NCBI RefSeq assembly: GCF_000785555.1
Contig: NZ_CP009129.1
Location: 1,426,001 to 1,490,000, forward strand
Origin: Planococcus sp. PAMC 21323
GTDB lineage: Bacteria > Bacillota > Bacilli > Bacillales_A > Planococcaceae
DNA length: 64,000 nt
Direction of reading: 5' to 3'
Below are positions 1 through 64,000 of the stretch, one piece after another (the stretch's first letter is position 1; the number at the start of each line of letters is the position of its first letter). The notes under the pieces were generated by a model, which saw nothing but the letters and a program-made list of their open reading frames with translations, was not told the DNA's origin and ran no database searches. The position numbers and the translations under genes were made by a program.

Positions 1-2
1 TT

Positions 3-233
3 CGCGATGGTGATATTTACTTAAAAAAATCGAAAGCTTTTGTCTTTATTTTATTCGGTTTGTTATTAGTTCGTGTAATTGGGAAAGTCGTCTTGAGTTC
101 AAGTATTGATATTGGTGAACTAGGCGGCATGTTCTGGATATTGGCGTTCGGCATGCTTTGGCCGTGGCGAATTTCAATGCTTTGGCAATATAAAAAAATC
201 GAAAAAAAAATGAAAAGCGCTATTCCCATTTAA
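3..233 (+). CDS. ccdC: CcdC-family membrane protein, C-terminal part (5' end outside window)
   Basis: The open frame enters from the left edge and ends at TAA 231-233, giving 76 residues. Two hydrophobic segments are visible (around AFVFILFGLLLVRVIG and GGMFWILAFGMLWPW), followed by a basic tail. The pattern RSKAF/LLLVRV/LGELGGMFW.LAFGM..WR matches the end of the CcdC (YneJ, DUF1453) family, which in B. subtilis lies beside ccdA and yneK. CcdC is associated with the cytochrome c biogenesis locus, but its biochemical role is not settled. The next gene, on the opposite strand, is a yneK homologue, which agrees with the B. subtilis order. The identification rests on the tail only. Confidence 0.7.
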   Translation, partial: RDGDIYLKKSKAFVFILFGLLLVRVIGKVVLSSSIDIGELGGMFWILAFGMLWPWRISMLWQYKKIEKKMKSAIPI

Positions 234-248
234 GGGAGTAGCGCTTTT
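213..248. terminator. Bidirectional intrinsic terminator between ccdC and yneK-like gene
   Basis: A perfect 10-bp stem, AAAAGCGCTA paired with TAGCGCTTTT, lies between two convergent genes. It has A/T tracts on both sides, so it can serve both. Confidence 0.8.
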
Positions 249-681
249 ATCGTTCAAAATATTGTTCGTATGGAGTGACATCGATTTTCATCTCTGCCAA
301 TTTTTTTCGTAAAAACTTATGATCCCGTTTAGGAGTAGCTAAAATATAGCCGCGAATAATGTGTTCAAGCTTCATTTTCTTTACTTTTTCTTCAAGTAAT
401 ACTTGACCAATTCTACCAGCAATTTTTTGTTTAGCTACAGGTCGGAATAAATCTGGGACAGGTTGAACCAATTCGTTCAACATTGCTTTTTCTTTATCGC
501 CCCATAAATGAATGGTTTTATCTACGTAATATTCTTCCCAGTTCAAATCTGAAAGGCCGTCCTCTTTTGGCATGGACTTCAGAAACTTTCTGAACATAAA
601 ATATCCACCGATGGCAAAAAGCCCTACTAATACGACTACCCAAAATAGGATAAACACTAAAAACCAGCCATTCAGTTCCAT
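247..681 (-). CDS. yneK: DUF2621 family membrane-anchored protein (YneK-like)
   Basis: This protein of 144 residues has one strongly hydrophobic N-terminal helix (about residues 5-31) followed by a soluble basic/acidic domain. Length, anchor and the conserved NWEEYYVDKT...LWG stretch match the DUF2621 family, whose B. subtilis member YneK sits next to ccdC. The cytoplasmic domain is rich in Lys/Glu and has no recognisable catalytic motif. The function is unknown; location next to ccdC is conserved but does not by itself prove a role in cytochrome maturation. Its start has an AGGTGA-type ribosome site just upstream. It converges on ccdC with a shared terminator. Confidence 0.75.
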   Translation of the reverse strand: MELNGWFLVFILFWVVVLVGLFAIGGYFMFRKFLKSMPKEDGLSDLNWEEYYVDKTIHLWGDKEKAMLNELVQPVPDLFRPVAKQKIAGRIGQVLLEEKVKKMKLEHIIRGYILATPKRDHKFLRKKLAEMKIDVTPYEQYFER

Positions 682-801
682 ATTGTTTCACCTCGTCTTT
701 TCCATTACTTCTATTATAGAAGGGTTTGAAAAGAAATTCATTAAAAATGTATCTCTTTTTTCTAACTGTGTCTATATAGCGAATGAAAGGAGGTGGTAAA
801 C

Positions 802-1020
802 ATGGCCTTTAGCGATTTTAAGAACGCAAGCATTCGTTGCACGTACGACAATGGATTAGATGCAAACGGTAAAACGAAAAGAAAGTTTAAATCGTATCAC
901 AATGTAAAAGAAACAGCAGCGGCAGAAGGTATTTTCGAAACAGCAGCTATTTTAACAAATTTCGGATCCAAAACATTATTGGATGTTGAAAAACAATCTG
1001 CAGTCACAATTTATCAATAA
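802..1020 (+). CDS. DUF1659 domain protein
   Basis: A small soluble protein of 72 residues. The start at ATG 802 is chosen because AAGGAGGTGG at 787-796 is placed correctly for it; an in-frame GTG at 793 would lie inside that ribosome site. The pattern (R-x-x-Y-x-x-G-x-D-x-x-G-K ... K-S-Y ... V-x-K-x-x-x-x-x-I) fits DUF1659, a family of about 70-75 residues in Bacilli. The next two genes are DUF2922 and YvrJ, a combination that recurs in Bacillus and relatives. No function is established. Confidence 0.75.
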   Translation: MAFSDFKNASIRCTYDNGLDANGKTKRKFKSYHNVKETAAAEGIFETAAILTNFGSKTLLDVEKQSAVTIYQ

Positions 1021-1043
1021 TTAATATGAAGGGGGAATAGAGA

Positions 1044-1259
1044 ATGGCTAAAACTTTAGAGTTAATCTTCACAACGACTGCAGGAAAAGATGTCACGTTA
1101 TCAGTAGATGAGCCACGTGCTGATGTGACAGATGCCGAATTGATTGCAGGTATGCAAGCAATTATCACGCATAATGTGTTTGAAGTAGAAGGTTCACCAC
1201 TTGGCACTGTTAAAGGCGCACGAGTTGTCGAACGAAATATTGTGGAGTACCAAGTATAA
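1044..1259 (+). CDS. DUF2922 domain protein
   Basis: A 71-residue soluble protein with a GGGGGA ribosome site ahead of ATG 1044. The arrangement LEL.F.T..GK..TLSVD.PR.D.T.AE......II..NVF, ending in a short beta-rich tail (ARVVERNIVEYQV), is typical of DUF2922. It follows the DUF1659 gene by 23 bp and is closed by an intrinsic terminator at 1265-1294, so the two form a short operon. No biochemical role is known. Confidence 0.75.
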   Translation: MAKTLELIFTTTAGKDVTLSVDEPRADVTDAELIAGMQAIITHNVFEVEGSPLGTVKGARVVERNIVEYQV

Positions 1260-1264
1260 GTTAG

Positions 1265-1294
1265 AAGCTCTCCTGATTCGGGAGAGCTTTTTTC
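1265..1294 (+). terminator. Intrinsic terminator after DUF2922 gene
   Basis: A 9-bp stem AAGCTCTCC / GGAGAGCTT with a 7-nt loop is followed by a run of T. Confidence 0.85.
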
Positions 1295-1404
1295 GATAGA
1301 GAACTATGAGGCTAAAAGTCTTACGGCACATGTCGGAGATAAACGGCTGCTTTAGCTTCTTTTATTGAGTAGCTTCAGATTTTTTAGTAACGGAGGTGAG
1401 ATTT

Positions 1405-1533
1405 ATGGCTGAGTGGATGCAATGGGTTCAGGAGCTCGGATTTCCTATATTTGTGTCATTTTATTTGATGCACCGTGTGGAGACGAAACTGGTCGCCATT
1501 CATGAAGCACTACTTACATTGAAATTATCTTAA
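1405..1533 (+). CDS. YvrJ family small protein
   Basis: This short gene encodes 42 residues from ATG 1405, with CGGAGGTGAG just upstream. It has a hydrophobic stretch (ELGFPIFVSFYLMHR) followed by VETKLVAIHEALLTLK, the hallmark of the YvrJ family: one membrane segment ending in a conserved hydrophobic-Arg motif and a short amphipathic tail. It lies after a terminator, so it probably has its own promoter in the 1295-1390 gap. In Bacilli YvrJ is commonly found with DUF1659 and DUF2922, as here. The function is unknown. Confidence 0.75.
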   Translation: MAEWMQWVQELGFPIFVSFYLMHRVETKLVAIHEALLTLKLS

Positions 1534-1627
1534 CTTCACAAAATCGTGACAATGGTGGTATTCCATGTATTGTACTGATTCTACACTTTCGCTATGATTA
1601 AAGAGATAGAAGAGTGGAGGCAATATT

Positions 1628-2185
1628 ATGAGATTTATTTCTTTGTCCGCATTATTAAGTTTAGTACTATTGTTGTCCGCATGTGGCAGTTCGGCAATAG
1701 ACGATTTTTCGTATAGTGACCAACACGGAGAACCGGTATCATTGGAAGATTTAAAAGGTACGCCTTGGCTAGCTACTTTTGTTTTTACCAATTGTAATAC
1801 GGTTTGTCCGCCAATGACGTTTAATTTGAGTGAAATCCAAGAAGAATTGGAAGCTGAAGGCTTGACTGATTATAAAATTATAGCGTTTAGCGTGGATCCG
1901 GTTGTTGATACACCAGAAACCCTACAAAACTATTTAGCGCAATACTCGGTGCCAGATGAGTCGAAATGGCATCTGTTGACGGGGTATACACAGGAAGAAA
2001 TTGCCGGATTTGCAAAAGATAATTTCAAATCTTTCGTACGTAATGATCCCGAAAGTGATCAAGTTATACATGGAACGAATTTTTATTTAGTAGACCAAGA
2101 AGGCGTTGTTGTGAATAATTATGACGGTTACGATAGTGTACCTGTTGAAGATATTAAAAATGATATGCGTGAGTTACTAGAATAA
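1628..2185 (+). CDS. SCO1/SenC family copper chaperone lipoprotein
   Basis: This 185-residue protein starts with a signal peptide ending in the lipobox LSAC (Cys19), so it should be lipid-anchored outside the membrane. The thioredoxin-like fold carries the copper-binding CxxxC motif (CNTVC, Cys56 and Cys60) and the distal His148 in HGTNFYLVD, the three metal ligands of SCO proteins. Such proteins deliver copper to the CuA site of cytochrome c oxidase (B. subtilis YpmQ is the counterpart). The SVDPVVDTPETLQNY segment is also typical. It is monocistronic, with its own ribosome site (GTGGAGG) and terminator. The metal role follows from the family; it is not shown here directly. Confidence 0.9.
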   Translation: MRFISLSALLSLVLLLSACGSSAIDDFSYSDQHGEPVSLEDLKGTPWLATFVFTNCNTVCPPMTFNLSEIQEELEAEGLTDYKIIAFSVDPVVDTPETLQNYLAQYSVPDESKWHLLTGYTQEEIAGFAKDNFKSFVRNDPESDQVIHGTNFYLVDQEGVVVNNYDGYDSVPVEDIKNDMRELLE

Positions 2186-2210
2186 AAGAGAAGGATTTGA
2201 ATAATAATTA

Positions 2211-2256
2211 GACTATAGATTTACTCGGTTAATTCGAGAAATCTATGGTCTTTTTT
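2211..2256 (+). terminator. Intrinsic terminator after SCO1 gene
   Basis: A 12-bp stem GACTATAGATTT / AAATCTATGGTC with an inner CTCG/CGAG helix, followed by TTTTTT. Confidence 0.85.
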
Positions 2257-2300
2257 ATCGACAAAATGTTAGAGGTGTTTATTAGTTAATGTCAAAATAA

Positions 2301-2334
2301 AAGAGATTTCGGAATGTTCATTCCGAAATCTCTT
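2301..2334 (-). terminator. Intrinsic terminator of mscL
   Basis: A perfect 16-bp inverted repeat (AAGAGATTTCGGAATG) with a 2-nt centre lies 10 bp past the mscL stop codon. On the minus strand it is followed by TTATTTT. Confidence 0.8.
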
Positions 2335-2343
2335 GCTAGCTAA

Positions 2344-2733
2344 TTATAATCCCGTTTTATTTTTACTTAACAAGTCTTTAATTTCTAGCAAAATTTCTTG
2401 TGTTTTATCGAGTACTTCTGGTTCTGCTTCTGCAGGTACGTCTTTTTTACGCTTCATTTTCGTGAAGAGACGGATTACCATGAAGATCGAGAACGCAATG
2501 ATGAAAAAGTCAATAATAGACTGGATAAATAAACCATAATTCAAGACTACATCATTGAATTTGTAACTCCAATCTTCTACGCTAACTCCACCAACAAGTA
2601 TTCCGACAACCGGCATAATAATGTCTTCTACTAAAGAAGATACTACTTTCCCGAAAGCGGCACCAATTACTACAGCTACAGCTAAGTCAAGAACGTTACC
2701 TTTCAACGCAAATTTCTTAAAATCTTCCCACAT
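2344..2733 (-). CDS. mscL: Large-conductance mechanosensitive channel MscL
   Basis: A 129-residue inner-membrane protein. ATG 2731-2733 is preferred because AAGGAGGTG lies 7 nt before it, and the in-frame upstream GTG falls inside that site. The N-terminus MWEDFKKFALKGNVLDLAVAVVIGAAFGKVV is the signature amphipathic helix and pore-lining TM1 of MscL. The second membrane helix (FIQSIIDFFIIAFSIFMVIRL) and the charged C-terminal helix bundle (TQEILLEIKDLL) follow. It forms a pentameric emergency valve that opens under membrane tension during hypo-osmotic shock. It is monocistronic, with an intrinsic terminator. Confidence 0.97.
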   Translation of the reverse strand: MWEDFKKFALKGNVLDLAVAVVIGAAFGKVVSSLVEDIIMPVVGILVGGVSVEDWSYKFNDVVLNYGLFIQSIIDFFIIAFSIFMVIRLFTKMKRKKDVPAEAEPEVLDKTQEILLEIKDLLSKNKTGL

Positions 2734-2885
2734 ATAATTCACCTCCTTTTGATATTATTATAATACCAAAAAATAAAAATTACACTTGTAAATTATATAT
2801 TGCAAATATTTTACAATCAACTTAAGAAAAGTAATCTCGAAGCTGGTGTGCTACACTAAAGCAAATGATTAATAGGTGTGAAAAA

Positions 2886-3524
2886 ATGAAAAATAAAAAG
2901 TTACCAATTAGGTGGAAACGGAAAATAGGGTGTTTAATTCTTTTTGTACCGGCAGCGATCGTTGTAGCGACGATTACTATTTTGATTGCTTCGCTAGTTA
3001 ATTCCGATTCAGTATTTAAATCGATTAAAGACGCACCCAATCACTTGATTGAATTAAAAGTACCAGAAGAAAATATTCCATTATACAAAAAAGCAGCTGA
3101 TGTTTACAATATTCCTTGGACATTGTTGGCGGCACATCACCGAATTGAAACGAGATTTTCAACAATGGATCCTTTACTATCGCCTGTAGGTGCAGAAGGG
3201 CATCTACAATTCATGCCTTGTACGTTTGTGGGATGGAGTCATCCAAGCTGCTCTGGTAAAGGGCAGGGAGATATAAGCGAAGAAGACAAAGTAAATGTTG
3301 AGGTGATTGCCTATTATGGAGGTTATGGTGTGGATGGAAATGGAGACGGAATTGCAGATCCATACAATCTAGAAGATTCTCTTTATAGCGCAGCAAATTA
3401 CTTATCACAAAATGGTGCATCTGAGGGTGAGTTAGAACGCGCTATTTTTCAGTATAATCATAGTGAGAAATATGTAGCGGATGTTCTACATTATTATCAC
3501 TTGTACGAAAAAGAATATAATTGA
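2886..3524 (+). CDS. Membrane-anchored lytic transglycosylase-like protein
   Basis: This 212-residue protein has a short basic start, one N-terminal membrane helix (GCLILFVPAAIVVATITILIASL) and an extracytoplasmic domain. ATG 2886 is chosen over an earlier in-frame ATG at 2865 because TAGGTG sits at the right distance. The domain shows the SLT/lysozyme-like order: IPWTLLAAHHRIETRF (candidate catalytic Glu in RIETRF), then GAEGHLQFMP, then DSLYSAANYLSQNG, then AIFQYNHSEKYVADVLHY. This should cleave the glycan strands of peptidoglycan. A GDGNGDGIADPYN stretch resembles a calcium-binding loop. It stands alone with a terminator. Substrate details cannot be read from the sequence. Confidence 0.8.
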   Translation: MKNKKLPIRWKRKIGCLILFVPAAIVVATITILIASLVNSDSVFKSIKDAPNHLIELKVPEENIPLYKKAADVYNIPWTLLAAHHRIETRFSTMDPLLSPVGAEGHLQFMPCTFVGWSHPSCSGKGQGDISEEDKVNVEVIAYYGGYGVDGNGDGIADPYNLEDSLYSAANYLSQNGASEGELERAIFQYNHSEKYVADVLHYYHLYEKEYN

Positions 3525-3527
3525 CAA

Positions 3528-3557
3528 AAAAAGAGTGGACCAAGGTCCACTCTTTTT
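3528..3557. terminator. Bidirectional intrinsic terminator
   Basis: A 14-bp inverted repeat (AAAAAGAGTGGACC) with a 2-nt centre and flanking A/T runs lies between convergent genes. Confidence 0.85.
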
Positions 3558-3566
3558 GTATATTTT

Positions 3567-3821
3567 TTATGATTTTTTTCTCATTGATCCCATGATCAAG
3601 CTAAGAACGAATACAAGAATCAATGCACCGATTAATGCAGGGATAATAGCTACGTCCCAGATTACTGGACCGAAATCTCCTAAAATCATTCCACCTAACC
3701 AAGCACCAACGATACCTGCGATAATGTTACCAATAATGCCGCCTGGAATATCTTTACCTAAAATCATTCCTGCGATCCAACCGATGATACCACCCATAAT
3801 TAAATACAAAATAATACCCAT
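3567..3821 (-). CDS. GlsB/YeaQ/YmgE family stress membrane protein
   Basis: This is a hydrophobic protein of 84 residues with three membrane segments rich in Gly and small residues (MGGIIGWIAGMILG, GGIIGNIIAGIVGAWLGGMI, ALIGALILVFVLSLI). The GIIGNIIxGIVGAxLGG repeat is the signature of the GlsB/YeaQ/YmgE (transglycosylase-associated) family, often induced by general stress. AAAAGGAGCTGG lies just upstream of the start. The molecular function is not known. Confidence 0.9.
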   Translation of the reverse strand: MGIILYLIMGGIIGWIAGMILGKDIPGGIIGNIIAGIVGAWLGGMILGDFGPVIWDVAIIPALIGALILVFVLSLIMGSMRKKS

Positions 3822-3910
3822 TTTTTCCAGCTCCTTTTAATGTGATGTATAAGTGCTACACTCTAGATATAACCTTATTCATTACATTTGAAACCTAAAA
3901 AATAAAAAAA

Positions 3911-4453
3911 CTATAAAACTTCTGCACCTAAGGTTGCAGTAAAGTGTCGCAGCGCCCATTCATGGCCTATTTGGTCAAAGCTAGCAACACCATCTTTATG
4001 AACAATAGTATTAAATCCTTTGTTGAAAGCATCGACTGCGGTATGTAACACGCAAATATCTGTGCAGACCCCAACAATATGAACTTCTTCAATATTTCGC
4101 TCACGCAATATTAACTCCAAATTCGTACCAGCAAATGAACTGTATCGTGTTTTATCCATCCAAATAATGTCGTCACGATTAGCTTCATAAATAGCTGCCA
4201 GTCGTCCATATAACTCGCGCCCGGCGGTTCCTATTATGTTGTGTGGAGGGAATAGCTTTGTTTCAGGATGAAAAGAATCATCTTTTTCGTGTAAATCAAC
4301 GGGCATAACAACTAATTCTCCGTCATTAAGAAACTCTTCAGTCAATTGACAAATTTTTTCTTCAATAGCCTGCCCCGGTTTTCCACAAGTTAATGCACCA
4401 TCATCTGCTACAAAATCCACCGTATAATCAACAACTAGTAATGCTTTTTTCAT
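3911..4453 (-). CDS. pncA: Nicotinamidase (cysteine hydrolase)
   Basis: This 180-residue cytoplasmic enzyme of the isochorismatase-like hydrolases converts nicotinamide to nicotinate for NAD salvage. The catalytic triad is visible: Asp in LVVDYTVDF, Lys in MDKTRYSSF and Cys in VGVCTDICVLHT. VDLHEKDDSFHPETKLFPPHN supplies the metal-binding Asp/His. It matches B. subtilis PncA closely across its whole length, for instance RYS.FAGT.LEL.LRER. ATG 4451-4453 is taken as the start because AAAGGAGTG sits correctly before it; an in-frame GTG upstream overlaps that site. It appears to be a single-gene unit. Confidence 0.92.
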   Translation of the reverse strand: MKKALLVVDYTVDFVADDGALTCGKPGQAIEEKICQLTEEFLNDGELVVMPVDLHEKDDSFHPETKLFPPHNIIGTAGRELYGRLAAIYEANRDDIIWMDKTRYSSFAGTNLELILRERNIEEVHIVGVCTDICVLHTAVDAFNKGFNTIVHKDGVASFDQIGHEWALRHFTATLGAEVL

Positions 4454-4579
4454 GCCGTTCACTCCTTTGTCTTTTTATTAATTATAAGCATAAATCAAAA
4501 AAGTTGAAAATAACATTGCTTGCTAAATGCTTTATTTTTCAGTATAATCAGACTATTAAAGAAAGAAGGGGTGATCCTG

Positions 4580-4687
4580 ATGCAATATGAAAATGCAGAA
4601 AAACTAAACAAACAAGGTATGATTTTCGTTTTATTCCATACATTACTCATTTTTAATTTTGCTTTGGATTTTGGTTTTTTCTTATGA
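4580..4687 (+). CDS. Small single-span membrane protein, unknown
   Basis: A 35-residue open frame begins at ATG 4580, has GAAGGGGTG upstream, and is followed by a strong terminator at 4698-4735. The first 13 residues are polar (MQYENAEKLNKQG), and the remainder is one hydrophobic helix rich in Phe/Leu (MIFVLFHTLLIFNFALDFGFFL). The ribosome site and terminator support expression, but the size and lack of recognised family leave it uncertain. Confidence 0.5.
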   Translation: MQYENAEKLNKQGMIFVLFHTLLIFNFALDFGFFL

Positions 4688-4697
4688 CCGGATTCAT

Positions 4698-4735
4698 AAA
4701 ACAGCCTATCCCAAACTCATTGGGATAGGCTGTTT
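4698..4735. terminator. Bidirectional intrinsic terminator
   Basis: A 16-bp stem AAAACAGCCTATCCCA / TGGGATAGGCTGTTTT with T-runs on both strands, between a plus-strand small gene and the minus-strand recombinase-like gene. Confidence 0.85.
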
Positions 4736-4747
4736 TTATGTTTTCTA

Positions 4748-5599
4748 TTATCTTTTTAAACGAGTTAAAGAATCTTTTAACATTCTCGATGCAGAGTCGA
4801 GTGAAACACCCAAAGTTTCTTGAATTTCTTCCAGGTTTTTATGTTCAACTGAATACAAATAATGGACATAAGCAAAGCGAATATCCCCTGAGCGCATTGG
4901 CATACCAACAAATGACGATAAAGCCTCCGTATAATCGGATAACGAACCCATTTGAAACATTGTATATTCATTTTTAACTTTAGATGACAATAAGTAAGGT
5001 GTACTGCGGAATACGGCACGCTCAATTGCATCAAGCATAACTGGAATTTCTTTATCAGTGAACTCCATTCGGCATTGATAGCCATCTTTTTTATCGACTG
5101 ATAAAACGAGCTTACCGTCTCGATCGTCAAAGTTGTCTACATCAATCGCTACCATATCACGAAGGCGCAGTCCACGTAAGTAAAGTATATAAAGAATCTT
5201 AGCATTTAATGACAACCGATCAGCTTCAAGAACAGCGTCTTTCTTTTTTAACAAATCTTCGTAATTTAAATGAATATCAGCCGGTGTCAAATCAAGTTTT
5301 TTACTAAATTTGAATTTAGGCATAAAATCATTTGGGATGCGACCAATTTGCCACATATAATCAAACCATCTTCTAATATAAATAAGTTTGCGATTTAAAG
5401 TACTGTCTTTTATACCCGCCATATGTTGGTCCATTAAAAACTGTTGAATATCTGAAGGACGAATATCATGTGGTTCTACAGGTCTTTTGTAAGTATGTCT
5501 AAGAAAAGCGAAGAGCGAGCGGATCAATTGGACTTCATGAACAACGGTGTTCGGGCTAATGCCATTGTCCAGTCTAAATTTCTCGTAACCATAAGGCAT
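4748..5599 (-). CDS. Tyrosine-recombinase-like protein with degenerate active site
   Basis: This 283-residue protein has the two-domain layout of Xer-type recombinases. An N-terminal SAM-like core-binding domain (about 1-110) carries VQLIRSLFAFLRHTY and STLNRKLIYIRRWFDYM. The catalytic-domain fold follows (about 115-283). Arg I appears preserved in YLRGLRLRDMVAIDV and Arg II in GDIRF. The first His of the HxxR box, the following His, the LGH His (LGV here) and the terminal Tyr nucleophile are all missing; the end reads GVSLDSASRMLKDSLTRLKR. It is therefore probably a DNA-binding protein without strand-exchange activity. ATG 5597-5599 has AGAGGTGACG before it. The reading frame is intact, so the protein is maintained rather than decaying. 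Confidence 0.75.
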   Translation of the reverse strand: MPYGYEKFRLDNGISPNTVVHEVQLIRSLFAFLRHTYKRPVEPHDIRPSDIQQFLMDQHMAGIKDSTLNRKLIYIRRWFDYMWQIGRIPNDFMPKFKFSKKLDLTPADIHLNYEDLLKKKDAVLEADRLSLNAKILYILYLRGLRLRDMVAIDVDNFDDRDGKLVLSVDKKDGYQCRMEFTDKEIPVMLDAIERAVFRSTPYLLSSKVKNEYTMFQMGSLSDYTEALSSFVGMPMRSGDIRFAYVHYLYSVEHKNLEEIQETLGVSLDSASRMLKDSLTRLKR

Positions 5600-5807
5600 T
5601 ATGCGTCACCTCTTCTTAATGGATTTCCTTAAATTATACCATTAAATCAGGTAAATAGAACGTATTTTCGCTTGTCAATAGGGATAGAGGAGAGTTTTTA
5701 AGGGTTTCCATTGAAAATATAACCAAACTAGTCGAATGTATTTAATTTTTATAAAATAGGGTATGTTAATAGAGTAGACAAATCGACAAAATGAAGGTGG
5801 AAAAAAG

Positions 5808-6311
5808 ATGTTTAATGAAGACAATGCTATGATAAGAAATCAAGTTCTTCAAGCGGTAGAGGGATTAACGGATGAACAGTTCAACTTGAAACCTTCAGAA
5901 ACAGAATGGTCACCGATGCAAATTTTAGATCATCTTCAGTTGATGGAAAAAATCGTTGCAAAGGGGGTTTCTCAAGAACTACAAAAAGAGGAAAGTAAAA
6001 AAGCGATAAAAAAACCAATTGGATTAACTATTAGTCGCTCGTTTAAAGTAAAAGCTCCGAAGCATGTCACACCAACAAGTGAATTTGTCACGCTCGAAGA
6101 TATGAAAGTACGTCTAAACGTCTCGCATAATTTATTGTATGAAGTGTTTAATCAAGCAGATGAGGATCAGTTAAAACAAAAGTCAATGGATCACCCGGTG
6201 TTTGGTAAAGTACCTCTAGTTCAGTGGTTTCCTTTCGTAGGTTTACATGAAAAACGTCATTTTAAGCAATTACAAGAGACCTTAAGAAAAATCGATGATG
6301 TAACAAAATAG
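5808..6311 (+). CDS. DinB family protein
   Basis: This 167-residue protein belongs to the DinB/YfiT-like four-helix bundle superfamily. N-terminal WSPMQILDHLQLMEK supplies the first metal-ligand His, and GLHEKRHFKQLQETL near the end supplies the second and third (H...H pattern). Such proteins are putative metal-dependent enzymes, several of which are thiol-S-transferases using low-molecular-weight thiols such as bacillithiol; the substrate here is unknown. AAGGTGG precedes ATG 5808. The gene has its own upstream region and no operon partner. Confidence 0.85.
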   Translation: MFNEDNAMIRNQVLQAVEGLTDEQFNLKPSETEWSPMQILDHLQLMEKIVAKGVSQELQKEESKKAIKKPIGLTISRSFKVKAPKHVTPTSEFVTLEDMKVRLNVSHNLLYEVFNQADEDQLKQKSMDHPVFGKVPLVQWFPFVGLHEKRHFKQLQETLRKIDDVTK

Positions 6312-6351
6312 TCATTCGAAAAACTTATCACATTCTATAATTTTAATGTAA

Positions 6352-6380
6352 TTTACTTATGCGGTAGCATTCGGTATGAT
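6352..6380 (+). promoter_or_regulatory. Probable sigma-A promoter of acnA
   Basis: TTTACT at 6352-6357 and TATGAT at 6375-6380 are separated by 17 bp, about 60 bp ahead of the aconitase start. Predicted from sequence alone. Confidence 0.5.
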
Positions 6381-6440
6381 AGAAGAGGAGAGAAGCGCTG
6401 GTTAAGGGCTTTTCAGAAGATTTAAAGGAGGAACTAAAAA

Positions 6441-9155
6441 ATGGCAAAGAGCAGTTTGCACAACAGCCGCACTTCTTTTGAGCTAAATGACAAAACGTAT
6501 AACTATTATCGTTTAGCTGCATTAGAAGAAGCAGGTATCGCTAAAGTATCACGCCTACCTTATTCGATTAAAGTTCTATTGGAATCTGTATTGCGTCAGC
6601 ATGACGGATATGTCATCAAAGACGAGCACGTTGAAGAATTAGCAAAATGGGGCAAAGATGCTAACAAAGAAGCAGAAGTTCCATTTAAACCTTCACGCGT
6701 TATCTTGCAAGATTTCACAGGAGTACCAGTAGTAGTAGATTTAGCTGCACTTCGTTCAGCTATGGCTGAAATGGGTGGAGACCCGGACAAAATCAATCCT
6801 GAAATTCCAGTTGATCTTGTAATTGATCACTCGGTACAAGTTGATAACTATGGTACACAAGATGCACTTCGCATCAACATGGAGCTTGAATTTGAGCGCA
6901 ACGCTGAACGTTACCAGTTCCTTAGCTGGGCTCAAAAAGCATACGACAACTACCGTGCAGTTCCACCAGCAACTGGTATCGTACACCAAGTAAACCTTGA
7001 ATACTTGGCAAACGTTGTTCATGCTGTAGAAAACTCAGACGGCACATTCGAAACTTTCCCTGATACATTGTTTGGTACAGATTCTCATACTACAATGATC
7101 AACGGAATCGGTGTTCTTGGATGGGGCGTTGGTGGTATTGAAGCTGAAGCAGGAATGCTTGGACAACCTTCATACTTCCCAATTCCAGAAGTTATTGGCG
7201 TAAAAATGACGGGTGAACTTCCAAATGGTGCAACTGCTACCGATTTGGCATTAAAAGTTACTCAAACATTACGTAAAAAAGGCGTAGTTGGTAAATTTGT
7301 TGAGTTCTTCGGCCCTGGCGTTACCACATTGCCACTTGCTGACCGCGCAACGATTGCCAATATGGCTCCAGAATACGGCGCTACTTGCGGTTTCTTCCCA
7401 GTTGATGAAGAAGCACTTGATTACATGCGTTTAACTGCACGTGACGAAGAGCAAATTGCTGTAACGAAAAAATACTTACAAGCAAATGACATGTTCTTTA
7501 CTGTAGATAACGAAGATCCAATCTACACAGACTTAGTGGAAATTGATCTTTCTGAAATCGAACCAAACCTTGCAGGACCTAAACGTCCACAAGATTTGAT
7601 TCCTTTATCTCAGATGAAAACTGAGTTTAACAAAGCTGTAACAGGCGAAGAAGGACCACATGGTTTTGCGCTTGATGAAGCAGAAATTGCTAAAACAGCA
7701 ACGGTTAACTTTAAAGACGGTAGATCTGTTGAGATGAAGACTGGTGCATTAGCAATTGCAGCGATCACATCTTGTACAAACACTTCTAACCCATACGTAA
7801 TGCTTGGTGCTGGATTAGTAGCGAAAAAAGCAGTAGAAAAAGGTTTAACTCCACCTGCATACGTGAAAACTTCATTAGCGCCAGGATCTAAAGTTGTTAC
7901 TGGTTACTTGAACGATTCTGGTTTATTGGATTACATGAACCAAATCGGCTTTAACTTAGTAGGATATGGCTGTACGACATGTATCGGTAACTCAGGACCA
8001 TTGCTTCCAGAAATCGAAGAAGCAATTCTTGATAACGATTTACTAGTATCGTCTGTCTTGTCTGGTAACCGTAACTTTGAAGGACGTATTCACCCTCTAG
8101 TTAAAGCAAACTACTTGGCATCTCCAATGCTAGTTGTTGCTTATGCACTTGCTGGTACTGTGGATATCGACTTTGCAGTAGATCCTATCGGTAAAGACAA
8201 AGAAGGTAAAGATGTCTTCTTCAAAGACATCTGGCCAACAACTGAAGAAATCAAGAAAACAGTTAAAGATACTGTTACTCCTGAATTGTTCCGTAAAGAA
8301 TACGAGCACGTATTTAACGAGAACGAAGCATGGAATGCAATTGAAACAAATGACGATTCTTTGTATGAGTTTGATTCGACATCAACTTATATCCAGAACC
8401 CGCCATTCTTTGAAGGTCTTTCTAAAGAGCCAGCACCAATCCAAGCGTTATCTGACCTTCGTGTAGTTGCAAAATTCGCAGATTCTATCACGACTGACCA
8501 CATCTCTCCAGCAGGTGCGATTGGTAAAGATACACCAGCAGGCCTATATCTTCGTGAAAACGGCGTTGAGCCTCGTAACTTTAACTCTTACGGATCTCGT
8601 CGTGGTAACCATGAAGTTATGATGCGCGGAACATTCGCTAACATTCGTATCCGTAACCAAGTAGCACCAGATACAACTGGTGGGTACACAACTTACTGGC
8701 CAACGGGCGAAACTATGGCGATTTACGATGCAGCTATGAAGTATCAGGAACAAGGCACTGGACTTGTAGTCTTGACTGGTAAAGACTACGGCATGGGCTC
8801 TTCTCGTGACTGGGCAGCTAAAGGAACATTCCTTTTAGGCATTAAAACAGTTATCGCAGAAAGCTATGAGCGTATTCACCGCTCTAACTTAGTGATGATG
8901 GGTGTTTTACCATTACAATTCGTTAATGGTGAAAGTGCAGATTCTCTAGGGTTGACTGGACGCGAAACAATTAGCGTTAACTTAACTGATGACGTGAAAC
9001 CACGCGACGTTTTAACTGTGACAGCTACTGCTGAAGACGGTAAAGTTACTGAGTTCCAAGTACTAGCTCGTTTTGATTCTGAAGTAGAAGTAGATTACTT
9101 CCGTCACGGCGGTATCTTACAGATGGTGCTACGTAACAAATTACTAGAAGTATAA
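6441..9155 (+). CDS. acnA: Aconitate hydratase A
   Basis: This 904-residue TCA-cycle enzyme interconverts citrate and isocitrate through cis-aconitate. The [4Fe-4S] ligands are clear: Cys445 in [11 protein letters not shown], and Cys511 and Cys514 in [37 protein letters not shown] is the aconitase-A signature. The swivel domain carries [15 protein letters not shown]. Length matches AcnA/CitB (about 900 residues). Family members moonlight as iron-responsive RNA-binding proteins when they lose the cluster; that is family knowledge, not visible here. TAAAGGAGGAAC is an excellent ribosome site. It is monocistronic, with promoter at 6352-6380 and terminator at 9167-9199. The position upstream of yneP-yneQ-plsY-parEC matches citB of B. 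subtilis. Confidence 0.98.
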
Positions 9156-9166
9156 GATCGACATCA

Positions 9167-9199
9167 AAAGGCTGTTGGGGAAACCCAGCAGCCTTTTTT
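9167..9199 (+). terminator. Intrinsic terminator of acnA
   Basis: The stem AAAGGCTGTTGGG / CCCAGCAGCCTTT closes on a short A-rich loop and is followed by T-run. Confidence 0.88.
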
Positions 9200-9270
9200 A
9201 TAATTTCACGAAACAGATGCCATACATTCAAAAAGTGTTTTCTTGTATACTAGTTATGAGGTGAAGAAAT

Positions 9271-9711
9271 ATGTACATCAGTGAAAAAGAAATTGAAATT
9301 CGTTATGCAGAAACAGATCAAATGGGCGTTGTATATCACGCCAATTACATCATATGGCTAGAAATCGGACGGACAAAATTGATTGAAGATATAGGGTTCA
9401 CCTATGCGGGGATGGAGAAAGATGGCTATATCTCACCCGTACTGGATATTTCCATTCAATACAAAGCTGCTCTTCGTTACGGTCAAAAAGCGTTTGTTCG
9501 GACCTGGGTAGAAGAACACGGTCGTTTGCGGACAAAATACGGCTATGAAATTGTTCATGAAGATGGAACAATTGCCGCGACTGCTTTATCCGAGCATGTT
9601 GTTGTAAAGAAAGAATCTTTTCGGCCAGTATCCATCCAAAAAGTCTTCCCCGAATGGCATAAAAAATACGAAGAAATTAAAAAGCAGGTGCCTGATGGCG
9701 TTCGGAATTAA
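9271..9711 (+). CDS. yneP: Hot-dog fold acyl-CoA thioesterase (YneP/YbgC-like)
   Basis: This 146-residue protein belongs to the 4-hydroxybenzoyl-CoA thioesterase/YbgC group. The active-site segment RYAETDQMGVVYHANYIIWLEIGR contains the conserved Asp16 and His23, followed by the hot-dog helix and five-stranded sheet. It should hydrolyse acyl-CoA; chain-length preference cannot be read. GAGGTGAAG lies just before ATG 9271. Its last 17 bp overlap the start of yneQ in another frame, suggesting translational coupling. Order and identity match yneP of B. subtilis. Confidence 0.88.
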   Translation: MYISEKEIEIRYAETDQMGVVYHANYIIWLEIGRTKLIEDIGFTYAGMEKDGYISPVLDISIQYKAALRYGQKAFVRTWVEEHGRLRTKYGYEIVHEDGTIAATALSEHVVVKKESFRPVSIQKVFPEWHKKYEEIKKQVPDGVRN

Positions 9712-9994
9712 AAGAGATGAACTCGAACGTTGGAAAAAAGGTGTCGATAGCGGCGACATCTCCTTTTTAACGCATTATTGGGTAGACGACCGCTTTCCTG
9801 GTTGTAATACGGTCACAAAAGTAGGGTGCTGTGACTTAGATAAGCTTGAAAATTGGGGCAAGCAGTATGGATTGCAGCGTGAATGGATGGATTTACGTGG
9901 TAATTATCCGCATTTCGATTTGTTTGGTGAACGTCAGCGCACAATTTTGCAACATGAAGGCTATTTAGAACAATTGAATAAACTGGAAAAATAA
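9695..9994 (+). CDS. yneQ: YneQ family protein
   Basis: A 99-residue soluble protein with a high aromatic and Trp content. The conserved core THYWVDDRFPGCNTVTKVGCCDLDKLENWGKQYGL is characteristic of the YneQ family found next to yneP in Bacilli. ATG 9695 lies inside the end of yneP, with AGCAGGTG upstream. Two adjacent Cys (GCC) could bind a metal or form a disulfide, but no function is known. A terminator follows at 10029-10066. Confidence 0.8.
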   Translation: MAFGIKRDELERWKKGVDSGDISFLTHYWVDDRFPGCNTVTKVGCCDLDKLENWGKQYGLQREWMDLRGNYPHFDLFGERQRTILQHEGYLEQLNKLEK

Positions 9995-10028
9995 GAGTAT
10001 GAGTTATTCATTTTCAGTGTGTAGCCAA

Positions 10029-10066
10029 AAATATGTTGGAATCGATTGATTCCAACATATTTTTTA
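10029..10066 (+). terminator. Intrinsic terminator of yneP-yneQ
   Basis: A 14-bp stem AATATGTTGGAATC / GATTCCAACATATT with a 4-nt loop followed by TTTTT. Confidence 0.88.
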
Positions 10067-10154
10067 TGTATCAATACATCACAGTTACTACATAGAAAAT
10101 ACTACTTTAAAAGAAACTAAAAACACAAGGCATTACAATGTTTTTAAACAAAAA

Positions 10155-10196
10155 AGACTATAGCTAACTCGATTTAATCAAGTTTAGCTATAGTCT
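10155..10196 (-). terminator. Intrinsic terminator of yneR
   Basis: A 13-bp stem AGACTATAGCTAA / TTAGCTATAGTCT lies just past the yneR stop. On the minus strand it runs into TTTTTTG. Confidence 0.85.
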
Positions 10197-10215
10197 GACG
10201 TAACTTATTCATATT

Positions 10216-10506
10216 TTATTTTGTGTATGAATAATCAAGTTCGTGTAAGTCATCGTTAACACTGACATCAAGATTGTGACCGTCAAAATACCAAGCATCG
10301 CGTTGTTCAACAAAGTAGGTTACATTATCTTGCTCTACTTTAGCCGCAATTTCATTTGGCTGATCTTTAGTAACACCGAGTGAAAAACCGGGCTGCAGCT
10401 TGCTTGAACCGCCATAACGGACGAAAAAGCGTACTGCTTCTCCAGATGCTACCTCCATTTCTTTCTTAAACCAATCGAGAGCGTCATTGCTAATGTTAAT
10501 TTGCAT
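10216..10506 (-). CDS. yneR: HesB-like (YneR) protein without cysteine ligands
   Basis: This 96-residue protein is a member of the HesB/IscA-like superfamily in its YneR subgroup. The pattern I.IS..AL.WFKKEM....GE.VRFFVRYGG.S..QPGFSLGV fits. Unlike IscA it contains no cysteine at all, so it cannot hold an Fe-S cluster by the classical three-Cys site. The subgroup is annotated in many Bacilli without known function. ATG 10504-10506 has AGGACGTG upstream. It lies on the strand opposite to yneQ and downstream of plsY with 20 bp between, so it may be cotranscribed with plsY. Confidence 0.85.
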   Translation of the reverse strand: MQINISNDALDWFKKEMEVASGEAVRFFVRYGGSSKLQPGFSLGVTKDQPNEIAAKVEQDNVTYFVEQRDAWYFDGHNLDVSVNDDLHELDYSYTK

Positions 10507-10526
10507 ATTACACGTCCTTCCACTGG

Positions 10527-11120
10527 TTACATCCAGCTGATTTTTGGTTCAGTGCCTGCTCGTATTCGGGCAATATTGCCGCGGTGACGGAAAATAATGA
10601 ATAGCGCCAATAGATAAATCACCGCCATAAACAAATAATCTGCAGAAAAAATGGCGTAAATAGTAATATAAATGATGAATACGAGAGCTAAAATAATTGA
10701 TGCTAATGATACCATTTTTGTGATTTTTAATGCAATTAAAAACACGGCTACTGCCATAATAAACAATGGCCATTGATAAGCAATTAAGATACCGCCAGAA
10801 GTAGCAACTGCTTTACCACCTTTAAACTTTGCAAATATCGGAAAAATATGTCCGATTACTGCCAACACTCCGAATACTAATGGATGGATATCGGTAGCCA
10901 TAAAAAGCGGGATTGATGTAGCAGCTGTTCCTTTAAGAATATCCAGTATAGTTACCACGATCCCGGCTTTTTTTCCGAGCGTACGGAACGTGTTGGTAGC
11001 TCCTAAATTGCCACTTCCTTGTGTACGAATATCAGTTTTGTAGAATAGTTTTCCAACCCATAAGGCAGAAGGAATCGAGCCAAGTAAGTAAGCTAGTAGT
11101 AGGGGAAGCAGTATAGTCAT
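10527..11120 (-). CDS. plsY: Glycerol-3-phosphate acyltransferase PlsY
   Basis: This 197-residue protein with about five to seven membrane helices transfers the acyl group from acyl-phosphate to glycerol-3-phosphate, giving lysophosphatidic acid in the first step of phospholipid synthesis. Motif 1 ([16 protein letters not shown]) and the glycine-rich cytoplasmic loop ([15 protein letters not shown]) are intact, and a third loop ([17 protein letters not shown]) ends the protein. AAAGGAGTTC precedes the ATG. It is divergent from the CoA-binding gene yneT, as in B. subtilis, with about 130 bp between them. Confidence 0.96.
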
Positions 11121-11254
11121 GATGAACTCCTTTACACAACCTTATTTTGTAGTATTAGTTTACCATGACTGAAGTTCTTTAAACAATAGTCGACAGATTA
11201 TTCAACAGACAGAGCAAAATCGTGTATGATAGAATAAAAGGACAGGTGATCATT

Positions 11255-11662
11255 TTGGAAAATCCTAGTCGAAACGAAATTAAAAACGTACTTGATCATG
11301 CAAAAACAATAGCGGTGGTCGGGCTTAGTCCAAACCCTAGCCGAACATCTTATATCGTATCAGAGGCTATGCAACGTGCAGGCTATCGGATCATTCCGGT
11401 AAATCCGTTAGCCGATACGGTATTAGGTGAGAAAAGTTATGGACGATTGAGTGATATAACAGAAAAAGTAGATATCGTTAACGTTTTTCGGCGCAGTGAA
11501 TTTCTAGAAGACATTGCAAATGAATTTATAAAAATTGACTGTCCAGTGTTTTGGACACAATTAAATGTAGTAGATGAAAACGTATTTAAGCGGTTGACTG
11601 ATGCAGGGTATACAGTCATCATGGATCGTTGCATCAAAGTAGAATACGCCATTCTGAAATAG
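11255..11662 (+). CDS. yneT: CoA-binding protein (YneT-like, Rossmann fold)
   Basis: This protein of 135 residues starts at TTG 11255. This start has AGGTGA a few bases upstream and gives ENPSRNEI as the N-terminus, matching family members; earlier in-frame GTG codons at 11222 and 11246 lack a well-placed ribosome site. KTIAVVGLSPNPSRTSY is the CoA_binding motif, followed by YRIIPVNP, VDIVNVFRRSEFL and CPVFWTQL...ECIKVE-like features (DRCIKVEYA). Members bind CoA or nucleotides; the physiological role is unknown. The gene lies between plsY and parE, the conserved location. Confidence 0.88.
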   Translation: MENPSRNEIKNVLDHAKTIAVVGLSPNPSRTSYIVSEAMQRAGYRIIPVNPLADTVLGEKSYGRLSDITEKVDIVNVFRRSEFLEDIANEFIKIDCPVFWTQLNVVDENVFKRLTDAGYTVIMDRCIKVEYAILK

Positions 11663-11673
11663 GCAGTACCGCT

Positions 11674-11697
11674 AAAGGGCGCTTAGCGCTCTTTTTC
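11674..11697 (+). terminator. Intrinsic terminator of yneT
   Basis: The 9-bp stem AAAGGGCGC / GCGCTCTTT (one G-T pair) with a 3-nt loop is followed by T's. Confidence 0.8.
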
Positions 11698-11705
11698 TAT
11701 GAAGT

Positions 11706-11735
11706 TTGACAGATGGTCTAGAAATAGCATACGAT
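11706..11735 (+). promoter_or_regulatory. Probable sigma-A promoter of parE-parC
   Basis: TTGACA at 11706-11711 and TACGAT at 11730-11735 with 18-bp spacing, about 45 bp before parE. Confidence 0.5.
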
Positions 11736-11780
11736 TAAGATAGAGAGAAACGCGAACAAACGTTTGTTGGAGGGAATTAA

Positions 11781-13751
11781 ATGGCTAAAATTCAAAATAC
11801 GGCATACAACGAAGAAGCAATTCAAGTACTCGAAGGCTTAGATGCCGTTAGAAAACGTCCGGGTATGTATATTGGTTCGACAGACACTCGTGGACTTCAC
11901 CATCTAGTCTATGAAATTGTCGATAACTCGGTCGATGAAGCGCTTGCAGGACACGGAGATAAAATTTCTGTAACAATCCACGAAGATAACAGCATCAGTG
12001 TTCGAGATTTTGGTCGAGGTATGCCTACAGGGATGCACCGCAGTGGGAAACCTACACCAGAAGTTATATTAACAGTGCTTCATGCTGGAGGAAAATTTGG
12101 TCAAGGCGGCTATAAAACAAGTGGTGGGCTTCACGGTGTGGGCGCATCAGTAGTTAATGCTTTGTCCAGTTTTTTAGAAGTGACTATTTATCGCGATGGC
12201 AAAAAGTACCGTCAACGCTTTGAAAATGGTGGGAAACCGGTTACTACCTTAGAAGAAATTGGTTCGACAAAAGAAACAGGTACGATGATTCATTTTTTAC
12301 CTGATGAGTCTATTTTTTCTGTTGCAAAATACAATTATGAAACCCTTTCTGAACGGTTGCGCGAATCTGCATTCTTGTTAAAAGGATTAAAAATTGAGCT
12401 CTTTGATCAACGAACAGAAGCGAAAGATGTTTTTCATTACGAAACAGGGATTGAAGCTTTTGTTTCTTACTTGAACGAAGAAAAAGATGTGCTTCATCCA
12501 GTTGCCTATATCGAAGGGCAACAAGATGAGATGGAAATCGAATTTTCCTTCCAGTTTAATGATGGGTATTCTGAGACCATTTTATCGTTTGTAAACAATG
12601 TTCGTACACGTGATGGTGGAACACATGAAACCGGTGCAAAAGCAGCCATGACACGCGTTTTCAATGATTACGCTCGAAAAATTAACTTGCTAAAAGACAA
12701 AGATAAAAACTTAGAAGGCTCTGATATTCGTGAAGGATTAGCAGCGATTATATCAGTACGTATTCCTGAAGCTTTACTGCAGTTTGAAGGACAGACAAAA
12801 AGTAAATTAGGAACAAGTGAAGCACGTAGTATCGTAGATTCAGTTGTTTCTCAAAAATTAATGTACTTTTTAGAAGAAAATGCAGATTTAAGTGCTTCGT
12901 TAGTTCGAAAAGCCATTCGTGCAGCACAAGCTCGTTTAGCTGCACGTAAAGCTAGAGAAGATGCACGAAACGGTAAAAAACGCAAAAAATCAGATGCTTT
13001 ATTGTCTGGTAAATTGACACCTGCGCAATCTCGTAATGCGAAGAAAAACGAGCTATACCTAGTAGAGGGTGACTCTGCCGGCGGTTCTGCAAAACAAGGA
13101 CGCGACAGAACATTCCAAGCAATTTTGCCACTGCGTGGTAAAGTTGTTAACACTGAAAAAGCAAAACTCGAAGAAATTATGAAAAATGAAGAGATCTCAA
13201 CGATTATCCATGCTATTGGTGGTGGGGTTTCTTCTGACTTTTCGATCGATGACATTGCCTATAACAAAATTATTATCATGACCGATGCCGATACTGATGG
13301 GGCGCATATTCAGGTGCTGCTCTTAACGTTCTTTTTCCGTTATATGAAGCCATTGATTGAGGCTGGGAAAATTTTTATCGCGCTTCCTCCACTGTATAAA
13401 GTGTCTAGAGGCGTTGGTAAAAAAGAAGTTATCGATTACGCTTGGACAGAATCTGACCTGGATGCCTCGATTAAAAAAGTTGGAAAAGGCTATACACTCC
13501 AGCGCTACAAGGGTTTAGGAGAGATGAACGCAGATCAGTTATGGGAAACAACGATGAACCCAGAAACTCGCACATTAATCCGTGTTACGATTGAAGATAG
13601 TGCACGCGCAGAACGTGGCATCACAACATTAATGGGCGACAAAGTAGAACCACGTCGTCGTTGGATTGAAAACAATGTCGATTTTGGACTTGAAGAAGAT
13701 AGTAATATTCTTGAAAATGATTTGATTCACGCTGAGGAGGAACTGGTATGA
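11781..13751 (+). CDS. parE: DNA topoisomerase IV subunit B
   Basis: This 656-residue ATPase subunit works with ParC to unlink daughter chromosomes. The GHKL ATPase is at the N-terminus ([14 protein letters not shown] with the catalytic Glu and Mg-binding Asn; [22 protein letters not shown]). The TOPRIM domain has [18 protein letters not shown] and [14 protein letters not shown]. The protein is about 656 rather than about 800 residues and ends in the short ParE/GyrB C-terminal region. The stop overlaps the parC start by 4 bp (ATGA), so the two subunits are made in equal amounts by coupled translation. GTTGGAGGG precedes ATG 11781. Confidence 0.97.
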
Positions 13752-16174
13752 CACAAGCCGAAAGATTTCAAGATTTGCCATTAGAAGAAGTAATTGGCGA
13801 TCGATTTGGCCGTTACAGTAAATACATTATCCAAGACCGGGCACTTCCAGATGCTCGTGACGGATTAAAACCTGTTCAGCGCCGAATTTTATATGCGATG
13901 TACCATGAAGGCAATACCAATGATAAGGCGTTTCGTAAATCAGCCAAAACTGTTGGTAACGTAATCGGTAACTATCATCCACACGGAGATAGCTCTGTTT
14001 ATGAAGCAATGGTTCGATTGAGTCAAGATTGGAAAATCCGACATATGCTTGTTGAAATGCATGGGAATAACGGTTCGATGGATGGGGACTCGCCTGCTGC
14101 GATGCGTTATACGGAAGCACGCCTTTCTGCGATTTCTTCAGAATTGTTACGTGACATAGATAAACGGACAGTGGATTTTATCCCAAACTTTGATGATTCG
14201 GATATGGAACCAACTGTTTTACCTGCACGTTTTCCAAACCTTTTAGTAAACGGATCAACCGGTATTTCTGCCGGTTACGCCACAGATATTCCGCCACATG
14301 CGCTTCATGAAGTTCTTGATGCTGTTTTAATGCGTATGGATAACCCACAAGCGACAGTTGCTGAGTTGATGACCGTCATTAAAGGGCCAGATTTCCCAAC
14401 AGGTGGCATTATTCAAGGTGTAGATGGTATCAAAAAAGCGTATGAAACCGGAAAAGGCAAGATTATCGTGCGCTCGAAAGCCGAGATCGAGCCATTAAAA
14501 GGCGGAAAAGAACAAATCGTCATTACAGAAATACCTTTTGAAGTCAACAAAGCCAATATGATAAAAAAAATAGATGATCACCGCTTTGACCGTAAGCTTG
14601 AAGGTATTTCTGAAGTACGAGATGAGTCGGATCGAACAGGGTTACGCATTGTTATTGAATTGAAAAAAGATGTGCAAGCTCAAGGAATTTTAAGCTATTT
14701 GTATAAAAATACCGATTTACAAGTTAGCTATAACTTTAATATGGTGGCAATTTACAAGCGTCGTCCGACAATGATGACCTTGCAAACAATGTTGGATGCC
14801 TATATCGAACACCAAAAAGAAGTAATTACAAAACGCTCTGAATTTGATTTGCAAAAAGCTAGTGATCGCATGCACATTGTTGAAGGCTTGATGAAAGCAT
14901 TATCGATTCTTGATAAAGTTATTAAAACCATCCGTTCGTCTACTGATAAACGTGATGCGAAAAATAACTTAATCTCTGAATTTGATTTTTCAGAAGCACA
15001 AGCTGAAGCAATTGTTTCTTTACAACTGTATCGATTGACCAACACAGATATTACCGATTTGCAAAAAGAAGAAGAAAATCTTAAAAAGACGATAGCTGAA
15101 CTAACGGGAATTTTAACCAGCTCAACGAAGTTAAAAAATGTCATTAAAAAAGAATTGGCCAACATCCGCAAACAATTTGCAGAACCGCGTCGATCGGTTA
15201 TTGAAGAAAAAATAGAAGAAATTACGATTACACGCGAAATCATGATTCCAAGTGAAGAAGTAGTTGTGACTGTAACTAAAGAGGGATATGTAAAACGAAC
15301 AAGCACAAGATCATATGCTGCTTCAAATGGCAAAGACTTTGCCATGAAAGATACCGATCATTTATTATTCGAAGGCAATTTGAATACGCAACATACCATT
15401 TTGATCTTTACTACTGCAGGAAATTTCGTTTTCCAGCCGATCAATGAATTGCCTGATATTAAATGGAAAGACCTCGGACAGCATTTATCAAGTATTATTC
15501 AATTAGATGCAAACGAATCAGTACTTGCTGTTTATCCTTTTGAAAACTTTGATGCAGATGCTAGTATTTTGACTGTTTCTAAATTAGGGCAAGTCAAACG
15601 GTCTGCACTAAAAGATTATCAAATTCAACGTTATTCACGTACTGTGAAAACAATGAAATTGAAATCTGGAGACGCTATGATTTACGCGGGATTGGTGACG
15701 ACTGAAACTGAGCTATTCATAGGTACAAAACAAGCTTATGGTGTACGCTTCCCACTTGAAGAAGTTCCACTTACTGGACTCCGAACAGGTGGCGTGAAAG
15801 GTGTAAACTTAAAAGGCGATGATGAAGCTGTTTCAGCTATCTTAATCAACCCACAAGTTAAACAAGAATTAGTGCTCATTACTCACCGGGGTGCAGCTAA
15901 AAAAATGAAGCTTGATGAATTTGAAAGTGGTGGACGTGCGAAGCGTGGCGTAGTTATGCTTCGTGAGTTAAAATCAAATCCTCACCGTGTAGTATCCGTA
16001 ATAGGAGCAACTGGAAAAGAAGAAATGATTTTAGAAACAGCTAAAGGTGTTCATATTCCATTAATAGCAAATTCATTAAAGAATGTAGATCGTTATTCAA
16101 ACGGTTCATTCATAGCGGATGAATCAACAGATGGACAAGTAGTAGAAGCTTATCTTTTGAATAAAAAAGAATAA
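13748..16174 (+). CDS. parC: DNA topoisomerase IV subunit A
   Basis: This 808-residue DNA-cleavage subunit has the catalytic Tyr121 in [13 protein letters not shown] and the preceding Arg120. The quinolone region [17 protein letters not shown] has the wild-type Ser82 and Glu86 (equivalent to Ser80/Glu84 of Staphylococcus GrlA), so no classical resistance substitution is seen there. A long coiled coil (about 370-480) leads to a C-terminal beta-pinwheel ([48 protein letters not shown] blades). The ATG overlaps the parE stop, and CGCTGAGGAGG is the ribosome site. A terminator follows at 16181. Confidence 0.97.
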
Positions 16175-16180
16175 AATGAA

Positions 16181-16221
16181 TAAACCGCTCTTCTGTTTAC
16201 GGGAGAGCGGTTTATTTTTTA
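16181..16221 (+). terminator. Intrinsic terminator of parE-parC
   Basis: TAAACCGCTCTTC pairs with GGGAGAGCGGTTTA, and is followed by a T-run. Confidence 0.85.
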
Positions 16222-16361
16222 TTCAGCAAATGTTAATATTCACTGAATGATTAACCGGAAAATATTCATTCATTATAAAGTTGTATAGGTTTGAATAGTG
16301 CATTTAAATCAATACAATCATTGGTTACTGGGGTATTAATACTCTCCAAACTTTCTTCTAA

Positions 16362-16391
16362 TTGTCAAAATCTTCTCGACAATTATATACT
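16362..16391 (+). promoter_or_regulatory. Probable sigma-A promoter of ilvA
   Basis: TTGTCA at 16362-16367 and TATACT at 16386-16391, 18 bp apart, lie about 50 bp before the ilvA start. Confidence 0.5.
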
Positions 16392-16439
16392 TTTATGTGT
16401 TAGAGTAGTGAGATAAATAAAAATAAGAGGGTGACAACT

Positions 16440-17729
16440 ATGACTAAGAGCAACATCAAAGAGCTCGACAGAAAAGAAATAGTAACGAAGGTATCGGTAG
16501 AAGAAATTATGGTAGCCAACCAGGCGCTCAAAGACGTTGTCATCAAGACACCTTTGCAAAAAAATGAACTGCTCTCAGCACGTTACGAATGCAATGTCTA
16601 TTTAAAAAGAGAAGACTTACAAGTTGTCCGATCTTTTAAACTGCGAGGAGCATATAATTTCATCCGTAGCTTGAATGCAGTAGAACGGGATAAAGGCGTT
16701 GTCTGTGCTAGTGCTGGTAATCATGCGCAAGGGGTAGCGTATTCATGTTTTGCTCTTGGCATCGAAGGAAAAATATTTATGCCTTTAACAACACCTCGTC
16801 AAAAAGTATCTCAAGTTAAACGTTTCGGCGGCGATCAAGTATCGGTGGTCTTAGTAGGAGATACGTTTGACGATTCATTCGCAGCGGCGATGGAATATTG
16901 TACATCCGAAGAAAAGGTATTTGTTCATCCATTCAACGATACGCGTGTCATTGCTGGACAAGGAACTGTCGCAGTCGAAGTGTTAAATGATATGCAAGAA
17001 CCTGTCGACTATATGTTTTGCGCAATTGGTGGTGGCGGTTTAACTGCTGGCGTCGGATCTTATTTAAAAGGAATCAGTCCCAGAACAAAGTTGGTGGGTG
17101 TGGAACCAGCAGGAGCTGCAAGCATGAAAACCTCATTGGCAAATGGCAAGGTAACGCGTTTAAACACAATAGATACGTTTGTAGACGGTGCAGCAGTCAA
17201 GCAAGTTGGGGATTTGACGATGGCGATTTGTACAGATGTTTTAGATGATATTGCACTAGTTCCCGAGGGCAAGGTTTGTACAACGATTTTGCAACTTTAT
17301 AACGAAAATGCAATTGTTGCTGAACCAGCTGGCGCCTTATCGGTAGCTGCTTTAGATTTTTATAAAGATGAAATTAAAGGGAAAAACATTGTTTGCGTAA
17401 TTAGCGGAGGCAATAACGATATTGAACGAATGCAAGAAATTAAAGAGAAGTCCTTGATCTATGAAGGACTCAAGCATTATTTTATCGTTACTTTCCCGCA
17501 ACGTGCTGGTGCGCTTCGTAAGTTTATGGGACAAGTACTTGGTGAAACAGATGACATTACTCATTTTGAATACACCAAGCGCACAAATCGCGACGAAGGA
17601 CCTGTACTCGTCGGTATTGAACTGAAAAGTCCAGAAGACTATGAGCCACTTGTTAAACGCATGACCGAAAGTGGTTTTCCGTATAAAGACATTAATAACG
17701 ATTCTCTATTGTTTAATTTATTGATTTAA
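16440..17729 (+). CDS. ilvA: Threonine ammonia-lyase (threonine dehydratase), biosynthetic
   Basis: This 429-residue PLP enzyme deaminates threonine to 2-oxobutanoate, the first committed step of isoleucine synthesis. The PLP lysine is in VRSFKLRGAYNF, the phosphate-binding loop is GGGGLTAGV, and SAGNHAQGVA is the substrate loop. The C-terminal regulatory part is a single ACT-like domain (YFIVTFPQRAGALRKFMGQVLG ... VGIEL), as in the short Firmicute IlvA of about 420 residues. ATG 16440 is chosen since AGAGGGTGAC lies before it; GTG 16431 lies inside that site. It stands alone, without an ilv operon, with a terminator after it. Confidence 0.95.
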   Translation: MTKSNIKELDRKEIVTKVSVEEIMVANQALKDVVIKTPLQKNELLSARYECNVYLKREDLQVVRSFKLRGAYNFIRSLNAVERDKGVVCASAGNHAQGVAYSCFALGIEGKIFMPLTTPRQKVSQVKRFGGDQVSVVLVGDTFDDSFAAAMEYCTSEEKVFVHPFNDTRVIAGQGTVAVEVLNDMQEPVDYMFCAIGGGGLTAGVGSYLKGISPRTKLVGVEPAGAASMKTSLANGKVTRLNTIDTFVDGAAVKQVGDLTMAICTDVLDDIALVPEGKVCTTILQLYNENAIVAEPAGALSVAALDFYKDEIKGKNIVCVISGGNNDIERMQEIKEKSLIYEGLKHYFIVTFPQRAGALRKFMGQVLGETDDITHFEYTKRTNRDEGPVLVGIELKSPEDYEPLVKRMTESGFPYKDINNDSLLFNLLI

Positions 17730-17737
17730 GGACATGG

Positions 17738-17777
17738 AAAGGACGATCTACTCAAAAGAGTGGATCGTCCTTTTTTT
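17738..17777 (+). terminator. Intrinsic terminator of ilvA
   Basis: The stem AAAGGACGATCTACTC / GAGTGGATCGTCCTTT (one G-T pair) is followed by seven T's. Confidence 0.88.
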
Positions 17778-17845
17778 ATATAGTGGAGAATATCAAATAG
17801 TTAAAATGATATAGTTAAGACAATGAAGAAAATGGAGTGATTTAC

Positions 17846-18412
17846 ATGGAGAAAAGGTGTTTATGGGCTCAAAGTAATGCGCTAATGCAAAGTTATCATG
17901 ACGAGGAATGGTGCATACCAAGTCGAGACGATCGATACATTTTCGAAATGCTCAACTTAGAGGGTGCACAAGCTGGTTTGTCGTGGAATATTGTGTTGTC
18001 CAAACGCCAAGCTTACCAAGAAGCTTTTCAGCATTTTGACATACAGTATTGCGCGCAATTGTCAGAAGAAGACTTAGCCTTTATCAAAGAACATTTCGGG
18101 GTTATCAAACACAGTGCGAAATTGAAATCTGTTCGATCTAATGCACAAGCAGTTATTCGGATCCAAAAAGAATGGGGAAGCTTTGCTAATTTTTTGTGGA
18201 GCTTTTCAAATGACCAGGTGATCGACAATATCTGGCTGAGCGATGCTCAAATACCAGCTCAATCTGCTATATCCGTTCAGCTCAGCAAAGAGTTGAAAAA
18301 AAGAGGATTTAAATTTGTAGGGCCTGTAACAACTTACTCGTTCATGCAAGCAATTGGTATGGTAAATGACCACATTGAAAATTGTATTAGCCGTTCTTCA
18401 AGCGACAAGTAA
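17846..18412 (+). CDS. tag: DNA-3-methyladenine glycosylase I
   Basis: This 188-residue base-excision repair enzyme removes 3-methyladenine from alkylated DNA. The zinc ligands of Tag are all present: Cys5, His18 (SYHDEEW) and the C-terminal NDHIENC pair. The helix-hairpin-helix core contains LNLEGAQAGLSWNIVLSKRQAY, with the Glu and Trp that form the base pocket. Length equals E. coli Tag (187). ATG 17846 is used because AATGGAGTGA lies upstream; an earlier GTG overlaps it. It is a monocistronic gene. Confidence 0.94.
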   Translation: MEKRCLWAQSNALMQSYHDEEWCIPSRDDRYIFEMLNLEGAQAGLSWNIVLSKRQAYQEAFQHFDIQYCAQLSEEDLAFIKEHFGVIKHSAKLKSVRSNAQAVIRIQKEWGSFANFLWSFSNDQVIDNIWLSDAQIPAQSAISVQLSKELKKRGFKFVGPVTTYSFMQAIGMVNDHIENCISRSSSDK

Positions 18413-18645
18413 AACTCGAGTTGTACAGAAAATTTTACATGCACAAGGGATTTCCAGATAAATGCAGAATACAGGTAAAGAAGGTAAAAGATTATAAGTT
18501 GCTTGAAAGGGTTAGGTTTTAAATAGAGTTGTTTTTCTTGCTAGAGCTTATGCTGTGACTAAGGTAAACTAAGAGATAAGAATAGTCTTTTTGATTCGAC
18601 TAAATACAATAAACATTAGACATGAAACTATAAGGAGGAGACAAA

Positions 18646-20592
18646 ATGGTTAACTTAAAATACTTAGATTTATTAGCGCAAAACTACGATTGTGAAGAAA
18701 AAGTCGCTACTGAAATCATTAACCTTGAGTCCATATTGGATCTACCTAAAGGAACGGAACATTTTGTCAGTGATTTGCACGGAGAGTTTCAGGCGTTTCA
18801 GCACGTATTACGTAATGGATCTGGAAACGTAAAAGTTAAAATTAAGGATTTATTTAAAAATGAATTAAGTGAAGAAGAGTTGAACGAATTTGCGACGCTA
18901 GTTTATTATCCAGAAGAGAAGCTACTCATGACTAAAAGTCAGTTTAACAGCAAAGCAGAGCTGCATGAATGGTACATAGAGGTAATTGAGCGGCTGTTAA
19001 AACTGATTGCGTACGCTTCTTCTAAATACACACGTTCAAAATTGAGAAGAGCGTTACCCGATCAATTTGTTTATATTATCGAAGAACTCTTGTATAAAAC
19101 AGATGAATTTAAAAACAAAAAAGAGTATTACGCAAAAATGGTTGCACAAATTATATCTTTAGGACAAGCGGACAAATTGATCGTTGGGTTAGCGTATACC
19201 ACTCAGCGGTTAGTTGTCGATCATGTACATGTAGTAGGAGATATTTATGACAGAGGACCAGATCCGCATAAGATCGTGGACACGCTTATCGATTACCATT
19301 CAGTTGATGTTCAATGGGGGAACCACGATGCTCTATGGATAGGAGCCTTTGCTGGTTCAAAAGTATGCTTAGCTAATATTTTGCGTATTTGTGCACGCTA
19401 TAATAACTTGGATATTATTGAAGATGTATATGGCATTAACTTACGGCCGTTATTAAACTTGGCTGAAAAATACTATGATGACAATCCAGCTTTTCGACCG
19501 AAAAGAATTTCAGATGAAAAAATGACAGAGCAAGAGCAGCTGCAAATTACTAAAATTCATCAGGCAATTTCGATTATCCAGTTTAAGCTCGAAAGCCCCA
19601 TAATCAAAAGACGTCCATGCTTTGACATGAGAGATCGGTTATTGCTTGAAAAAGTTGATTATGAAAAAAATGAAGCAACAATACATGGCAAGACTTATCC
19701 CTTAGAAAATACGTGTTTTGCGACCATTAATCCTGAGCAACCAGATGAATTGTTAGAAGAAGAACAACAAGTTATCGATAAATTGTTGTTTTCGGTTCAA
19801 CATTCCGAAAAGCTCGCAAGGCACATGAATTTCTTGATTAAAAAAGGCAGTTTGTATTTGAAATACAACGGCAACTTACTTATCCATGGGTGCATTCCAC
19901 TAGATGAAGATGGCAATATGGAGAAAATGGAGATCGAAGGAAAATCATACGCAGGTCGTGAGCTACTCGATGTGTTTGAACGATATTTACGTACTTCATT
20001 TGCGCATCCAGAAGAAACAGATGATTTTGCGACAGATATGGTTTGGTATTTATGGACAGGTGAATATTCATCGTTGTTTGGTAAACGCGAAATGACAACA
20101 TTTGAGCGTTATTTTATTAACGATAAAGAAACACATAAAGAGCGTAAAAACCCTTATTATTATTTACGTGAAGACGAAGAAATTTGTCGGAAAATCCTCA
20201 CTGAATTTGATATGAATCCTGATCATGGTCGGATCATAAATGGTCATACGCCTGTTAAAGAGCGGGACGGTGAGAATCCAATCAAGGCTAATGGTAAAAT
20301 GCTCGTAATCGATGGTGGGTTCTCAAAAGCCTATCAGTCAACTACAGGGATTGCCGGATATACGTTGCTTTATAATTCTTACGGTATGCAACTAGTCGCT
20401 CACCAATTGTTTAATTCGAAAGAAGAAGTTTTGCAAAATGGGACAGATGTATTGTCCGTGAAACGATTGGTTGATGAAGAAGTTGAACGCAAAAAAGTAA
20501 AAGAAACCAATATTGGCGAATCTCTCTTGCAGGAAATTTATAATTTAAATAGTTTGAGAGAATATCGTTATATGAAGTCGGTTAGAAAATAG
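18646..20592 (+). CDS. fbp: Fructose-1,6-bisphosphatase class III
   Basis: This 648-residue enzyme belongs to the Firmicute-type class III FBPase, a gluconeogenic phosphatase with a calcineurin-like metallophosphoesterase core. Metal-binding motifs appear in order: [37 protein letters not shown], and the late [15 protein letters not shown] and [20 protein letters not shown] signatures. The length matches the B. subtilis enzyme (about 670). AAGGAGGAGAC gives an optimal ribosome site. The 230-bp gap upstream (18413-18645) contains its promoter but no further gene was seen. A terminator follows at 20605. Confidence 0.96.
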
Positions 20593-20604
20593 TAGAAGAA
20601 TGGA

Positions 20605-20639
20605 AAAGAAGATGTATATCTATATACCTCTTCTTTTTT
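20605..20639 (+). terminator. Intrinsic terminator of fbp
   Basis: AAAAGAAG..GTATAT / ATATAC..CTTCTTTTTT hairpin ending in a T-run. Confidence 0.75.
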
Positions 20640-20814
20640 GTGTTTTAAAAGCAATTAAAAATACCGGTAGTTAAAAAGGAATGGGAAGGAAAAAATAATT
20701 AGTACAAAACTCTTTAAGATAAACCTGGATAATAATATACTGTATAGAATAGCTAACTTTAACTAGACATTGATAAACAATAATTAACATAGATGAAGAG
20801 CGGAGCGAATAACC

Positions 20815-22863
20815 ATGTTTATAGAACAAGTAAGATATTCAAGACTGGCAGAAATAACGAGAATCATTAACACCAAGCTGGAATTAGCAGACATGCTACA
20901 ACATGTCGCAACAGCTATCTCTGAAGAAATTGTTCAGTGTGATTCTATTGGGATCTATCTTCCCGATAGCGAAGGCGTTTTTCGAGCTGTAGCAGGAAAA
21001 CCTGAAGCTATTGATAGTAACGCCTTGTCTTCTCAAAGAATAGATTTTGATAAAGATCTCTTAGCAAATGAAATTGCCACTACAAAAAGAGTGATTTATA
21101 TTCCAGATACTTCAGTAGATACACGACCACATCCTGGAGCAGTTGCTGCGTTTAATGTCAAATCTCTTTTAGGTCTTCCAATTACCTACGAGCAACATTT
21201 ATACGGTCTGGTATTCTTATTCGATAATGGAAAGAAAATGGAGTTAACCGAACTACAAATTCAAAGTGTTGAAGCTTATGTCAATATGGCTGCAGTGGCC
21301 ATTCAAAATGCCGCTAATCTTAAACAAAAAGAACAACTTCTTGCTGAAAAACAAATGCTGCTCGATGCAAACAATGAGCTTGCTAATTGTTCGACTGTGA
21401 ACGAAAGCTTAAAAACGTGTTTTCGTTATATAGAGAATGTCATAAGCTGTAAAAATATCGCCGTTTTTTTAAGAAATCCTATGTTTACAAGCAAAGTTGA
21501 TTTTCAACAAATGAACATAGAATCAGAATGGACAAAACCAGAGTGGGAAAGAATTATTGATGACTTTCAGTCAAATACAAATTCAGAAACAGTTGTCAAA
21601 GAAATAATCACTAAAAAAAATATACGTTATGTACCTAATGAAGGAAATTGCCGATTAATTCTCATTCCCTTTCTTTCCAAAGGAGAAGTTATAGGGATTA
21701 TCGCGATCGCTTGTTCATTGAATAAGGTGCAGTCTTACGAAAAATCGCAAATTAATTTAGCACAATCCATTATTAATGCTACGGCAATTACAATTTCAAA
21801 TTTGACTTATATGGACCAACTTGAGCATCGCGTTCGAGATCGTACGCTTGAATTGGCTAATGCGAACGAAAAAGTAACAAGTGTTATCGAAAGCATTACG
21901 GATGGTTTTTTTGCATTAAATGAAAACTGGGAATTTATCTATATTAATAACCACCAACCTCTGCCAGAAGGGCGGACAGCTGAGAATGTACTAGGTGAAA
22001 AAGTATGGTCTGTTTTTCCCGAACGATTTAATGCAGTTATGTACGAAGAGTTTTCTAGAGCAATGCTAAAAAGAGTGCCTTCTCGTTTTGAAATTTCTTC
22101 TGTTGAAGATGGCTATAGTTATGATATTGTCGCCTATCCCTTTGATGAAGGTATTTGTTGCATGTGTAAAAACACAACCGATTTGAAAATTTATGAAAAT
22201 GAGCTAAAGCGACTTTCAAATTTAGAACTTATTGGACAAATGGCTGCAGGAATCAGTCACGAAATTCGAAATCCAATGACTACCGTTCGCGGTTTTTTAC
22301 AATTGCTTACAGATAATGAAGGGTTAGAAAGCTATAATTCTTATTTTAATCTTATGATAGAAGAATTGGACCGAGCAAACTCCATTATTTCAGAATTTTT
22401 ATCGGTAGGTAATACGAGGTCATCAGATTTGAAAATGCAAAATTTAAACGCAATCCTTACCGATATTGCTCCCTTGCTAAAAATTGATACGTTCAGTCAA
22501 AATAAGTTTATCGAAATTGAAACAATGGATTTACCTGACTTGCTACTAAATCGAAATGAAATCCGTCAATTGCTTATTAATATTTGTCGAAATGGATTAG
22601 AAGCGATGCAACCAGGGGAAATGTTGTCTATTCGTACGTATTTAGAAAATGGAAATATGATTGTTCTTGAAATAGAGGATGAAGGCGAAGGGATGAGTGA
22701 AGAAGTGTTAAAGAAAATCGGCACTCCTTTTTATACCACCAAAGATAACGGAACAGGTCTTGGACTTGGTGTTTCTTATGCGATTGCTGCTCGGCATAAA
22801 GCAAAAATTGACGTGCAGTCAGGGATTGAAGGAACCATCTTCTCATTCAGATTCCCATTATAA
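20815..22863 (+). CDS. Orphan cytoplasmic histidine kinase, GAF-GAF-PAS-HisKA-HATPase
   Basis: This 682-residue sensor kinase has no predicted membrane helix. The order is: first GAF (about 10-165; CDSIGIYLP, VKSLLGLPITYEQHLYGLVFLFD), second GAF (about 185-345; LILIPFLSKGEVIGIIAIAC), a coiled linker (DQLEHRVRDRTLELANANEKV), PAS (about 350-455), HisKA with phospho-His482 in MAAGISHEIRNPMTTVRGFLQLL, and HATPase (NICRNGLEAMQPGE, DEGEGMSEE, FYTTKDNGTGLGLGVSYAIA). The dimerisation helix resembles Bacillus Kin-type sporulation/phosphorelay kinases. No response regulator lies next to it, so its partner is elsewhere. A soluble signal such as a small ligand or redox state is likely sensed, though this is inference. 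Confidence 0.88.
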   Translation: MFIEQVRYSRLAEITRIINTKLELADMLQHVATAISEEIVQCDSIGIYLPDSEGVFRAVAGKPEAIDSNALSSQRIDFDKDLLANEIATTKRVIYIPDTSVDTRPHPGAVAAFNVKSLLGLPITYEQHLYGLVFLFDNGKKMELTELQIQSVEAYVNMAAVAIQNAANLKQKEQLLAEKQMLLDANNELANCSTVNESLKTCFRYIENVISCKNIAVFLRNPMFTSKVDFQQMNIESEWTKPEWERIIDDFQSNTNSETVVKEIITKKNIRYVPNEGNCRLILIPFLSKGEVIGIIAIACSLNKVQSYEKSQINLAQSIINATAITISNLTYMDQLEHRVRDRTLELANANEKVTSVIESITDGFFALNENWEFIYINNHQPLPEGRTAENVLGEKVWSVFPERFNAVMYEEFSRAMLKRVPSRFEISSVEDGYSYDIVAYPFDEGICCMCKNTTDLKIYENELKRLSNLELIGQMAAGISHEIRNPMTTVRGFLQLLTDNEGLESYNSYFNLMIEELDRANSIISEFLSVGNTRSSDLKMQNLNAILTDIAPLLKIDTFSQNKFIEIETMDLPDLLLNRNEIRQLLINICRNGLEAMQPGEMLSIRTYLENGNMIVLEIEDEGEGMSEEVLKKIGTPFYTTKDNGTGLGLGVSYAIAARHKAKIDVQSGIEGTIFSFRFPL

Positions 22864-22910
22864 AAAATAATTGAAATTAAATAATCTATGCCGAAACTAG
22901 AAGACGATAG

Positions 22911-22939
22911 ACAAATAGAATTTGTCTGTCGTCTTTTTT
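22911..22939 (+). terminator. Intrinsic terminator of histidine kinase gene
   Basis: The stem AAGACGATAGACAAAT / ATTTGTCTGTCGTCTT with a 3-nt loop is followed by T's. Confidence 0.85.
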
Positions 22940-23052
22940 GAAAAGTAAAATGCTCACCTGTGTGAACTTCTAGTATTTACTAAAAAGTCTGTCCATTCTT
23001 TATCAGTCTATTATAATAGGATAAAGGCAAGAACCGAAAGGAGAAAAGTATA

Positions 23053-23481
23053 TTGACTAAACTAAGTGCCGATATCGTAACTCCCAAACATATATTATCT
23101 GCAGCAGCAATCGTATTAAATGATCAAGGAGAGTTATTACTCATAAAAGGACCTCGACGGGGATGGGAGATGCCCGGTGGCCAAGTAGAAGAAGGGGAGT
23201 CCCTAATAGAGGCAGCAATTCGCGAAGTGAAAGAAGAAACAGGAATTGATATTGAAATTCAGAAGTTTTGTGGTGTTTTTCAAAATGTGGAACACTCTAT
23301 TTGCAGTACGTTATTTTTAGCGAAACCAATCGGAGGCACGTTCACAACCTCGACCGAAAGTTTAGTAGTCGGATTTTATCCGATTGCCACAGCACTGGAA
23401 ATGGTGACATGGAGAAACTTCAAGGAAAGAATCGAGTATTGTCTCGATGAACGCAAGCAGCCATTTTGTATTGATTTTTAA
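23053..23481 (+). CDS. Nudix hydrolase
   Basis: This 142-residue protein starts at TTG 23053, with GAAAGGAG before it. It carries an intact Nudix box, GGQVEEGESLIEAAIREVKEETGI, with the REVKEE metal-binding glutamates. These enzymes hydrolyse nucleoside diphosphates linked to another moiety; the substrate cannot be predicted. The N-terminal ILSAAAIVLNDQGELLLIKGPRRGWEMPGG resembles ADP-ribose/NTP-cleansing members. It is a single gene with its own terminator, which it shares with the convergent DUF305 gene. Confidence 0.92.
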   Translation: MTKLSADIVTPKHILSAAAIVLNDQGELLLIKGPRRGWEMPGGQVEEGESLIEAAIREVKEETGIDIEIQKFCGVFQNVEHSICSTLFLAKPIGGTFTTSTESLVVGFYPIATALEMVTWRNFKERIEYCLDERKQPFCIDF

Positions 23482-23487
23482 ACAGAT

Positions 23488-23522
23488 AAATACCAAGAGC
23501 TAAAATTTTGCTCTTGGTATTT
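23488..23522. terminator. Bidirectional intrinsic terminator
   Basis: A perfect 13-bp stem AAATACCAAGAGC / GCTCTTGGTATTT separates convergent genes. Confidence 0.82.
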
Positions 23523-23533
23523 ACTTGTTATTT

Positions 23534-23980
23534 CTAGTCTTTAAGGTCTTTGATTAACTTTTTCATTTCAGCAATTTCTTTTCGCTGCGCTTCTATAATT
23601 GAGTCTGCCAATTCTTGAACGCGGGGGTCTGAAAAAGTGGCCCGCTCACTCGTCAAAATTGCAATCGAATGGTGAGGAATCATGGCTTCCATCCACTTAA
23701 CATCTTCGATTAAAGTTTGACTGCGTACTAGCCATAAAGACAGCGCAAATACAACAGCACTTATCGTAAGAATAAATGTATTGGCTTTTTTGTTTTTGTA
23801 CATTGGCCACATGAAGAGCAGCATAACAATCGCCATAGTGGATCCCATAATCAATGCCATATAGACGCGTGTTTCACTATAAAAAATGTGATCTAATTGA
23901 AATGTATTTAAAAAAGTTAACCAATACATAATAAAAGCTGAAGTCACGATCATGACACCGAACTTCACATAAGCATTCAT
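23534..23980 (-). CDS. DUF305 family membrane protein
   Basis: This 148-residue protein has three N-terminal membrane helices (FGVMIVTSAFIMYWLTF, VYMALIMGSTMAIVMLLFMW, TFILTISAVVFALSLWLV) followed by a DUF305 domain. The hallmark MEAMIPHHSIAI with paired His, and the late EIAEMKKLI with spaced Met, are present. DUF305 domains are often encoded beside copper or heavy-metal genes, and the His/Met pattern suggests metal binding, but no such neighbour is present here. AAAGGAGGAGA precedes the start. Confidence 0.88.
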   Translation of the reverse strand: MNAYVKFGVMIVTSAFIMYWLTFLNTFQLDHIFYSETRVYMALIMGSTMAIVMLLFMWPMYKNKKANTFILTISAVVFALSLWLVRSQTLIEDVKWMEAMIPHHSIAILTSERATFSDPRVQELADSIIEAQRKEIAEMKKLIKDLKD

Positions 23981-24227
23981 GAATAAATCTCCTCCTTTAG
24001 AATTAGGTTGCTCAAGAGCTAAGCTTATTATTTATATACCTTGATATTTTTTGAATAAACTCCACAAAAACTGCACAAATATGCTAGAGATCAACTTTTT
24101 CACACAGAAATCATTTAAACATGAATCTGAATAAATGAAATAATAAAAATGTTATGATTATATAATGAAGACAATTACTTTTAATAGGCTGTAACTAGTG
24201 TATTAGGTGACAGAGGAGAGTGATAAA

Positions 24228-25109
24228 TTGAAAGAAAAAATAATTTTTTCTTTATTGGTCGTTTTAACTACGGGATTGATGGGGTCATCTTTTGTAGTAG
24301 CGAAAATAGGCTTGAATTACATATCGCCTCTATTATTGGCAGGTATACGATTTACGATTGCTGGTAGTATAATGATTTTCTTTGTCTTAATATTTAAAAG
24401 AAAACATCCTGAAAATTTAGCGACTTGGGGAAAAATCATTCTAATTGGAGCAGTACAAACCGCAGGAGTGATGGGAGCTATTTTTCTAAGCTTGCGCACC
24501 ATTACATCCGGTGAATCCGCAATTTTAACATTTATGAATCCTTTACTAGTGGTACTGATTGGCACATTGGCACTCGGCATGCGTTATCGAATTGTTCAAT
24601 GGATAGGTGTCTTAGTGGGATTTGCGGGTGTTTTTGTGACTATGGGAAGCCACTTGGATCTACAAATCGGCACATTGCTTGGATTTTTAAGTGCAGTATT
24701 TTGGGCTGTCGGCACATTGCTCATTAAAAAATGGGGTGGCCCAATAGATATGTGGGTGTTGACTGCTTATCAAATGTTGTTTGGTGGTCTCATTTTATTA
24801 TTCGGATCGATGTTTTTAGAAAATGCCTATATTGTCATAAATACAACATCGGTGGCAATTTTATTGTGGTTGTCGATTCCTGCTTCGATCGTTCAGTTTA
24901 CAATTTGGTTTTATTTGTTGCAAAAAGGGGATTCTGGCAAAGTCAGTGCCTTTTTATTTTTAGCACCTTTTTTTGGCATTGTATCTGGCTGGCTTGTTTT
25001 AGGAGAGTCGATTGGGTTGCCGTTATTATTCGGGGGCAGTTTAATTTTTTCTGGAATTTTCTTAGTCAACTGGCCAGAAAAACGAGTGCCTGTGAAAGTG
25101 ACAATATAG
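24228..25109 (+). CDS. EamA-family (DMT) transporter
   Basis: This membrane protein of about 293 residues has ten hydrophobic helices arranged as two five-helix EamA repeats. The first repeat carries GLMGSSFVVAKIGL and AGIRFTIAGSIM, the second LGFLSAVFWAVGTLLIKKW. EamA proteins export metabolites or amino acids; the substrate is unknown. TTG at about 24228 is preferred as the start, because AGAGGAG lies 9 nt before it and upstream GTG 24207 would overlap the site. It is followed closely by a GNAT gene 37 bp downstream, so the two may be cotranscribed. Confidence 0.88.
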   Translation: MKEKIIFSLLVVLTTGLMGSSFVVAKIGLNYISPLLLAGIRFTIAGSIMIFFVLIFKRKHPENLATWGKIILIGAVQTAGVMGAIFLSLRTITSGESAILTFMNPLLVVLIGTLALGMRYRIVQWIGVLVGFAGVFVTMGSHLDLQIGTLLGFLSAVFWAVGTLLIKKWGGPIDMWVLTAYQMLFGGLILLFGSMFLENAYIVINTTSVAILLWLSIPASIVQFTIWFYLLQKGDSGKVSAFLFLAPFFGIVSGWLVLGESIGLPLLFGGSLIFSGIFLVNWPEKRVPVKVTI

Positions 25110-25146
25110 CTCATCTAAATTAGTCGGAAAGAAAGGAGGCACGAAA

Positions 25147-25698
25147 TTGATAGCACTATCAGGGACAAAGGTTAATCTTATAAACAGTACTAAAGAGTTG
25201 TTAGAAGAGCTTTATTACTGGCGGTTTGAAGATTCTCAACAAGAAGCGAAAAAATGGAATGGACCATATATTTCAGAAGCATGGTTAAGTAAAGACCAAC
25301 ATCGCAAGCAATGGATAGAGGAAATAGATATTTCGAACGGTGTACCCGCATCGCTCATAATTACCGTAGCTGGCAAAGCGATTGGTTACGTCGGAGCTTA
25401 TTGGGTGGACAAAAACACAAAATGGTTAGAAACGGGCGTTGTTATTTATGACACGGATTATTGGAATGGTGGCTACGGCTCTGAAGCTTACCAACTGTGG
25501 ATCGACTTTTTGTTTACAAATACCAATTTGCACCGACTTGGCATGTCAACTTGGTCAGGCAATAAACGAATGATGACCGTAGCGAAACGGCTCGGAATGA
25601 CAGAAGAAGCGCGTATTCGAAAGGCACGTATCGTAAATGGACAGTTTTTTGATGCGATTAAAATGGGGATGTTGCGAGAGGAATGGGAGCACGAATAA
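25147..25698 (+). CDS. GNAT family N-acetyltransferase (RimJ/RimL type)
   Basis: This 183-residue protein starts at TTG 25147, with AAAGGAGGCAC upstream. It has the RimJ/RimL-like GNAT fold: ETGVVIYDTDYWNGGYGSEAYQLWIDFLF is the acetyl-CoA loop and helix, and HRLGMSTWSGNKRMMTVAKRLGM follows. The substrate is unknown, but RimJ/RimL relatives acetylate protein N-termini or small amines. Neighbouring EamA and GNAT genes are often grouped with resistance to toxic metabolites; here this is inference. The 3' end converges on yeiH. Confidence 0.88.
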   Translation: MIALSGTKVNLINSTKELLEELYYWRFEDSQQEAKKWNGPYISEAWLSKDQHRKQWIEEIDISNGVPASLIITVAGKAIGYVGAYWVDKNTKWLETGVVIYDTDYWNGGYGSEAYQLWIDFLFTNTNLHRLGMSTWSGNKRMMTVAKRLGMTEEARIRKARIVNGQFFDAIKMGMLREEWEHE

Positions 25699-25701
25699 AA
25701 C

Positions 25702-25737
25702 AAAAAAAGAACTAGCCAATTGGCTAATTCTTTTTTT
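25702..25737. terminator. Bidirectional intrinsic terminator
   Basis: AAAGAA.TAGCCAATTGGCTA.TTCTTT palindrome with A/T tracts on both ends. Confidence 0.82.
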
Positions 25738-25752
25738 GTTTAAAGAAGTATA

Positions 25753-26778
25753 TCAAACTATAAAATACGTTAAAACTGATAACAAAATAGATGTGATGGA
25801 CATTGCAGCAAGTGGCAAGAGAGCACGTTCTCGTAAGTCACGTAAGCTGACATTCAAGCCAAGCCCAACCATTGCAGCTGTTAACAACCATGTAGTTGTA
25901 GTCGAAACAAGGTCGCGTAATGCTTCTGAGAATGGAACGATAGGACCCAGTACATAGCTTCCCAAAATACTTAGGACGATAAATCCGAGCAGGAACCAAG
26001 GGAATTCGACTTTAGCAGCAGTTTCTTGGTCTTTGTCTTTCCGTTTCATCATGAAAATAAAAATAAAGCAAAGTGGAACTAGTAAAAAGACACGGCCCAG
26101 TTTTCCAAGCAAAGCCATTGCGAGCCCATCTTCTCCAGCAGGAGCACCGGCTAATGCAACGTGAGCGATTTCGTGCAAACTAATGCCAACCCACATGCCA
26201 TATTCAATGTCATCAAGAGGTAAGAATGGGCGGATAATCGTATAAGAAATGGCGAAAATTGTTCCCATTAATGCAATGATGCCGACACCAATCGCAGTAT
26301 CTTCATCTTTTGCTTTAATAATCGGTGCAATAGCAGCAATTGCTGCTGCACCACATACGCCAGTTCCAACTCCAAGAAGTAAAGAAATGGTCTGATCGGC
26401 TTTAAAGCGTTTTGCGAGGCATACAGTTACTAAAATTGCAAATGCGATAACGCCTACATCGCGCACTAAGAGCCAAAGACCATCACTCAACACGGTATTA
26501 ATGTTTAGTTTTAATCCATATAAAATAATTGCGACACGCAGTAAGCGTTTTGACGAAAACGTAATACCAGAACGAATGGCAGTTGGATAGCCAAAAAGCT
26601 GTCTGTAAAACACAGCGATAATTATTGCGCATGCCAGTTGGCCAATTTGATCGAAACCTGGTACTTGTGCTAACAAATAGCCCAAGAATGCCAGTAGAAA
26701 TGTAAACAGTATACCACCGAGCAGTGCCGTTTTGGGCGAAGTCGGTTTGTTCAGTTTATTGTTAAAAGCAGACATCAT
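25753..26778 (-). CDS. YeiH/UPF0324 family putative sulfate exporter
   Basis: This 341-residue polytopic protein has about ten membrane helices. It carries GVGTGVCGAAAIAAIAPIIKAKDEDTAIGVGIIALMGTIFAISYT and GISLHEIAHVALAGAP, the signature blocks of the YeiH/UPF0324 family. Family members are predicted to export sulfate or related oxyanions, but this is not firmly shown. The start is the first of two adjacent ATGs (26776-26778), with AGGAGG just ahead. The divergent neighbour is a LysR regulator of the CysL/YeiE group, an arrangement well known for YeiH, so that regulator probably controls this gene. Confidence 0.9.
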   Translation of the reverse strand: MMSAFNNKLNKPTSPKTALLGGILFTFLLAFLGYLLAQVPGFDQIGQLACAIIIAVFYRQLFGYPTAIRSGITFSSKRLLRVAIILYGLKLNINTVLSDGLWLLVRDVGVIAFAILVTVCLAKRFKADQTISLLLGVGTGVCGAAAIAAIAPIIKAKDEDTAIGVGIIALMGTIFAISYTIIRPFLPLDDIEYGMWVGISLHEIAHVALAGAPAGEDGLAMALLGKLGRVFLLVPLCFIFIFMMKRKDKDQETAAKVEFPWFLLGFIVLSILGSYVLGPIVPFSEALRDLVSTTTTWLLTAAMVGLGLNVSLRDLRERALLPLAAMSITSILLSVLTYFIV

Positions 26779-26878
26779 ATAACCTCCTGCTACAAGCATA
26801 GAAAAAGAGTGTTCATTAGTAAAATAAATATATAGAATGTAAATAATAAGTAAAAACGAATGTGAGGTGCTCTGGAAA

Positions 26879-27787
26879 ATGGATCAACGATTAGAAGTAT
26901 TTATAAAAGTAGTTGAAAAGAAAAATTTTTCTAAAGCAGCAGAAGAGTTACATATGACACAGCCTGCTGTTAGCCAATATATTCGATCGTTAGAGGACTC
27001 GACAGGTGTGAAATTATTAGAGCGAACAAATAAGTACGTGCGTGTGAATAAAGCAGGCGATATTGTTTTCCATCATGCACTTGAAATCAAAGAATTATAC
27101 GCAAAAATGAGTCACTTACTCGATGATTTGACCAACAAGGCAAGTGGATCTATAGCAGTGGGCGCAAGTTATACATTTGGCGAATACTTATTGCCAACGA
27201 TTATTGCTGAAGCTAAAGAACAATATCCAGGTATCAAACCAACCGTCACGATTGGTAACACCACTACGATTGCTGCACTGGTACTAAACCATCAATTAGA
27301 CATAGGAATCGTCGAAGGTCATTTTAAAGACGTAAAGGAACTGAAAACAGAACCCTTTGCGAAAGATCGTATGGTCATCGTCGTACCAGCCAATCACCCG
27401 TTGGCAAACCTTATAGGTTCTATCTCAATTTATGAACTCACTGACGAAACTTGGATATTGAGAGAGCAAGGATCTGGCACACGAGAAGCAGCTGAAGCAG
27501 TCTTCCAGAAGTTTTCTCTATCGCCTAAATCCATTATGCACTTTAGTAGCACGCAGCCAATCAAAGCGATGGTTGAAGCAGGAATGGGTATTAGTTTGCT
27601 ATCAGAGTGGGCGATTCAAAAAGAATTAAAGTACGGAGATATTAAAGTACTAAACGTCAAAGAGCTACCATACACACGAGATTTTTCGATCGTAACACGC
27701 TCGCCATTTCAAACAAAAGCACTGTCTGCGTTTCTTAATCTATTAAAAGATCATAAAATTGTAAATGATTTTAAAGCTGAACAATAA
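26879..27787 (+). CDS. LysR-family transcriptional regulator (CysL/YeiE-like)
   Basis: This protein of 302 residues has an N-terminal winged helix (LEVFIKVVEKKNFSKAAEELHMTQPAVSQYIRSLEDSTGVKLLERTNKYVRV; about 4-60) and a C-terminal periplasmic-binding-like effector domain (from about 90). ATG 26879 is chosen, preceded by TGAGGTG. Its closest recognisable relatives are B. subtilis CysL and enterobacterial YeiE, which activate sulfur genes or yeiH. It diverges from the yeiH homologue with a 100-bp shared control region. An intrinsic terminator lies 40 bp past the stop. Confidence 0.9.
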   Translation: MDQRLEVFIKVVEKKNFSKAAEELHMTQPAVSQYIRSLEDSTGVKLLERTNKYVRVNKAGDIVFHHALEIKELYAKMSHLLDDLTNKASGSIAVGASYTFGEYLLPTIIAEAKEQYPGIKPTVTIGNTTTIAALVLNHQLDIGIVEGHFKDVKELKTEPFAKDRMVIVVPANHPLANLIGSISIYELTDETWILREQGSGTREAAEAVFQKFSLSPKSIMHFSSTQPIKAMVEAGMGISLLSEWAIQKELKYGDIKVLNVKELPYTRDFSIVTRSPFQTKALSAFLNLLKDHKIVNDFKAEQ

Positions 27788-27826
27788 ATGCTGCTGGTTA
27801 GTTCGTAAAGGTTTCAAGACAATGGT

Positions 27827-27870
27827 GAACGTTCGTAAAATGAAATGATACATTTACGAACGTTCTTTTT
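27827..27870 (+). terminator. Intrinsic terminator of LysR gene; family-3-like repeat arms
   Basis: GAACGTTCGTAAA pairs perfectly with TTTACGAACGTTC around a 13-nt loop, followed by TTTTT. The arms contain the same GTTCGTAAA/TTTACGAAC word as the family-3 repeat found elsewhere in the window. Confidence 0.82.
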
Positions 27871-27894
27871 GGGGTTTTATGCTGATTCTATAGT

Positions 27895-27928
27895 GTTCGT
27901 AAAGGTGTACTTTTACGAACGGTTTTCT
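27895..27928 (+). repeat. Family-3 repeat, copy 1
   Basis: GTTCGTAAA - GGTGTACT - TTTACGAAC, then GGTTTTCT. Copies with the same right-hand half (ACTTTTACGAACG) are at 41951, 46045, 47363 and 50386. An in-frame GTTCGTAAA also lies at 27801. Confidence 0.75.
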
Positions 27929-28020
27929 CTGTAAAATTAGCTAGCTTTTACATCTTTCCATTGGTATATTAAGGAAATAAAGAAAAAGAACTATTCGGTG
28001 TGAAATCAGGAGGAGTTATT

Positions 28021-28857
28021 TTGAGTCAGACATTAACCAAAGAGGTCATTTATACAGCTTCCTCCCTGCTAGAAAAGTCAGTAGAAATCGTTGATGCAGA
28101 CTGGAGAGACAAGTACGGGTTAGCAGTAATTCTTCGTAGACATAAGAAAACCGTTGTTCAATTGAATGGTGTAGAAATAGCAGTGAGCTTTACATCATGC
28201 AAACTAACGAAGATTCGTTGGATTGATGACAATCGTTTTTTGACAGCTACCTATGAAAGTGACAAAAGGAATATATTCATTGTCGACTCGTCTGGAAAAC
28301 TTCTCTATTCCTTCAAGGGAGGAGAGGCGTTCGAAGAGATAGTCGTTGGGAAAGAAGGAATCTGGATTAGTTATTTTGACGAAGGGATTTTCGGTAACGG
28401 GATCTCTACCGAGGGACTCGTACTTTTCGATATGACCGGCAACATCCTCTTACGATACCATTCCGATTTATTGAATCCCAATACAATAGCTGACTGTTAT
28501 GCTCTTTGCAAAGGGAGAGGAACGTCTGTCTGGATTTTTCCTTATACTGATTTTCCTCTGGTTGAAATAAAGTCAAAAGAGCGAACGAGTCGCACATATC
28601 CGGTTCCTGAATTGCTGCATGGCGCCCACGCACTATGTATCAGAGGAAAGTACGCTTACTTTTTTGATCCTTACAATTCCAATCAGAAAATGTATCAGTT
28701 GAAAATTGGCACACAGAAACCATTGCTTTTGGGAACCGTCCAAGGAGCCCTAAGAGGGCTAGATCCATCAGAAACTAACCACTTTATCTCCATTTCACTC
28801 AATCAGGAGATCGTACTTTATCAAGTAATGAATGGGGATGAATATCAATATATTTGA
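28021..28857 (+). CDS. Unknown soluble protein, possible beta-propeller-like fold
   Basis: This 278-residue protein starts at TTG 28021 (MSQTLTKE...), with AGGAGG 8 nt before it. There is no signal peptide or membrane helix. Repeated short beta-rich segments with aromatic-Asp motifs (FIVDSSGKLLYSF, LVLFDMTGNILLRYH, YAYFFDPYNSNQKMY) suggest a beta-propeller-like or repeat-sheet architecture, but no known family is recognised. It sits between the family-3 repeats on its left and the family-1 palindrome at 28879 on its right. Confidence 0.72.
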   Translation: MSQTLTKEVIYTASSLLEKSVEIVDADWRDKYGLAVILRRHKKTVVQLNGVEIAVSFTSCKLTKIRWIDDNRFLTATYESDKRNIFIVDSSGKLLYSFKGGEAFEEIVVGKEGIWISYFDEGIFGNGISTEGLVLFDMTGNILLRYHSDLLNPNTIADCYALCKGRGTSVWIFPYTDFPLVEIKSKERTSRTYPVPELLHGAHALCIRGKYAYFFDPYNSNQKMYQLKIGTQKPLLLGTVQGALRGLDPSETNHFISISLNQEIVLYQVMNGDEYQYI

Positions 28858-28878
28858 GACTGCAGTTTGCTTAGATTT

Positions 28879-28910
28879 GAATGTAACTTATGTGCAGTTA
28901 AGTTATATTC
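28879..28910. repeat. Family-1 palindromic repeat, copy A
   Basis: GAATGTAACTTA pairs with TAAGTTATATTC (one G-U) around an 8-nt loop. It lies in the gap upstream of the DUF4279 gene. Confidence 0.85.
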
Positions 28911-28962
28911 GCAGATAGAAAGAGTGGGTTTATTTTGCTGCTTGTACAAAGGGGGAGATTGT

Positions 28963-29388
28963 ATGGATGTTACAAAAGTGATGGCTTACTTCAGCATAGT
29001 TGGTAACCACTTCCAACCTGAGAAAATAACTGAAGAACTCGCCATTCAACCAACTGAAACGCATGTCAAAGGAGATATTATCAAGAAAACCAGTACTACT
29101 ACTTCATCTGGAACCAGAAGATGGGTAGAGACCGACTGGACATTGAGTACAGGATATCAAGAATCACCTGACATCAATGATCAACTCAAACCACTTTTGC
29201 GTTCGCTTGAAGGAAAAGAGAAAAACTTAATCCGGCTGAAAGAAGAATATGAATTAACGTATATTTTTATGATTGTCATCGAAATAGAAAATAATGAAAA
29301 ACCTGCTATGTATTTTGAAAAAGACATTATCAATTTTGCTAGTACCATAGATGCTGAGATACAATTTGATCTTTACATATACAGCTAA
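28963..29388 (+). CDS. DUF4279 domain protein (possible immunity protein)
   Basis: The frame extends upstream, but ATG 28963 is chosen because GGGGGAG lies just before it and because the upstream extension runs over the family-1 palindrome. The protein is 141 residues. The YFSIVGNHFQPEKITEELAIQPTETHVKGD opening, then TSSGTRRWVETDWTLSTGY, is diagnostic of DUF4279. Many DUF4279 genes lie near polymorphic toxins and are suspected immunity proteins; a direct partner is not seen beside this gene. Palindromic repeats flank it on both sides. Confidence 0.8.
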   Translation: MDVTKVMAYFSIVGNHFQPEKITEELAIQPTETHVKGDIIKKTSTTTSSGTRRWVETDWTLSTGYQESPDINDQLKPLLRSLEGKEKNLIRLKEEYELTYIFMIVIEIENNEKPAMYFEKDIINFASTIDAEIQFDLYIYS

Positions 29389-29403
29389 AGGTTTATGTGT
29401 TTT

Positions 29404-29435
29404 GAATGTAACTTAATGTGAATTAAGTTACATTC
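29404..29435. repeat. Family-1 palindromic repeat, copy B
   Basis: Perfect 14-bp arms GAATGTAACTTAAT / ATTAAGTTACATTC around the 4-nt loop GTGA, starting 16 bp past the DUF4279 stop. Confidence 0.92.
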
Positions 29436-29493
29436 ACATCACTAAACAAGGCGGTGCTAGAACGAATAAGCATAGATTAGGGGGGTAGTGGTT

Positions 29494-29748
29494 ATGGAAG
29501 AATATATACTTGTAAAAAGTATCATTGATGAGTGGGATCCGATTGGTTTATTAGGTCTTGGATGCCCAGATGACGAATATCTTCCTGAAATCAGAGACAT
29601 TGTAGCGCTCTTGCCTCATGCGAAATCGGTTGATGAACTTGCATTAAGAATCCGGCAAGTTTTTATAAAATGGTTTGAGGAATTTTTATCAATCGAAAAG
29701 TGCTATCCGGTAGCTTTGAAAATATGGGAGGCTGCTAAAAAAACATAG
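29494..29748 (+). CDS. DUF1871-like small protein
   Basis: An 84-residue soluble protein from ATG 29494, with GGGGGGT before it. The opening EYILVKSIIDEWDPIGLLGLGCPDDEYLPEIRDIV and the helical middle (SVDELALRIRQVFIKWFEEF) resemble DUF1871, a family of 80-90-residue helical proteins in Bacilli. Function unknown. It is one of a run of short single genes each separated by a family-1 palindrome. Confidence 0.65.
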   Translation: MEEYILVKSIIDEWDPIGLLGLGCPDDEYLPEIRDIVALLPHAKSVDELALRIRQVFIKWFEEFLSIEKCYPVALKIWEAAKKT

Positions 29749-29768
29749 ATTTCTTTTTTAGGGGATCT

Positions 29769-29800
29769 GAATGTAACTTAATAGTAATTATGTTACATTC
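29769..29800. repeat. Family-1 palindromic repeat, copy C
   Basis: GAATGTAACTTAAT / ATTATGTTACATTC with one mismatch and the 4-nt loop AGTA. Confidence 0.88.
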
Positions 29801-29870
29801 AGTTTCGCATACTTATCAATCTAAAATTAATTGGCTTTTCAATTAGTTTTCTGAATTAAAGGAGTTCATT

Positions 29871-30119
29871 ATGTTTCAAAAGAAGAAAACAGCAAATCCA
29901 GTGAAACCGAAGATTTATGTCCCCATTTTATATACATTTTTTCTAATGGTCTCTCTCGTACGTTTAATTCACGATTTATATACCAATAAAGATGCAGGTC
30001 TAGTAAGTAATATTTTAATAGCTGTTCTATTCTTTTCACTATCGCTTTTCAGTTGGATTATTTTTAAAAAACATTCCACCTTATATCAAAATTCCTTACA
30101 TTCTAAGCATCTTAAGTAA
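29871..30119 (+). CDS. Small two-helix membrane protein, unknown
   Basis: An 82-residue protein with AAAGGAG before ATG 29871. A basic N-terminus (QKKKTANPVKPK) is followed by two hydrophobic helices (IYVPILYTFFLMVSLVRLI and VSNILIAVLFFSLSLFSWIIF) and a basic tail (KKHSTLYQNSLHSKHLK). No family recognised. It is bounded by family-1 palindromes at 29769 and 30138. Confidence 0.65.
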   Translation: MFQKKKTANPVKPKIYVPILYTFFLMVSLVRLIHDLYTNKDAGLVSNILIAVLFFSLSLFSWIIFKKHSTLYQNSLHSKHLK

Positions 30120-30137
30120 AGATGGTTTTGGCAAAAT

Positions 30138-30173
30138 CTGAATGTAACTTATGTCTATTTAAATTACATTCAG
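30138..30173. repeat. Family-1 palindromic repeat, copy D
   Basis: CTGAATGTAACTTA / TAAATTACATTCAG, 14-bp arms with one mismatch, starting 18 bp past the previous gene's stop. Confidence 0.88.
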
Positions 30174-30336
30174 TACCCCCATTCCATTAGCTTTTCCGAA
30201 AATCTCAACAAAGTTGAGTTTACGAGAAGAAATGATACATTCAAAAATAACTCCATATGGCTCTAAAGCTGGAATTTCTTCAAGATAAAAATTTACATAT
30301 GGTTAGATTATTTGAAGGAAGGGAGAATTGGACTTG

Positions 30337-30756
30337 ATGAATAAAGGGATACAAGATCAATTAAATAATCTTTGGGGAACGGTCATTACCGACGTACAAG
30401 TGGATCTGTTGAATGATAATCTTACCATTCAGCTGGAAATTCATGAAGATGGCCGTATTAATTTTCAAACGTTAAAGTTTATTGATGTTGCTGCTTTTTA
30501 CTACGTTAAAGACAATTTAGAAAATCGCTTTAATTTCTATGATCGAGAAAAAGTTTATTATTTGGAACTGACCACTATTGATCATGTAGAAAACAAAAAG
30601 TACGATTTCCAAATTAAATCTACTAGTGATAAGGAATGGAGCGCACAATATAATACTGACGCGAATATCGTTATCGAAATATGGGAATCGGTTTTATTTA
30701 TAGAAGCCAGAAGAATTCAATTAGGGGATCAGGTTTTCGAATTGAAAAAAATATAA
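30337..30756 (+). CDS. Unknown soluble protein, possibly YxiG-like immunity-type
   Basis: A 139-residue protein from ATG 30337 (MNKGIQDQLNNLWGTVITDVQVDLLNDNLTIQ...), with AAGGGAG upstream. The pattern LWGTVITDVQVDLL...LTIQLEI.EDGR is reminiscent of the YxiG-like proteins encoded after wapA in B. subtilis, which are thought to be orphan immunity proteins, but the match is weak and from memory. The rest is beta-rich and acidic. It ends before a family-2 repeat at 30837 and the terminator of the opposing MFS gene. Confidence 0.55.
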   Translation: MNKGIQDQLNNLWGTVITDVQVDLLNDNLTIQLEIHEDGRINFQTLKFIDVAAFYYVKDNLENRFNFYDREKVYYLELTTIDHVENKKYDFQIKSTSDKEWSAQYNTDANIVIEIWESVLFIEARRIQLGDQVFELKKI

Positions 30757-30836
30757 AATCTTTGATATTTGAAAAATCAGCTATGCGGAATGGATATCAA
30801 ATACGACTGAGCTTGAACTTTGTAGCCACTTTTTTA

Positions 30837-30863
30837 GGTTTACATATCGCAGCTTATTGGAAG
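30837..30863 (+). repeat. Family-2 repeat, copy a
   Basis: GGTTTACATATC - GCAGC - TTATTGGAAG. It differs by two bases from the consensus AGTTTACATATC-N5-6-TTATCGGAAG. A hairpin starts 28 bp later. Confidence 0.8.
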
Positions 30864-30890
30864 TATGTTCACGAAAAAGTGACAAGTAAA

Positions 30891-30931
30891 AAGAAGGAGA
30901 TATTCGGAATATAGCCGAATGTCTCCTTCTT
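30891..30931 (-). terminator. Intrinsic terminator of MFS gene
   Basis: AAGAAGGAGA.ATTCGG / CCGAAT.TCTCCTTCTT hairpin just past the stop of the minus-strand transporter. The minus strand runs on into TTTTTAC. Confidence 0.8.
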
Positions 30932-30942
30932 CTACTAAAAGC

Positions 30943-32142
30943 TTATACTGTTCGCCATAGTAAGACTCTGCCTTTATAAGCAATCAGACTGACAATGCTC
31001 AATAAAATTCCAGACAAGATGAATACGCCACGAATGCCAAATACGTCTGCCAGAACACCCATCAAAAGGGAAGCAATCCCAAAGGTTCCGGTACCAATTG
31101 CGCCGAGTGTAGTAAATACGGTTGGCAATTGCGCTTTGGGGACACTTGTTTGAACCACCGTCTGTTGCGGAATATTTTTAATCTGACCAAAAACCCCAAC
31201 CAAAAAGGAAAAAAGCAGTGCGAGCATTGGCAGGCTCGTCAACCCAAAGAAGATGGTGACCAAGCTGCTGGAGATTGCACCAAGAAAAATAAACTGGCTA
31301 AGCTTCTGTTCGATCCAATTCGAAAACCGTAGACAGAACAAGCTGCCAGCGATTAATCCTAAGAAAAAGGCGCCATTGATGAACCCCCACCATTTTTCAG
31401 CTGCCAACAAGGCATCACTGACAAAAACATAGAGAATCGCGGCAATCCACACCGTCCCAGCTATCGTCTCCAGGACATCCATCCAGACAATTCGCTTGAG
31501 TACAGGTGAAGTGGAGACCGTTTGCCAGTCTTGGCTGATTTGTTCCCATTTTCCTTGCTCCTTCGATGGCGTAAAGTCGACCGTCTCCAAAAAGCTTAAT
31601 AGCAGACTCGAGACCAAAAACAAGCCGGCTGTTAACCAGACCAATTCAGTTGCAGAGAGCCAAATTAACAAGGAACTACCAACAAACCACATGGCAGTCT
31701 GGATCAGCTGAGTGACTGTTTCCGTAATGCCATTCGCCTTCAGCAGCTGTTCACTCTTCACATAATTCGGAATAAGCGACTGTGTTACGGGATTAGCACA
31801 GCCATCCAGTAAGGCGACTAAGCTGATAACCAGAAACAGTCCGTAAAAATTGGCCAGCGAGAGTTGCGGTAGAAAGAATGCCAGAACGATTAGCAACACC
31901 GTTTTGCCCATCTGCGAACCTGCCAACAGCCATTTCAGGTTGAAGCGTTGTATCAACAAAGGTGTTAAGGTGTTCGAGATGAACATCGAACTGGTGATGG
32001 TAAACGGTACGAAAGCAGCTGCAGTAGCTGATCCGGTCAATTCAAAAATAACGTAAATGATACTGACAATGTACAAGACATCGCCAATGTTGGCAAGTGA
32101 TTGCCCAGTCAGCAATAAGTTGAAATTTCGATTCAGTTTCAT
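30943..32142 (-). CDS. MFS efflux transporter
   Basis: This 399-residue protein with about twelve membrane helices belongs to the MFS_3/macrolide-efflux-like part of the major facilitator superfamily. Supporting features are QSLANIGDVLYIVSIIYVIFELTGSA at the N-terminus, a characteristic central TPSKEQGKWEQISQDWQTV loop, and TVFTTLGAIGTGTFGIASLL. Export of a toxic hydrophobic compound is plausible but not proven. GGGGGAACTG is its ribosome site. It interrupts the run of plus-strand accessory genes. Its GC content looks slightly higher than that of its neighbours. Confidence 0.85.
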   Translation of the reverse strand: MKLNRNFNLLLTGQSLANIGDVLYIVSIIYVIFELTGSATAAAFVPFTITSSMFISNTLTPLLIQRFNLKWLLAGSQMGKTVLLIVLAFFLPQLSLANFYGLFLVISLVALLDGCANPVTQSLIPNYVKSEQLLKANGITETVTQLIQTAMWFVGSSLLIWLSATELVWLTAGLFLVSSLLLSFLETVDFTPSKEQGKWEQISQDWQTVSTSPVLKRIVWMDVLETIAGTVWIAAILYVFVSDALLAAEKWWGFINGAFFLGLIAGSLFCLRFSNWIEQKLSQFIFLGAISSSLVTIFFGLTSLPMLALLFSFLVGVFGQIKNIPQQTVVQTSVPKAQLPTVFTTLGAIGTGTFGIASLLMGVLADVFGIRGVFILSGILLSIVSLIAYKGRVLLWRTV

Positions 32143-32417
32143 TATTCAGTTCCCCCAAGAAGTCAATTCGTAAATGATTTCTACTAAAGGGGATTTATCA
32201 AATTGGGCTAGTTGTCATGTCAGCAGTTCCTTTCCGATTGAAGATAAATCTTTGGGGGACTTCGATTTATCGAGAAGTTTGATTATTTTCATTATACGTG
32301 AAGTTATTAGAAAATAAATGGAGACTAAAGAAGAATTTGGATATAGTAAACGAAAGTATCGTTTTGTTGCCGGTACGTAAGAAATAGTTTAATTCAATAT
32401 ATAAGGGGAGTGTATAT

Positions 32418-32693
32418 ATGTTTACTACTAAGGGAGCAAAAATCCTTGACGGTACACCCAATTACTTGGTGATTGAAGAGGTAGGAGAAATAGATTCTGT
32501 AAAATATTTTGAAGAGGTCTTATACGAAATGAAAAAATATATTAAAGAGAAGGAAATTCAATCTGTTTCAATCGTTCTTAATGAAAAAGAAGCTGGATAT
32601 ACTCAATATACAAGCCTACTTGAAGAGTTCAGTTATCAAAACAAGAAACTCAATACTTTTACAAACGTGAACTTGCTTCTTTCGAAGTTTTGA
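32418..32693 (+). CDS. N-terminal half of a two-part GNAT-like protein
   Basis: A 91-residue protein with AAGGGGAG before ATG 32418. Its C-terminus (KKLNTFTNVNLLLSKF) resembles the end of a GNAT half-domain. Its stop (TGA 32691-32693) overlaps the TTG start of the next gene by 4 bp. The pair may be the two halves of a single bidomain GNAT protein split by a frameshift, or a translationally coupled operon; the sequence alone does not decide. No catalytic motif is recognised in this half. Confidence 0.6.
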   Translation: MFTTKGAKILDGTPNYLVIEEVGEIDSVKYFEEVLYEMKKYIKEKEIQSVSIVLNEKEAGYTQYTSLLEEFSYQNKKLNTFTNVNLLLSKF

Positions 32694-33160
32694 AAATGAA
32701 AGCATCTCTTGAAATAAAATCACTGGAAGAAACAACGAGTGATGTATTTATAAAGTCTTGGACAGAGGCTAGTGTCGGTTCGCTGAATGCTTCAACTCCT
32801 TTTTCGTCTCTTTCGGTCGAAAAAGAATTTGAAGGGATGAAATCCGAGCTTGGCTCGGATTATAAAAAAAATTGTCTAGTTATTTTTTATGAAAATCAGC
32901 CAATAGGCGTGACAATGCCTCAAATTGAACAGGGAACTATTGATGAAGGTAGACTGTTCTATTTTGGACTCATACCATCTTTCCGCAACAAAGGTTGGGG
33001 TCAATATCTACACAATGTTTCACTGCATCTTCTCAAAAAAATGGGCGCTACTTACTATATTGGCGCAACCGGACAAAATAACATTCCCATGCAGCGAATA
33101 TTTCAAGCTAATGAATGTGAACTGATTGAAAGAAAATTTATTTATAAACTGATTACTTAG
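32690..33160 (+). CDS. GNAT family N-acetyltransferase (C-terminal half of a possible split gene)
   Basis: This 156-residue protein has the GNAT acetyl-CoA region: FYFGLIPSFRNKGWGQYLHNVSLHLLKKMGATYYIGATGQNNIPMQRIF. RNKGWGQ is the pyrophosphate-binding loop. The start at TTG 32690 overlaps the upstream stop, so translation is probably coupled. An upstream ATG 32696 is also possible. Substrate unknown. A family-2 repeat and the terminator at 33231-33272 follow. Confidence 0.78.
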   Translation: MKMKASLEIKSLEETTSDVFIKSWTEASVGSLNASTPFSSLSVEKEFEGMKSELGSDYKKNCLVIFYENQPIGVTMPQIEQGTIDEGRLFYFGLIPSFRNKGWGQYLHNVSLHLLKKMGATYYIGATGQNNIPMQRIFQANECELIERKFIYKLIT

Positions 33161-33175
33161 ATGAACTTTTTTTCT

Positions 33176-33203
33176 AGTTTACATATCATCAGTTTATCGG
33201 AAG
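33176..33203 (+). repeat. Family-2 repeat, copy b
   Basis: AGTTTACATATC - ATCAG - TTTATCGGAAG, in the same orientation as all others. A hairpin follows 28 bp later. Confidence 0.82.
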
Positions 33204-33230
33204 TAATTTAGACTTAAACTAATTAAAGCA

Positions 33231-33272
33231 AAAGAAAGAGAAAATGCGTTACATGCGCATCTTCTCTTTCTT
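33231..33272. terminator. Hairpin between convergent genes (GNAT and anti-sigma)
   Basis: AAAGAAAGAGAAAATGCG pairs with GCGCATCTTCTCTTTCTT (one mismatch). It has T-rich sequence on the minus strand, so it can end the anti-sigma transcript as well as the GNAT one. Confidence 0.78.
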
Positions 33273-33326
33273 GTTTAATAAGTATAATTTGCAGTGGATA
33301 ATCTCAAAAAGAAATGACGAGTCCGT

Positions 33327-34379
33327 TCATTTTTCAACTTCAATCACAATGTCTTCCAGTATCACTTTACCATTCCCTGTCTTGAAATCGGCTATTTTCG
33401 ACTTTGGGATTCCCGCGGTATCCAGTGTCGGAGTAATGAATATCTTTGTGGCATTTGGGTCTAATTTGGTGAACGTCGTACTCCAGTTCATATGAGCCAA
33501 ATCAGAACCATAACCCCCATTTCCTTGACTGGCATAGACGTTTCCTAAATCGTCTTTTACTGTCAGATCCACAGTCGACTCTTGGTTAATTGAACTGGTT
33601 TCTTCTATGCTTTGTTCGTAATAAATCGTAAATCCATAGGGAGTGGAGATCACTTTATCGACCATCACTTGAACGTCTCCCAGCTGGCTCACTTGATTCA
33701 CGACTTTGGTCTTACGGTCCGGTGCAGCTATTGTAAAGTCGAACTGCCAATCGCCTTTGATTTCCTTAGCGTTTTCCCCGTTGTATACCGTGAAACTGCC
33801 AACATCCCAAGTGATATCGGCTATGTCCAAGTTTTCACCCTCTAGCGCGCTTCCGGTCATCATGCCCTTGTATTCACGGGCGTTTACTTTCCTGATTTCT
33901 GAACTGCCGCCCAGTGCATGGACTCCTTTGATATCAAATTGGTTTGTTAAGGGATGATCTCCTAAATCGTAGTCGCTATGGATGGTGAATGTGAGTGTAG
34001 CCGTTTCGCCATCGAAAATGGCATCATTCAACATCACTTTGATGCCATTGCTTTCTTCGACCATACCCAGCGGTGTAGAGTGGACTTTGTAGTCGTCATA
34101 AAACCCTGTTTTTTCATCATCAAAGTACGTAAACAGGTTTCCGATTAACGGAATTTGGCTGGCTGCTTGCGGAAATGAAAAACCGGCAGCTACTGTAGAA
34201 AATCCAACGATCACCGCAGCGGCAACGATTCTCTTTGTCCTACGCACCGGCTGCTGTTGCCGGATGCTTTGTTTCAATCGCGTTTTTACGCGGGTGGTTT
34301 CCACTTCGTCCACTTCGGCTTCTTCGAACGCTTCGGCATCTACCTCAAGGCGGCTCAGTAACTGATAAATATCCTTCAT
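33327..34379 (-). CDS. Anti-sigma factor, DUF4179 domain protein
   Basis: A 350-residue protein with a cytoplasmic N-terminal region (about 1-48), one membrane helix (RIVAAAVIVGFSTVAAGFSF) and a large extracytoplasmic domain. The SQIPLIGNLFTYFDDEKTG and TPLGMVEESNGIKVMLNDAIFDG stretches are typical of DUF4179, which is found in regulators of ECF sigma factors. The start ATG overlaps the stop of the upstream gene by 4 bp (ATGA), as in a sigma/anti-sigma operon. That upstream gene is now a chimera (see 34376-35105), so this anti-sigma factor may have lost its partner. Confidence 0.85.
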   Translation of the reverse strand: MKDIYQLLSRLEVDAEAFEEAEVDEVETTRVKTRLKQSIRQQQPVRRTKRIVAAAVIVGFSTVAAGFSFPQAASQIPLIGNLFTYFDDEKTGFYDDYKVHSTPLGMVEESNGIKVMLNDAIFDGETATLTFTIHSDYDLGDHPLTNQFDIKGVHALGGSSEIRKVNAREYKGMMTGSALEGENLDIADITWDVGSFTVYNGENAKEIKGDWQFDFTIAAPDRKTKVVNQVSQLGDVQVMVDKVISTPYGFTIYYEQSIEETSSINQESTVDLTVKDDLGNVYASQGNGGYGSDLAHMNWSTTFTKLDPNATKIFITPTLDTAGIPKSKIADFKTGNGKVILEDIVIEVEK

Positions 34380-35105
34380 GCAAAACTACCTCCTAACTTA
34401 TTCCTTGAACACTTTTCCTGCAGCCGTTTCTTGCCGCGGTAAATCCGTTTGTCAATCGCGGCCTTTGTCAAACCCATGTGGAGGGCGATTTCTTCATTGG
34501 TCATGTCCAAAAAGAATTTCATCACCAAAATGTCCCGGTCCAATACGTTCATTTCCCCGAGGCGGATACCGCTGCCTAGGAGCAGGGAGAGGATGGCTAA
34601 ATCCCGTTCTTTGTCTCGATTAAATCGTTGACGAGAAAGGGCATTTTTAAAAGTGCCCACATACTCCTGTTCTACAAACTGGAGGAAATCATTAATTTTG
34701 TGCTCGTTCAGGATGACGGAGCTGATTTTCTGGGCACGTCGGCTAGCCGTCTCTTTCATCAAGTAATTAAAGAGCAATTTCAACGCATTCACTGAGAGCG
34801 TCACCACGGCGTTGCCGCGCTTTTTCACGGTGTTATTCTCCTGGGTAAGGGATTCTTCCTTCAGGAATTCAATGTAGTGCTCCACGTCCTGCTTCTTCAG
34901 TTCCGCCAAAACGGAATAGGGGATGGAAGCGGTGTCCGTAGCCTCTGCCAGGCCTTCCCGACCGATAGAGGTACTGCAGCAACGTATCCGTGGACAGGCC
35001 AGCCCGCTTTTTAGAGCGGACGTATTCAATGACATAAAAGGGCACGCTTTTCAGATGCGTTTCAATCCGCTGGAGGATCTGGAGTTTTTCGGGTGTCAGT
35101 GGCAT
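34376..35105 (-). pseudogene. Chimeric pseudogene: xerS 5' part joined to ECF sigma region 4
   Basis: The 5' portion is a XerS tyrosine recombinase: from ATG 35105 it reads MPLTPEKLQILQRIETHLKSVP, VIEYVRSKKRAGLSTDTLLQYLYR. There the frame shifts at about 34960, with a deletion of roughly ten codons, and continues in the next frame as EGLAEATDTASIPYSVLAELKKQDVEHYIEFL ... LSRQRFNRDKERDLAILSLLLGSGIRLGE. After SGIRLGE it switches at about 34540 to NVLDRDILVMKFFLDMTNEEIALHMGLTKAAIDKRIYRGKKRLQEK, the region-4 helix-turn-helix of an ECF sigma factor. The rest of xerS (catalytic residues) and the sigma regions 1-2 are absent, so neither product is functional. Confidence 0.82.
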
Positions 35106-35733
35106 ATCATGTAAGCCTTCTTTTAAATAATCCTTTTCATTTGTTCGCAAATTTTAATTTAAGCAAACAATTAAACGGGAAAAGCGATTTATCGAACCGC
35201 TTTTAGGATTCTGCCTTTAAGCGACTTGCAGGAACGTTATACCGTATTAAATGTGCTGGAGAATAAGGGACAGCTGGGACAGGAAGATAAGAAGGCGGAA
35301 GATTTCTTAAAGGTAGAAAAATCGGAAAACAGCCCCTTTATCTGCCTTAAAAGTACCGTTATTAATAAAATGTATTAATGATAGTTAATCGAATAGAATG
35401 CAGCACAAAAACTAACTTGAATTGAAATAGAGAGTACAGAATTTATGCATTGTATAACAATACGAGAAAGATTAAATGGATTTTAAAGAATAAAAAGATT
35501 TTATAATAAATTATAATTTTATTTTTCTAAACTAATTATACTGACAAATTTTCAATTTCAATATGAATATTTAATTATATTATAATGATAATACTGTATT
35601 TTTTATGAATCTTAAGATTCATGACTTTTTTACCGCATTTAAGTAATATAGATGAAGTTGTTCCAATTATTGTTTTAGCTAGGGGGGAATTAATAAAACG
35701 TCTTATTAAGTAACTATAAAAGGGGAAAAAGAG
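35106..35733. other. Intergenic region with a small gene remnant, upstream of the RHS toxin gene
   Basis: An eroded open frame at 35211-35378 reads LPLSDLQERYTVLNVLENKG and continues with acidic/basic residues to TAA. It has no start and no recognised family. It is GC-richer than its surroundings, like the xerS chimera. The remaining 350 bp are very AT-rich and presumably hold the toxin promoter; the toxin gene has AAAAGGGG before its ATG. Confidence 0.6.
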
Positions 35734-38700
35734 ATGAAGAGTATCAAAAAGATTTTAATCTCTGTGATTGTATTTGCGATGATCTTATCGATTGTGCCAG
35801 TCAGTAACTTCGTGCAGGCAGAGGAAGAAAAACAAGTATCAGCTAGTAAGCAAGTTGTAGATGAAAATACTGAAGTCACAGAACTTATTGAAGAGAGAAC
35901 CATCTATTCAAAGACATTCGATAACCATGATGGGACCATGACGACGGAAATTTCCCAATCACCTTTACACTTTGAGCGTGAACCGGGAGTGTTAGAAGAG
36001 ATTGATAATACGCTGACAGCCGTTGACGACGGGAAAATTGAGAATGATAACAATGTATTCAATGTTCAATTTGATGAGGTCAAAGAAGTTGTATCGGACG
36101 GAGTAAGCATCACTGAAGAAGACTACAAAGTGAAGATGAATCTGAACGAGATGGTCATCGAAGATGAAGTCCTTGAAGCAAATCCTTCAGAAGCTGCAAT
36201 CTTAGACAATACAGTCACGTATAAGGATGTTTTTGAAGATATCACCTTGAACTATACTCTGGGTGATGACTTTGTAAAAGAAGATATCGTGATTCAAGAG
36301 AGACCAGAAGCTGGTCTACCAGAAAAGTTTACATATACCATGTCATTAAACGGCCTTGATTACAAAGTCGAAGAGAATCGTATCTATCTGTTTGATAAAG
36401 CTACGCAAGATGTCATGTATGAGATTAGTGCTCCATATATGTATGATAGTTCTAGTCCAGCTGACTTCTCTTATGGTGAAGAGATGATATCTGTTCCGGA
36501 AGAGGCAAAGTCGTTCGATCTAAGCCTTGATGTACGTGAAGAAGGAGACACTTTATTTGTAGACTTGAGACCTGACAAAGAGTGGTTGAACAGCAATGAG
36601 CGTATCTACCCGATTGTCATTGATCCTACCCTCAGTCGTTTCCAAGGAGATAATGTTACGACAGACACCATAACCCGTAGCGGATTTCCAACTCAAGTCG
36701 GAGGGTTGGATACTGAGATCGGAGTAGGGCGGGCGACTACGAATGTTGTACGAAGCTTAGTACGTTTTGATTTATCCTCTATTCCAAGAGCAAGTGATGT
36801 CTTATCAGCAGACCTCAACCTGTATCTTTCTTCTACAAATGGGTCGGCCCCTATCGACGTTTCAGTTCATAGAGTATCAAAGTCTTGGAACGAGTCTGCA
36901 GCGAACTGGACGAATCGTACAAGCACGGATAAATGGCTTACTGCTGGAGGTGAATACTCTACTAACGTATTAGGGCGTGTCAATGGAATCACTACGATTC
37001 CGACTTCGATGGACGCTCGGTTGTTCAAATGGAAGATTCCGTTGATTACAGTGCAAGACTGGGTATCCATCCCAAGTAGAAATCTAGGTTTCTTGCTTAA
37101 GAGTGTCGATGAGAACCAGCCTGTCTATAAAAAGTTCTATAGTAAAGAGAGTACAGTGGGCAATCAATATAAACCGAAGCTTGTCGTAACCTACAAAACA
37201 AGTGCACGACTTGGGTTAGAGGAGTATTGGGATTATGCTTCGCATCCATTGGTCGGTGGAACAAGCTATGTGAACATCGGTACATTGAACAATGTCATAC
37301 AGTACACAGATCTTTCCTTGGCGAACTATGGCGACCTTGGTTTAGGCTTCACTCGGACATATAACAGCAAAGACTCTGAAAAGTCAGCCTTCGGATATGG
37401 ATGGACCTATACAGGGGACGAAAAACTGTATATCAACACACTCCAGACAAACATTGATTATAAAGATGAAGACGGTACGGTGCATGTCTTTGAATGGAAC
37501 GGGACGAAATACTTGAAGCCACAAGGGTTCCAAGGTGAACTGGTCAAAGTTTCGAATACCTTATATGAAATCCGTCATAGAGATGGGCATGTATTGACGT
37601 TCACTGTACGAGAGGACACTCAAGATACAGATGTGAAGGTAGCGTACTTGACGAAGCAACAAGACATACATGGTAATTCAATCACTTATACCTATAATTC
37701 ATTGAACCAGTTGACAAAGATCCGAACGGGTCTAGGTGATGAAGTGATATTGAGCTATCGCAATGGCATGATCGTGAAGGCTGAATCAAAAGGTAGTGAA
37801 ATTATCTATGATTATAACGCTCGACACAATCTCACAACTGTATCCGTCAAGAAGAATGACGCTGAAAACACGACTACAATCTATCGCTATACCAACGACT
37901 TCCTAACAGGCGTTGTGGATCCAAATAAGAATGTCACATCTTTCGAATATACAGACAGCTTCTTGAACACGGTGACAGAACCAGAGTTAGTTGATGGCGT
38001 ACCTTCTACGACTACCTATGAACTCGATAGGAACACCTTGACAGCTCGAACGGTCAGTGGAGAAGGAGAAGAAACCGTTTATGATTTGAATAGCAATTAT
38101 GTTGTTCGAGGAATGTTACAAGGAAACACCCAGACTCTTTATACTTTAGATAATGACTATAGAATACTTACTGAACAGACCACAGTGTTTGGTGAAGATA
38201 GCTATATCAAGAATTATCAATATAATACTGCAGGAGACTTGTTGAAGTGGACAGATTCTAAAGGTGATGTGCAAGTATTCACTTATAATGCCGCAGGGAA
38301 TGTGTTGACAGAGACGGATTCAGCAGGCAACAAGACAAGGAATGTCTATGATGCAAAGAACAATCTAATATCTACTATGACTCCAAAAGGAGAGCGCACA
38401 GAGTTCACATATGATCAACGTGGGGAACTCATTCAGATGAAGTTGCCTTCGGGAACTATTCAAAATTTCGATACGGACTATTTGAACCAACAGAAGAAGA
38501 CGATATATACTGATCCGACTAATGGTGTCACGACTGTAACTGTCCAAGATTTAAAAGGGAACCTACTATCCTCAACAGATGGGAAGGGACAGACTACATC
38601 TTATCGATACAACCTAAAAGATGAGTTGACACAAGTTGTGGATTCAGCAGGAAATGTGACGACTTATACTTACGATAGCAATGGGAATCGTATATCCGCC

Positions 38701-40533
38701 ACAAACGCAGCAGGTAAGACGACTCTTCTTGGGTACACTGGCCAAAACAATGTAAGCAAAGAGACTGATGCGCTAGCAAATACGACACTATATCGATACA
38801 ATGCGGATGGGGAACTCAATCAAATCACGAAAGCGAATGGGGTAAGAATTGGTTATTTAAAAGATGATGTTACATCAACCAGTTATATTACGCTAAATGA
38901 AGCAATCCGATATACAACGAAGGTTGAAGGTTTGACGAACAAAGTCACGAATCATAACTTATTTGGTCAAATCACCACCTATAAAAATTCAGAGGACGGA
39001 TTGTTGGAATCGATTGATTACAATACGCCTTTTGGCACAACGATTGCGTATGCATACAATCAAACTAATTCAGTGTCGTCTATTTCATACAGAAACGAAA
39101 AACTCGACTATACAAGAAACCAAAACGGACTTTTAGAAGCAGTAAGTAAAAATGATGAAATACTTGTTAGTCAAACATACAATTCAAATTCACTTCCAGT
39201 CGCACAGATTTTTTCGAACCAGAGTTCGAAATTAACTCAATATGGTACAGATGCAGCTACTTTGAAATCTGAAGAGCTTCGCCTTAAGGAGACGTCTCAA
39301 TATAATAAATTTGACTATACATTCGATAAAAACTCACAAATCACTCGAATCTCTGATAAACAAGAGGATACGGACTATCAATATGATAAGCTAAATCAAT
39401 TGATCAAGGAATCGTATAGTAATGGGCAGTCTATTGAGTATAAGTATGATTTTATTGGTAATCGTATTTCGAAGAAAAAAACAGTTAACAACTTAACACA
39501 AGAGACTAAATATACCTATAACGAAGCAAATCGGTTGACAGCAGTTGGTACTCAACCTTTGAACTATGATGCAAATGGTAATCTGATTTCAGATGAGAAG
39601 TATCAATATGTGTGGAATGCTTTTGACCAGTTAATTGAAGTAAGAGACAAATCAGGTAAGAGCTTGGTTGTCTATAAATATGATGAGATGGGTAGAAGAG
39701 TCTTTAAAGATGATAAGACAGCCGAGTTATATTATCGATATGATGGTAACAGCAATCAAGTTCTATTTGAAGAAGATGAATACGGTAAAATCATTAGTTC
39801 GTATACTTATGATGATAATGGAATCCCACTAACTTGGACATATAATGGGCAGACCTATTACTATTTGACAAACTACCGAGGCGATATTTTGGCTGTAACA
39901 GACGCGACAAGTAAAGTCGTTGCTGAATATACTTATGATGCATGGGGCAACATATTGTCTCAGTCTGGATCACTAGCGTCAGTCAATCCGTATCGTTATG
40001 CGGGATATCGTTATGACGAAGAGACGAAACTTTACTATTTAATAGCACGCTATTACAATCCGGAAATAGGTGCATTCCTTTCATTAGATCCAGTACGTGG
40101 GGAACTTATGAAACCTATCACCATGAACGGCTACGTTTATGCAAACAATAATCCAGTTATAAATGTTGACCCTGATGGTGAATTTGCACAATTTATTCCT
40201 ATAGGTATTTATTATATATATCAAGGATATAGAGTATATAAAAGTGTAAAGTACATTAAGTTTACAGTTAGTAGTGTTGCAAACTTTATAAAAACAGCAC
40301 CAAGAGTAGGAAGTGCTCTTAAAAGCGATTCATATCATAGAGCGGCAAGCTTTGTTTCCTTAAATCAGCTGAAACGCGGGAAAATATATAAATTTAAAGG
40401 GGGAGATGGAAGGACGTATGTGAAATTAAAGACTAAAGGAGAAGTAAATGGAAAGAAGGGTGTATTTGAGTATATTCTAGACAGTACAGGTAAGGTTACA
40501 CATCAACTATTTGTAATAGGAGGTAAATTGTGA
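35734..40533 (+). CDS. WapA-like RHS-repeat polymorphic toxin
   Basis: This 1599-residue secreted protein has a Sec signal peptide (1-30, ending FVQA-EE), a long N-terminal adhesion region, a DNRLRE domain (about 309-480; TDTITRSGFPTQVGGLDTEIGVG, RFDLSSIPRASDVLSADLNLYL) and the RHS domain from about 505. Many YD/RHS repeats follow (e.g. YTYDSNGNRISATNAAGKT). The RHS core (RYAGYRYDEETKLYYLIARYYN) at about 1420 and the NPVINVDPDGE end mark the border at about 1484. The last 115 residues form the variable toxin domain, including FKGGDGRTYVKLKTKG and GVFEYILDSTGKVTHQLFV; its activity is unknown. It is related to B. subtilis WapA, a contact-dependent toxin. The stop overlaps the next gene's GTG by 4 bp. 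Confidence 0.9.
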   Translation: MKSIKKILISVIVFAMILSIVPVSNFVQAEEEKQVSASKQVVDENTEVTELIEERTIYSKTFDNHDGTMTTEISQSPLHFEREPGVLEEIDNTLTAVDDGKIENDNNVFNVQFDEVKEVVSDGVSITEEDYKVKMNLNEMVIEDEVLEANPSEAAILDNTVTYKDVFEDITLNYTLGDDFVKEDIVIQERPEAGLPEKFTYTMSLNGLDYKVEENRIYLFDKATQDVMYEISAPYMYDSSSPADFSYGEEMISVPEEAKSFDLSLDVREEGDTLFVDLRPDKEWLNSNERIYPIVIDPTLSRFQGDNVTTDTITRSGFPTQVGGLDTEIGVGRATTNVVRSLVRFDLSSIPRASDVLSADLNLYLSSTNGSAPIDVSVHRVSKSWNESAANWTNRTSTDKWLTAGGEYSTNVLGRVNGITTIPTSMDARLFKWKIPLITVQDWVSIPSRNLGFLLKSVDENQPVYKKFYSKESTVGNQYKPKLVVTYKTSARLGLEEYWDYASHPLVGGTSYVNIGTLNNVIQYTDLSLANYGDLGLGFTRTYNSKDSEKSAFGYGWTYTGDEKLYINTLQTNIDYKDEDGTVHVFEWNGTKYLKPQGFQGELVKVSNTLYEIRHRDGHVLTFTVREDTQDTDVKVAYLTKQQDIHGNSITYTYNSLNQLTKIRTGLGDEVILSYRNGMIVKAESKGSEIIYDYNARHNLTTVSVKKNDAENTTTIYRYTNDFLTGVVDPNKNVTSFEYTDSFLNTVTEPELVDGVPSTTTYELDRNTLTARTVSGEGEETVYDLNSNYVVRGMLQGNTQTLYTLDNDYRILTEQTTVFGEDSYIKNYQYNTAGDLLKWTDSKGDVQVFTYNAAGNVLTETDSAGNKTRNVYDAKNNLISTMTPKGERTEFTYDQRGELIQMKLPSGTIQNFDTDYLNQQKKTIYTDPTNGVTTVTVQDLKGNLLSSTDGKGQTTSYRYNLKDELTQVVDSAGNVTTYTYDSNGNRISATNAAGKTTLLGYTGQNNVSKETDALANTTLYRYNADGELNQITKANGVRIGYLKDDVTSTSYITLNEAIRYTTKVEGLTNKVTNHNLFGQITTYKNSEDGLLESIDYNTPFGTTIAYAYNQTNSVSSISYRNEKLDYTRNQNGLLEAVSKNDEILVSQTYNSNSLPVAQIFSNQSSKLTQYGTDAATLKSEELRLKETSQYNKFDYTFDKNSQITRISDKQEDTDYQYDKLNQLIKESYSNGQSIEYKYDFIGNRISKKKTVNNLTQETKYTYNEANRLTAVGTQPLNYDANGNLISDEKYQYVWNAFDQLIEVRDKSGKSLVVYKYDEMGRRVFKDDKTAELYYRYDGNSNQVLFEEDEYGKIISSYTYDDNGIPLTWTYNGQTYYYLTNYRGDILAVTDATSKVVAEYTYDAWGNILSQSGSLASVNPYRYAGYRYDEETKLYYLIARYYNPEIGAFLSLDPVRGELMKPITMNGYVYANNNPVINVDPDGEFAQFIPIGIYYIYQGYRVYKSVKYIKFTVSSVANFIKTAPRVGSALKSDSYHRAASFVSLNQLKRGKIYKFKGGDGRTYVKLKTKGEVNGKKGVFEYILDSTGKVTHQLFVIGGKL

Positions 40534-41096
40534 GCGAGGAGAATGAACAGATTGAAAATAGCTTAAGGATAAAAATCCCATTATCCTTTATTGAAGAATT
40601 GGTCTTATTGAATTGGGAAGAACTATATATGGGTATCAAGTGGAACTATGTATCGCCTGAGGCAGCAATTGAGAAAGCCATTAAATATCTGGATTTTAAT
40701 GATTCTGAAGATATAATAGGTCTAGCAAGTTTATATAGTAATGAAATAAGTTCAGTAAATTATTATCTAACTAAAATTTTATCAAATAACAAATCAACAG
40801 ACATAAAAGAAATACAAGAAAAATGGCTGTATCTAGTTATTTCTTGGCTACGAAAAAATCATGCTAATTATAATATTATCTATGCAGAAGTGAATTATCC
40901 TATCAAGGAATTGTTTGAAAAGATTAGCGTAGTATGGGATGACTTCAAACATCCAGAATCGTTAGGAAAAATTTTCTATAATCAAGAGGTTTTTGATAAT
41001 CAAGACTTTCAAATCACTGAAGCAAACAACACTGAGGATTTTAATGTGTTTTTAAACAATTATTTATCTGAGCAATCTATTCGTTTTAAAAAATAA
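40530..41096 (+). CDS. Probable immunity protein of the RHS toxin (DUF2247-like)
   Basis: This 188-residue, acidic, soluble, helix-rich protein starts at GTG 40530 inside the toxin's last codons (GTGA overlap), with AGGAGG 8 nt before. The features LNWEELYMGIKWNYVSPEAAIEKAIKYLD and EKISVVWDDFKHPESLGKIFYN resemble DUF2247, known mainly from immunity proteins of polymorphic toxins. The position directly after the toxin C-terminus is the standard place for the cognate immunity gene. It should bind and neutralise the C-terminal toxin domain. A terminator follows at 41151. Confidence 0.78.
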   Translation: MSEENEQIENSLRIKIPLSFIEELVLLNWEELYMGIKWNYVSPEAAIEKAIKYLDFNDSEDIIGLASLYSNEISSVNYYLTKILSNNKSTDIKEIQEKWLYLVISWLRKNHANYNIIYAEVNYPIKELFEKISVVWDDFKHPESLGKIFYNQEVFDNQDFQITEANNTEDFNVFLNNYLSEQSIRFKK

Positions 41097-41150
41097 TAGA
41101 ATACAAAAATGTTTAGATTCAGTTTATAGTTAAAAGTATTTGAATTTATT

Positions 41151-41179
41151 ATGCCCCTAGTAAATTAGCCTAGGGGTAT
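41151..41179 (+). terminator. Hairpin after immunity gene
   Basis: CCCCTAG pairs with CTAGGGG around a 9-nt loop, 55 bp past the immunity stop; only weakly T-rich afterwards. Confidence 0.55.
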
Positions 41180-41784
41180 ATTCATATTAAATCTCTTTTG
41201 CTTGATTATCTAGAGTGATCTGAGAAAAGGCATTTCTTAATTCTGTTATTGAATTACGTTTCGTGTTTAATTCGTCTAGATGTTTCTAAAAATCATTCTT
41301 TAATTGGATATGTGGATTCTTCACAAGTTACCACCCGATTGTAATGCCATGTTTAGAATCGGCTTGTAGGTTTGGTTGTTTCAGTACCTTCACAAATCGA
41401 GCATTCAGATGGCTCAAGTTTAGCTGTTTGAGTTTTAGTACATCTTTATGTTTTGTCTGAATAAAAAATTTGTCTGTATTCAGAGACTATGCAATAGCTG
41501 ATTTATCGATGAAGCGTTCAGCCTCCGATTTCTTAAAGAACGTCCGTTGCGAGCTTTCCTTCCTCAATCGTCACAGTGTATTTTCCCTCATCAATCTTCA
41601 TTAATACCTAATCGACAGCGGCCAGACGATTGAGGACTGGCTGTGGGATTATTACAGGCTGCAAAAAGTTCAGCAGCTGCAACCTTCAGTTGTGGATGAG
41701 GTGGATGATAAACGGATGGAAGAGAAAATCAGGCAGTTGAGCAATAAAATCAAGGTCTTCTTGTTTGGTTGAAACAATAATAAG

Positions 41785-41816
41785 AAGGCGATGGCGAATA
41801 TTTTCGCCATCGCCTT
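41785..41816 (+). terminator. Intrinsic terminator of decayed gene
   Basis: A perfect 14-bp stem AAGGCGATGGCGAA / TTCGCCATCGCCTT with a 4-nt loop lies after the plus-strand remnant. Confidence 0.75.
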
Positions 41817-41868
41817 TTAATAACTAAAGAAAAATCTTGCTGCTCTTCGAGAAAGCATTTTTATTTTT

Positions 41869-41895
41869 AGTTTACATATCATAACTTATCGGAAG
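41869..41895 (+). repeat. Family-2 repeat, copy c
   Basis: AGTTTACATATC - ATAAC - TTATCGGAAG. Together with an imperfect hairpin (about 41919-41945) and the family-3 copy at 41951 it forms a 110-bp composite element. Confidence 0.85.
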
Positions 41896-41950
41896 CTGCA
41901 TAAATAGAATGAGAGAGAAGAAGCAGATTAAAGCTTGTCTTCTATCTTTT

Positions 41951-41978
41951 TGTCTGTAAATGTGTACTTTTACGAATG
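41951..41978 (+). repeat. Family-3 repeat, copy 2
   Basis: TGTCTGTAAATGTGTAC then TTTTACGAATG, matching the right half of the copy at 27895. Confidence 0.72.
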
Positions 41979-42387
41979 CTTATTATTTGGAGAAACTCTT
42001 TTCTTTGTCTATCTAATTCTAAGGGGAATAGTGAATTGAGAATATACAGTAAGTTATCGATGAAGTAAGGTATTGTCCATAAACATTGCCATCTTATTTT
42101 CATATATTCATAAGGGTACTCATTAAGATTTTAGTGATCAAATATAAAAGTATATAGGTTTATAATAATGATGAGGAAGTATTCAACTTTATTTCACAAG
42201 AAGAGCCAGCTTCCCTTTACAGGAAAGCTGGCTCTTCGAAAAAATTCACTATATATTTGCTTCACTTTACCGATAACGGACACTCTTTTTTAAGTTGAAT
42301 CACTTGTGTGTATAAAAACTCATTTCTAATTTTTCCGCACCTTCTGAGACTACTAGTAGATTTGTGATTTCTTCAAGTTGTTTATTT
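41979..42387. other. Non-coding gap before the DedA-PAP2 gene
   Basis: No gene is seen. It contains an AT-rich stretch and one strong inverted repeat at 42201-42236. Confidence 0.6.
42201..42236. terminator. Strong inverted repeat, possible terminator of DedA-PAP2 gene
   Basis: AAGAGCCAGCTT.CCT / AGG.AAGCTGGCTCTT (one mismatch) lies 150 bp past the DedA-PAP2 stop; neither flank carries a good T-run, so its role as terminator is uncertain. Confidence 0.5.
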
Positions 42388-43710
42388 TTATAATTCTTTT
42401 TTCGCTTTTCTTTCACTTTGATTGGAATCCAAGTATTTCAAAAGAAGTAAAATTTCAAACACAAGTATAGCAAACCCTAGCCAAACGCCTCCAAAAATAT
42501 AGCCTGCAACAACTTCACTTGGGAGCTCCAATCCCAGGTACAGACGGCTAATGGCAATGAGAACGGTCATGAGGAATGTTGTAATCAGGAAAACTGTACG
42601 TACTGTAATTCTATCGATGGTCCTAGCCAGCAAGAAGGCTGTGAACCCGTAAATCACCAGTGTCATAAATGATTGTTCACTTGGAAAGGAATACAATTGA
42701 TCTGCAAAAGACTGCTTCAAAGGAGAGAATATGTGGAATATCCTTCTTAAACTTTCTTCGTATACTTCTCCGGCACTTGCCACTAGCAATAGGGCTGTTA
42801 ATTCAAAAGCTCTATTACGGCCTTTCCAGAAAAGCCAAATGGACGTAAGAACAAGAAGCATAATAAGGAAAGTTCGGGAGCCTATAAATGAAAATCGCAC
42901 CATAGGGTCTGTCCACTTTTCACTAAATGTGTAGTGGATTATTAATCCGATTAATTGGTTGAATTCATTAAATTCATTGCCAAGAAAGTCCTGTATCAGG
43001 CCAAGCATCAATAGGAAAAAAATGAGGGTAGCCAATGCAATAAATGTCAAAAAAAGACCGATTTTTTTTCGTGAATGGAGTAAATAGAAAGCAACTTCTA
43101 GCAGCTTTATTGCTAAATCCTTTATTTCTTTCTTATATTTCTTATAGGTATAAATCACAGTTAAAATGACAGCTGCTATAAAGCTTGCGACGATAAGGTA
43201 TGTTTTGATGGAAGTATGGAACTGTTCCCATTGCGGACCTAAAATCTTGCCCAATGTGATAAATAGGCTGACCCATAGAAATGCCCCCATGTATGCATAC
43301 AGGGCAAATATTCGGAACGGAACCCGGACAATCCCGGAAAAGTAACCAGTAATGTGCCTTACTCCAGGAATGAAGTATGCAATAATCAACAACTTATTCC
43401 CATGCTTGTTGAACCATAGCGATGTTTTTTCCATTTTTAATGGACCCATATGAAAGTAAGTACCATATTTAATGAAGAAAGGAGCCCCTACCTTATAGCC
43501 GATGAAATAGGAAGTGGTCATGCCGATCGAAGTGCCAATAGCTGCCGCTAAGATACTGTAACCCCAATTTAAATTGTGTTGGTATACAAGAAATCCGCTA
43601 TAAGTCATGAGGATTTCACCCGGAACGGGAAAAGCGAACATTTCAAGAAGGAGTGCAACAAACAAAACGATATATCCATACTGATCGAGATAAGCAGTAA
43701 TATTACTCAA
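42388..43710 (-). CDS. DedA-PAP2 fusion membrane protein with degenerate phosphatase motifs
   Basis: A 440-residue polytopic protein. The N-terminal half (about 1-200) is a DedA/SNARE-associated domain: MFAFPVPGEILMTYSGFLV, GTSIGMTTSYFIGYKVG and IPGVRHITGYFSGIVRVPF. The C-terminal half has a PAP2-like membrane fold, but its catalytic motifs differ: PSGH reads PSEQ (343-346), and SRxxxxxHxxxD reads SRLYLGLELPSE (from 388), so both catalytic His are missing. DedA proteins flip or transport lipids such as undecaprenyl phosphate. A linked PAP2 partner would then process lipids, but here the partner looks non-hydrolytic. TTG 43708-43710 is the start, with GGAGG before it. Confidence 0.82.
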   Translation of the reverse strand: MSNITAYLDQYGYIVLFVALLLEMFAFPVPGEILMTYSGFLVYQHNLNWGYSILAAAIGTSIGMTTSYFIGYKVGAPFFIKYGTYFHMGPLKMEKTSLWFNKHGNKLLIIAYFIPGVRHITGYFSGIVRVPFRIFALYAYMGAFLWVSLFITLGKILGPQWEQFHTSIKTYLIVASFIAAVILTVIYTYKKYKKEIKDLAIKLLEVAFYLLHSRKKIGLFLTFIALATLIFFLLMLGLIQDFLGNEFNEFNQLIGLIIHYTFSEKWTDPMVRFSFIGSRTFLIMLLVLTSIWLFWKGRNRAFELTALLLVASAGEVYEESLRRIFHIFSPLKQSFADQLYSFPSEQSFMTLVIYGFTAFLLARTIDRITVRTVFLITTFLMTVLIAISRLYLGLELPSEVVAGYIFGGVWLGFAILVFEILLLLKYLDSNQSERKAKKEL

Positions 43711-44072
43711 GGATAGGCCTCCTCATTTAAATAGTCATTCATTTCAAAGGATGCTTGCTGATATTGCTCAGTCACTTATTCAGATTAAAACCATTTTAAA
43801 TCCGATGATGTGTAAACAATCTTTTGGAATGGAAATGAATCAATATCCAGATCAATAAAATCTTCATACGATTTTTGTTTATATTTAAGTAATAAAGGCT
43901 AAAATTAAAATTTTATAAAACTTAAAATACTGAATAATTAGAAAAAATATCATCTTCACCTAATTTTACCATGGGAGATGGATTTGCGCCTAATGGAATT
44001 TTCAGAGAGAAAGAGTAACTTGGCTAAAGGAGAGATTGATTGATGCAAACTGAATGCTAAGGAGATGAGATA
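43711..44072. other. Gap upstream of DedA-PAP2 gene, no gene seen
   Basis: AT-rich, with stops in all frames. It ends in a well-formed start, AAGGAGATGAGATA-ATG 44073, whose frame is cut after eleven codons by the left end of an IS256-like remnant. Confidence 0.5.
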
Positions 44073-44091
44073 ATGGAAGTTTATCTTTTGT

Positions 44092-44512
44092 GTAGAGACC
44101 GTCAATAATTATGTGTAAATAAGTAAATCCTTTTCTTATATGTATATCCATTAAGCTTGCTTGAACATCTCAGCCAGTTCTGTACGAGCTTTATCGAATC
44201 CGATATGGCATTGGGGAGTGAAGTTCTGATTGTAGATTTCAAACTGGGAAACCAGAAAGCGCTCCAAGGAATCTTCGTTCGGGAATTGCTCCTTGCGCTT
44301 GCTGTATTTTTCCACATTCTTTTTGAACGACTCGATGAGATTCGTTGAATAGATGCTTCGCCAAATGGATTTCGGAAAGTCGTAGAAAGTGAAGATGTAC
44401 GGATTCGCTTCCAACGATTTCGTCATATTGGAAATGGTTTGTGGCTTATAGTGATGGCTGTACATCTTCTAGATCAAATCCGATATCTCGGACATCGTGA
44501 CGCCTTTTTGGA
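44092..44512 (-). mobile_element. IS256-family insertion sequence remnant
   Basis: A terminal sequence, GACCGTCAATAATTATGTGT, typical of IS256 family ends, starts at about 44097. On the minus strand a transposase remnant begins (about 44512) FQKGVTMSEISDLI, has an in-frame TAG, then continues KMYSHHYKPQTISNMTK. It jumps directly to ANPYIFTFYDFPKSIWRSIYSTNLIESFKKNVEKYSKRKEQFPNED, the C-terminal part. About 200 residues carrying the DDE catalytic residues are deleted. The element cannot move by itself. Confidence 0.82.
44151..44465 (-). pseudogene. IS256-family transposase, internally deleted
   Basis: The frame codes for 104 residues with the hallmark IYSTNLIESFKK...FPNEDSLERFL of IS256 transposases near its end. 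The central catalytic part is missing and the N-terminal part is separated by TAG at about 44468. It is a fossil. Confidence 0.85.
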
Positions 44513-44703
44513 AAATAAGATAGATGGACTTGCAGATTTTACAATTATTGATAGAGGTAAGAATCAGCTACCTAGGCATCTTTATCACGCCGAGCCTTCG
44601 GGCATCAACCTCTATATCAGCTATGCTTCAGAAACCAGTATGCCATTAAACATGTCCCGATAATTTTAAACGGATAGCTTATATAGTAATGAAAGGGGCT
44701 TTT

Positions 44704-45069
44704 TTATTCATTTGTCCGACGGGATAATTCTTTCTGAATCATATCGAGTTTGGCGGATCGGAGCTTGCGCTCGTATGGGTCCGTTTCGGATTCCGGTTTG
44801 GCGAGATAGTCTTTATTATACTTTATTTCCAGGTAAAGGATGTCGGTAGTCTCTATAACAGCATGTCGATAGGACTTCTCCACTTCTGCTTCGATTTTCC
44901 CTAATTCATATTCTGCTGGATTTCGCTTAGCAATTTCGGCTTGAATTAGCGTTAGTGCTTTCAAATCCGGACTTTTTTCATTGTTTAATCGTGTCAGTCG
45001 CTCATATAACTTCTTATTCGTCATTTTTCTAACGTTCGCTTCACTGAATTTTGAAAATAAGCTCATCAT
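44704..45069 (-). CDS. Hypothetical coiled-coil-rich protein
   Basis: A 121-residue charged protein, with AAAGGAGGATAATG upstream. The N-terminal segment (EANVRKMTNKKLYERLTRLNNEKSPDLKALTLIQAEIAKRNP) and the C-terminal part (KLRSAKLDMIQKELSRRTNE) are strongly helical and Lys/Glu rich, suggesting coiled coils. There is no membrane segment. No family recognised. The clear ribosome site and intact frame support a real gene. Confidence 0.6.
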   Translation of the reverse strand: MMSLFSKFSEANVRKMTNKKLYERLTRLNNEKSPDLKALTLIQAEIAKRNPAEYELGKIEAEVEKSYRHAVIETTDILYLEIKYNKDYLAKPESETDPYERKLRSAKLDMIQKELSRRTNE

Positions 45070-45327
45070 TATCCTCCTTTAAAGCTCTATTAGTGTAGTT
45101 ACTTATGCATTTCGTTCACATCATACGAAATGGGTTGTTCAAAATAGGAACTTCCACTGATAAGTACACAGTACCATAACGGAATCAACTCCTATAAACT
45201 TAAAGAGACTCGCAAAGTTTAAATCGTGCATGTTAATTGTCCCAGTTTCATGTGTAATTGTTCGTACTTGAACATTATCCTTCGTCATTCATACAAAATG
45301 TATAAAAACGAAATGAGGGCTTTTAGA

Positions 45328-45927
45328 ATGATTGGAAAACTTTTTAAGAGATTATTTTCTAGAGATTACGGGCTGTCATCAACAGAGTTTGCGTTACTAA
45401 TAGGTTATAAAACATGGAAAGAAGCTCAAGGAAATACCTATGCCATGTTCTTTACTGAAGTGGATGACTGGTGGTTTGCGACAGAGCTTCCTGACGGTCA
45501 ATGGGCGGTGTGAAAAGAAGAAGGAGAAATGCCCTATCCTTTTACGGTGTTTTCTAGTTGGATTGAAGCGATTGAACATCTACGAGTCTTGTTCATAAAA
45601 AGTGCCTTACCTGAACGCAATTGGATCGAGGAGGCGTCAAAAAAGAAAGGCAAAGTTTTAATTGATAAAGAAACCCAAATACAAATCTTGCTCCGGGGAA
45701 ATGCCTTACAATTTGCTTGTGAAACATTAGGTGTGAAAGATATGCGAATTCGTGAATATGCTGAAGTTTTTACAGTAAGCATGGATGAAGTCTATGCCTA
45801 TGCAGTGAAACAGGGTCTTCCGCAAAGTGGCTCGACACGCGACGAAAAGAATTTTGATGGTGAGGAGCTTGGAAAAAGGTACATCAATAAAACCCTGGTT
45901 CAATTGAGTGGTACGGGACTGTACTGA
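45328..45927 (+). pseudogene. Unknown protein split by an in-frame TGA
   Basis: An open frame of 61 codons from ATG 45328 (MIGKLFKRLFSRDYGLSSTEFALLIGYKTWKEAQGN...) ends at TGA 45511-45513 and continues in the same frame without further stops to 45927 (MPYPFTVFSSWIEAIEHLRVLFIKSALP...). Replacing the TGA by TGG (Trp) would join ATELPDGQWAV-W-KEEGEMPYPF, giving about 199 residues with plausible continuous sequence. The second part has only a weak start (ATG 45529). The gene was therefore probably inactivated by one point change. No family recognised. Confidence 0.72.
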
Positions 45928-45989
45928 CAAATGCAAGTGCAAAGGGTCACTAGCCGTTAATTTCTTAAGCTTTTAGGTAAGGTTTTATG

Positions 45990-46016
45990 AGTTTACATAT
46001 TCCGGATTATCGGAAG
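45990..46016 (+). repeat. Family-2 repeat, copy d
   Basis: AGTTTACATAT - TCCGGA - TTATCGGAAG. A short hairpin (AAAAGC ... GCTTTTT) and the family-3 copy at 46045 follow, giving a 90-bp composite. Confidence 0.82.
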
Positions 46017-46044
46017 AGTAAAAGCGACATACAGCTTTTTCTCC

Positions 46045-46078
46045 TGTTTACGTATAGGAAATTTTACTTTTACGAATT
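46045..46078 (+). repeat. Family-3 repeat, copy 3
   Basis: TGTTTACGTATAGGAAATTTTAC then TTTTACGAATTATTTTCT, a diverged copy with the same right half. Confidence 0.65.
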
Positions 46079-46225
46079 ATTTTCTATAGAATCACATTTA
46101 AAACGTAGAGTTCACATCTATTCTAGCTATGTTAAGGTAAATAGAAAAAATTTCTTTATGTTATTAGTTTTGAAAGATTCATTTGCCTTTTTTAATAGAC
46201 CTTATAAAGAATGGAGAAATAGTTG

Positions 46226-47191
46226 ATGATTATACCGAAAAAATTACAATATGGAGATGAAGTTCGTATTATCGCACCGAGTAGGAGTGCCAGTATTTTA
46301 TCAGAAGAAGGGATAGAGAAGGCAAAATCAAAGCTAAAAGAATTAGGCTTAGTTGTGACTTTTGGCAAGCACGTTTTTAAAAGTGATCTGCAGCATTCAT
46401 CATCTATTGAACTCCGTTTAAGTGATTTACATGAAGCCTTTCAAGACCCTAACGTTAAAGGAATACTGACGGCTATTGGTGGATTTAACAGTAACGATTT
46501 ACTTCCTCATGTGGATTATGAGTCTATTCGAAAAAACCCTAAAGTATTTTGTGGGTATAGTGATATAACAGCTCTTGCCACAGCTATTACGACAAAGACT
46601 GACTTGATTACTTATTCGGGACCGCATTTTTCAAGTTTTCACATGGAGCAATTACAAGATTATCAATTTGAGTATTTCAGAAATTGCTTAATGCAGTCTG
46701 ATTCGTATCGAATTGAGCCATCTTTGGCATGGAGCGATGATGCGTGGTTTTTAGACCAAGAGAATCGAAACTTAGAATCTACAAAGTGGAAAGTTTATAA
46801 CGAAGGTCAAACAAAAGGGAAACTCTATGGCGGTAATTTATGTACATTAAATTTACTGCAAGGAACTTCTTATCTCCCGAATTTAGAAAACACCATATTA
46901 TTTATTGAAGATGATGAAATGACAATTCCCGAAACATTTACACGCGATTTAACTTCTTTGCTTCAATCAGCTGGAAAGATAAATGGGCTGGTTATTGGAC
47001 GTTTCCAACGCGAGTCTAACATGACAGAGGAACACCTATTGTTTTTGTTGGACAAACTGCCTATTCTAAAATCAGTTCCGGTTTTGTACGATGTAGATTT
47101 TGGGCATACACAACCAATTTTCACTTTCCCGATTGGTGGAAAAATTGAACTGAAGAGTAAAGACAACCAAATAAAGATGATTCATTTTTAA
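46226..47191 (+). CDS. S66 family LD-carboxypeptidase / MccF-like peptidase
   Basis: This 321-residue cytoplasmic serine peptidase starts at ATG 46226, with AATGGAG upstream. It shows the S66 triad: Ser112 in FCGYSDITAL, the Glu in TILFIEDDE and the His in VDFGHTQP. LLPHVDYESI, GGNLCTLNLLQGT and FTRDLTSLLQ are further S66 landmarks. LdcA members recycle murein tetrapeptides, while MccF members cleave microcin C-like antibiotics; sequence features cannot separate the two fully. The setting, an isolated gene flanked by repeats, slightly favours a resistance role. Confidence 0.9.
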   Translation: MIIPKKLQYGDEVRIIAPSRSASILSEEGIEKAKSKLKELGLVVTFGKHVFKSDLQHSSSIELRLSDLHEAFQDPNVKGILTAIGGFNSNDLLPHVDYESIRKNPKVFCGYSDITALATAITTKTDLITYSGPHFSSFHMEQLQDYQFEYFRNCLMQSDSYRIEPSLAWSDDAWFLDQENRNLESTKWKVYNEGQTKGKLYGGNLCTLNLLQGTSYLPNLENTILFIEDDEMTIPETFTRDLTSLLQSAGKINGLVIGRFQRESNMTEEHLLFLLDKLPILKSVPVLYDVDFGHTQPIFTFPIGGKIELKSKDNQIKMIHF

Positions 47192-47323
47192 TGAGTTTAT
47201 AGTATGTACGGAAGAACGATGCTATCTAGACTTCTACTTTTATAGAACGGATAGAAAGCTAAAAAAAGTGGGGAAATCGTTTACGAAATGAAGGATCAAT
47301 TTACATAAGGGGTATCTAATCAC

Positions 47324-47355
47324 AAGAGAAAAAGCTGTCTGTCGCTTTTTCTCTT
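47324..47355 (+). terminator. Intrinsic terminator of S66 peptidase gene
   Basis: A perfect 12-bp stem AAGAGAAAAAGC / GCTTTTTCTCTT with an 8-nt loop, followed by TCTTT. Confidence 0.82.
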
Positions 47356-47362
47356 TCTTTGG

Positions 47363-47396
47363 ATCTGAAAAAGTGCACTTTTACGAACGGTTTTCT
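47363..47396 (+). repeat. Family-3 repeat, copy 4
   Basis: TCTGAAAAAGTGCAC then TTTTACGAACGGTTTTCT, the same right half as the 27895 copy, including the GGTTTTCT tail. Confidence 0.78.
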
Positions 47397-47528
47397 GAGT
47401 GAACCTCATAACAGAAATATAACGAAGTGGAATTTCAGAAAGTTCTATTTATAATCAAAAATAATGGATATAATTGGTATGATGAAAGAAATCAATAAAT
47501 CCACTACTTGAAAAGGATTGGACAACTT

Positions 47529-48041
47529 ATGGAGATATCTTTAAATCTATTACAAGAAGTCGATGCAGAAGCGTTATTTAAGTTTGAGTCTGAAAATCGA
47601 TGGTTTTTTGAAAAAATGGTTCCAAGTCGCGGTGACGATTACTATTCTTTCGAAACATTTTTAAGAAGACATCAAGAATTGCTGAAGGAACAAAAGAAGG
47701 GTCTTTCTTATTTTTATCTGATCACTAATGATGCTGGAGAAATTGTGGGAAGAATCAACTTGGTTGATAAAAAAGATAACATAGCACACATAGGATTTAG
47801 AGTAGGCGCAATATACGCTGGAAAGGGAATCGGAAATCAGGCATTAAATCTACTATTGAAAACTGATCTAAGTTTGAAACAAATACGTGGGAAAACAACG
47901 ACTGGTAACCATGCATCGCAAAAGGTGTTAGAAAGAAATGGGTTTAAGCAAGTTCGAGTAGGCGAAGAAGAATTCGAAATGAACGGGGAAATAATGAAGT
48001 TTATACATTATTTATGGGAAAATAAAAATCCTCGTTTGTAA
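47529..48041 (+). CDS. GNAT family N-acetyltransferase (RimJ type)
   Basis: This 170-residue protein from ATG 47529 (AAAAGGATTGG lies upstream; an in-frame TTG 47508 is possible but less well placed) has the GNAT signature: YFYLITNDAGEIVGRINLVD, GFRVGAIYAGKGIGNQALNLLLK (acetyl-CoA loop) and ASQKVLERNGFKQV. The start region RWFFEKMVPSRGDDYYSFETF fits the RimJ/RimL-like subgroup. Substrate not predictable. It is the gene between the family-3 copy at 47363 and family-1 copy at 48174. Confidence 0.9.
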   Translation: MEISLNLLQEVDAEALFKFESENRWFFEKMVPSRGDDYYSFETFLRRHQELLKEQKKGLSYFYLITNDAGEIVGRINLVDKKDNIAHIGFRVGAIYAGKGIGNQALNLLLKTDLSLKQIRGKTTTGNHASQKVLERNGFKQVRVGEEEFEMNGEIMKFIHYLWENKNPRL

Positions 48042-48173
48042 AAGAGAATGAATCGATTTTATTGCTACTCAATTTATAAAAATATCAAGAAAGTCTATCC
48101 TACGTTTCAATCAGATTCGAACCTGCTTATTTAAAGTTTGAGACCAATATAAGGTTAAGAAATTTGCCTTGGT

Positions 48174-48205
48174 GAATGTAACTTATGTGCAGTTTAGTTA
48201 CATTC
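48174..48205. repeat. Family-1 palindromic repeat, copy E
   Basis: GAATGTAACTTA / TTAGTTACATTC, 12-bp arms with one mismatch and an 8-nt loop, 28 bp before the lipoprotein start. Confidence 0.87.
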
Positions 48206-48233
48206 AAAATTATTTTATAAAAGGGGGGAAGAA

Positions 48234-48608
48234 ATGAAAAAGGTTGCTTTATTAACAATTCTATTGCTTTATTTAGGCGGTTGCAGTAATGGTGGAATCT
48301 ATGAATTCTCAGGGACTAGCGAAAATTGGGATGTTTTTTATGTGGTAGATGTTACGAACGATGATGAACAAAAAGTTACAGGATTTCTTGAGTATATTGG
48401 AGATGAACCAATTCCAGAAACAGTTGATTATGAAGTTAGAACCTTATTAACCAGAATGGGGAACACAGGAACAACATTAACAGACGGAAAAGCCGAAATT
48501 GGAAATGGTTGTGGAGGTTGCACAACTTTTCAAGAAGACGATGAGCTTGAAGCGGAAATTATGTGGGATAACCAGCAAGAAGAATTGATACTGACGACTA
48601 AAAAGTAG
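48234..48608 (+). CDS. Small lipoprotein, unknown
   Basis: A 124-residue protein with AAAAGGGGGGAAG before ATG 48234. A signal peptide ends in the lipobox YLGGC (Cys17). The mature part is acidic (SNGGIYEFSGTSENWDVFYVVDVTNDD) and ends with GNGCGGCTTFQEDDELEAEIMWDNQQEELILTTK, including a CGGC pair. The repeated SGTSENWDVFY...EVR pattern suggests an immunoglobulin-like or beta-sandwich fold, but no family is recognised. It should be on the outer side of the membrane. Family-1 palindromes flank it. Confidence 0.75.
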   Translation: MKKVALLTILLLYLGGCSNGGIYEFSGTSENWDVFYVVDVTNDDEQKVTGFLEYIGDEPIPETVDYEVRTLLTRMGNTGTTLTDGKAEIGNGCGGCTTFQEDDELEAEIMWDNQQEELILTTKK

Positions 48609-48642
48609 TTGTTGTTAGGTTTCAAAAATTTTGCGAACTTTA

Positions 48643-48680
48643 TCTGAATGTAACTTATTGTGAATTAAGTTACATTCAGA
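48643..48680. repeat. Family-1 palindromic repeat, copy F
   Basis: TCTGAATGTAACTTA / TAAGTTACATTCAGA, perfect 15-bp arms with an 8-nt centre, 35 bp past the lipoprotein stop. Confidence 0.92.
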
Positions 48681-48730
48681 TTCAGCGTTAGATACAACTT
48701 TTATTTAGTAAATTTAAAAGGAGGTTTACA

Positions 48731-48949
48731 TTGAAAAATCTCTCTGAGAAGTTAATTTATTATTTAATAACTTTTGTTATTTTCTTTTTACTTTTTAAAA
48801 TTTTTGCATGGATGGAAAATGCGTATATCCCTTTGAATACTCAAACTCAATTGATGTCTGGCATTATTATTCTTCCTGCAATTGTTATTCTTTCATTTGT
48901 TTTATCCGGTTTACTTTTTAAAAGTCTAAAAGAATCCAATGGAAAGTGA
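48731..48949 (+). CDS. Small two-helix membrane protein, unknown
   Basis: A 72-residue protein from TTG 48731, with AAAGGAGG before it. Two hydrophobic segments (YLITFVIFFLLFKIFAWM and LMSGIIILPAIVILSFVLSGLLF) and a basic end (SLKESNGK). Its TGA stop lies inside the left arm of palindrome G. No family recognised. Confidence 0.65.
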   Translation: MKNLSEKLIYYLITFVIFFLLFKIFAWMENAYIPLNTQTQLMSGIIILPAIVILSFVLSGLLFKSLKESNGK

Positions 48950-48980
48950 ATGTAACTTAATAGCAAGTAAGTTACATTCA
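48947..48980. repeat. Family-1 palindromic repeat, copy G
   Basis: TGAATGTAACTTA / TAAGTTACATTCA, perfect 13-bp arms. The left arm supplies the TGA stop of the preceding gene. Confidence 0.9.
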
Positions 48981-49072
48981 AATTTCTGGCTTATAAGAGC
49001 TCAAGAAAAATAAAATAACCTCATTTTCTTTTTCAGCTATACTAATATTTAGAAATAGAGGGGGTTATTGGG

Positions 49073-49222
49073 GTGGAGAAAACGTTAGCTATTTACATCG
49101 CTTTTGATGCAGCCATCGGATTCTTTTTCGGGGGAATTTGGGAGGCTATTGCGGCAATGGTCTTGATTTATATTGCGCTAAGAATTGATCATCTTATAAA
49201 AAAATTCGAATACAGAAGATAA
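49073..49222 (+). CDS. Small membrane protein, unknown
   Basis: A 49-residue protein from GTG 49073, with GAGGGGGT before it. MEKTLAIYIAFDAAIGFFFGGIWEAIAAMVLIYIALR gives two closely spaced membrane segments, followed by a basic tail (LIKKFEYRR). It is bounded by palindromes at 48947 and 49291. No family recognised. Confidence 0.6.
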   Translation: MEKTLAIYIAFDAAIGFFFGGIWEAIAAMVLIYIALRIDHLIKKFEYRR

Positions 49223-49290
49223 GCTTAATTAAAATAGTATACGCAAATTAAAGGTCGTGTTCGAAAAAAGAGCACGGTTCTTTATTGAAT

Positions 49291-49326
49291 CTGAATGCAA
49301 CATACGGGCAGTTGAGCGACATTTAG
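49291..49326. repeat. Family-1 repeat, decayed copy H
   Basis: CTGAATGCAACATACGGGCA then GTTGAGCGACATTTA: recognisable halves with several mismatches. It keeps the spacing between genes. Confidence 0.6.
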
Positions 49327-49361
49327 ATAGTCATTAAGGACAAGTAAAAAGGAGGATTTAC

Positions 49362-49616
49362 GTGAAAAATGGCTTTTAAAATTCGTTTAAATTATTTGTA
49401 TTTTTCTTTTGTTTAGGTGTTTTAGCTTTAATACTAGGTGTAAACGGGGAAGCAGTGGCTATATTTATTTCAAGACCTTTGGGTGCTGAATCATGGACAA
49501 CATCTGGAAGCATGATGAATGGATTTATATATATACCAACAGCTATTGGTGTTTTTTTCTTTGCACTAGCTATTGTTGTTTTCACAGTTTCTTATATAAA
49601 AGTGCAAGAGAAATGA
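49362..49616 (+). pseudogene. Small membrane protein broken by an early in-frame stop
   Basis: AAAAGGAGG precedes GTG 49362; the frame reads MKNGF, then TAA 49377-49379, then continues without stop as NSFKLFVFFFCLGVLALILGVNGE ... GFIYIPTAIGVFFFALAIVVFTVSYIKVQEK to TGA 49616. Two membrane segments lie in the second part. A single base change (AAA to TAA) would explain the break, and no good restart follows. Confidence 0.68.
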
Positions 49617-49719
49617 ATATATAATTCTTTCTAAGAACTCAATCTAATCTATTTTGAGAAGCTGTAAGGGAAAGACCTTGTTACGATAACTTTTTTATTT
49701 GAAGTAAAGAGTGTGAATC

Positions 49720-49753
49720 TGAATGTAACTTAATGGTAATTAAGTTACATTCA
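49720..49753. repeat. Family-1 palindromic repeat, copy I
   Basis: TGAATGTAACTTAAT / ATTAAGTTACATTCA, perfect 15-bp arms with the 4-nt loop GGTA. Confidence 0.92.
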
Positions 49754-49876
49754 AAAAGGTTACCTAAGGGATGAGAGCGTAGATATCTTGTGTAAATGAA
49801 TAAATAGACGAATCAGATGTAAAAGGCTCAACTTAACTTAAGGAAAATCTATAATTACAAATTAGGAGGAGTATGT

Positions 49877-50227
49877 ATGTTGTTCATGTTAATTGTAAAA
49901 GCTTCAAAAAACTCAGAATCCGGAAATTTCCCAGACGTAAATCTTATTGAAGCAATGAATAAGTACAATGAAAATCTGATTAATTCAGGAGTACGCATTA
50001 TGGCCAAAGGACTTAAACCAAGTTCAAATGGAATCCGAATTTCATATCTTAAGCCAGGAGAAAAACCAGTAGTTACAGAAGGTCCTTTTGAGGAAATTCA
50101 AGAATTGATTGCGGGATTCATTGTTATCGATGTAAAGTCTAGGGAGGAAGCAATTAAATGGGCTATGGAAATGCCTGATCCTCAAGGATATGGAGAAGGA
50201 CAAATTGAATTAAGGGAATTTTTTTAA
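49877..50227 (+). CDS. YCII-related domain protein
   Basis: A 116-residue protein; AGGAGGAGTATGT leads into ATG 49877. The N-terminus MLFMLIVKASKNSESGNFPDVNLIEAMNKYNENL, the G-ripe GLKPSSNGIRIS and the EGPFEEIQELIAGFIVIDVKSREEAIKWA stretch fit the YCII (DGPF) family of ferredoxin-like fold proteins. Functions range from haloperoxidase-like to accessory roles; none is known here. A hairpin terminator lies downstream at 50346. Confidence 0.85.
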   Translation: MLFMLIVKASKNSESGNFPDVNLIEAMNKYNENLINSGVRIMAKGLKPSSNGIRISYLKPGEKPVVTEGPFEEIQELIAGFIVIDVKSREEAIKWAMEMPDPQGYGEGQIELREFF

Positions 50228-50345
50228 ATAGACCTTTCAATCAATTTCATAAATTTCACTTTTAAAAAAATGTGGACAACTTTATCGTTCATATTCTCTT
50301 TTTTAAAACCTAAAATTAAGGAAAATGAATTCTGTGAAAAGAGTT

Positions 50346-50379
50346 GGAAGTGAAGTAGTCATATATTTAGCTTCTTTCC
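50346..50379 (+). terminator. Hairpin after YCII gene
   Basis: GGAAGTGAAG pairs imperfectly with CTTCTTTCC across an AT-rich loop; followed by TTTCGATTG. Confidence 0.6.
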
Positions 50380-50385
50380 TTTCGA

Positions 50386-50415
50386 TTGTTTGTATAGGTA
50401 TACTTTTACGAACGA
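50386..50415 (+). repeat. Family-3 repeat, copy 5
   Basis: TTGTTTGTATAGGTATACTT then TTACGAACGATTATAG. Confidence 0.75.
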
Positions 50416-50562
50416 TTATAGTGGTGGTAGTGATCCATCCTCAATTTAAAATCATTCCATAGACTTAGTTCATAATATTAATAAATAAAGTATTGGTTGG
50501 AAATATGTATGCTAAGCAGAATCAGTTCTCCAAGAATAAAACTAGCTTTATGAAACAAATCT

Positions 50563-50589
50563 AGTTTACATATCGCAGCTTATCGGAAG
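50563..50589 (+). repeat. Family-2 repeat, copy e
   Basis: AGTTTACATATC - GCAGC - TTATCGGAAG, identical to the consensus. It contains two direct TATCG words. Confidence 0.9.
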
Positions 50590-50754
50590 CTACGTGTATT
50601 TTTAAGGAGAAAAGGGGCTAGTATCTGACCCTATCATGAATACTCACTGAAGTTTGTTTATAAAAAAGCCGATTTCGCATCTTGTGAGCGACGAAACTTG
50701 AAGACCTTTCAATCGTATATACAGAGAGTGAATTAGTTTAAAAGGAGTGGAACT

Positions 50755-50946
50755 ATGTTTGGGAATAAAAAAGAAGAAGATCATCGTTTTTATATAAAAT
50801 CGTCCGAAGATGTACCTGTACTGGGTAGAATAGTGATTTTAGTCGATCGTTATACGGGTGTAAATTACCTTCAATCATGGGTCGGTGCAGGTAGTAGCAT
50901 TACACCTTTATTAGACAAGAATGGACAAGTCATTATAGACGAATAA
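50755..50946 (+). CDS. DUF6440 family protein
   Basis: A 63-residue protein with AAAGGAGTGG before ATG 50755. The pattern RFYIKSSEDVP...GRIVILVDRYTGVNYLQSWVGAGSSITPLLDKNGQVII closely follows DUF6440, a short beta-rich family in Firmicutes. Function unknown. It lies between family-2 copies e and f. Confidence 0.8.
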   Translation: MFGNKKEEDHRFYIKSSEDVPVLGRIVILVDRYTGVNYLQSWVGAGSSITPLLDKNGQVIIDE

Positions 50947-51043
50947 TCATAAACACATGCTAAAATAATAGTCTGCTTTTCTAAGAGAAAATTAAATTTA
51001 GATTAAAAACTCAAAATTGAGAATGTAAATCGGATAGAAGATA

Positions 51044-51070
51044 AGTTTACATATCATGAGTTATCGGAAG
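51044..51070 (+). repeat. Family-2 repeat, copy f
   Basis: AGTTTACATATC - ATGAG - TTATCGGAAG. Confidence 0.88.
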
Positions 51071-51162
51071 AGAGAAAGCCGTTTATTGTAAAAAGTTCCA
51101 TTTCCAATTGCAAGATTCTAAAATGCGATAAAAATTGTAATAGAAAAATGCGTAATAAAGTG

Positions 51163-51220
51163 CACCCTAACTTGTGAGAAATTCTGGTAATACAGAGCCT
51201 CTTCGGTTAGGGTGTTTTTT
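51163..51220 (+). terminator. Long-loop intrinsic terminator
   Basis: CACCCTAAC and GTTAGGGTG pair around a 34-nt loop and are followed by six T's. Confidence 0.6.
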
Positions 51221-51344
51221 ACTTATAAATGTATTTGAATAACATAAATTAAATTGAAGTCTACCTTATTAGTTTACAGAAATTCTTTAATTTTAAGGGG
51301 GAATTTGGGATTTTAGGTATAATGATTATAAGGAGGAGATTGCG

Positions 51345-52079
51345 ATGAAAAAGTTATGGTTGATAGGAATCGTACTATTTTTGAGCGCTTGTTCGATGGA
51401 AGAAAGCACACAAGACACTAGTAAAACAGTGGCAACGGAAACAGCTGGACCTGAAGTTTTGACTGATGTTCAAACGAAACCATCTACTGAAATGGTTGTA
51501 GCCAAAGAGAATACGAAGTTAGTTGAGTGGGAATCGGATGCAATGGATCGGGGAAATCACGATTATAACACTTTAACTCACAGCAGTTTAGTAGTTGAAA
51601 TCGGTTATGAAGAAGCTAATCGCGGAGATATTGTGTATTATAAAACACCTGAATCTGCAATTAGCAAAAACCCACAATTACCTGAATACTATATTGCCAG
51701 AGTAGTGGGATTACCTGGAGAAACTGTAGAAATACGCAAGGGGCAGGTTTATGTGGATGACAAAAAAACTGATACATTTTATGGCGTTGCAACAGATAAA
51801 GGGCTTGAAAAGGATGAGTATTTCAAAATGGCAGAACTAAATATTGAAGACGGCACTTGGACAACAGATGTAAAAGTTTCTGAAAAAGAACGTATAACTT
51901 GGGTGAATATGGATGCCAAAGAAGAGAATTTTAATACCACGATGGAACCTGTAAAAATATCAAACGAAGCAGTTTTTGTTTTAGTAGATCAGTGGTGGAG
52001 AGGTATAGACAGTAGAGAATTTGGAGAATTACCTATAAAAGATATTGAAGGGAAAGTTTTAGGATATGCAAAAAAGTAG
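51345..52079 (+). CDS. Signal-peptidase-I-like lipoprotein lacking catalytic lysine
   Basis: A 244-residue protein with AAGGAGGAG before ATG 51345 and a lipobox LSAC (Cys16). The mature domain has the S26 (signal peptidase I) core: RGDIVYYKTP..., then YYIARVVGLPGETVEIRKGQVYVDDKK, followed by a long C-terminal extension. In active SipS-type peptidases the catalytic Lys precedes RVVGLPGE; here it is Ala118. The Ser-containing N-terminal motif (SMxPT) is also not evident (the equivalent region reads ESDAMDRGNHDYNTL). It is thus probably a non-catalytic homologue, exposed on the outer face of the membrane by its lipid anchor. Function unknown. Confidence 0.82.
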   Translation: MKKLWLIGIVLFLSACSMEESTQDTSKTVATETAGPEVLTDVQTKPSTEMVVAKENTKLVEWESDAMDRGNHDYNTLTHSSLVVEIGYEEANRGDIVYYKTPESAISKNPQLPEYYIARVVGLPGETVEIRKGQVYVDDKKTDTFYGVATDKGLEKDEYFKMAELNIEDGTWTTDVKVSEKERITWVNMDAKEENFNTTMEPVKISNEAVFVLVDQWWRGIDSREFGELPIKDIEGKVLGYAKK

Positions 52080-52097
52080 GTTCAAACAACGTATAAA

Positions 52098-52127
52098 TGA
52101 GTGCTGCCAACTGGCAGTGCTATTTTT
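52098..52127 (+). terminator. Intrinsic terminator of SPase-like gene
   Basis: AGTGCTGCCA / TGGCAGTGCT (two G-U pairs) with the short loop AC, followed by ATTTTTTT. Confidence 0.8.
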
Positions 52128-52430
52128 TTGTCATATTTCGCTTTTTTAAATTAAAAATTAGAATTAACAATTGGATTAATGGTTGTTTTTGCTGGATTTT
52201 AACATCTTACAATAATTATTATATGTCAGTTGAAAGTTCTGTTATTAAAATTTTAATGAGTGCAATCTAACGGTCTATTTGGTGTTTAATATATATTTTT
52301 TGTCTTGTAGCTGAAAGCCATAATCTTAGCATACAATTTACCAGTCGTACTACTGTACCTATTTCGGTACGAAATGAAATTCGTCATATTTAAAAGTCTA
52401 ACTCTTAATAAGAGAGGTAACATACGAAGA

Positions 52431-52457
52431 GGTTTACATATTCCGAATTATCGAGAG
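52431..52457 (+). repeat. Family-2 repeat, copy g
   Basis: GGTTTACATAT - TCCGAA - TTATCGAGAG, a diverged copy. Confidence 0.75.
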
Positions 52458-52581
52458 TCCTACAAGAAAATATAAAAGAAGATACTACTGTTAATTAATT
52501 GCGCTTCAGGAAGACGAAAAGATAGTTAACTGAAGACCTTAGGAAAGATAAATTAGTGGAAAGTTAAAGAGACTCTTGGCA

Positions 52582-52862
52582 ATGGTTATTAGTACAACTA
52601 TAGTGTCACTCGGACTTTCTTTAATCAATTATGTACTCCAGTGACAAAGAGAGCCTGATGTATATTATTTCAATACAGGAGAATATTTTCTTTTTGCTTC
52701 ATACATTTTTTTATTATTTATGTTGTGATTGGTTTGCCTTTATCGTGGCTCCTAGATAAGGGGCGTATACGTTTTCTAAAAAATCATGTACAGCGTATTA
52801 TTCGTGATAAAAAAGCGCCGATAAAGTTGAGATTCCTACTTGATAGAGAAATAAAACTATAA
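52582..52862 (+). pseudogene. Decayed small membrane-protein gene
   Basis: ATG 52582 opens MVISTTIVSLGLSLINYVLQ, followed by TGA 52642-52644. The frame continues QREPDVYYFNTGEYFLFASYIF, then a frameshift in a seven-T run (52706-52712) leads to YVVIGLPLSWLLDKGRIRFLKNHVQRIIRDK ... REIKL, with stop at 52860-52862. Two membrane segments can be recognised. The gene needs two repairs to be open. Confidence 0.7.
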
Positions 52863-53494
52863 AGTTCTTTCTATGAGTAGGGTGTGCGTTAATTGGAGTG
52901 CTAAAAGAAAAACAACATTTTGTAATGAAGTTAAAAAACTAGTTTATATGTAGCCTGTTTATCGGTAGCAAAGACGCTCCATAAGATAATTCTTTTTCTC
53001 TAAAAAAATATAAACATAAGTTAAAATATTTGCTATTCTTTCTTTTTTAAACTGTATACTCCTCAAATGGAACTTATGGTAAACTTTGTATGAATAGAAT
53101 TTTGAAATTTAGAAAAATTTCATAAGATAGGTGATTACATAGTAGATTAAGCATTTCGAATAATACGATCAGGGTCAGTGAGAGATGTTGCCGCTACTGA
53201 TTTTACTATTAAATAGTATTTTTTAGCGACTTAGGTCGCACAAATGAAATGGGCAAGAATATCTCAATATGAAAATTATATTGAATTTTTTACCAGGGAT
53301 TAAATTAGTAAGTTTTAAGGTTTGTATAGTTTCGATAAAAGAAATCACCTATTAGTAACTACTTTAATAAAAATGATTCCTTTTTTTATTCAAAGAAATT
53401 AGTACTATAACCAAGAGAAGTGCTTTTATCAGCTGATAAAAGTGGGAGGATACAAAAAAAGTATTTATCACTATTTATGGAGAGTGGGTCAAGT
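52863..53494. other. Gap upstream of the TPP enzyme gene
   Basis: Contains the family-2 copy h at 52941 and otherwise AT-rich sequence, with a short hairpin (GCGACTTAGGTCGC at 53226-53239). No gene or known riboswitch was recognised. Confidence 0.55.
52941..52968 (+). repeat. Family-2 repeat, copy h
   Basis: AGTTTATATG - TAGCCTG - TTTATCGGTAG, the most diverged copy but still in the same orientation. Confidence 0.65.
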
Positions 53495-55135
53495 ATGAAA
53501 GCAGTTCGTAATGTTTTAGAATTTTTAGAGGATAATGGCGTCAAGTATGTATTTGGAATACCAGCAGGTTCAGTCAATGCTTTTTATGACCAACTTTTGG
53601 ACTTTCCTGAGATTACACCAATTGTCACAAAACATGAAGGCGCTGCTTCTTATATGGCAGCATCGTATGCAAAATATTCTCAGCAGTTGAGTGTGTGTAT
53701 CGGTAGTAGTGGTCCTGGAGGCACTAATTTATTGACAGGGGCTGCGAATGCGATGCGGGAGCATTTGCCGATTTTGTTTCTTACCGGGGCAGTTCCGGTA
53801 AGTACGATGGGGCTGAATGCTTCTCAAGAATTGGATGCTCAGGCACTCTTTCAACCAATCACCAAGTATAGTGTTACGGTTTTGGATTCAGCGAATTTAT
53901 TGGATGAGATTGTAAAAGCGACACAAATTGCCCTTTCAGGTGTACCTGGCCCTGTCCATGTTGCGATGCCAATAGATGTTCAAATGGGGAATGTTGAAAA
54001 ACTTCCTATACCAAAGCTAGAAATAGAGCGTCATCCATCTATAGACCTTACATTAATCAAACAAGTAGCGGATCATTTGATGCAGAAGAAAAAGGGCTTT
54101 ATCTTCGCGGGACAGGGAGTACGTAATTCGGTAGCTCAAGTACTAGAACTTGCAGAATTGCTTAATTGGCCTATTGTTGCTACACCTGTGGCTAAAGGGT
54201 TATTCCGGGAAGACCATCCACTTTTTTCTGGCGTATTTGGTTTTGCCGGAAAAGACGATACGTCTTCATTAGTCAATGAGGGAGATGCAGAAACACTGCT
54301 TGTACTAGGATCAAGTCTAGGTGAAACAGCGACAAGCAATTACAATCCAAACCTGTCAAAAGACCGATTTGTCATTCAAGTTGACTTTGATGCTACCGTT
54401 TTTAACCGTAAGTATCCGGTTGATATTCCGATACATGGAGATATGTCAGAGGGTTTAACTAAATTAATTGAAGAACTTAAAGCAAGAGGTTTAGAGCGAC
54501 CGAAAACTATAAAAGCTATTAAACAAGAGTCACCCACTACTACTGAAGAAGAATTTAACACAAAAAATGTCTTGCGGAAGTTACAAGAATTCTTGCCATC
54601 TTCTACTCGCTATACCATTGATATCGGTGAGTTTATGGCTTATGTTATCCATGACATGGAAGTAATGGAGGAAGACACATTTGATATCAATGTCCATTTT
54701 GGTGCAATGGGAAGCGGACTAAGCGCAGCAATCGGTTCAAAGCTTGCTGACCCTAATCGACCTGTAGTTGCAATTACAGGAGATGGCTGTTTCTTTATGC
54801 ACGGTATGGAGATCTTAACGGCTAAAGAATATAATTTGCCAGTTTTGTTCGTGGTAATGAATAATGCGCGATTAGGTATGGTATACCAAGGGCATACGCT
54901 GCAATATAAGCGTTCACATCCTTCTTTTGAACAAGAACCAGTAAATATTGCAGCAATGGCTGAAGCATTAAATATTCCAAATTTTCGCGTAGATACTTTC
55001 GAGGACTTATCTCAAAATGTCTTAAATGCGTTGACCTATCTAAAGGGCCCGGCAATTTTAGAAGTCGCACTGGTCGATAACAATATTCCACCGATGGGAG
55101 ATAGAGTTAAGTTTCTTTCTTCTTTTGGGAAATAG
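53495..55135 (+). CDS. Thiamine-diphosphate enzyme of the pyruvate oxidase/acetolactate synthase type
   Basis: This protein of 546 residues has ATG 53495 as the probable start (MKAVRNVLEFLEDNGVKYVFGIPAGSVNAFYDQ); GGAGAGTGGGTC lies upstream. It has three domains: the Pyr domain with the catalytic Glu in THEGAASYMAASYAK, a central Rossmann-like domain (GFIFAGQGVRNSV), and the PP domain with the ThDP motif GDG(25-30)N (TGDGCFFMHGMEILTAKEYNLPVLFVVMNNAR). The family decarboxylates pyruvate and either oxidises, or condenses it. FAD dependence and product cannot be settled; a ligand-free comparison with PoxB and AlsS would be needed. It is monocistronic; palindrome J lies 107 bp downstream. Confidence 0.88.
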   Translation: MKAVRNVLEFLEDNGVKYVFGIPAGSVNAFYDQLLDFPEITPIVTKHEGAASYMAASYAKYSQQLSVCIGSSGPGGTNLLTGAANAMREHLPILFLTGAVPVSTMGLNASQELDAQALFQPITKYSVTVLDSANLLDEIVKATQIALSGVPGPVHVAMPIDVQMGNVEKLPIPKLEIERHPSIDLTLIKQVADHLMQKKKGFIFAGQGVRNSVAQVLELAELLNWPIVATPVAKGLFREDHPLFSGVFGFAGKDDTSSLVNEGDAETLLVLGSSLGETATSNYNPNLSKDRFVIQVDFDATVFNRKYPVDIPIHGDMSEGLTKLIEELKARGLERPKTIKAIKQESPTTTEEEFNTKNVLRKLQEFLPSSTRYTIDIGEFMAYVIHDMEVMEEDTFDINVHFGAMGSGLSAAIGSKLADPNRPVVAITGDGCFFMHGMEILTAKEYNLPVLFVVMNNARLGMVYQGHTLQYKRSHPSFEQEPVNIAAMAEALNIPNFRVDTFEDLSQNVLNALTYLKGPAILEVALVDNNIPPMGDRVKFLSSFGK

Positions 55136-55523
55136 AGTATAAGTTGTTATAAGTGAACGGATCATCAAATGATGAATGTTTTTTAAAAAAGAACGCATAT
55201 AGGCTTTGGTGTATAGAAGGAAATCTTATTTGTGTAATGAATTTGAATAGAACTTAATGTGGATTAAGTTCTATTCAAATCTTTGGAAATAAGTATTTTG
55301 TATCAACAATCTTCATCATTCAATGGTTGGAATCTTTTTAGCAATTCTACGTGAACCGAGTTCTTTTTTCACTATATTAATCCTAATTATTGCTGGTTAG
55401 TGATTACTAGAAATGCGATTTGCGTTTTTTACGAAAGGATGACTAACGAGAGGCTACGCTAAACAAAATCAACTTTAAATTTTTTCATTCCCTAAATAAG
55501 CTCAACATAATAAGCCTGTTCTT
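55136..55523. other. Gap between convergent TPP-enzyme and MFS genes
   Basis: Contains palindrome J (55242-55279). No gene seen. Confidence 0.6.
55242..55279. repeat. Family-1 palindrome variant, copy J
   Basis: TTTGAATAGAACTTAAT / ATTAAGTTCTATTCAAA, perfect 17-bp arms with loop GTGG. Relative to the other copies, GT is changed to AG in the left arm and AC to CT in the right, so both arms changed together and pairing is kept. Confidence 0.85.
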
Positions 55524-56759
55524 TTACCTATTTTTATTAATAAGTCTAGGCAATGTTTCACTTAACCGGAAAGTTGCGATTAGTCCAGCACTCAGTGGCA
55601 AAATGGCGACTAAACCGATAGCCCAATCTACATTGAGTAAATCTGTTAGTAAACCAGCAAATATTGCACCAAAGGCATATCCACTATCTCTCCAAAAACG
55701 ATAAACCCCCATTGAAGAAGCTCTCCAAGACGGATCTGCGATATCGCTTATTGAAGCTTGCAAGGTTGGATAAACCATGGCAGTTCCAACCCCTAATAGG
55801 ACTGCTGCAATAATCCACAGATGATACTCACCAACTAGAAGAATTAACCACAGTGAAATGGCTTGTAACCACATGCCACCAACAATCAATTTCTTCCTAC
55901 CTATTTTATCGCTAAGAACACCTGTGAAAAGTTGAAAAAATCCCCACGAAGCCAGATAAATAGCAACCAACAATCCAATTTGCGATAAGGTCAGTCCGAC
56001 ACTCGCAAAAAATATTGGAAACAGTCCCCAAGCCATACCATCTTTCAAGTTGGTGCTCAGCCCTGAAAAGGTAAGGATGGATAAATTTTTATTTTTATAA
56101 GTCGTATTTTTAAAGACATCCGCTGCTGAAAAGATCGAATTTTCAGTAGCAGTACTGGCCTGTAATTTAATATGAGACTGTGTATCTTTTACGATTAGAG
56201 ACAATGCAAATCCAATTATGACAATGACAATTCCGATGTAGAAAGGTTCTGGTCGATTCGAATAACTTGAGGCGACAAAGCCCGAAACAGCTGCCATCGT
56301 AGCCACTCCGGTATAGCCTGCAAATTCGTTAAACCCAACAGCAAATCCTCTTTGAGTAGGTTTCGCTAAATCAATTTTCATATTTACAGTCATAGACCAC
56401 GTGAGTCCTTGGTTAATACCTAAGAAAATATTTGCCACGACAATCATCCACCATGCGCTTGCGAAGATCACCAGTACAGGAACTAATAAGCCCACACTCC
56501 AACCAACGAGTAAGATCTTTTTTCTTCCAAACCGATCGGCGATAGTTCCTGCGAAATAGTTTACAATAGCTTTTGAGAATCCAAAACTAATGATAAAAGA
56601 CAAGGCTGCGCTAGTTGAGACTAACCCGAAATCTTTTTCACCGATAATTGGGAGGATGGTTCTTTCCAAGCCAACCATAGATCCCACAAAAAAATTTGTT
56701 ACAACTAAAAGGATGAAGTTTAGTAAATTTTCCTTTATACCAATTTTTACAGTTTTCAT
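55524..56759 (-). CDS. MFS transporter
   Basis: This 411-residue protein has about twelve membrane helices. The MFS signature GTIADRFGRKKILLVGW follows TM2, and a second copy GVLSDKIGRKKLIVGGM lies between TM8 and TM9. A central hydrophilic loop (about 190-215) separates the two halves. ATG 56757-56759 is the start since AAAGGTGGAC precedes it. Substrate unknown; a drug or metabolite exporter is plausible. It is convergent to the TPP-enzyme gene. Confidence 0.88.
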   Translation of the reverse strand: MKTVKIGIKENLLNFILLVVTNFFVGSMVGLERTILPIIGEKDFGLVSTSAALSFIISFGFSKAIVNYFAGTIADRFGRKKILLVGWSVGLLVPVLVIFASAWWMIVVANIFLGINQGLTWSMTVNMKIDLAKPTQRGFAVGFNEFAGYTGVATMAAVSGFVASSYSNRPEPFYIGIVIVIIGFALSLIVKDTQSHIKLQASTATENSIFSAADVFKNTTYKNKNLSILTFSGLSTNLKDGMAWGLFPIFFASVGLTLSQIGLLVAIYLASWGFFQLFTGVLSDKIGRKKLIVGGMWLQAISLWLILLVGEYHLWIIAAVLLGVGTAMVYPTLQASISDIADPSWRASSMGVYRFWRDSGYAFGAIFAGLLTDLLNVDWAIGLVAILPLSAGLIATFRLSETLPRLINKNR

Positions 56760-57147
56760 AAAGTCCACCTTTACCAATAGGTTTTTCTAGGGTTGTTTTC
56801 TTTGATCATTTTTTAGTATTAGTTATTTAGATGAGTATTGAGTTATTCATTTGTACAAAATAGAGTCGATTAGCAGCACTGAGGCTATTACAGATTTTTA
56901 AAGAAATACGTTGCCTAGGCACTTTCAATATTCAAATGCTTGTACTCATAAAAATTTGAATAATACTTAAATTATCCGCGAAGCGAACAGTGCCAGTTTT
57001 ATTAAAATACACTAGAGAATTTAACTATAAAATAAGAATTTTCTTTTCACAACATGAATACTTATTTATCACCGTTTTAGAATAGAAAGTTAGGACATTC
57101 GAAATTACTGCATTTGCCTATTTAAATTCTTGAAAAGAGGGATTAAC
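56760..57147. other. Gap, no gene seen
   Basis: AT-rich sequence upstream of the divergent MFS gene and a small gene at 57148. No repeats or clear promoter. Confidence 0.5.
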
Positions 57148-57363
57148 TTGTTTTTTAAAAACGCAAAGCCAACAGCAGAGCAAAATAAAGGGACCGATAA
57201 GGCAATTAAAATAAGCCATGAATTTTATGGATGGGCTCTCTTCGGACATGCCATTTACTCGATCTTTTTCTTATCAGCGTTTAATGCTTCATTTTGGATT
57301 TTAGTTTGCGGATCTGTTATTTATTCCGTAAGCAATTTTTATTTTTCTAGTAAGAAAAAATAA
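57148..57363 (+). CDS. Small two-helix membrane protein, unknown
   Basis: A 71-residue protein. TTG 57148 (MFFKNAKPTAEQNKGTDKAIK) is preferred with GAGGG upstream; an earlier in-frame TTG 57130 has no site. Two membrane helices (FYGWALFGHAIYSIFFLSAF and SFWILVCGSVIYSVSNFYF) and a basic tail (SSKKK). No family recognised. Confidence 0.55.
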   Translation: MFFKNAKPTAEQNKGTDKAIKISHEFYGWALFGHAIYSIFFLSAFNASFWILVCGSVIYSVSNFYFSSKKK

Positions 57364-57455
57364 TTACTTTGCTGTCCGTAACCATTTTGCTATGTCGAGT
57401 CAGCCCATACAACTTTAATTAATTATTAAAAGGTGAGTTATGGGGGCAAATTTTT

Positions 57456-57557
57456 ATGTGTTCTGGTATCGTTTTGCTGATTTGTGGTATCGTTTTGCTG
57501 ATTTGTGGTATAGTTTACCTTTTTTCAGCACTAAAGATTTGCAAAGGGATTGAATAA
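57456..57557 (+). CDS. Candidate small membrane peptide with 21-bp tandem repeat
   Basis: ATG 57456 has GGGGGC about 9 nt upstream and opens a frame of 33 residues, MCSGIVLLICGIVLLICGIV and on to YLFSALKICKGIE. GGT ATC GTT TTG CTG ATT TGT is repeated exactly once (GIVLLIC twice) with a partial third unit, because the 21-bp unit keeps the reading frame. Another frame of 37 residues from ATG 57440 covers the same DNA, but its ribosome site is too close. A terminator follows. Confidence 0.42.
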   Translation: MCSGIVLLICGIVLLICGIVYLFSALKICKGIE

Positions 57558-57592
57558 GAACAAGATAATCAGTTAAATAGAGGAATTTGAAG

Positions 57593-57621
57593 GAAGAAGC
57601 TTATAGATGAGCTTCTTTTTT
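57593..57621 (+). terminator. Intrinsic terminator
   Basis: AAGAAGCT / AGCTTCTT with an 8-nt loop, followed by T-run. Confidence 0.7.
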
Positions 57622-57818
57622 CATTGTTATAGGAATAAAGTATGCAATTATTGTTTATTTTATGGAAATTAATGTTATTCTATAAAAAGCTGAATTAGTT
57701 TCTGTTAATTTACAGTAGTGACTTAAAAACTTGCTGATTTGGATGCTCGAAAAACTTAACAAGCTCGATAGAGTCCTTATGCTATTAGGATGATTATTGA
57801 AATTGGAGGAGACTTACT

Positions 57819-59624
57819 ATGAATCAATTAAGAACACAAAATTGGAATCTAAATTCTCTATTTGATGGCGGAAGCCAATCTATACAATTAACTAGGCTTA
57901 TGAATCGTCTTATTGATAATTTAAAGGAATTAAATCAAAGTCTAGAAGCACACCTATCAGTACAAGAAAATAACAATTTGCAACAAATTATTACTATGAT
58001 TCTACAGTTACAAACTATTTTAAGCGAGTGGGAAGAAGTCGACGAATACTTAGCGTGTGTTTACGCAGAGAACGTGGATGATAACACAGCAATAAACCTT
58101 ATTGAAAAAAGTGATAGCATAAAGGTGGAAATCGAAACAGTAAAGGTAAAATTAACTCAATTGCTCGTATCTTTGCCGGACCATATATGGAACGAACTTA
58201 TTAAGTTAGAAGATATAAAACCCATTTCGTTTTACTTAGAAAAGCAAAAAAACAATGCCAATGACCGTTTACCCGCAGAGATGGAGAGGTTAATTAATGT
58301 TTTATCTATCAACGGTATGAAAGGGTGGGAGCAGCAACACCAACTTATGCTATCTAAGTTAACTGTACCGCTCGAATTGGATGGAGAGACAAGGTCTGTG
58401 TCCATTGGTCAAGCTTTAAATTATGCAATTCACTCAAAAAATGATTCTTTGAGAAAACAGGCAGCTTTTGGAATAAATGAAGTTTGTGAAGCAGAAGCCG
58501 TTGTTTTTGCCTCGGTATTCAATCGTATTGCTGGATCACGTTTAGATATATATGAGCAACGAGGATGGACCAATTTGTTGAAAGAAGCTGTAGAGCAAAA
58601 TGATATGAATGAAGAAACACTCTATTTGGCGATCTCTTCAATCGATAAGAATAAGACAAAGTATATAACGTATATTCAGCGCAAACTTGAATTGAGCCAA
58701 ACTGAGAAGGCTAGTTGGTTTGATTTAGTTACCCCATTATTTGCGCCTGTGGAAAAAATACCATATTGCAAAGCGAAAGAAATCATTTTAAAACAGTTTT
58801 ATCAGTTTAGTGAGAAGTTAGGATGCTTTGCGGAAATGGTTTTTGAGCAAGACTGGATAGAAAGTGAAAATCGACCTCGTAAAATGGAGGGTGGATTTTG
58901 CGCTTCGATGCCACAAACAAAAGAAAGTCGAATATTTTTAACATACCGAGAAACATATCAAGATGTGCTGACTTTGGCTCATGAACTGGGTCATGCTTAT
59001 CATAATTTCATTATTCACGATGAACCTGCACTTGCCCAACAAAAAGGCATTAGCGTTGCTGAAACGGCTTCCACATTTATGGAGAATTTAGTGTTAGATG
59101 AAGTGATTAAACAAACAAGCAACGAACAAGACAAACTAGCTCTTCTTGAAATTAAGATTAAAAATGGACTTATGTATGTCGGGGCAGTGCCGAATATGTT
59201 TCGTTTTGAAAAAGCTTTTTATGAAAAAAGAAAACAAGGGCTAGTAACAGTCCTTGAAATAAAAAAATTGTTAAGTGACGTGGAGAATTCCTTCTACGAA
59301 GGACAGATTGAAGATTTAGCACTTTATAAATGGATGTATACGAGTCATTTTTACGATGCTGAAAAGCCCTTCTATAATATTCCTTACACAATCGGGTATT
59401 TGTTCAGCAACGGCATTTATGAAATGGCAAACTTAGAACCCAATGGCTTTGAAGAACGTTATGATGAGCTATTACGCAACTCAGGACGTATGACAATTGA
59501 ACAACTCGCAGAAATTTTCTTGAAGGTAGACATATCCAAGAGTGAATTTTGGTATGCCGCTCAACAACCATTAAATGACGCAATTGACGAGTATATGAGA
59601 CTAACTGAGAAATATTGCATGTGA
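57819..59624 (+). CDS. M3 family oligoendopeptidase (PepF-like)
   Basis: A 601-residue cytoplasmic zinc metallopeptidase. The HExxH motif in LTLAHELGHAYHNF (His388, Glu389, His392) and the third ligand Glu in VAETASTFMENLVLDE, 25-30 residues later, define the M3 clan. It resembles oligoendopeptidase F, which trims short peptides. TTGGAGGAG precedes ATG 57819. The final segment RMTIEQLAEIFLKVDISKSEFW...AIDEY is also typical. It ends in a terminator shared with the convergent TlpA-like gene. Confidence 0.94.
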   Translation: MNQLRTQNWNLNSLFDGGSQSIQLTRLMNRLIDNLKELNQSLEAHLSVQENNNLQQIITMILQLQTILSEWEEVDEYLACVYAENVDDNTAINLIEKSDSIKVEIETVKVKLTQLLVSLPDHIWNELIKLEDIKPISFYLEKQKNNANDRLPAEMERLINVLSINGMKGWEQQHQLMLSKLTVPLELDGETRSVSIGQALNYAIHSKNDSLRKQAAFGINEVCEAEAVVFASVFNRIAGSRLDIYEQRGWTNLLKEAVEQNDMNEETLYLAISSIDKNKTKYITYIQRKLELSQTEKASWFDLVTPLFAPVEKIPYCKAKEIILKQFYQFSEKLGCFAEMVFEQDWIESENRPRKMEGGFCASMPQTKESRIFLTYRETYQDVLTLAHELGHAYHNFIIHDEPALAQQKGISVAETASTFMENLVLDEVIKQTSNEQDKLALLEIKIKNGLMYVGAVPNMFRFEKAFYEKRKQGLVTVLEIKKLLSDVENSFYEGQIEDLALYKWMYTSHFYDAEKPFYNIPYTIGYLFSNGIYEMANLEPNGFEERYDELLRNSGRMTIEQLAEIFLKVDISKSEFWYAAQQPLNDAIDEYMRLTEKYCM

Positions 59625-59656
59625 GATTAAAAAAATCTTAACAATCTAAGGCTTAG

Positions 59657-59706
59657 AAAAACACCTTCTTCAAGTACAGCAGAAACTGTACCTGAAGAAG
59701 GTATTT
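59657..59706. terminator. Bidirectional intrinsic terminator
   Basis: ACCTTCTTCAAGTACAG / CTGTACCTGAAGAAGGT (one mismatch) with flanking A/T runs between convergent genes. Confidence 0.85.
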
Positions 59707-59719
59707 TAAAATACGTTAT

Positions 59720-60274
59720 TTAATCGATGCTTTCTGTCTGATCGATCATGATTTGTTCATCCATAGGACCGACGATCTTCTGTGCGATTTCGCCTTTCGT
59801 ATTCAAAATATAAGTTGTCGGGACTGTGCGAACTTGATAAGTCTGAGCAACACTTCCGGATTCGTCCATAGGGATTTGGAAGGTTAAATCAAATTCGTCG
59901 ATAAAAGAGCGGATTGCTTTATCACCTTTATCTTGAGCGGTTAAATTGACGGCCAATATTTCGACATCGCTTTCTACATTGTTTTCGTGAAACTCTTGCA
60001 TATGCGGCATTTCTGCACGACAAGGTGGGCACCATGTTGCCCAAAAATTAAGAATGACTTTCTTTCCACGGTAATCAGACAAGCGAACTGTTTCTCCATT
60101 TTGATCGGTTAACGTAAAGTCAGGAGCTTCTGCACCAGGTGTTAGTCCTGTCGAAGCGGATTGATTTGAATCTACTTTAGATTGTGTAGATTCAGAGTCT
60201 TTTTCTATAAAGTTGTTTGCAATAATAGCAATAGCCGCAAGAAATAAAACAGCAAAAAGTATTTTTTTAATCAC
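59720..60274 (-). CDS. TlpA/ResA-like thiol-disulfide oxidoreductase
   Basis: This 184-residue protein has a signal-anchor (ILFAVLFLAAIAIIANNF) and an extracytoplasmic thioredoxin fold (from about 50). The redox CxxC is in FWATWCPPCRAEMPHMQEF, and the cis-Pro region appears in YQVRTVPTTYIL. AVNLTAQDKGDKAIRSFIDEF is the insertion characteristic of TlpA/ResA. Such proteins reduce disulfides outside the membrane, for instance in apocytochrome c. It overlaps the next gene upstream (60271) by 4 bp, so the two are cotranscribed. Confidence 0.9.
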   Translation of the reverse strand: MIKKILFAVLFLAAIAIIANNFIEKDSESTQSKVDSNQSASTGLTPGAEAPDFTLTDQNGETVRLSDYRGKKVILNFWATWCPPCRAEMPHMQEFHENNVESDVEILAVNLTAQDKGDKAIRSFIDEFDLTFQIPMDESGSVAQTYQVRTVPTTYILNTKGEIAQKIVGPMDEQIMIDQTESID

Positions 60275-60891
60275 GAAATCTGTCCTTTCTGTACAAATCT
60301 TTTATAAAAGAAAATAGTTACAATTGCTAGAACAGCTAATGTTGCATTTTGCCATGACAATAAGGGACTAAATATGCTTAAAATTAGCAGTTCCAATGCA
60401 TATAAGGTTGCAAGCAACAAGTCTGTCGGTACATCCGCACGTTTTTCGAGATAGCGAATAGCCAATACACTTACTACCAATAAGAGACTATGGAAAATTG
60501 CCTCTAGAAAATTTTTTTCGAAAATCTGCAATATAGTTTGGTATGACAGGAAAAATAACAACCAAGAAAAAACTGCTTGTTTTGCTGTACTAGGGTGTTT
60601 CTTCAATGCGATAGCTAAATAAGCGATTACGAGAACGACACCTAGCAAGTGGCCATATAAGCCTCCGTTAAAGTAAAGTATAGACAGGGGCATATCGAGA
60701 AAGTTCTCGAAATTAAACGGGATATAACTTAGTTTCCAGGTGAGGATATACAGCGTCACGGCATTCCAAAACCAATCACCCATTTTTTCTTTTAATGCAA
60801 CGCGTAATAAAAAACTTGTTAATGCAGCTGCTATAAGGACAGATACCCAAACTGATGGTACGGTTAGGTGGAATATTGGAACGTAACTCAT
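60271..60891 (-). CDS. Six-helix membrane protein, partner of TlpA-like gene
   Basis: A 206-residue membrane protein with about six to seven helices. Its central segment (SILYFNGGLYGHLLGVVLVIAYLAIAL) recalls the Gly-rich region of prolipoprotein diacylglyceryl transferases, but the match is short and the family is unproven. The stop/start overlap with the TlpA-like gene (ATGA) implies coupled translation and a joint role, perhaps in electron transfer or thiol metabolism. The ribosome site is weak (GTGCAACG). Confidence 0.6.
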   Translation of the reverse strand: MSYVPIFHLTVPSVWVSVLIAAALTSFLLRVALKEKMGDWFWNAVTLYILTWKLSYIPFNFENFLDMPLSILYFNGGLYGHLLGVVLVIAYLAIALKKHPSTAKQAVFSWLLFFLSYQTILQIFEKNFLEAIFHSLLLVVSVLAIRYLEKRADVPTDLLLATLYALELLILSIFSPLLSWQNATLAVLAIVTIFFYKRFVQKGQIS

Positions 60892-61040
60892 CGTTGCACG
60901 TTCGATCTGGTTTTATGTATCAAAAAATCTCTCCGTTCATATAATACTCAACATTTCTTATTATATCGAAAAGTACGATCTTTTCATCTTTTTTGATTGG
61001 CAAGCAGGATTAGAACAATACTAAATGAGGAGGTAGGAGT

Positions 61041-61640
61041 ATGGCATCTTGGCATGAACGTTTTCAAACTAAAGAATATTTGTACGGAATAGAACCAAAC
61101 GTATTCATCAAAAAAATCCATCCAAACTTTAATCTTTCAGGGGATGCCCTTGCGATTGCAGAAGGGGAAGGGCGCAATGCGGTGTATCTTGCTGAACGAG
61201 GAATGCAGGTTACTGCTTGGGATATTGCTCAAAGCGGCCTTGATAAAACAAAACAACTTGCAAAAAATCGTTCCGTAAAAGTCTCAACCGAACTGGTAGA
61301 TTTGTCGCAAGCCACTTGGCCAGAAAACAAGTGGGACGAGATTATTTGTGTGTTTGGTCATTATCCAAAAGAGGTCCAGCAGCAAACATTTGAAGGGGTA
61401 AGACGTGCGTTAAAACCAGGTGGTTATTTTTTGATGGAAGTGTACTCTGTTGATCAACTGCAATATGGAACAGGCGGACCGAAAACGGAACAACTCTTAT
61501 ATCGGCCCGAAGAAGTTCTGTCGGCATTTACTGACTACCGAATCGTTCATTTTTTCACTGGGGAAGTCATTAGAAACGAAGGAACTTTACATAATGGCTT
61601 GTCTCATGTAATTCAACTGGCTGTTCAAAAGCCGGTTTAA
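61041..61640 (+). CDS. Class I SAM-dependent methyltransferase (TehB-like)
   Basis: A 199-residue protein with GAGGAGGTAGG upstream of ATG 61041. It shows the SAM-binding motif I LAIAEGEGRNAVYLAERG, motif II AWDIAQSGLDKTKQLA, and FGHYPKEVQQQTFEGVRRALKPGGYFLMEVY. The N-terminal WHERFQTKEYLYGIEPNVFIKK is typical of TehB/TPMT-like enzymes that methylate small molecules such as tellurite or thiols. Substrate unknown. It is divergent to the TlpA operon and ends at a strong terminator. Confidence 0.9.
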   Translation: MASWHERFQTKEYLYGIEPNVFIKKIHPNFNLSGDALAIAEGEGRNAVYLAERGMQVTAWDIAQSGLDKTKQLAKNRSVKVSTELVDLSQATWPENKWDEIICVFGHYPKEVQQQTFEGVRRALKPGGYFLMEVYSVDQLQYGTGGPKTEQLLYRPEEVLSAFTDYRIVHFFTGEVIRNEGTLHNGLSHVIQLAVQKPV

Positions 61641-61650
61641 GTAGAAAAAA

Positions 61651-61699
61651 GAGAAAACCCCAACAATCCTGATAAGTTCAGGTTGTTGGGGTTTTCTCT
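61651..61699. terminator. Bidirectional intrinsic terminator
   Basis: GAGAAAACCCCAACAA / TTGTTGGGGTTTTCTC is a perfect 16-bp stem between convergent genes. Confidence 0.85.
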
Positions 61700-61734
61700 A
61701 CTTAGTTGAAAAATACGAAAGTATTGATGTAATT

Positions 61735-62220
61735 TTATACACGGCTCGTTTGTTTAATACCAGAAGAAGTGGTGCAGTAAGTTGTTGATTTAGGTCCAAG
61801 TTGGAACAGTAATGCGCCACCTGCAATTAATACAAGTGCAACAAGAGACTGCCAAGTGAAAGGAACTTTTTCAAGGCCGAACCAACCAAGCGTATCCCAC
61901 ACAAGCCCAAAGAATATCTGCGAGATCATGACTAGTGAGATGGCTGCACTGGGTCCCAATTTTTGGACGCCTTGCGTAATGGAAGCAACAACGCCGACGC
62001 CGATAAAGCCACTGAACCAAAACCATGGCTCAGCCTGGAAATGGAAAAGAGTCTCACCTTCGAAAACGAGTCCTGCTAAAAATGAAGCGACAAAGCCAAG
62101 AAGAAGAACAAGAGCTGTCGTCGACCAGACACTTACCCTTTTTTTGACGTTTGCATTAAAGGTGTTTTGGACGCACACAAATGCGCCACCTATAAAAGCT
62201 AGCAGTATGCCGATTGCCAT
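61735..62220 (-). CDS. DMT family transporter, DUF606/YdcZ-type half
   Basis: A 161-residue protein with five membrane helices. The pattern AIGILLAFIGGAFVCVQNTFNANVKKRV...WSTTALVLLLGFV...SGFIGVGVV and TQGVQKLGPSAAISLVMISQIFFGLVWDTLGWFGLEK is diagnostic of DUF606 (YdcZ) transporter halves. A second half lies at 62914. The two probably form a heterodimer. It ends at a terminator. Confidence 0.88.
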   Translation of the reverse strand: MAIGILLAFIGGAFVCVQNTFNANVKKRVSVWSTTALVLLLGFVASFLAGLVFEGETLFHFQAEPWFWFSGFIGVGVVASITQGVQKLGPSAAISLVMISQIFFGLVWDTLGWFGLEKVPFTWQSLVALVLIAGGALLFQLGPKSTTYCTTSSGIKQTSRV

Positions 62221-62231
62221 TAAAGTTCCTC

Positions 62232-62909
62232 CTATTCGTAAATGTTGTTGCCAAACTGTTTTAGCATGGAGTCACGGTTTATTATCGTTATTTTTCCGCG
62301 TTTTTTCAAAATCCATCCCTGTTCTTCAAACTTCTTTAGCACACGATTCAAATGCCGGTAGCTTGTGCCGATTAAATCTGCCATGTCTACGAGTAAAGTA
62401 GAGTCGAGCGCGGTATCATCTGGCGTCATTGCCAATAAGTAACTGGCCACCCGAACATCGACTGCATACAACAAACTAAAATTCATGGCATGCGATTTAA
62501 GCTCGAATTTGTGGGTAATCGTCTCTAACAAAAATTGTAGCCATTTCGTGTTGTTCGTCATGTTATTCTCTAGTGCCTCATACGGAATGCGAATAACTGT
62601 TGTTGTGGAAACGGCTTCAACTGTATTAATCAGCGTAGATTTTCGGATATATTCAATATCTCCAACAAAGTCAAAGGGAGATTTAAACGCCAATATAAGT
62701 CTTTTGCCTTCCGGCGATAACCTTGACACTTTTAATTTTCCTTCAACTAGCAAATACAGCGTATCGGATTTCTCACCTTGTGAAAACAAAAGGCTTCCAC
62801 CTGTGTAAGTTTCCAATTGCATGGCTTGTTGTACGCGCTCAGGGAACATTGTGCTCAAGCTATATTGCTTAAGGTAACTTAAAACGGTTTCTTTTTTCAA
62901 AGTAGACAC
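62232..62909 (-). CDS. Crp/Fnr family transcriptional regulator
   Basis: A 225-residue protein. The N-terminal cNMP-binding jelly roll (about 30-140; GGSLLFSQGEKSDTLYLLVEGKLKVSRLSPEGKRLILAFKSP) lacks the Fnr cysteine cluster. The C-terminal winged helix (about 155-225) has DMADLIGTSYRHLNRVLKKFEEQGWI as its helix-turn-helix. It lies between the two DUF606 halves, with 11 bp to one and 4 bp to the other, so it probably controls the same operon. The effector is unknown. Confidence 0.9.
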   Translation of the reverse strand: MSTLKKETVLSYLKQYSLSTMFPERVQQAMQLETYTGGSLLFSQGEKSDTLYLLVEGKLKVSRLSPEGKRLILAFKSPFDFVGDIEYIRKSTLINTVEAVSTTTVIRIPYEALENNMTNNTKWLQFLLETITHKFELKSHAMNFSLLYAVDVRVASYLLAMTPDDTALDSTLLVDMADLIGTSYRHLNRVLKKFEEQGWILKKRGKITIINRDSMLKQFGNNIYE

Positions 62910-62913
62910 TCCT

Positions 62914-63339
62914 TTACCATTTCAAGACAATAACGCCTGCAATCATCAGGGCAACACCGAGGATGTGATGGCGGCCAATGGTCTTTTTTGGCATATCCAG
63001 CCAACCTTTAGAGTCGATCAGCACAGCTGCGATCAGTTGTGCAATTAAAAAAACGCCAATCGTCAGTGTCACGCCCATACGGTGAACCGCTGTCATGTTA
63101 CTGAACAGAACGATTGCTGCTAGCACACCGCCTGATGCATAAAGGGGAGAGACCTGTGTCAGCTGTTGATACGACCGATCTTTTAGCACCAAGACGATTG
63201 CCAATGCTAAGATAAAACCAGAAAATTGAGTCATGGTTGCAGCTTGCCATGTGCCGATTTGCGAACTGATGGCAGCGTTTGCGACACTTTGAAACGTCAG
63301 AAAAAATCCTCCTGCTAATGCAAAAACTATGCCCTTCAT
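62914..63339 (-). CDS. DMT family transporter, second DUF606/YdcZ-type half
   Basis: A 141-residue protein with five helices: VFALAGGFFLTFQSVANAAISSQIGTWQAATMTQFSGFILALAIVL, then MGVTLTIGVFLIAQLIAAVLIDSKGWLDMPKKTIGRHHILGVALMIAGV. It matches the DUF606 family at the same positions as the 61735 gene. The two halves and the Crp-type regulator form one minus-strand operon. Confidence 0.88.
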   Translation of the reverse strand: MKGIVFALAGGFFLTFQSVANAAISSQIGTWQAATMTQFSGFILALAIVLVLKDRSYQQLTQVSPLYASGGVLAAIVLFSNMTAVHRMGVTLTIGVFLIAQLIAAVLIDSKGWLDMPKKTIGRHHILGVALMIAGVIVLKW

Positions 63340-63540
63340 TCAATTCACACTCCTTATATTCTATTAACTGTACAAGCAGTATAAAAGTACCGAAAGGACA
63401 TATGTCCCATTATTATTCCCTTATTGTTATTGCTTGTCCAGTAGCATTGAAAAAAGAGTTTCATCATTATTTGGTTTAGCTTCCGTCTTTTACGATAAGC
63501 AGATTAAATGACTTTTAGTTTTACTAATTGTTCCTATAAT

Positions 63541-63589
63541 AAAGGCGCGATGGGCATCAGCTTTTTAGCTGAAGTCCATCGCGCCTTTT
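63541..63589 (-). terminator. Intrinsic terminator of SDR gene
   Basis: AAAGGCGCGATGG pairs with CCATCGCGCCTTT, with an inner TCAGCT/AGCTGA helix, 12 bp past the stop of the minus-strand gene. Confidence 0.82.
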
Positions 63590-63600
63590 GGTTTATAGAG

Positions 63601-64000
63601 TTATTGTGCTGTGTAACCGCCATCGATGACAATTGTTTGACCAGTGATGCTTTTCGCTTTGTTGCTTGCCAAGTATAAAGCGGCATCTGCAATTTCAGCA
63701 ACGTCAAGTAACCGTTTTTGAGGCACGAGCGGTAATAGAACTTCTGCAAGTACTTTTTCGATAGGAACATTACGCGATTTAGCTAAGTCAGCCATTTGAC
63801 CGCGTACTAAAGGTGTGTCGACATAACCAGGTGCAATTGCGTTTACTGTAATGCCATGTTCTGCTCCTTCTAAAGCAGCAACTTTTGTCAAACCAATGAC
63901 GCCGTGTTTGGCGCTGTTGTAAGCAGCTTTTCCAGCAAATCCGATCAAACCATTGATTGAAGAGATGTTGATAATGCGCCCAAACCCTTGCTCTTTCATA
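63601..64000 (-). CDS. 3-hydroxybutyrate dehydrogenase-like SDR enzyme, C-terminal part (5' end outside window)
   Basis: The last 132 residues of a short-chain dehydrogenase. NISSINGL.. precedes the catalytic AAYNSAKHG (Tyr and Lys). APGYVDTPLVRGQMADLAKSRNVPIEKVLAEVLLPLVPQKRLLDVAEIADAALYLASNKAKSITGQTIVIDGGYTAQ is the hallmark C-terminus of 3-hydroxybutyrate dehydrogenases, which oxidise (R)-3-hydroxybutyrate to acetoacetate with NAD. The gene continues across the right edge, so the start and coenzyme-binding motif are not seen. Confidence 0.88.
   Translation of the reverse strand, partial: MKEQGFGRIINISSINGLIGFAGKAAYNSAKHGVIGLTKVAALEGAEHGITVNAIAPGYVDTPLVRGQMADLAKSRNVPIEKVLAEVLLPLVPQKRLLDVAEIADAALYLASNKAKSITGQTIVIDGGYTAQ

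Follow-up and report, generated by a model that had tools for sequence, protein, structure and literature searches.

XerS recombinases are known from the XerS/difSL systems of streptococci and lactococci (PMC2731167, PMC5357621), in which the xerS gene lies directly beside an AT-rich dif-like palindrome of 31 bp with an 11-bp centre. A second kind of related system is found in the dif modules of Acinetobacter, where plasmids exchange small cargo genes that lie between dif-like sites in inverse orientation, each with a 6-bp spacer; these modules are ascribed to the XerC and XerD of the host (PMC13141974, PMC6449649). The locus analysed here lies in a 64-kb stretch (the window) of the chromosome of Planococcus sp. 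PAMC21323, a strain from King George Island, Antarctica (PMC6225704). At positions 34376-35105 of the window, on the minus strand, the remnant of an xerS gene is joined to the region-4 end, or last third, of an ECF sigma-factor gene. Very probably, this arrangement arose through the arrival of a plasmid piece, a deletion that created the fusion and two further deletions, leaving a pseudogene.

The fusion ORF (34376-35035, minus strand; 219 aa) begins at an ATG that falls within xerS but is not in the frame of that gene. Its middle matches the NCBIfam XerS family NF003462 (E=2.5e-30) and its end the Pfam family Sigma70_r4_2 (E=7.8e-11, above the family cut-off), in agreement with the original prediction, made from the sequence alone, of half a XerS up to SGIRLGE followed by sigma region 4. 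Aligned against intact xerS and the Paenisporosarcina indica sigma gene, the ORF shows XerS homology up to GSGIRLGEM and sigma homology from that point on, which places the joint at 34549/34550 (minus strand), about 10 bp from the predicted position near 34540. The two parts had been described as fused in frame, and this holds locally only. The fusion is not in the frame of the xerS start codon (35105); this codon and the first 48 codons (35105-34962) are read in another one, and the XerS N-terminus sits in a separate ORF (34869-35150, minus strand; XerS E=4.9e-7).

The xerS remnant (34550-35105, minus strand), delimited by its match to NF003462 and by comparison with intact Planococcus xerS (tblastn and DNA alignment), extends from the start codon through GSGIRLGEM and lacks about 150 C-terminal residues of the intact protein. 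Alignment with intact Planococcus xerS reveals three lesions, namely two internal deletions and the truncation at the fusion. The first (34958-34961, minus strand), recognized from DNA alignment with five relatives and from the codon pieces, is a 26-bp net deletion that shifts the frame and removes YQHFFQWLLR; it corresponds to the frameshifting deletion predicted near 34960. The second, seen in DNA and codon alignments at 34756/34757 (minus strand), is an in-frame deletion of 75 bp, which had been missed when only two lesions, both real, were proposed. In the relatives, both ends of the stretch lost in this second lesion are flanked by the 10-bp direct repeat AAAGAGACGG, as expected of replication slippage. 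The intact XerS proteins of the relatives read through all three lesion points. Other decayed copies were also observed: xerS is broken in P. soli (G010), and only fragments are left in three further genomes (G017, G001, G066).

The XerS part of the window scores 105 bits, below the NCBIfam XerS cut-off of 267 bits, compared to 387-430 bits for intact relatives. From the catalytic set (R, K, HxxR, H, Y), only the first arginine (in GIRLGE) is kept, and the intact relatives have the rest. The sigma part comprises the last 57 residues and the stop codon (34376-34549, minus strand) and shares 66% identity with residues 132-189 of the sigma factor of Paenisporosarcina indica (194 aa); region 4 alone is present and region 2 is gone, whereas the Paenisporosarcina protein has both. 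With the first catalytic arginine alone left in XerS and region 2 missing from the sigma part, neither XerS recombination nor sigma activity would be possible, judging from what is known of the two families. The fusion gene is therefore very likely dead. Among intact Planococcus xerS pairs, dN/dS is about 0.03-0.1 over the same codons. With G028 as outgroup, the window branch carries 25 nonsynonymous to 24 synonymous changes versus 6 to 32 for the relative G003 (p=0.0007), an excess that is not significant with outgroups G062 (p=0.20) and G005 (p=0.19). The substitution pattern thus fits, though not strongly by itself, an xerS that was once constrained and was lost fairly recently.

The persistence of a frame that stays open for 219 codons through the joint counts against this account of decay. 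It could suggest a new functional chimera, in which the XerS DNA-binding part would be combined with the -35-binding region 4, perhaps as a regulator kept in check by the anti-sigma factor; the good conservation of region 4 is in line with this, as is the retained overlap (ATGA) between the fusion and an intact anti-sigma gene. Such a chimera is nevertheless very improbable, as the frameshift cuts off the xerS start, the usable ATG has no evident ribosome-binding site, 75 bp are missing from the XerS N-terminal half, and the same fusion was found in none of 60 relatives. Even less credible is an assembly artefact joining two distant loci. Although a single genome of the species was examined, the published assembly combined 454 and Illumina data at 1874-fold depth, with gap closure by PCR and Sanger sequencing (PMC6225704), which makes an artefact at the joint unlikely, and neither missing half is present elsewhere in the genome. 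A search for a full xerS, as had been proposed, returned only the window locus along with XerC/XerD-like and other integrases. Likewise, the sole close match to the Paenisporosarcina sigma factor in the PAMC21323 genome is the C-terminal part at this locus, and no N-terminal half was found. The absence of these halves, together with the intact versions in relatives, supports decay of xerS and the sigma gene by illegitimate deletion, as first proposed.

The gene that follows the sigma remnant is intact. It occupies 33327-34379 (minus strand) and overlaps the sigma part by ATGA, as expected from the original prediction, and it matches DUF4179 (7e-16; 58.8 bits versus a cut-off of 30.1) and DUF5643 (1e-20). 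The encoded protein aligns end to end with the anti-sigma factor of Paenisporosarcina indica at 39% identity. With its domain above the cut-off, its full length and its overlap with the sigma gene, it has the characteristics of a DUF4179 anti-sigma factor, with putative sigma binding. In Paenisporosarcina indica the sigma/anti-sigma pair is intact. Compared to that pair, the window is alike in region 4, in the anti-sigma gene and in gene order, and differs in having a sigma gene without region 2. No second related anti-sigma gene was found in the PAMC21323 genome. The view that the anti-sigma gene is an orphan that has outlived its sigma partner is therefore supported.

Beyond the fusion itself, the analysis provided a third lesion, as described above, and a source for the xerS remnant, neither of which was part of the original prediction. 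P. versutus, P. maritimus and P. lenghuensis have plasmids that encode XerS relatives with 77-86% protein identity. An alignment of 13 xerS upstream regions, the window included, revealed a common palindrome whose commonest form is TATATGTTCGCTTAAATTACATTTTGCGAACATATA. The window copy of this dif-like palindrome (35141-35170, minus strand) has 12-bp arms and a 6-bp centre and is slightly decayed; it is the single match in the 64-kb window, where 0 are expected by chance. It is followed by the 3' end of a fic gene (35180-35205, minus strand; the codons LKAVR and a stop), whose 26 bp match the end of the fic gene next to xerS in G005 at 92% identity. The order fic end, dif-like site, xerS is the order seen on plasmids. 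Further out lies a fragment of an ArdC-like plasmid gene (35206-35329, plus strand) with 85% DNA identity over 124 bp to the ArdC gene of a P. glaciei plasmid. Because of the plasmid relatives, this gene order and the ArdC fragment, the source was likely a plasmid piece that now resides in the chromosome. In a comparison with the near species G030, G014 and G015, the part of the window between positions 29 and 50 kb proved variable, and no precise empty site was found.

Several other elements were noted in the same part of the chromosome. The RHS gene at 35734-40533 was considered as a part of the plasmid piece and rejected: ArdC and RHS genes are neighbours on pKRIBB-KS-1-2, but the protein identity is 28%. 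The region 35734-41096 contains this large RHS/DNRLRE protein gene together with a small gene that overlaps the end of it; the two may represent a polymorphic toxin and its immunity gene. Another palindrome, related to AAAGCGTTCGTAAAAGTGTACTTTTACGAACGCTTT, is present at 27894-27921 and 50387-50414. The sequence AAAGCGTTCGTAAAAGTGTACTTTTACGAACGCTTT occurs near serine recombinase genes on Planococcus plasmids, and collinearity with G014 is broken at 27862/27895, that is, at the first of the related copies. At 44151-44465, a short ORF resembles by eye the end of a mutator-type (IS256-like) transposase and is probably a remnant.

From this evidence the following order of events may be reconstructed. 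A Planococcus plasmid piece carrying fic, a dif-like site and xerS in this order would have reached the chromosome, either landing next to an ECF sigma/anti-sigma operon or bringing that operon along. The fusion would then have come from a deletion that ran from just behind GSGIRLGEM in xerS to around codon 137 of the sigma gene, with loss of the XerS catalytic half and of everything in the sigma gene before region 4. Through two more small deletions, the reading frame and structure of xerS would have been broken. The pseudogene that remained would neither recombine DNA nor act as a sigma factor, next to an intact anti-sigma gene whose partner is gone. In no relative do unfused xerS and sigma genes stand side by side, and so the ancestral order of the two genes is deduced. 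A variant compatible with this history, in which the operon was already beside xerS on the plasmid and the fusion preceded integration, is possible but rather doubtful. The xerS plasmids of P. maritimus do carry sigma/anti-sigma pairs, which are also found close to xerS on a plasmid of Peribacillus asahii, and the GC content of both halves of the fusion is 45-50%, compared to 37% for the window; yet the best relative of the anti-sigma gene on plasmids in the collection reaches 31% identity, and none is close.

The preferred history, with a plasmid piece as the source of the remnant, draws attention to the system from which xerS came. On plasmids and on some chromosomes, a second, inverted site is located 0.2 to 2.6 kb from the site proximal to xerS, with the same right arm and a different left arm and centre. 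The sites are about 30 bp long and have the inverted 11-12 bp arms, the 6-8 bp centre and the position beside a recombinase gene that characterize dif-type sites. All 15 pairs collected, most of them adjoining xerS of the plasmid type, are inverted (L035, L073, L099, L101, L103-L107, L214-L216, L219, L222 and L223), with an imperfect outer arm in two (G025, G021). Fic is the cargo between the sites in most pairs. Other cargo consists of DUF2971 (Planococcus sp. CAU13), DUF3800 with Fic (three pairs), an Ntn-hydrolase-like protein (P. maritimus) and a membrane protein (G007). Fic and DUF2971 match candidate defence families of PADLOC by name. The cargo between the inversely oriented sites thus varies between replicons, as in dif modules, and in several genomes sequence similarity beside xerS stops at the site. 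Of 261 Planococcaceae genomes, 23 contain the consensus site pattern and none contains the reversed pattern used as control. Upstream palindromes were also found at XerS genes of Lysinibacillus, P. lenghuensis and Peribacillus plasmids (L225-L228, L233), and no clear one was seen in Virgibacillus, Sporosarcina or at the more distant second Planococcus XerS (Planococcus sp. MB-3u-03).

In P. lenghuensis and Peribacillus frigoritolerans, a TIR-domain gene and a nucleotidyltransferase/DUF86 pair were observed immediately upstream of xerS on plasmids (L227:2812-5221 and L233:2856-5095). Genes and pairs of these kinds are typical of defence or toxin-antitoxin systems.

The parent system can be compared to both of the described ones. 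As in XerS/difSL, the recombinase belongs to the XerS family, with intact relatives above the NF003462 cut-off, and its gene adjoins an AT-rich dif-like palindrome. Unlike XerS/difSL, the Planococcus-type xerS is plasmid-borne and additional to chromosomal XerC/XerD, the sites read as 12-6-12 bp, cargo lies between an inverted pair of sites, and the window copy is dead. The Acinetobacter modules share with those described here the small cargo, the inversely oriented sites, the 6-bp spacer and the exchange between plasmids; the difference is that a single plasmid-encoded XerS adjoins the module here. On balance, we lean towards the view that plasmids of Planococcus and other Bacillales carry self-contained modules, in which a single plasmid-encoded XerS would act on inverted dif-like sites of about 30 bp bounding swappable cargo, often Fic or another candidate defence gene, and that the window holds a chromosomal fossil of such a module. 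The action of XerS on the sites is a prediction. No description of plasmid XerS modules was found in the open-access literature, and the arrangement of xerS with swappable cargo bounded by dif-like sites on plasmids is apparently undescribed.

Taken alone, the fusion is a dead gene of an ordinary kind, although it clearly documents how decay proceeded step by step through deletions; the locus also records an anti-sigma gene persisting after the loss of its partner. Its wider importance is as a pointer to a conserved link between xerS, a dif-like site and exchangeable cargo in plasmids from Planococcus and certain other Bacillales. Should XerS indeed act on these sites, dif modules would extend beyond systems that depend on host XerC/XerD, of which Acinetobacter provides an example.

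Follow-up and report, generated by a model that had tools for sequence, protein, structure and literature searches.

Integrons and the dif modules of Acinetobacter are the main systems in which mobile one-gene cassettes are known. Excerpts of PMC8618304 describe integrons and CALIN as arrays of one-gene cassettes, mostly of unknown function, with inverted-repeat sites and a tyrosine recombinase. The dif modules (pdif, XerC/XerD) are exchanged at equal centres by joining and resolving (PMC13141974, excerpts), and in laboratory cassette exchange of the Cre/lox type, sites with unlike centres recombine poorly (PMC4777119, excerpts). Here we analyse a window of 64,000 nucleotides from Planococcus sp. 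PAMC 21323 (NZ_CP009129.1, positions 1,426,001 to 1,490,000), which belongs to a Gram-positive genus of soil and sea with arrays of related design at several chromosomal places and on plasmids. Sequence comparison suggests that these arrays are probably an integron-like cassette system, in which recombination sites bound mobile one-gene cassettes, a plasmid recombinase is the likely enzyme, and the solitary site J is a variant of the same family. Mobile cassettes and an ordered central hexamer are its main features, and they go beyond the initial annotation of this DNA, which dealt with J as a covarying hairpin. A search of the open-access literature returned no description of such Planococcus arrays.

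The resemblance to each of the described systems is partial. Like integrons and CALIN as covered in the same excerpts, Planococcus has arrays of one-gene cassettes with short inverted-repeat sites and a tyrosine recombinase, and it has chromosomal arrays that lack the enzyme (PMC8618304). Unlike IntI, the Planococcus recombinase scores only 32.3 bits on the integron integrase model TIGR02249 (cut-off 265), and unlike integrons its sites have symmetric arms, with centres that form an ordered set. Small plasmid modules with 6-bp-centred sites between them recall the dif modules (PMC13141974, excerpts); unlike these, the Planococcus sites have their own recombinase beside them, both arms alike and one orientation, and there are many chromosomal arrays with a fixed centre order in a Gram-positive host. 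With Cre/lox and Dre/rox the sites share a 13-8-13 layout and an asymmetric centre, but the Planococcus arrays are natural and carry many centres in a fixed order, and the 187-aa enzyme is almost only a catalytic domain.

Probable recombination sites and their cassettes

Copies of the family read TGAATGTAACTTA-N8-TAAGTTACATTCA, with two inverted 13-bp arms around an 8-bp centre, which is the layout of a tyrosine-recombinase site; lox arms are likewise 13 bp, and the lox-like combination of two inverted arms with an asymmetric centre of 6–8 bp is present in these sites. We read the arms as probable targets to which two copies of a single tyrosine recombinase bind, and the inner 6 bp of the centre as the likely crossover. 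When arm positions 6–7 were left open and up to 3 mismatches were allowed, the family pattern found 9 sites in the window, J among them with 0 mismatches, and none in 100 dinucleotide shuffles of the window. With up to 3 mismatches allowed, the present genome has 36 sites, against 4 for the reversed pattern as control; with up to 2 allowed it has 35, against 0. At the stricter threshold, sites occur in 45–46 of the 46 Planococcus genomes, and a scan of 261 genomes of the family found them in 46, one of which lies outside the genus. Hosts among the matches listed in the pattern scan are Planococcus, Planomicrobium and one Gracilibacillus.

Apart from J, the window sites form two arrays (28878–30172 and 48173–49753), with all array sites in one orientation and with successive sites enclosing single small ORFs. 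Array A, on the + strand throughout, begins with site 1 (28878–28911, centre TGTGCAGT), followed by a DUF4279 protein gene (28963–29388; Pfam PF14106, E 1.5e-30), site 2 (29403–29436, centre ATGTGAAT), a DUF1871 protein gene (29494–29748; PF08958, E 2.7e-9), site 3 (29768–29801, centre ATAGTAAT), a gene for a small protein that has no Pfam match (29871–30119) and site 4 (30139–30172, centre TGTCTATT). A YxiG-like gene lies past the last site (30337–30756, +; PF24711, E 1.5e-39). Array B, also on the + strand, opens with the same centre, TGTGCAGT, in site 1 (48173–48206), and continues with a 124-aa ORF, a lipoprotein by sequence reading (48234–48608), site 2 (48645–48678, centre TTGTGAAT), a gene for a 72-aa protein (48731–48949), site 3 (48947–48980, centre ATAGCAAG) and a 49-aa ORF (49073–49222). 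The 72-aa gene runs into site 3 and uses the first TGA there (48947–48949) as its stop codon. Further along are a decayed site (49292–49325, +; hexamer GGGCAG, with 3 and 4 mismatches in its 14-base arms) and the last site of the array (49720–49753, +, centre ATGGTAAT), past which lies a YCII-related gene (49877–50227, +; PF03795, E 9.3e-13). Between these two sites, the ORF at 49362–49616 seems broken, with a GTG at 49362, a stop after five codons and a restart at 49455.

Named cassette genes encode DUF4279, DUF1871, SMI1/KNR4 and DUF7878 proteins. SMI1/KNR4 proteins are often immunity proteins; defence models gave no matches to nine ORFs of the window. The present genome has further arrays near 1.04, 1.33, 1.55 and 1.75 Mb. 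All of its arrays lie within about 0.5 Mb of a dif-like site at 1.53 Mb (C1:1.04–1.75 Mb).

Central hexamers and cassette movement

For the wider comparison, 435 sites with distinct surroundings were kept from 215 loci, with only repeated contexts removed; many of the loci are fragmentary, and several share a genome or stem from related genomes, so that the counts are not independent. The inner 6 bp of these sites are a small discrete set and not a continuum: GTGCAG was found in 101 sites, TGTGAA in 90, TAGCAA in 66, TCCTAA in 21 and TGGTAA in 18, followed by a tail. Within arrays the centres run in the order GTGCAG, TGTGAA, TAGCAA and then varied. We kept 167 arrays, 123 of them with at least two sites, which gave 288 adjacent pairs. 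GTGCAG starts 85 of the 123 arrays (pooled-shuffle mean 28), and steps from GTGCAG to TGTGAA and from TGTGAA to TAGCAA account for 73 and 46 of the 288 pairs (pooled-shuffle means 15 and 10). Reversed steps were seen once (mean 35) and neighbours with equal centres twice (mean 38). To our knowledge, neither integrons nor dif modules have a fixed order of site centres.

Upstream of array A a conserved block spans 27801–27930 (+) and carries the palindrome GTTCGTAAAGGTGTACTTTTACGAAC at 27895–27920; the same block precedes first sites in other places too. A palindromic motif other than the cassette site, GTTCGTAAANGTGTACTTTTACGAAC, lies in the conserved block upstream of arrays and occurs in the window at 27801–27930, 41952–41977 and 50388–50413. 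There are 77 copies of this motif in total, 49 of which are distinct and have a cassette site within 2.5 kb downstream, and in 44 of these 49 the next centre is GTGCAG. Conversely, the motif precedes 27 of the 60 first sites that have 1.8 kb of upstream sequence. The block with this motif is also present on plasmids pNM8 and pA26H3, and it is perhaps the left edge of the cassette system.

Cassettes themselves recur in unrelated surroundings. We compared 279 inter-site stretches and scored homology as at least 80% of length at 75% identity or more, which yielded 136 homologous cassette pairs, up to 100% identical; in 106 of the 136, the 200-bp flanks differ on both sides. Among the close pairs printed, the majority stay homologous up to a few bases from the arms. 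The mobile unit is one ORF with one site, its edges at the arms, which is how a cassette is recognised in integrons. A cassette of P. wigleyi and one of Gracilibacillus (loci L120 and L061) are 97% identical, and the DUF1871 cassette of array A has copies about 90% identical in other arrays. Array B opens with a cassette that shares 97% identity with a cassette of P. halocryophilus (L099); here the left flank is homologous too, and homology stops at the end of site 2.

Both centres are shared in 17 of 40 homologous cassette pairs at 95% identity or more, in 20 of 52 at 85–95% and in 9 of 46 at 70–85%, compared with 9% for random cassettes, while 52 of the 136 homologous pairs share neither. 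Close pairs keep both centres more often, so position tends to persist, yet cassettes change centres over time. Strict centre matching leaves these 52 pairs unexplained unless leakage or conversion occurs.

A recombinase on small plasmids

The likely enzyme is a 187-aa tyrosine recombinase of small Planococcus plasmids, which would cut these sites. Sites and cassettes are found on three small circular contigs (L069, L115 and L117), whose ends overlap by 77 bp in each case, and past the last site each contig has a tyrosine recombinase of 187 to 230 aa; in L069 and L117 a MerR-like gene adjoins site 1. The recombinase is a PF00589 member (E 2.7e-21), and residues R47, K71, H135, R138, H161 and Y170, which we take from their roles in the family to be catalytic, are conserved in 55 of 55 homologues. 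Named plasmids with the recombinase include pNM8, pNM11, pA26H3 and pPS15-2, and on pNM8 and pNM11 a single site lies 237–238 bp upstream of it. Among 35 distinct recombinases of at least 85% identity, 21 have 1.5 kb of upstream sequence and 5 have 1.5 kb downstream. All 21 have a site within 1.5 kb upstream (18 of them within 700 bp), and none of the 5 has one within 700 bp downstream.

Homologues at E ≤1e-15 were found in 20 of the 46 genomes of the genus, two of them only 35–38% identical. At the same threshold the present genome has none, and its four PF00589 matches are tyrosine recombinases of which none is at an array. Having sites but lacking the enzyme, the present genome therefore probably meets it when a plasmid enters. 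Arrays of plasmid and chromosome would then join at equal centres and resolve at another shared centre, which would swap the genes in between with order kept; differing centres of neighbouring sites would protect cassettes from excision. More tentatively, with a chance that we put slightly below even, this would be a third kind of bacterial gene-cassette system, a natural cassette exchange with unlike sites, in which the central hexamer is an address and a plasmid recombinase swaps genes like-for-like between plasmid and chromosome at position 1, 2, 3 and onwards, keeping order and changing content. If order is an address, the arrays would show how gene exchange can go on in a cell while its array is neither lost nor scrambled, and they would supply a ready-made collection of natural, mutually unlike recombination sites together with a very small enzyme.

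Host XerC/XerD might act on the sites instead, as on the dif modules of Acinetobacter. A 6-bp centre with 11-bp arms is compatible with a Xer layout, and the single-gene modules of the small plasmids are similar to those of the dif type (PMC13141974, excerpts). In the sole dif-like site found in the genome (ACTTCCGATAATTTATATTATGTAAACT, C1:1532611), the two arms differ from each other and from those of the family, whereas the family arms are symmetric and alike, so that the distinct XerC and XerD arms resembling host dif that characterise dif modules are not seen here. Nor does orientation alternate, as it would in dif modules: it is the same in 390 cases, opposite in 10 and undecided in 11. 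Given, in addition, a dedicated recombinase beside the sites, we consider action of the host enzymes very unlikely and retain the plasmid recombinase as the candidate.

Recombinases that have diverged further were compared with the sequences upstream of them. Of 20 entries below 85% identity, five have matching diverged palindromes upstream, such as the changed-arm TGAATGTACGATA-ATATAAAT-TATCGTACATTCA; their owners, at 50–67% identity, are in another Planococcus genome, Peribacillus and Solibacillus. Palindromes of this kind appeared in 2 of 400 shuffled upstream sequences. Two more entries have a palindrome of doubtful kinship more than 550 bp away, and in the remaining 13 no palindrome of at least 12/13 was found in 600 bp upstream. 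None of 261 genomes of the order matched the diverged site pattern of the Peribacillus type. Similar enzymes are the short tyrosine recombinases of Bacillales and Enterococcus plasmids, with homologues 46–61% identical on many plasmids, some with an upstream palindrome; unlike in Planococcus, no cassette arrays surround the diverged plasmid recombinases among those read. The ancestral role of these enzymes was perhaps plasmid dimer resolution. On the 81-kb plasmid pFN9D of Lysinibacillus capsici (L212), seven places match the recombinase, and in a 20-kb stretch a recombinase unit and site lie between repeated copies of the cfr and lsa(B) resistance genes. In L212 and in a second locus, L214, near-perfect palindromes with TATA centres, e.g. 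CAGGTTACTAGTA-TATA-TACTAGTAACCTG, stand in a row 360–500 bp before the recombinase.

Arm symmetry and the solitary site J

J (55241–55280, +) is a solitary site outside any array and without a cassette, and both of its arms are symmetrically changed. It lies between alsS (acetolactate synthase; 53420–55135), whose stop codon is 105 bp before the start of J, and a gene for an MFS transporter (55524–56777), both named from their translations; the two genes are convergent. Its letters are ATTTGAATAGAACTTAAT-GTGG-ATTAAGTTCTATTCAAAT, in which 18 paired bases flank a 4-nt centre with 100% complementarity, one pair more than the 17 given by the initial annotation, which had rightly called it a perfect inverted repeat. 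Comparison with other copies also bears out the compensated change that had been reported from GT to AG: AG replaces GT at positions 6–7 of the left arm, and the matching CT replaces AC in the right. The primary sequence had been said to differ from all other copies, and the J arms indeed occur exactly once among 46 Planococcus genomes, in the present one. Each change was also seen on its own, with A/A at position 6 in 4 further sites and G/G at position 7 in one further site; two symmetric changes in one site were found in 4 sites among the 435, J included.

The covariation test that had been proposed for the family was run as a shuffle. Arm changes over the 435 sites comprise 39 symmetric cells, 314 with a change in one arm only and 3 in which both arms change without matching, and 2000 shuffles of the right arm gave a mean of 11.0 symmetric cells and a maximum of 21. 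With 102 arm genotypes each counted once and position 1 omitted, there were 19 symmetric cells against 4.7, a value reached in 0 of 5000 shuffles; the shuffles ignore kinship, and shared descent is still inside these counts. Other symmetric variants thus exist, and J is not the sole covarying copy. The initial reading thus held only in part. The paired changes bear out its covariation, but the ranking of structure and an AACTTAA core above the outer sequence fails, since the outer arm is as conserved as AACTTA: both arms have the consensus in 412, 428, 425 and 421 of 435 sites at positions 2–5, and in 429, 421, 411, 368, 418 and 418 at positions 8–13.

Covariation of this sort is not specific to a hairpin; a site bound by a pair of identical proteins, or template-switch repair inside a palindrome, gives an equal pattern. 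Quasi-palindrome correction is a known mutational process, and symmetric changes such as those of J could stem from mutation and not selection if template switching copied one arm onto the other, which would suit the perfect match of both arms in J and other sites. At position 11, however, one arm is changed in 66 sites and both symmetrically in none, with 47 changes in the upstream arm against 13 in the downstream arm, so arm copying is not general, and we regard this origin as rather doubtful. The asymmetry at position 11 may be a mark of strand-exchange order.

Sites that act as folded single-stranded hairpins, like integron attC, with the strand used set by replication direction, would likewise account for symmetric arm changes above chance. 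RNA folding is strong for J and for two array sites (z −5.6 to −9.2), and the arrays show the sort of orientation bias that folding of one strand, on the lagging template, would produce: in ten genomes with a chromosome-like main contig, 35 of the 36 first sites are directed away from coordinate 1 to the middle, 2 of the 35 being near the midpoint. This count leaves out four sites on small contigs of genomes G011 and G045; G025 has none. Reading this direction as origin to terminus is backed in the present genome by the dif-like site (position 1532611 of 3199864), while in the others the origin is assumed, and four first sites on contig 2 of G011 point the opposite way if the origin is at coordinate 1. 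Genes that simply run along with replication may also explain the bias. In attC, conserved unpaired bases mark the strand, but the family arms are perfectly complementary (13/13) in 223 of 435 sites and have no conserved unpaired bases, and an ordered asymmetric centre is typical of double-strand crossover systems. Folded single strands are thus an unlikely substrate.

As intergenic palindromes with strong predicted hairpins, and with J between convergent genes, the repeats could also be taken for RNA hairpins, terminators or other 3′-end structures spread by copying. J lacks a T run, no terminator-like site was found at 55100–55560, and a terminator needs neither an ordered asymmetric centre nor base-exact cassette boundaries. 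Rfam matches were far below threshold, among them mir-3479 over site 3 of array A (31.7 bits, gathering score 79). We rejected RNA hairpins and terminators on these grounds, and a role of this kind appears extremely improbable. A conserved 3′ element of alsS was excluded as well: the alsS stretch was found in 19 genomes, and J is absent from the equivalent place in 18 of the 18 other alsS loci. Many relatives have hairpins of unrelated sequence behind alsS, with J not among them. Nor was J supported as the site of a diverged recombinase, as its AG arms were absent from every palindrome printed for the 56 distinct recombinase entries. Judged by its letters and its place, J may be a stray site, a retired site or a site with shifted specificity. 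Its centre, TGTGGA, is similar to the second-position centre of the arrays (TGTGAA).
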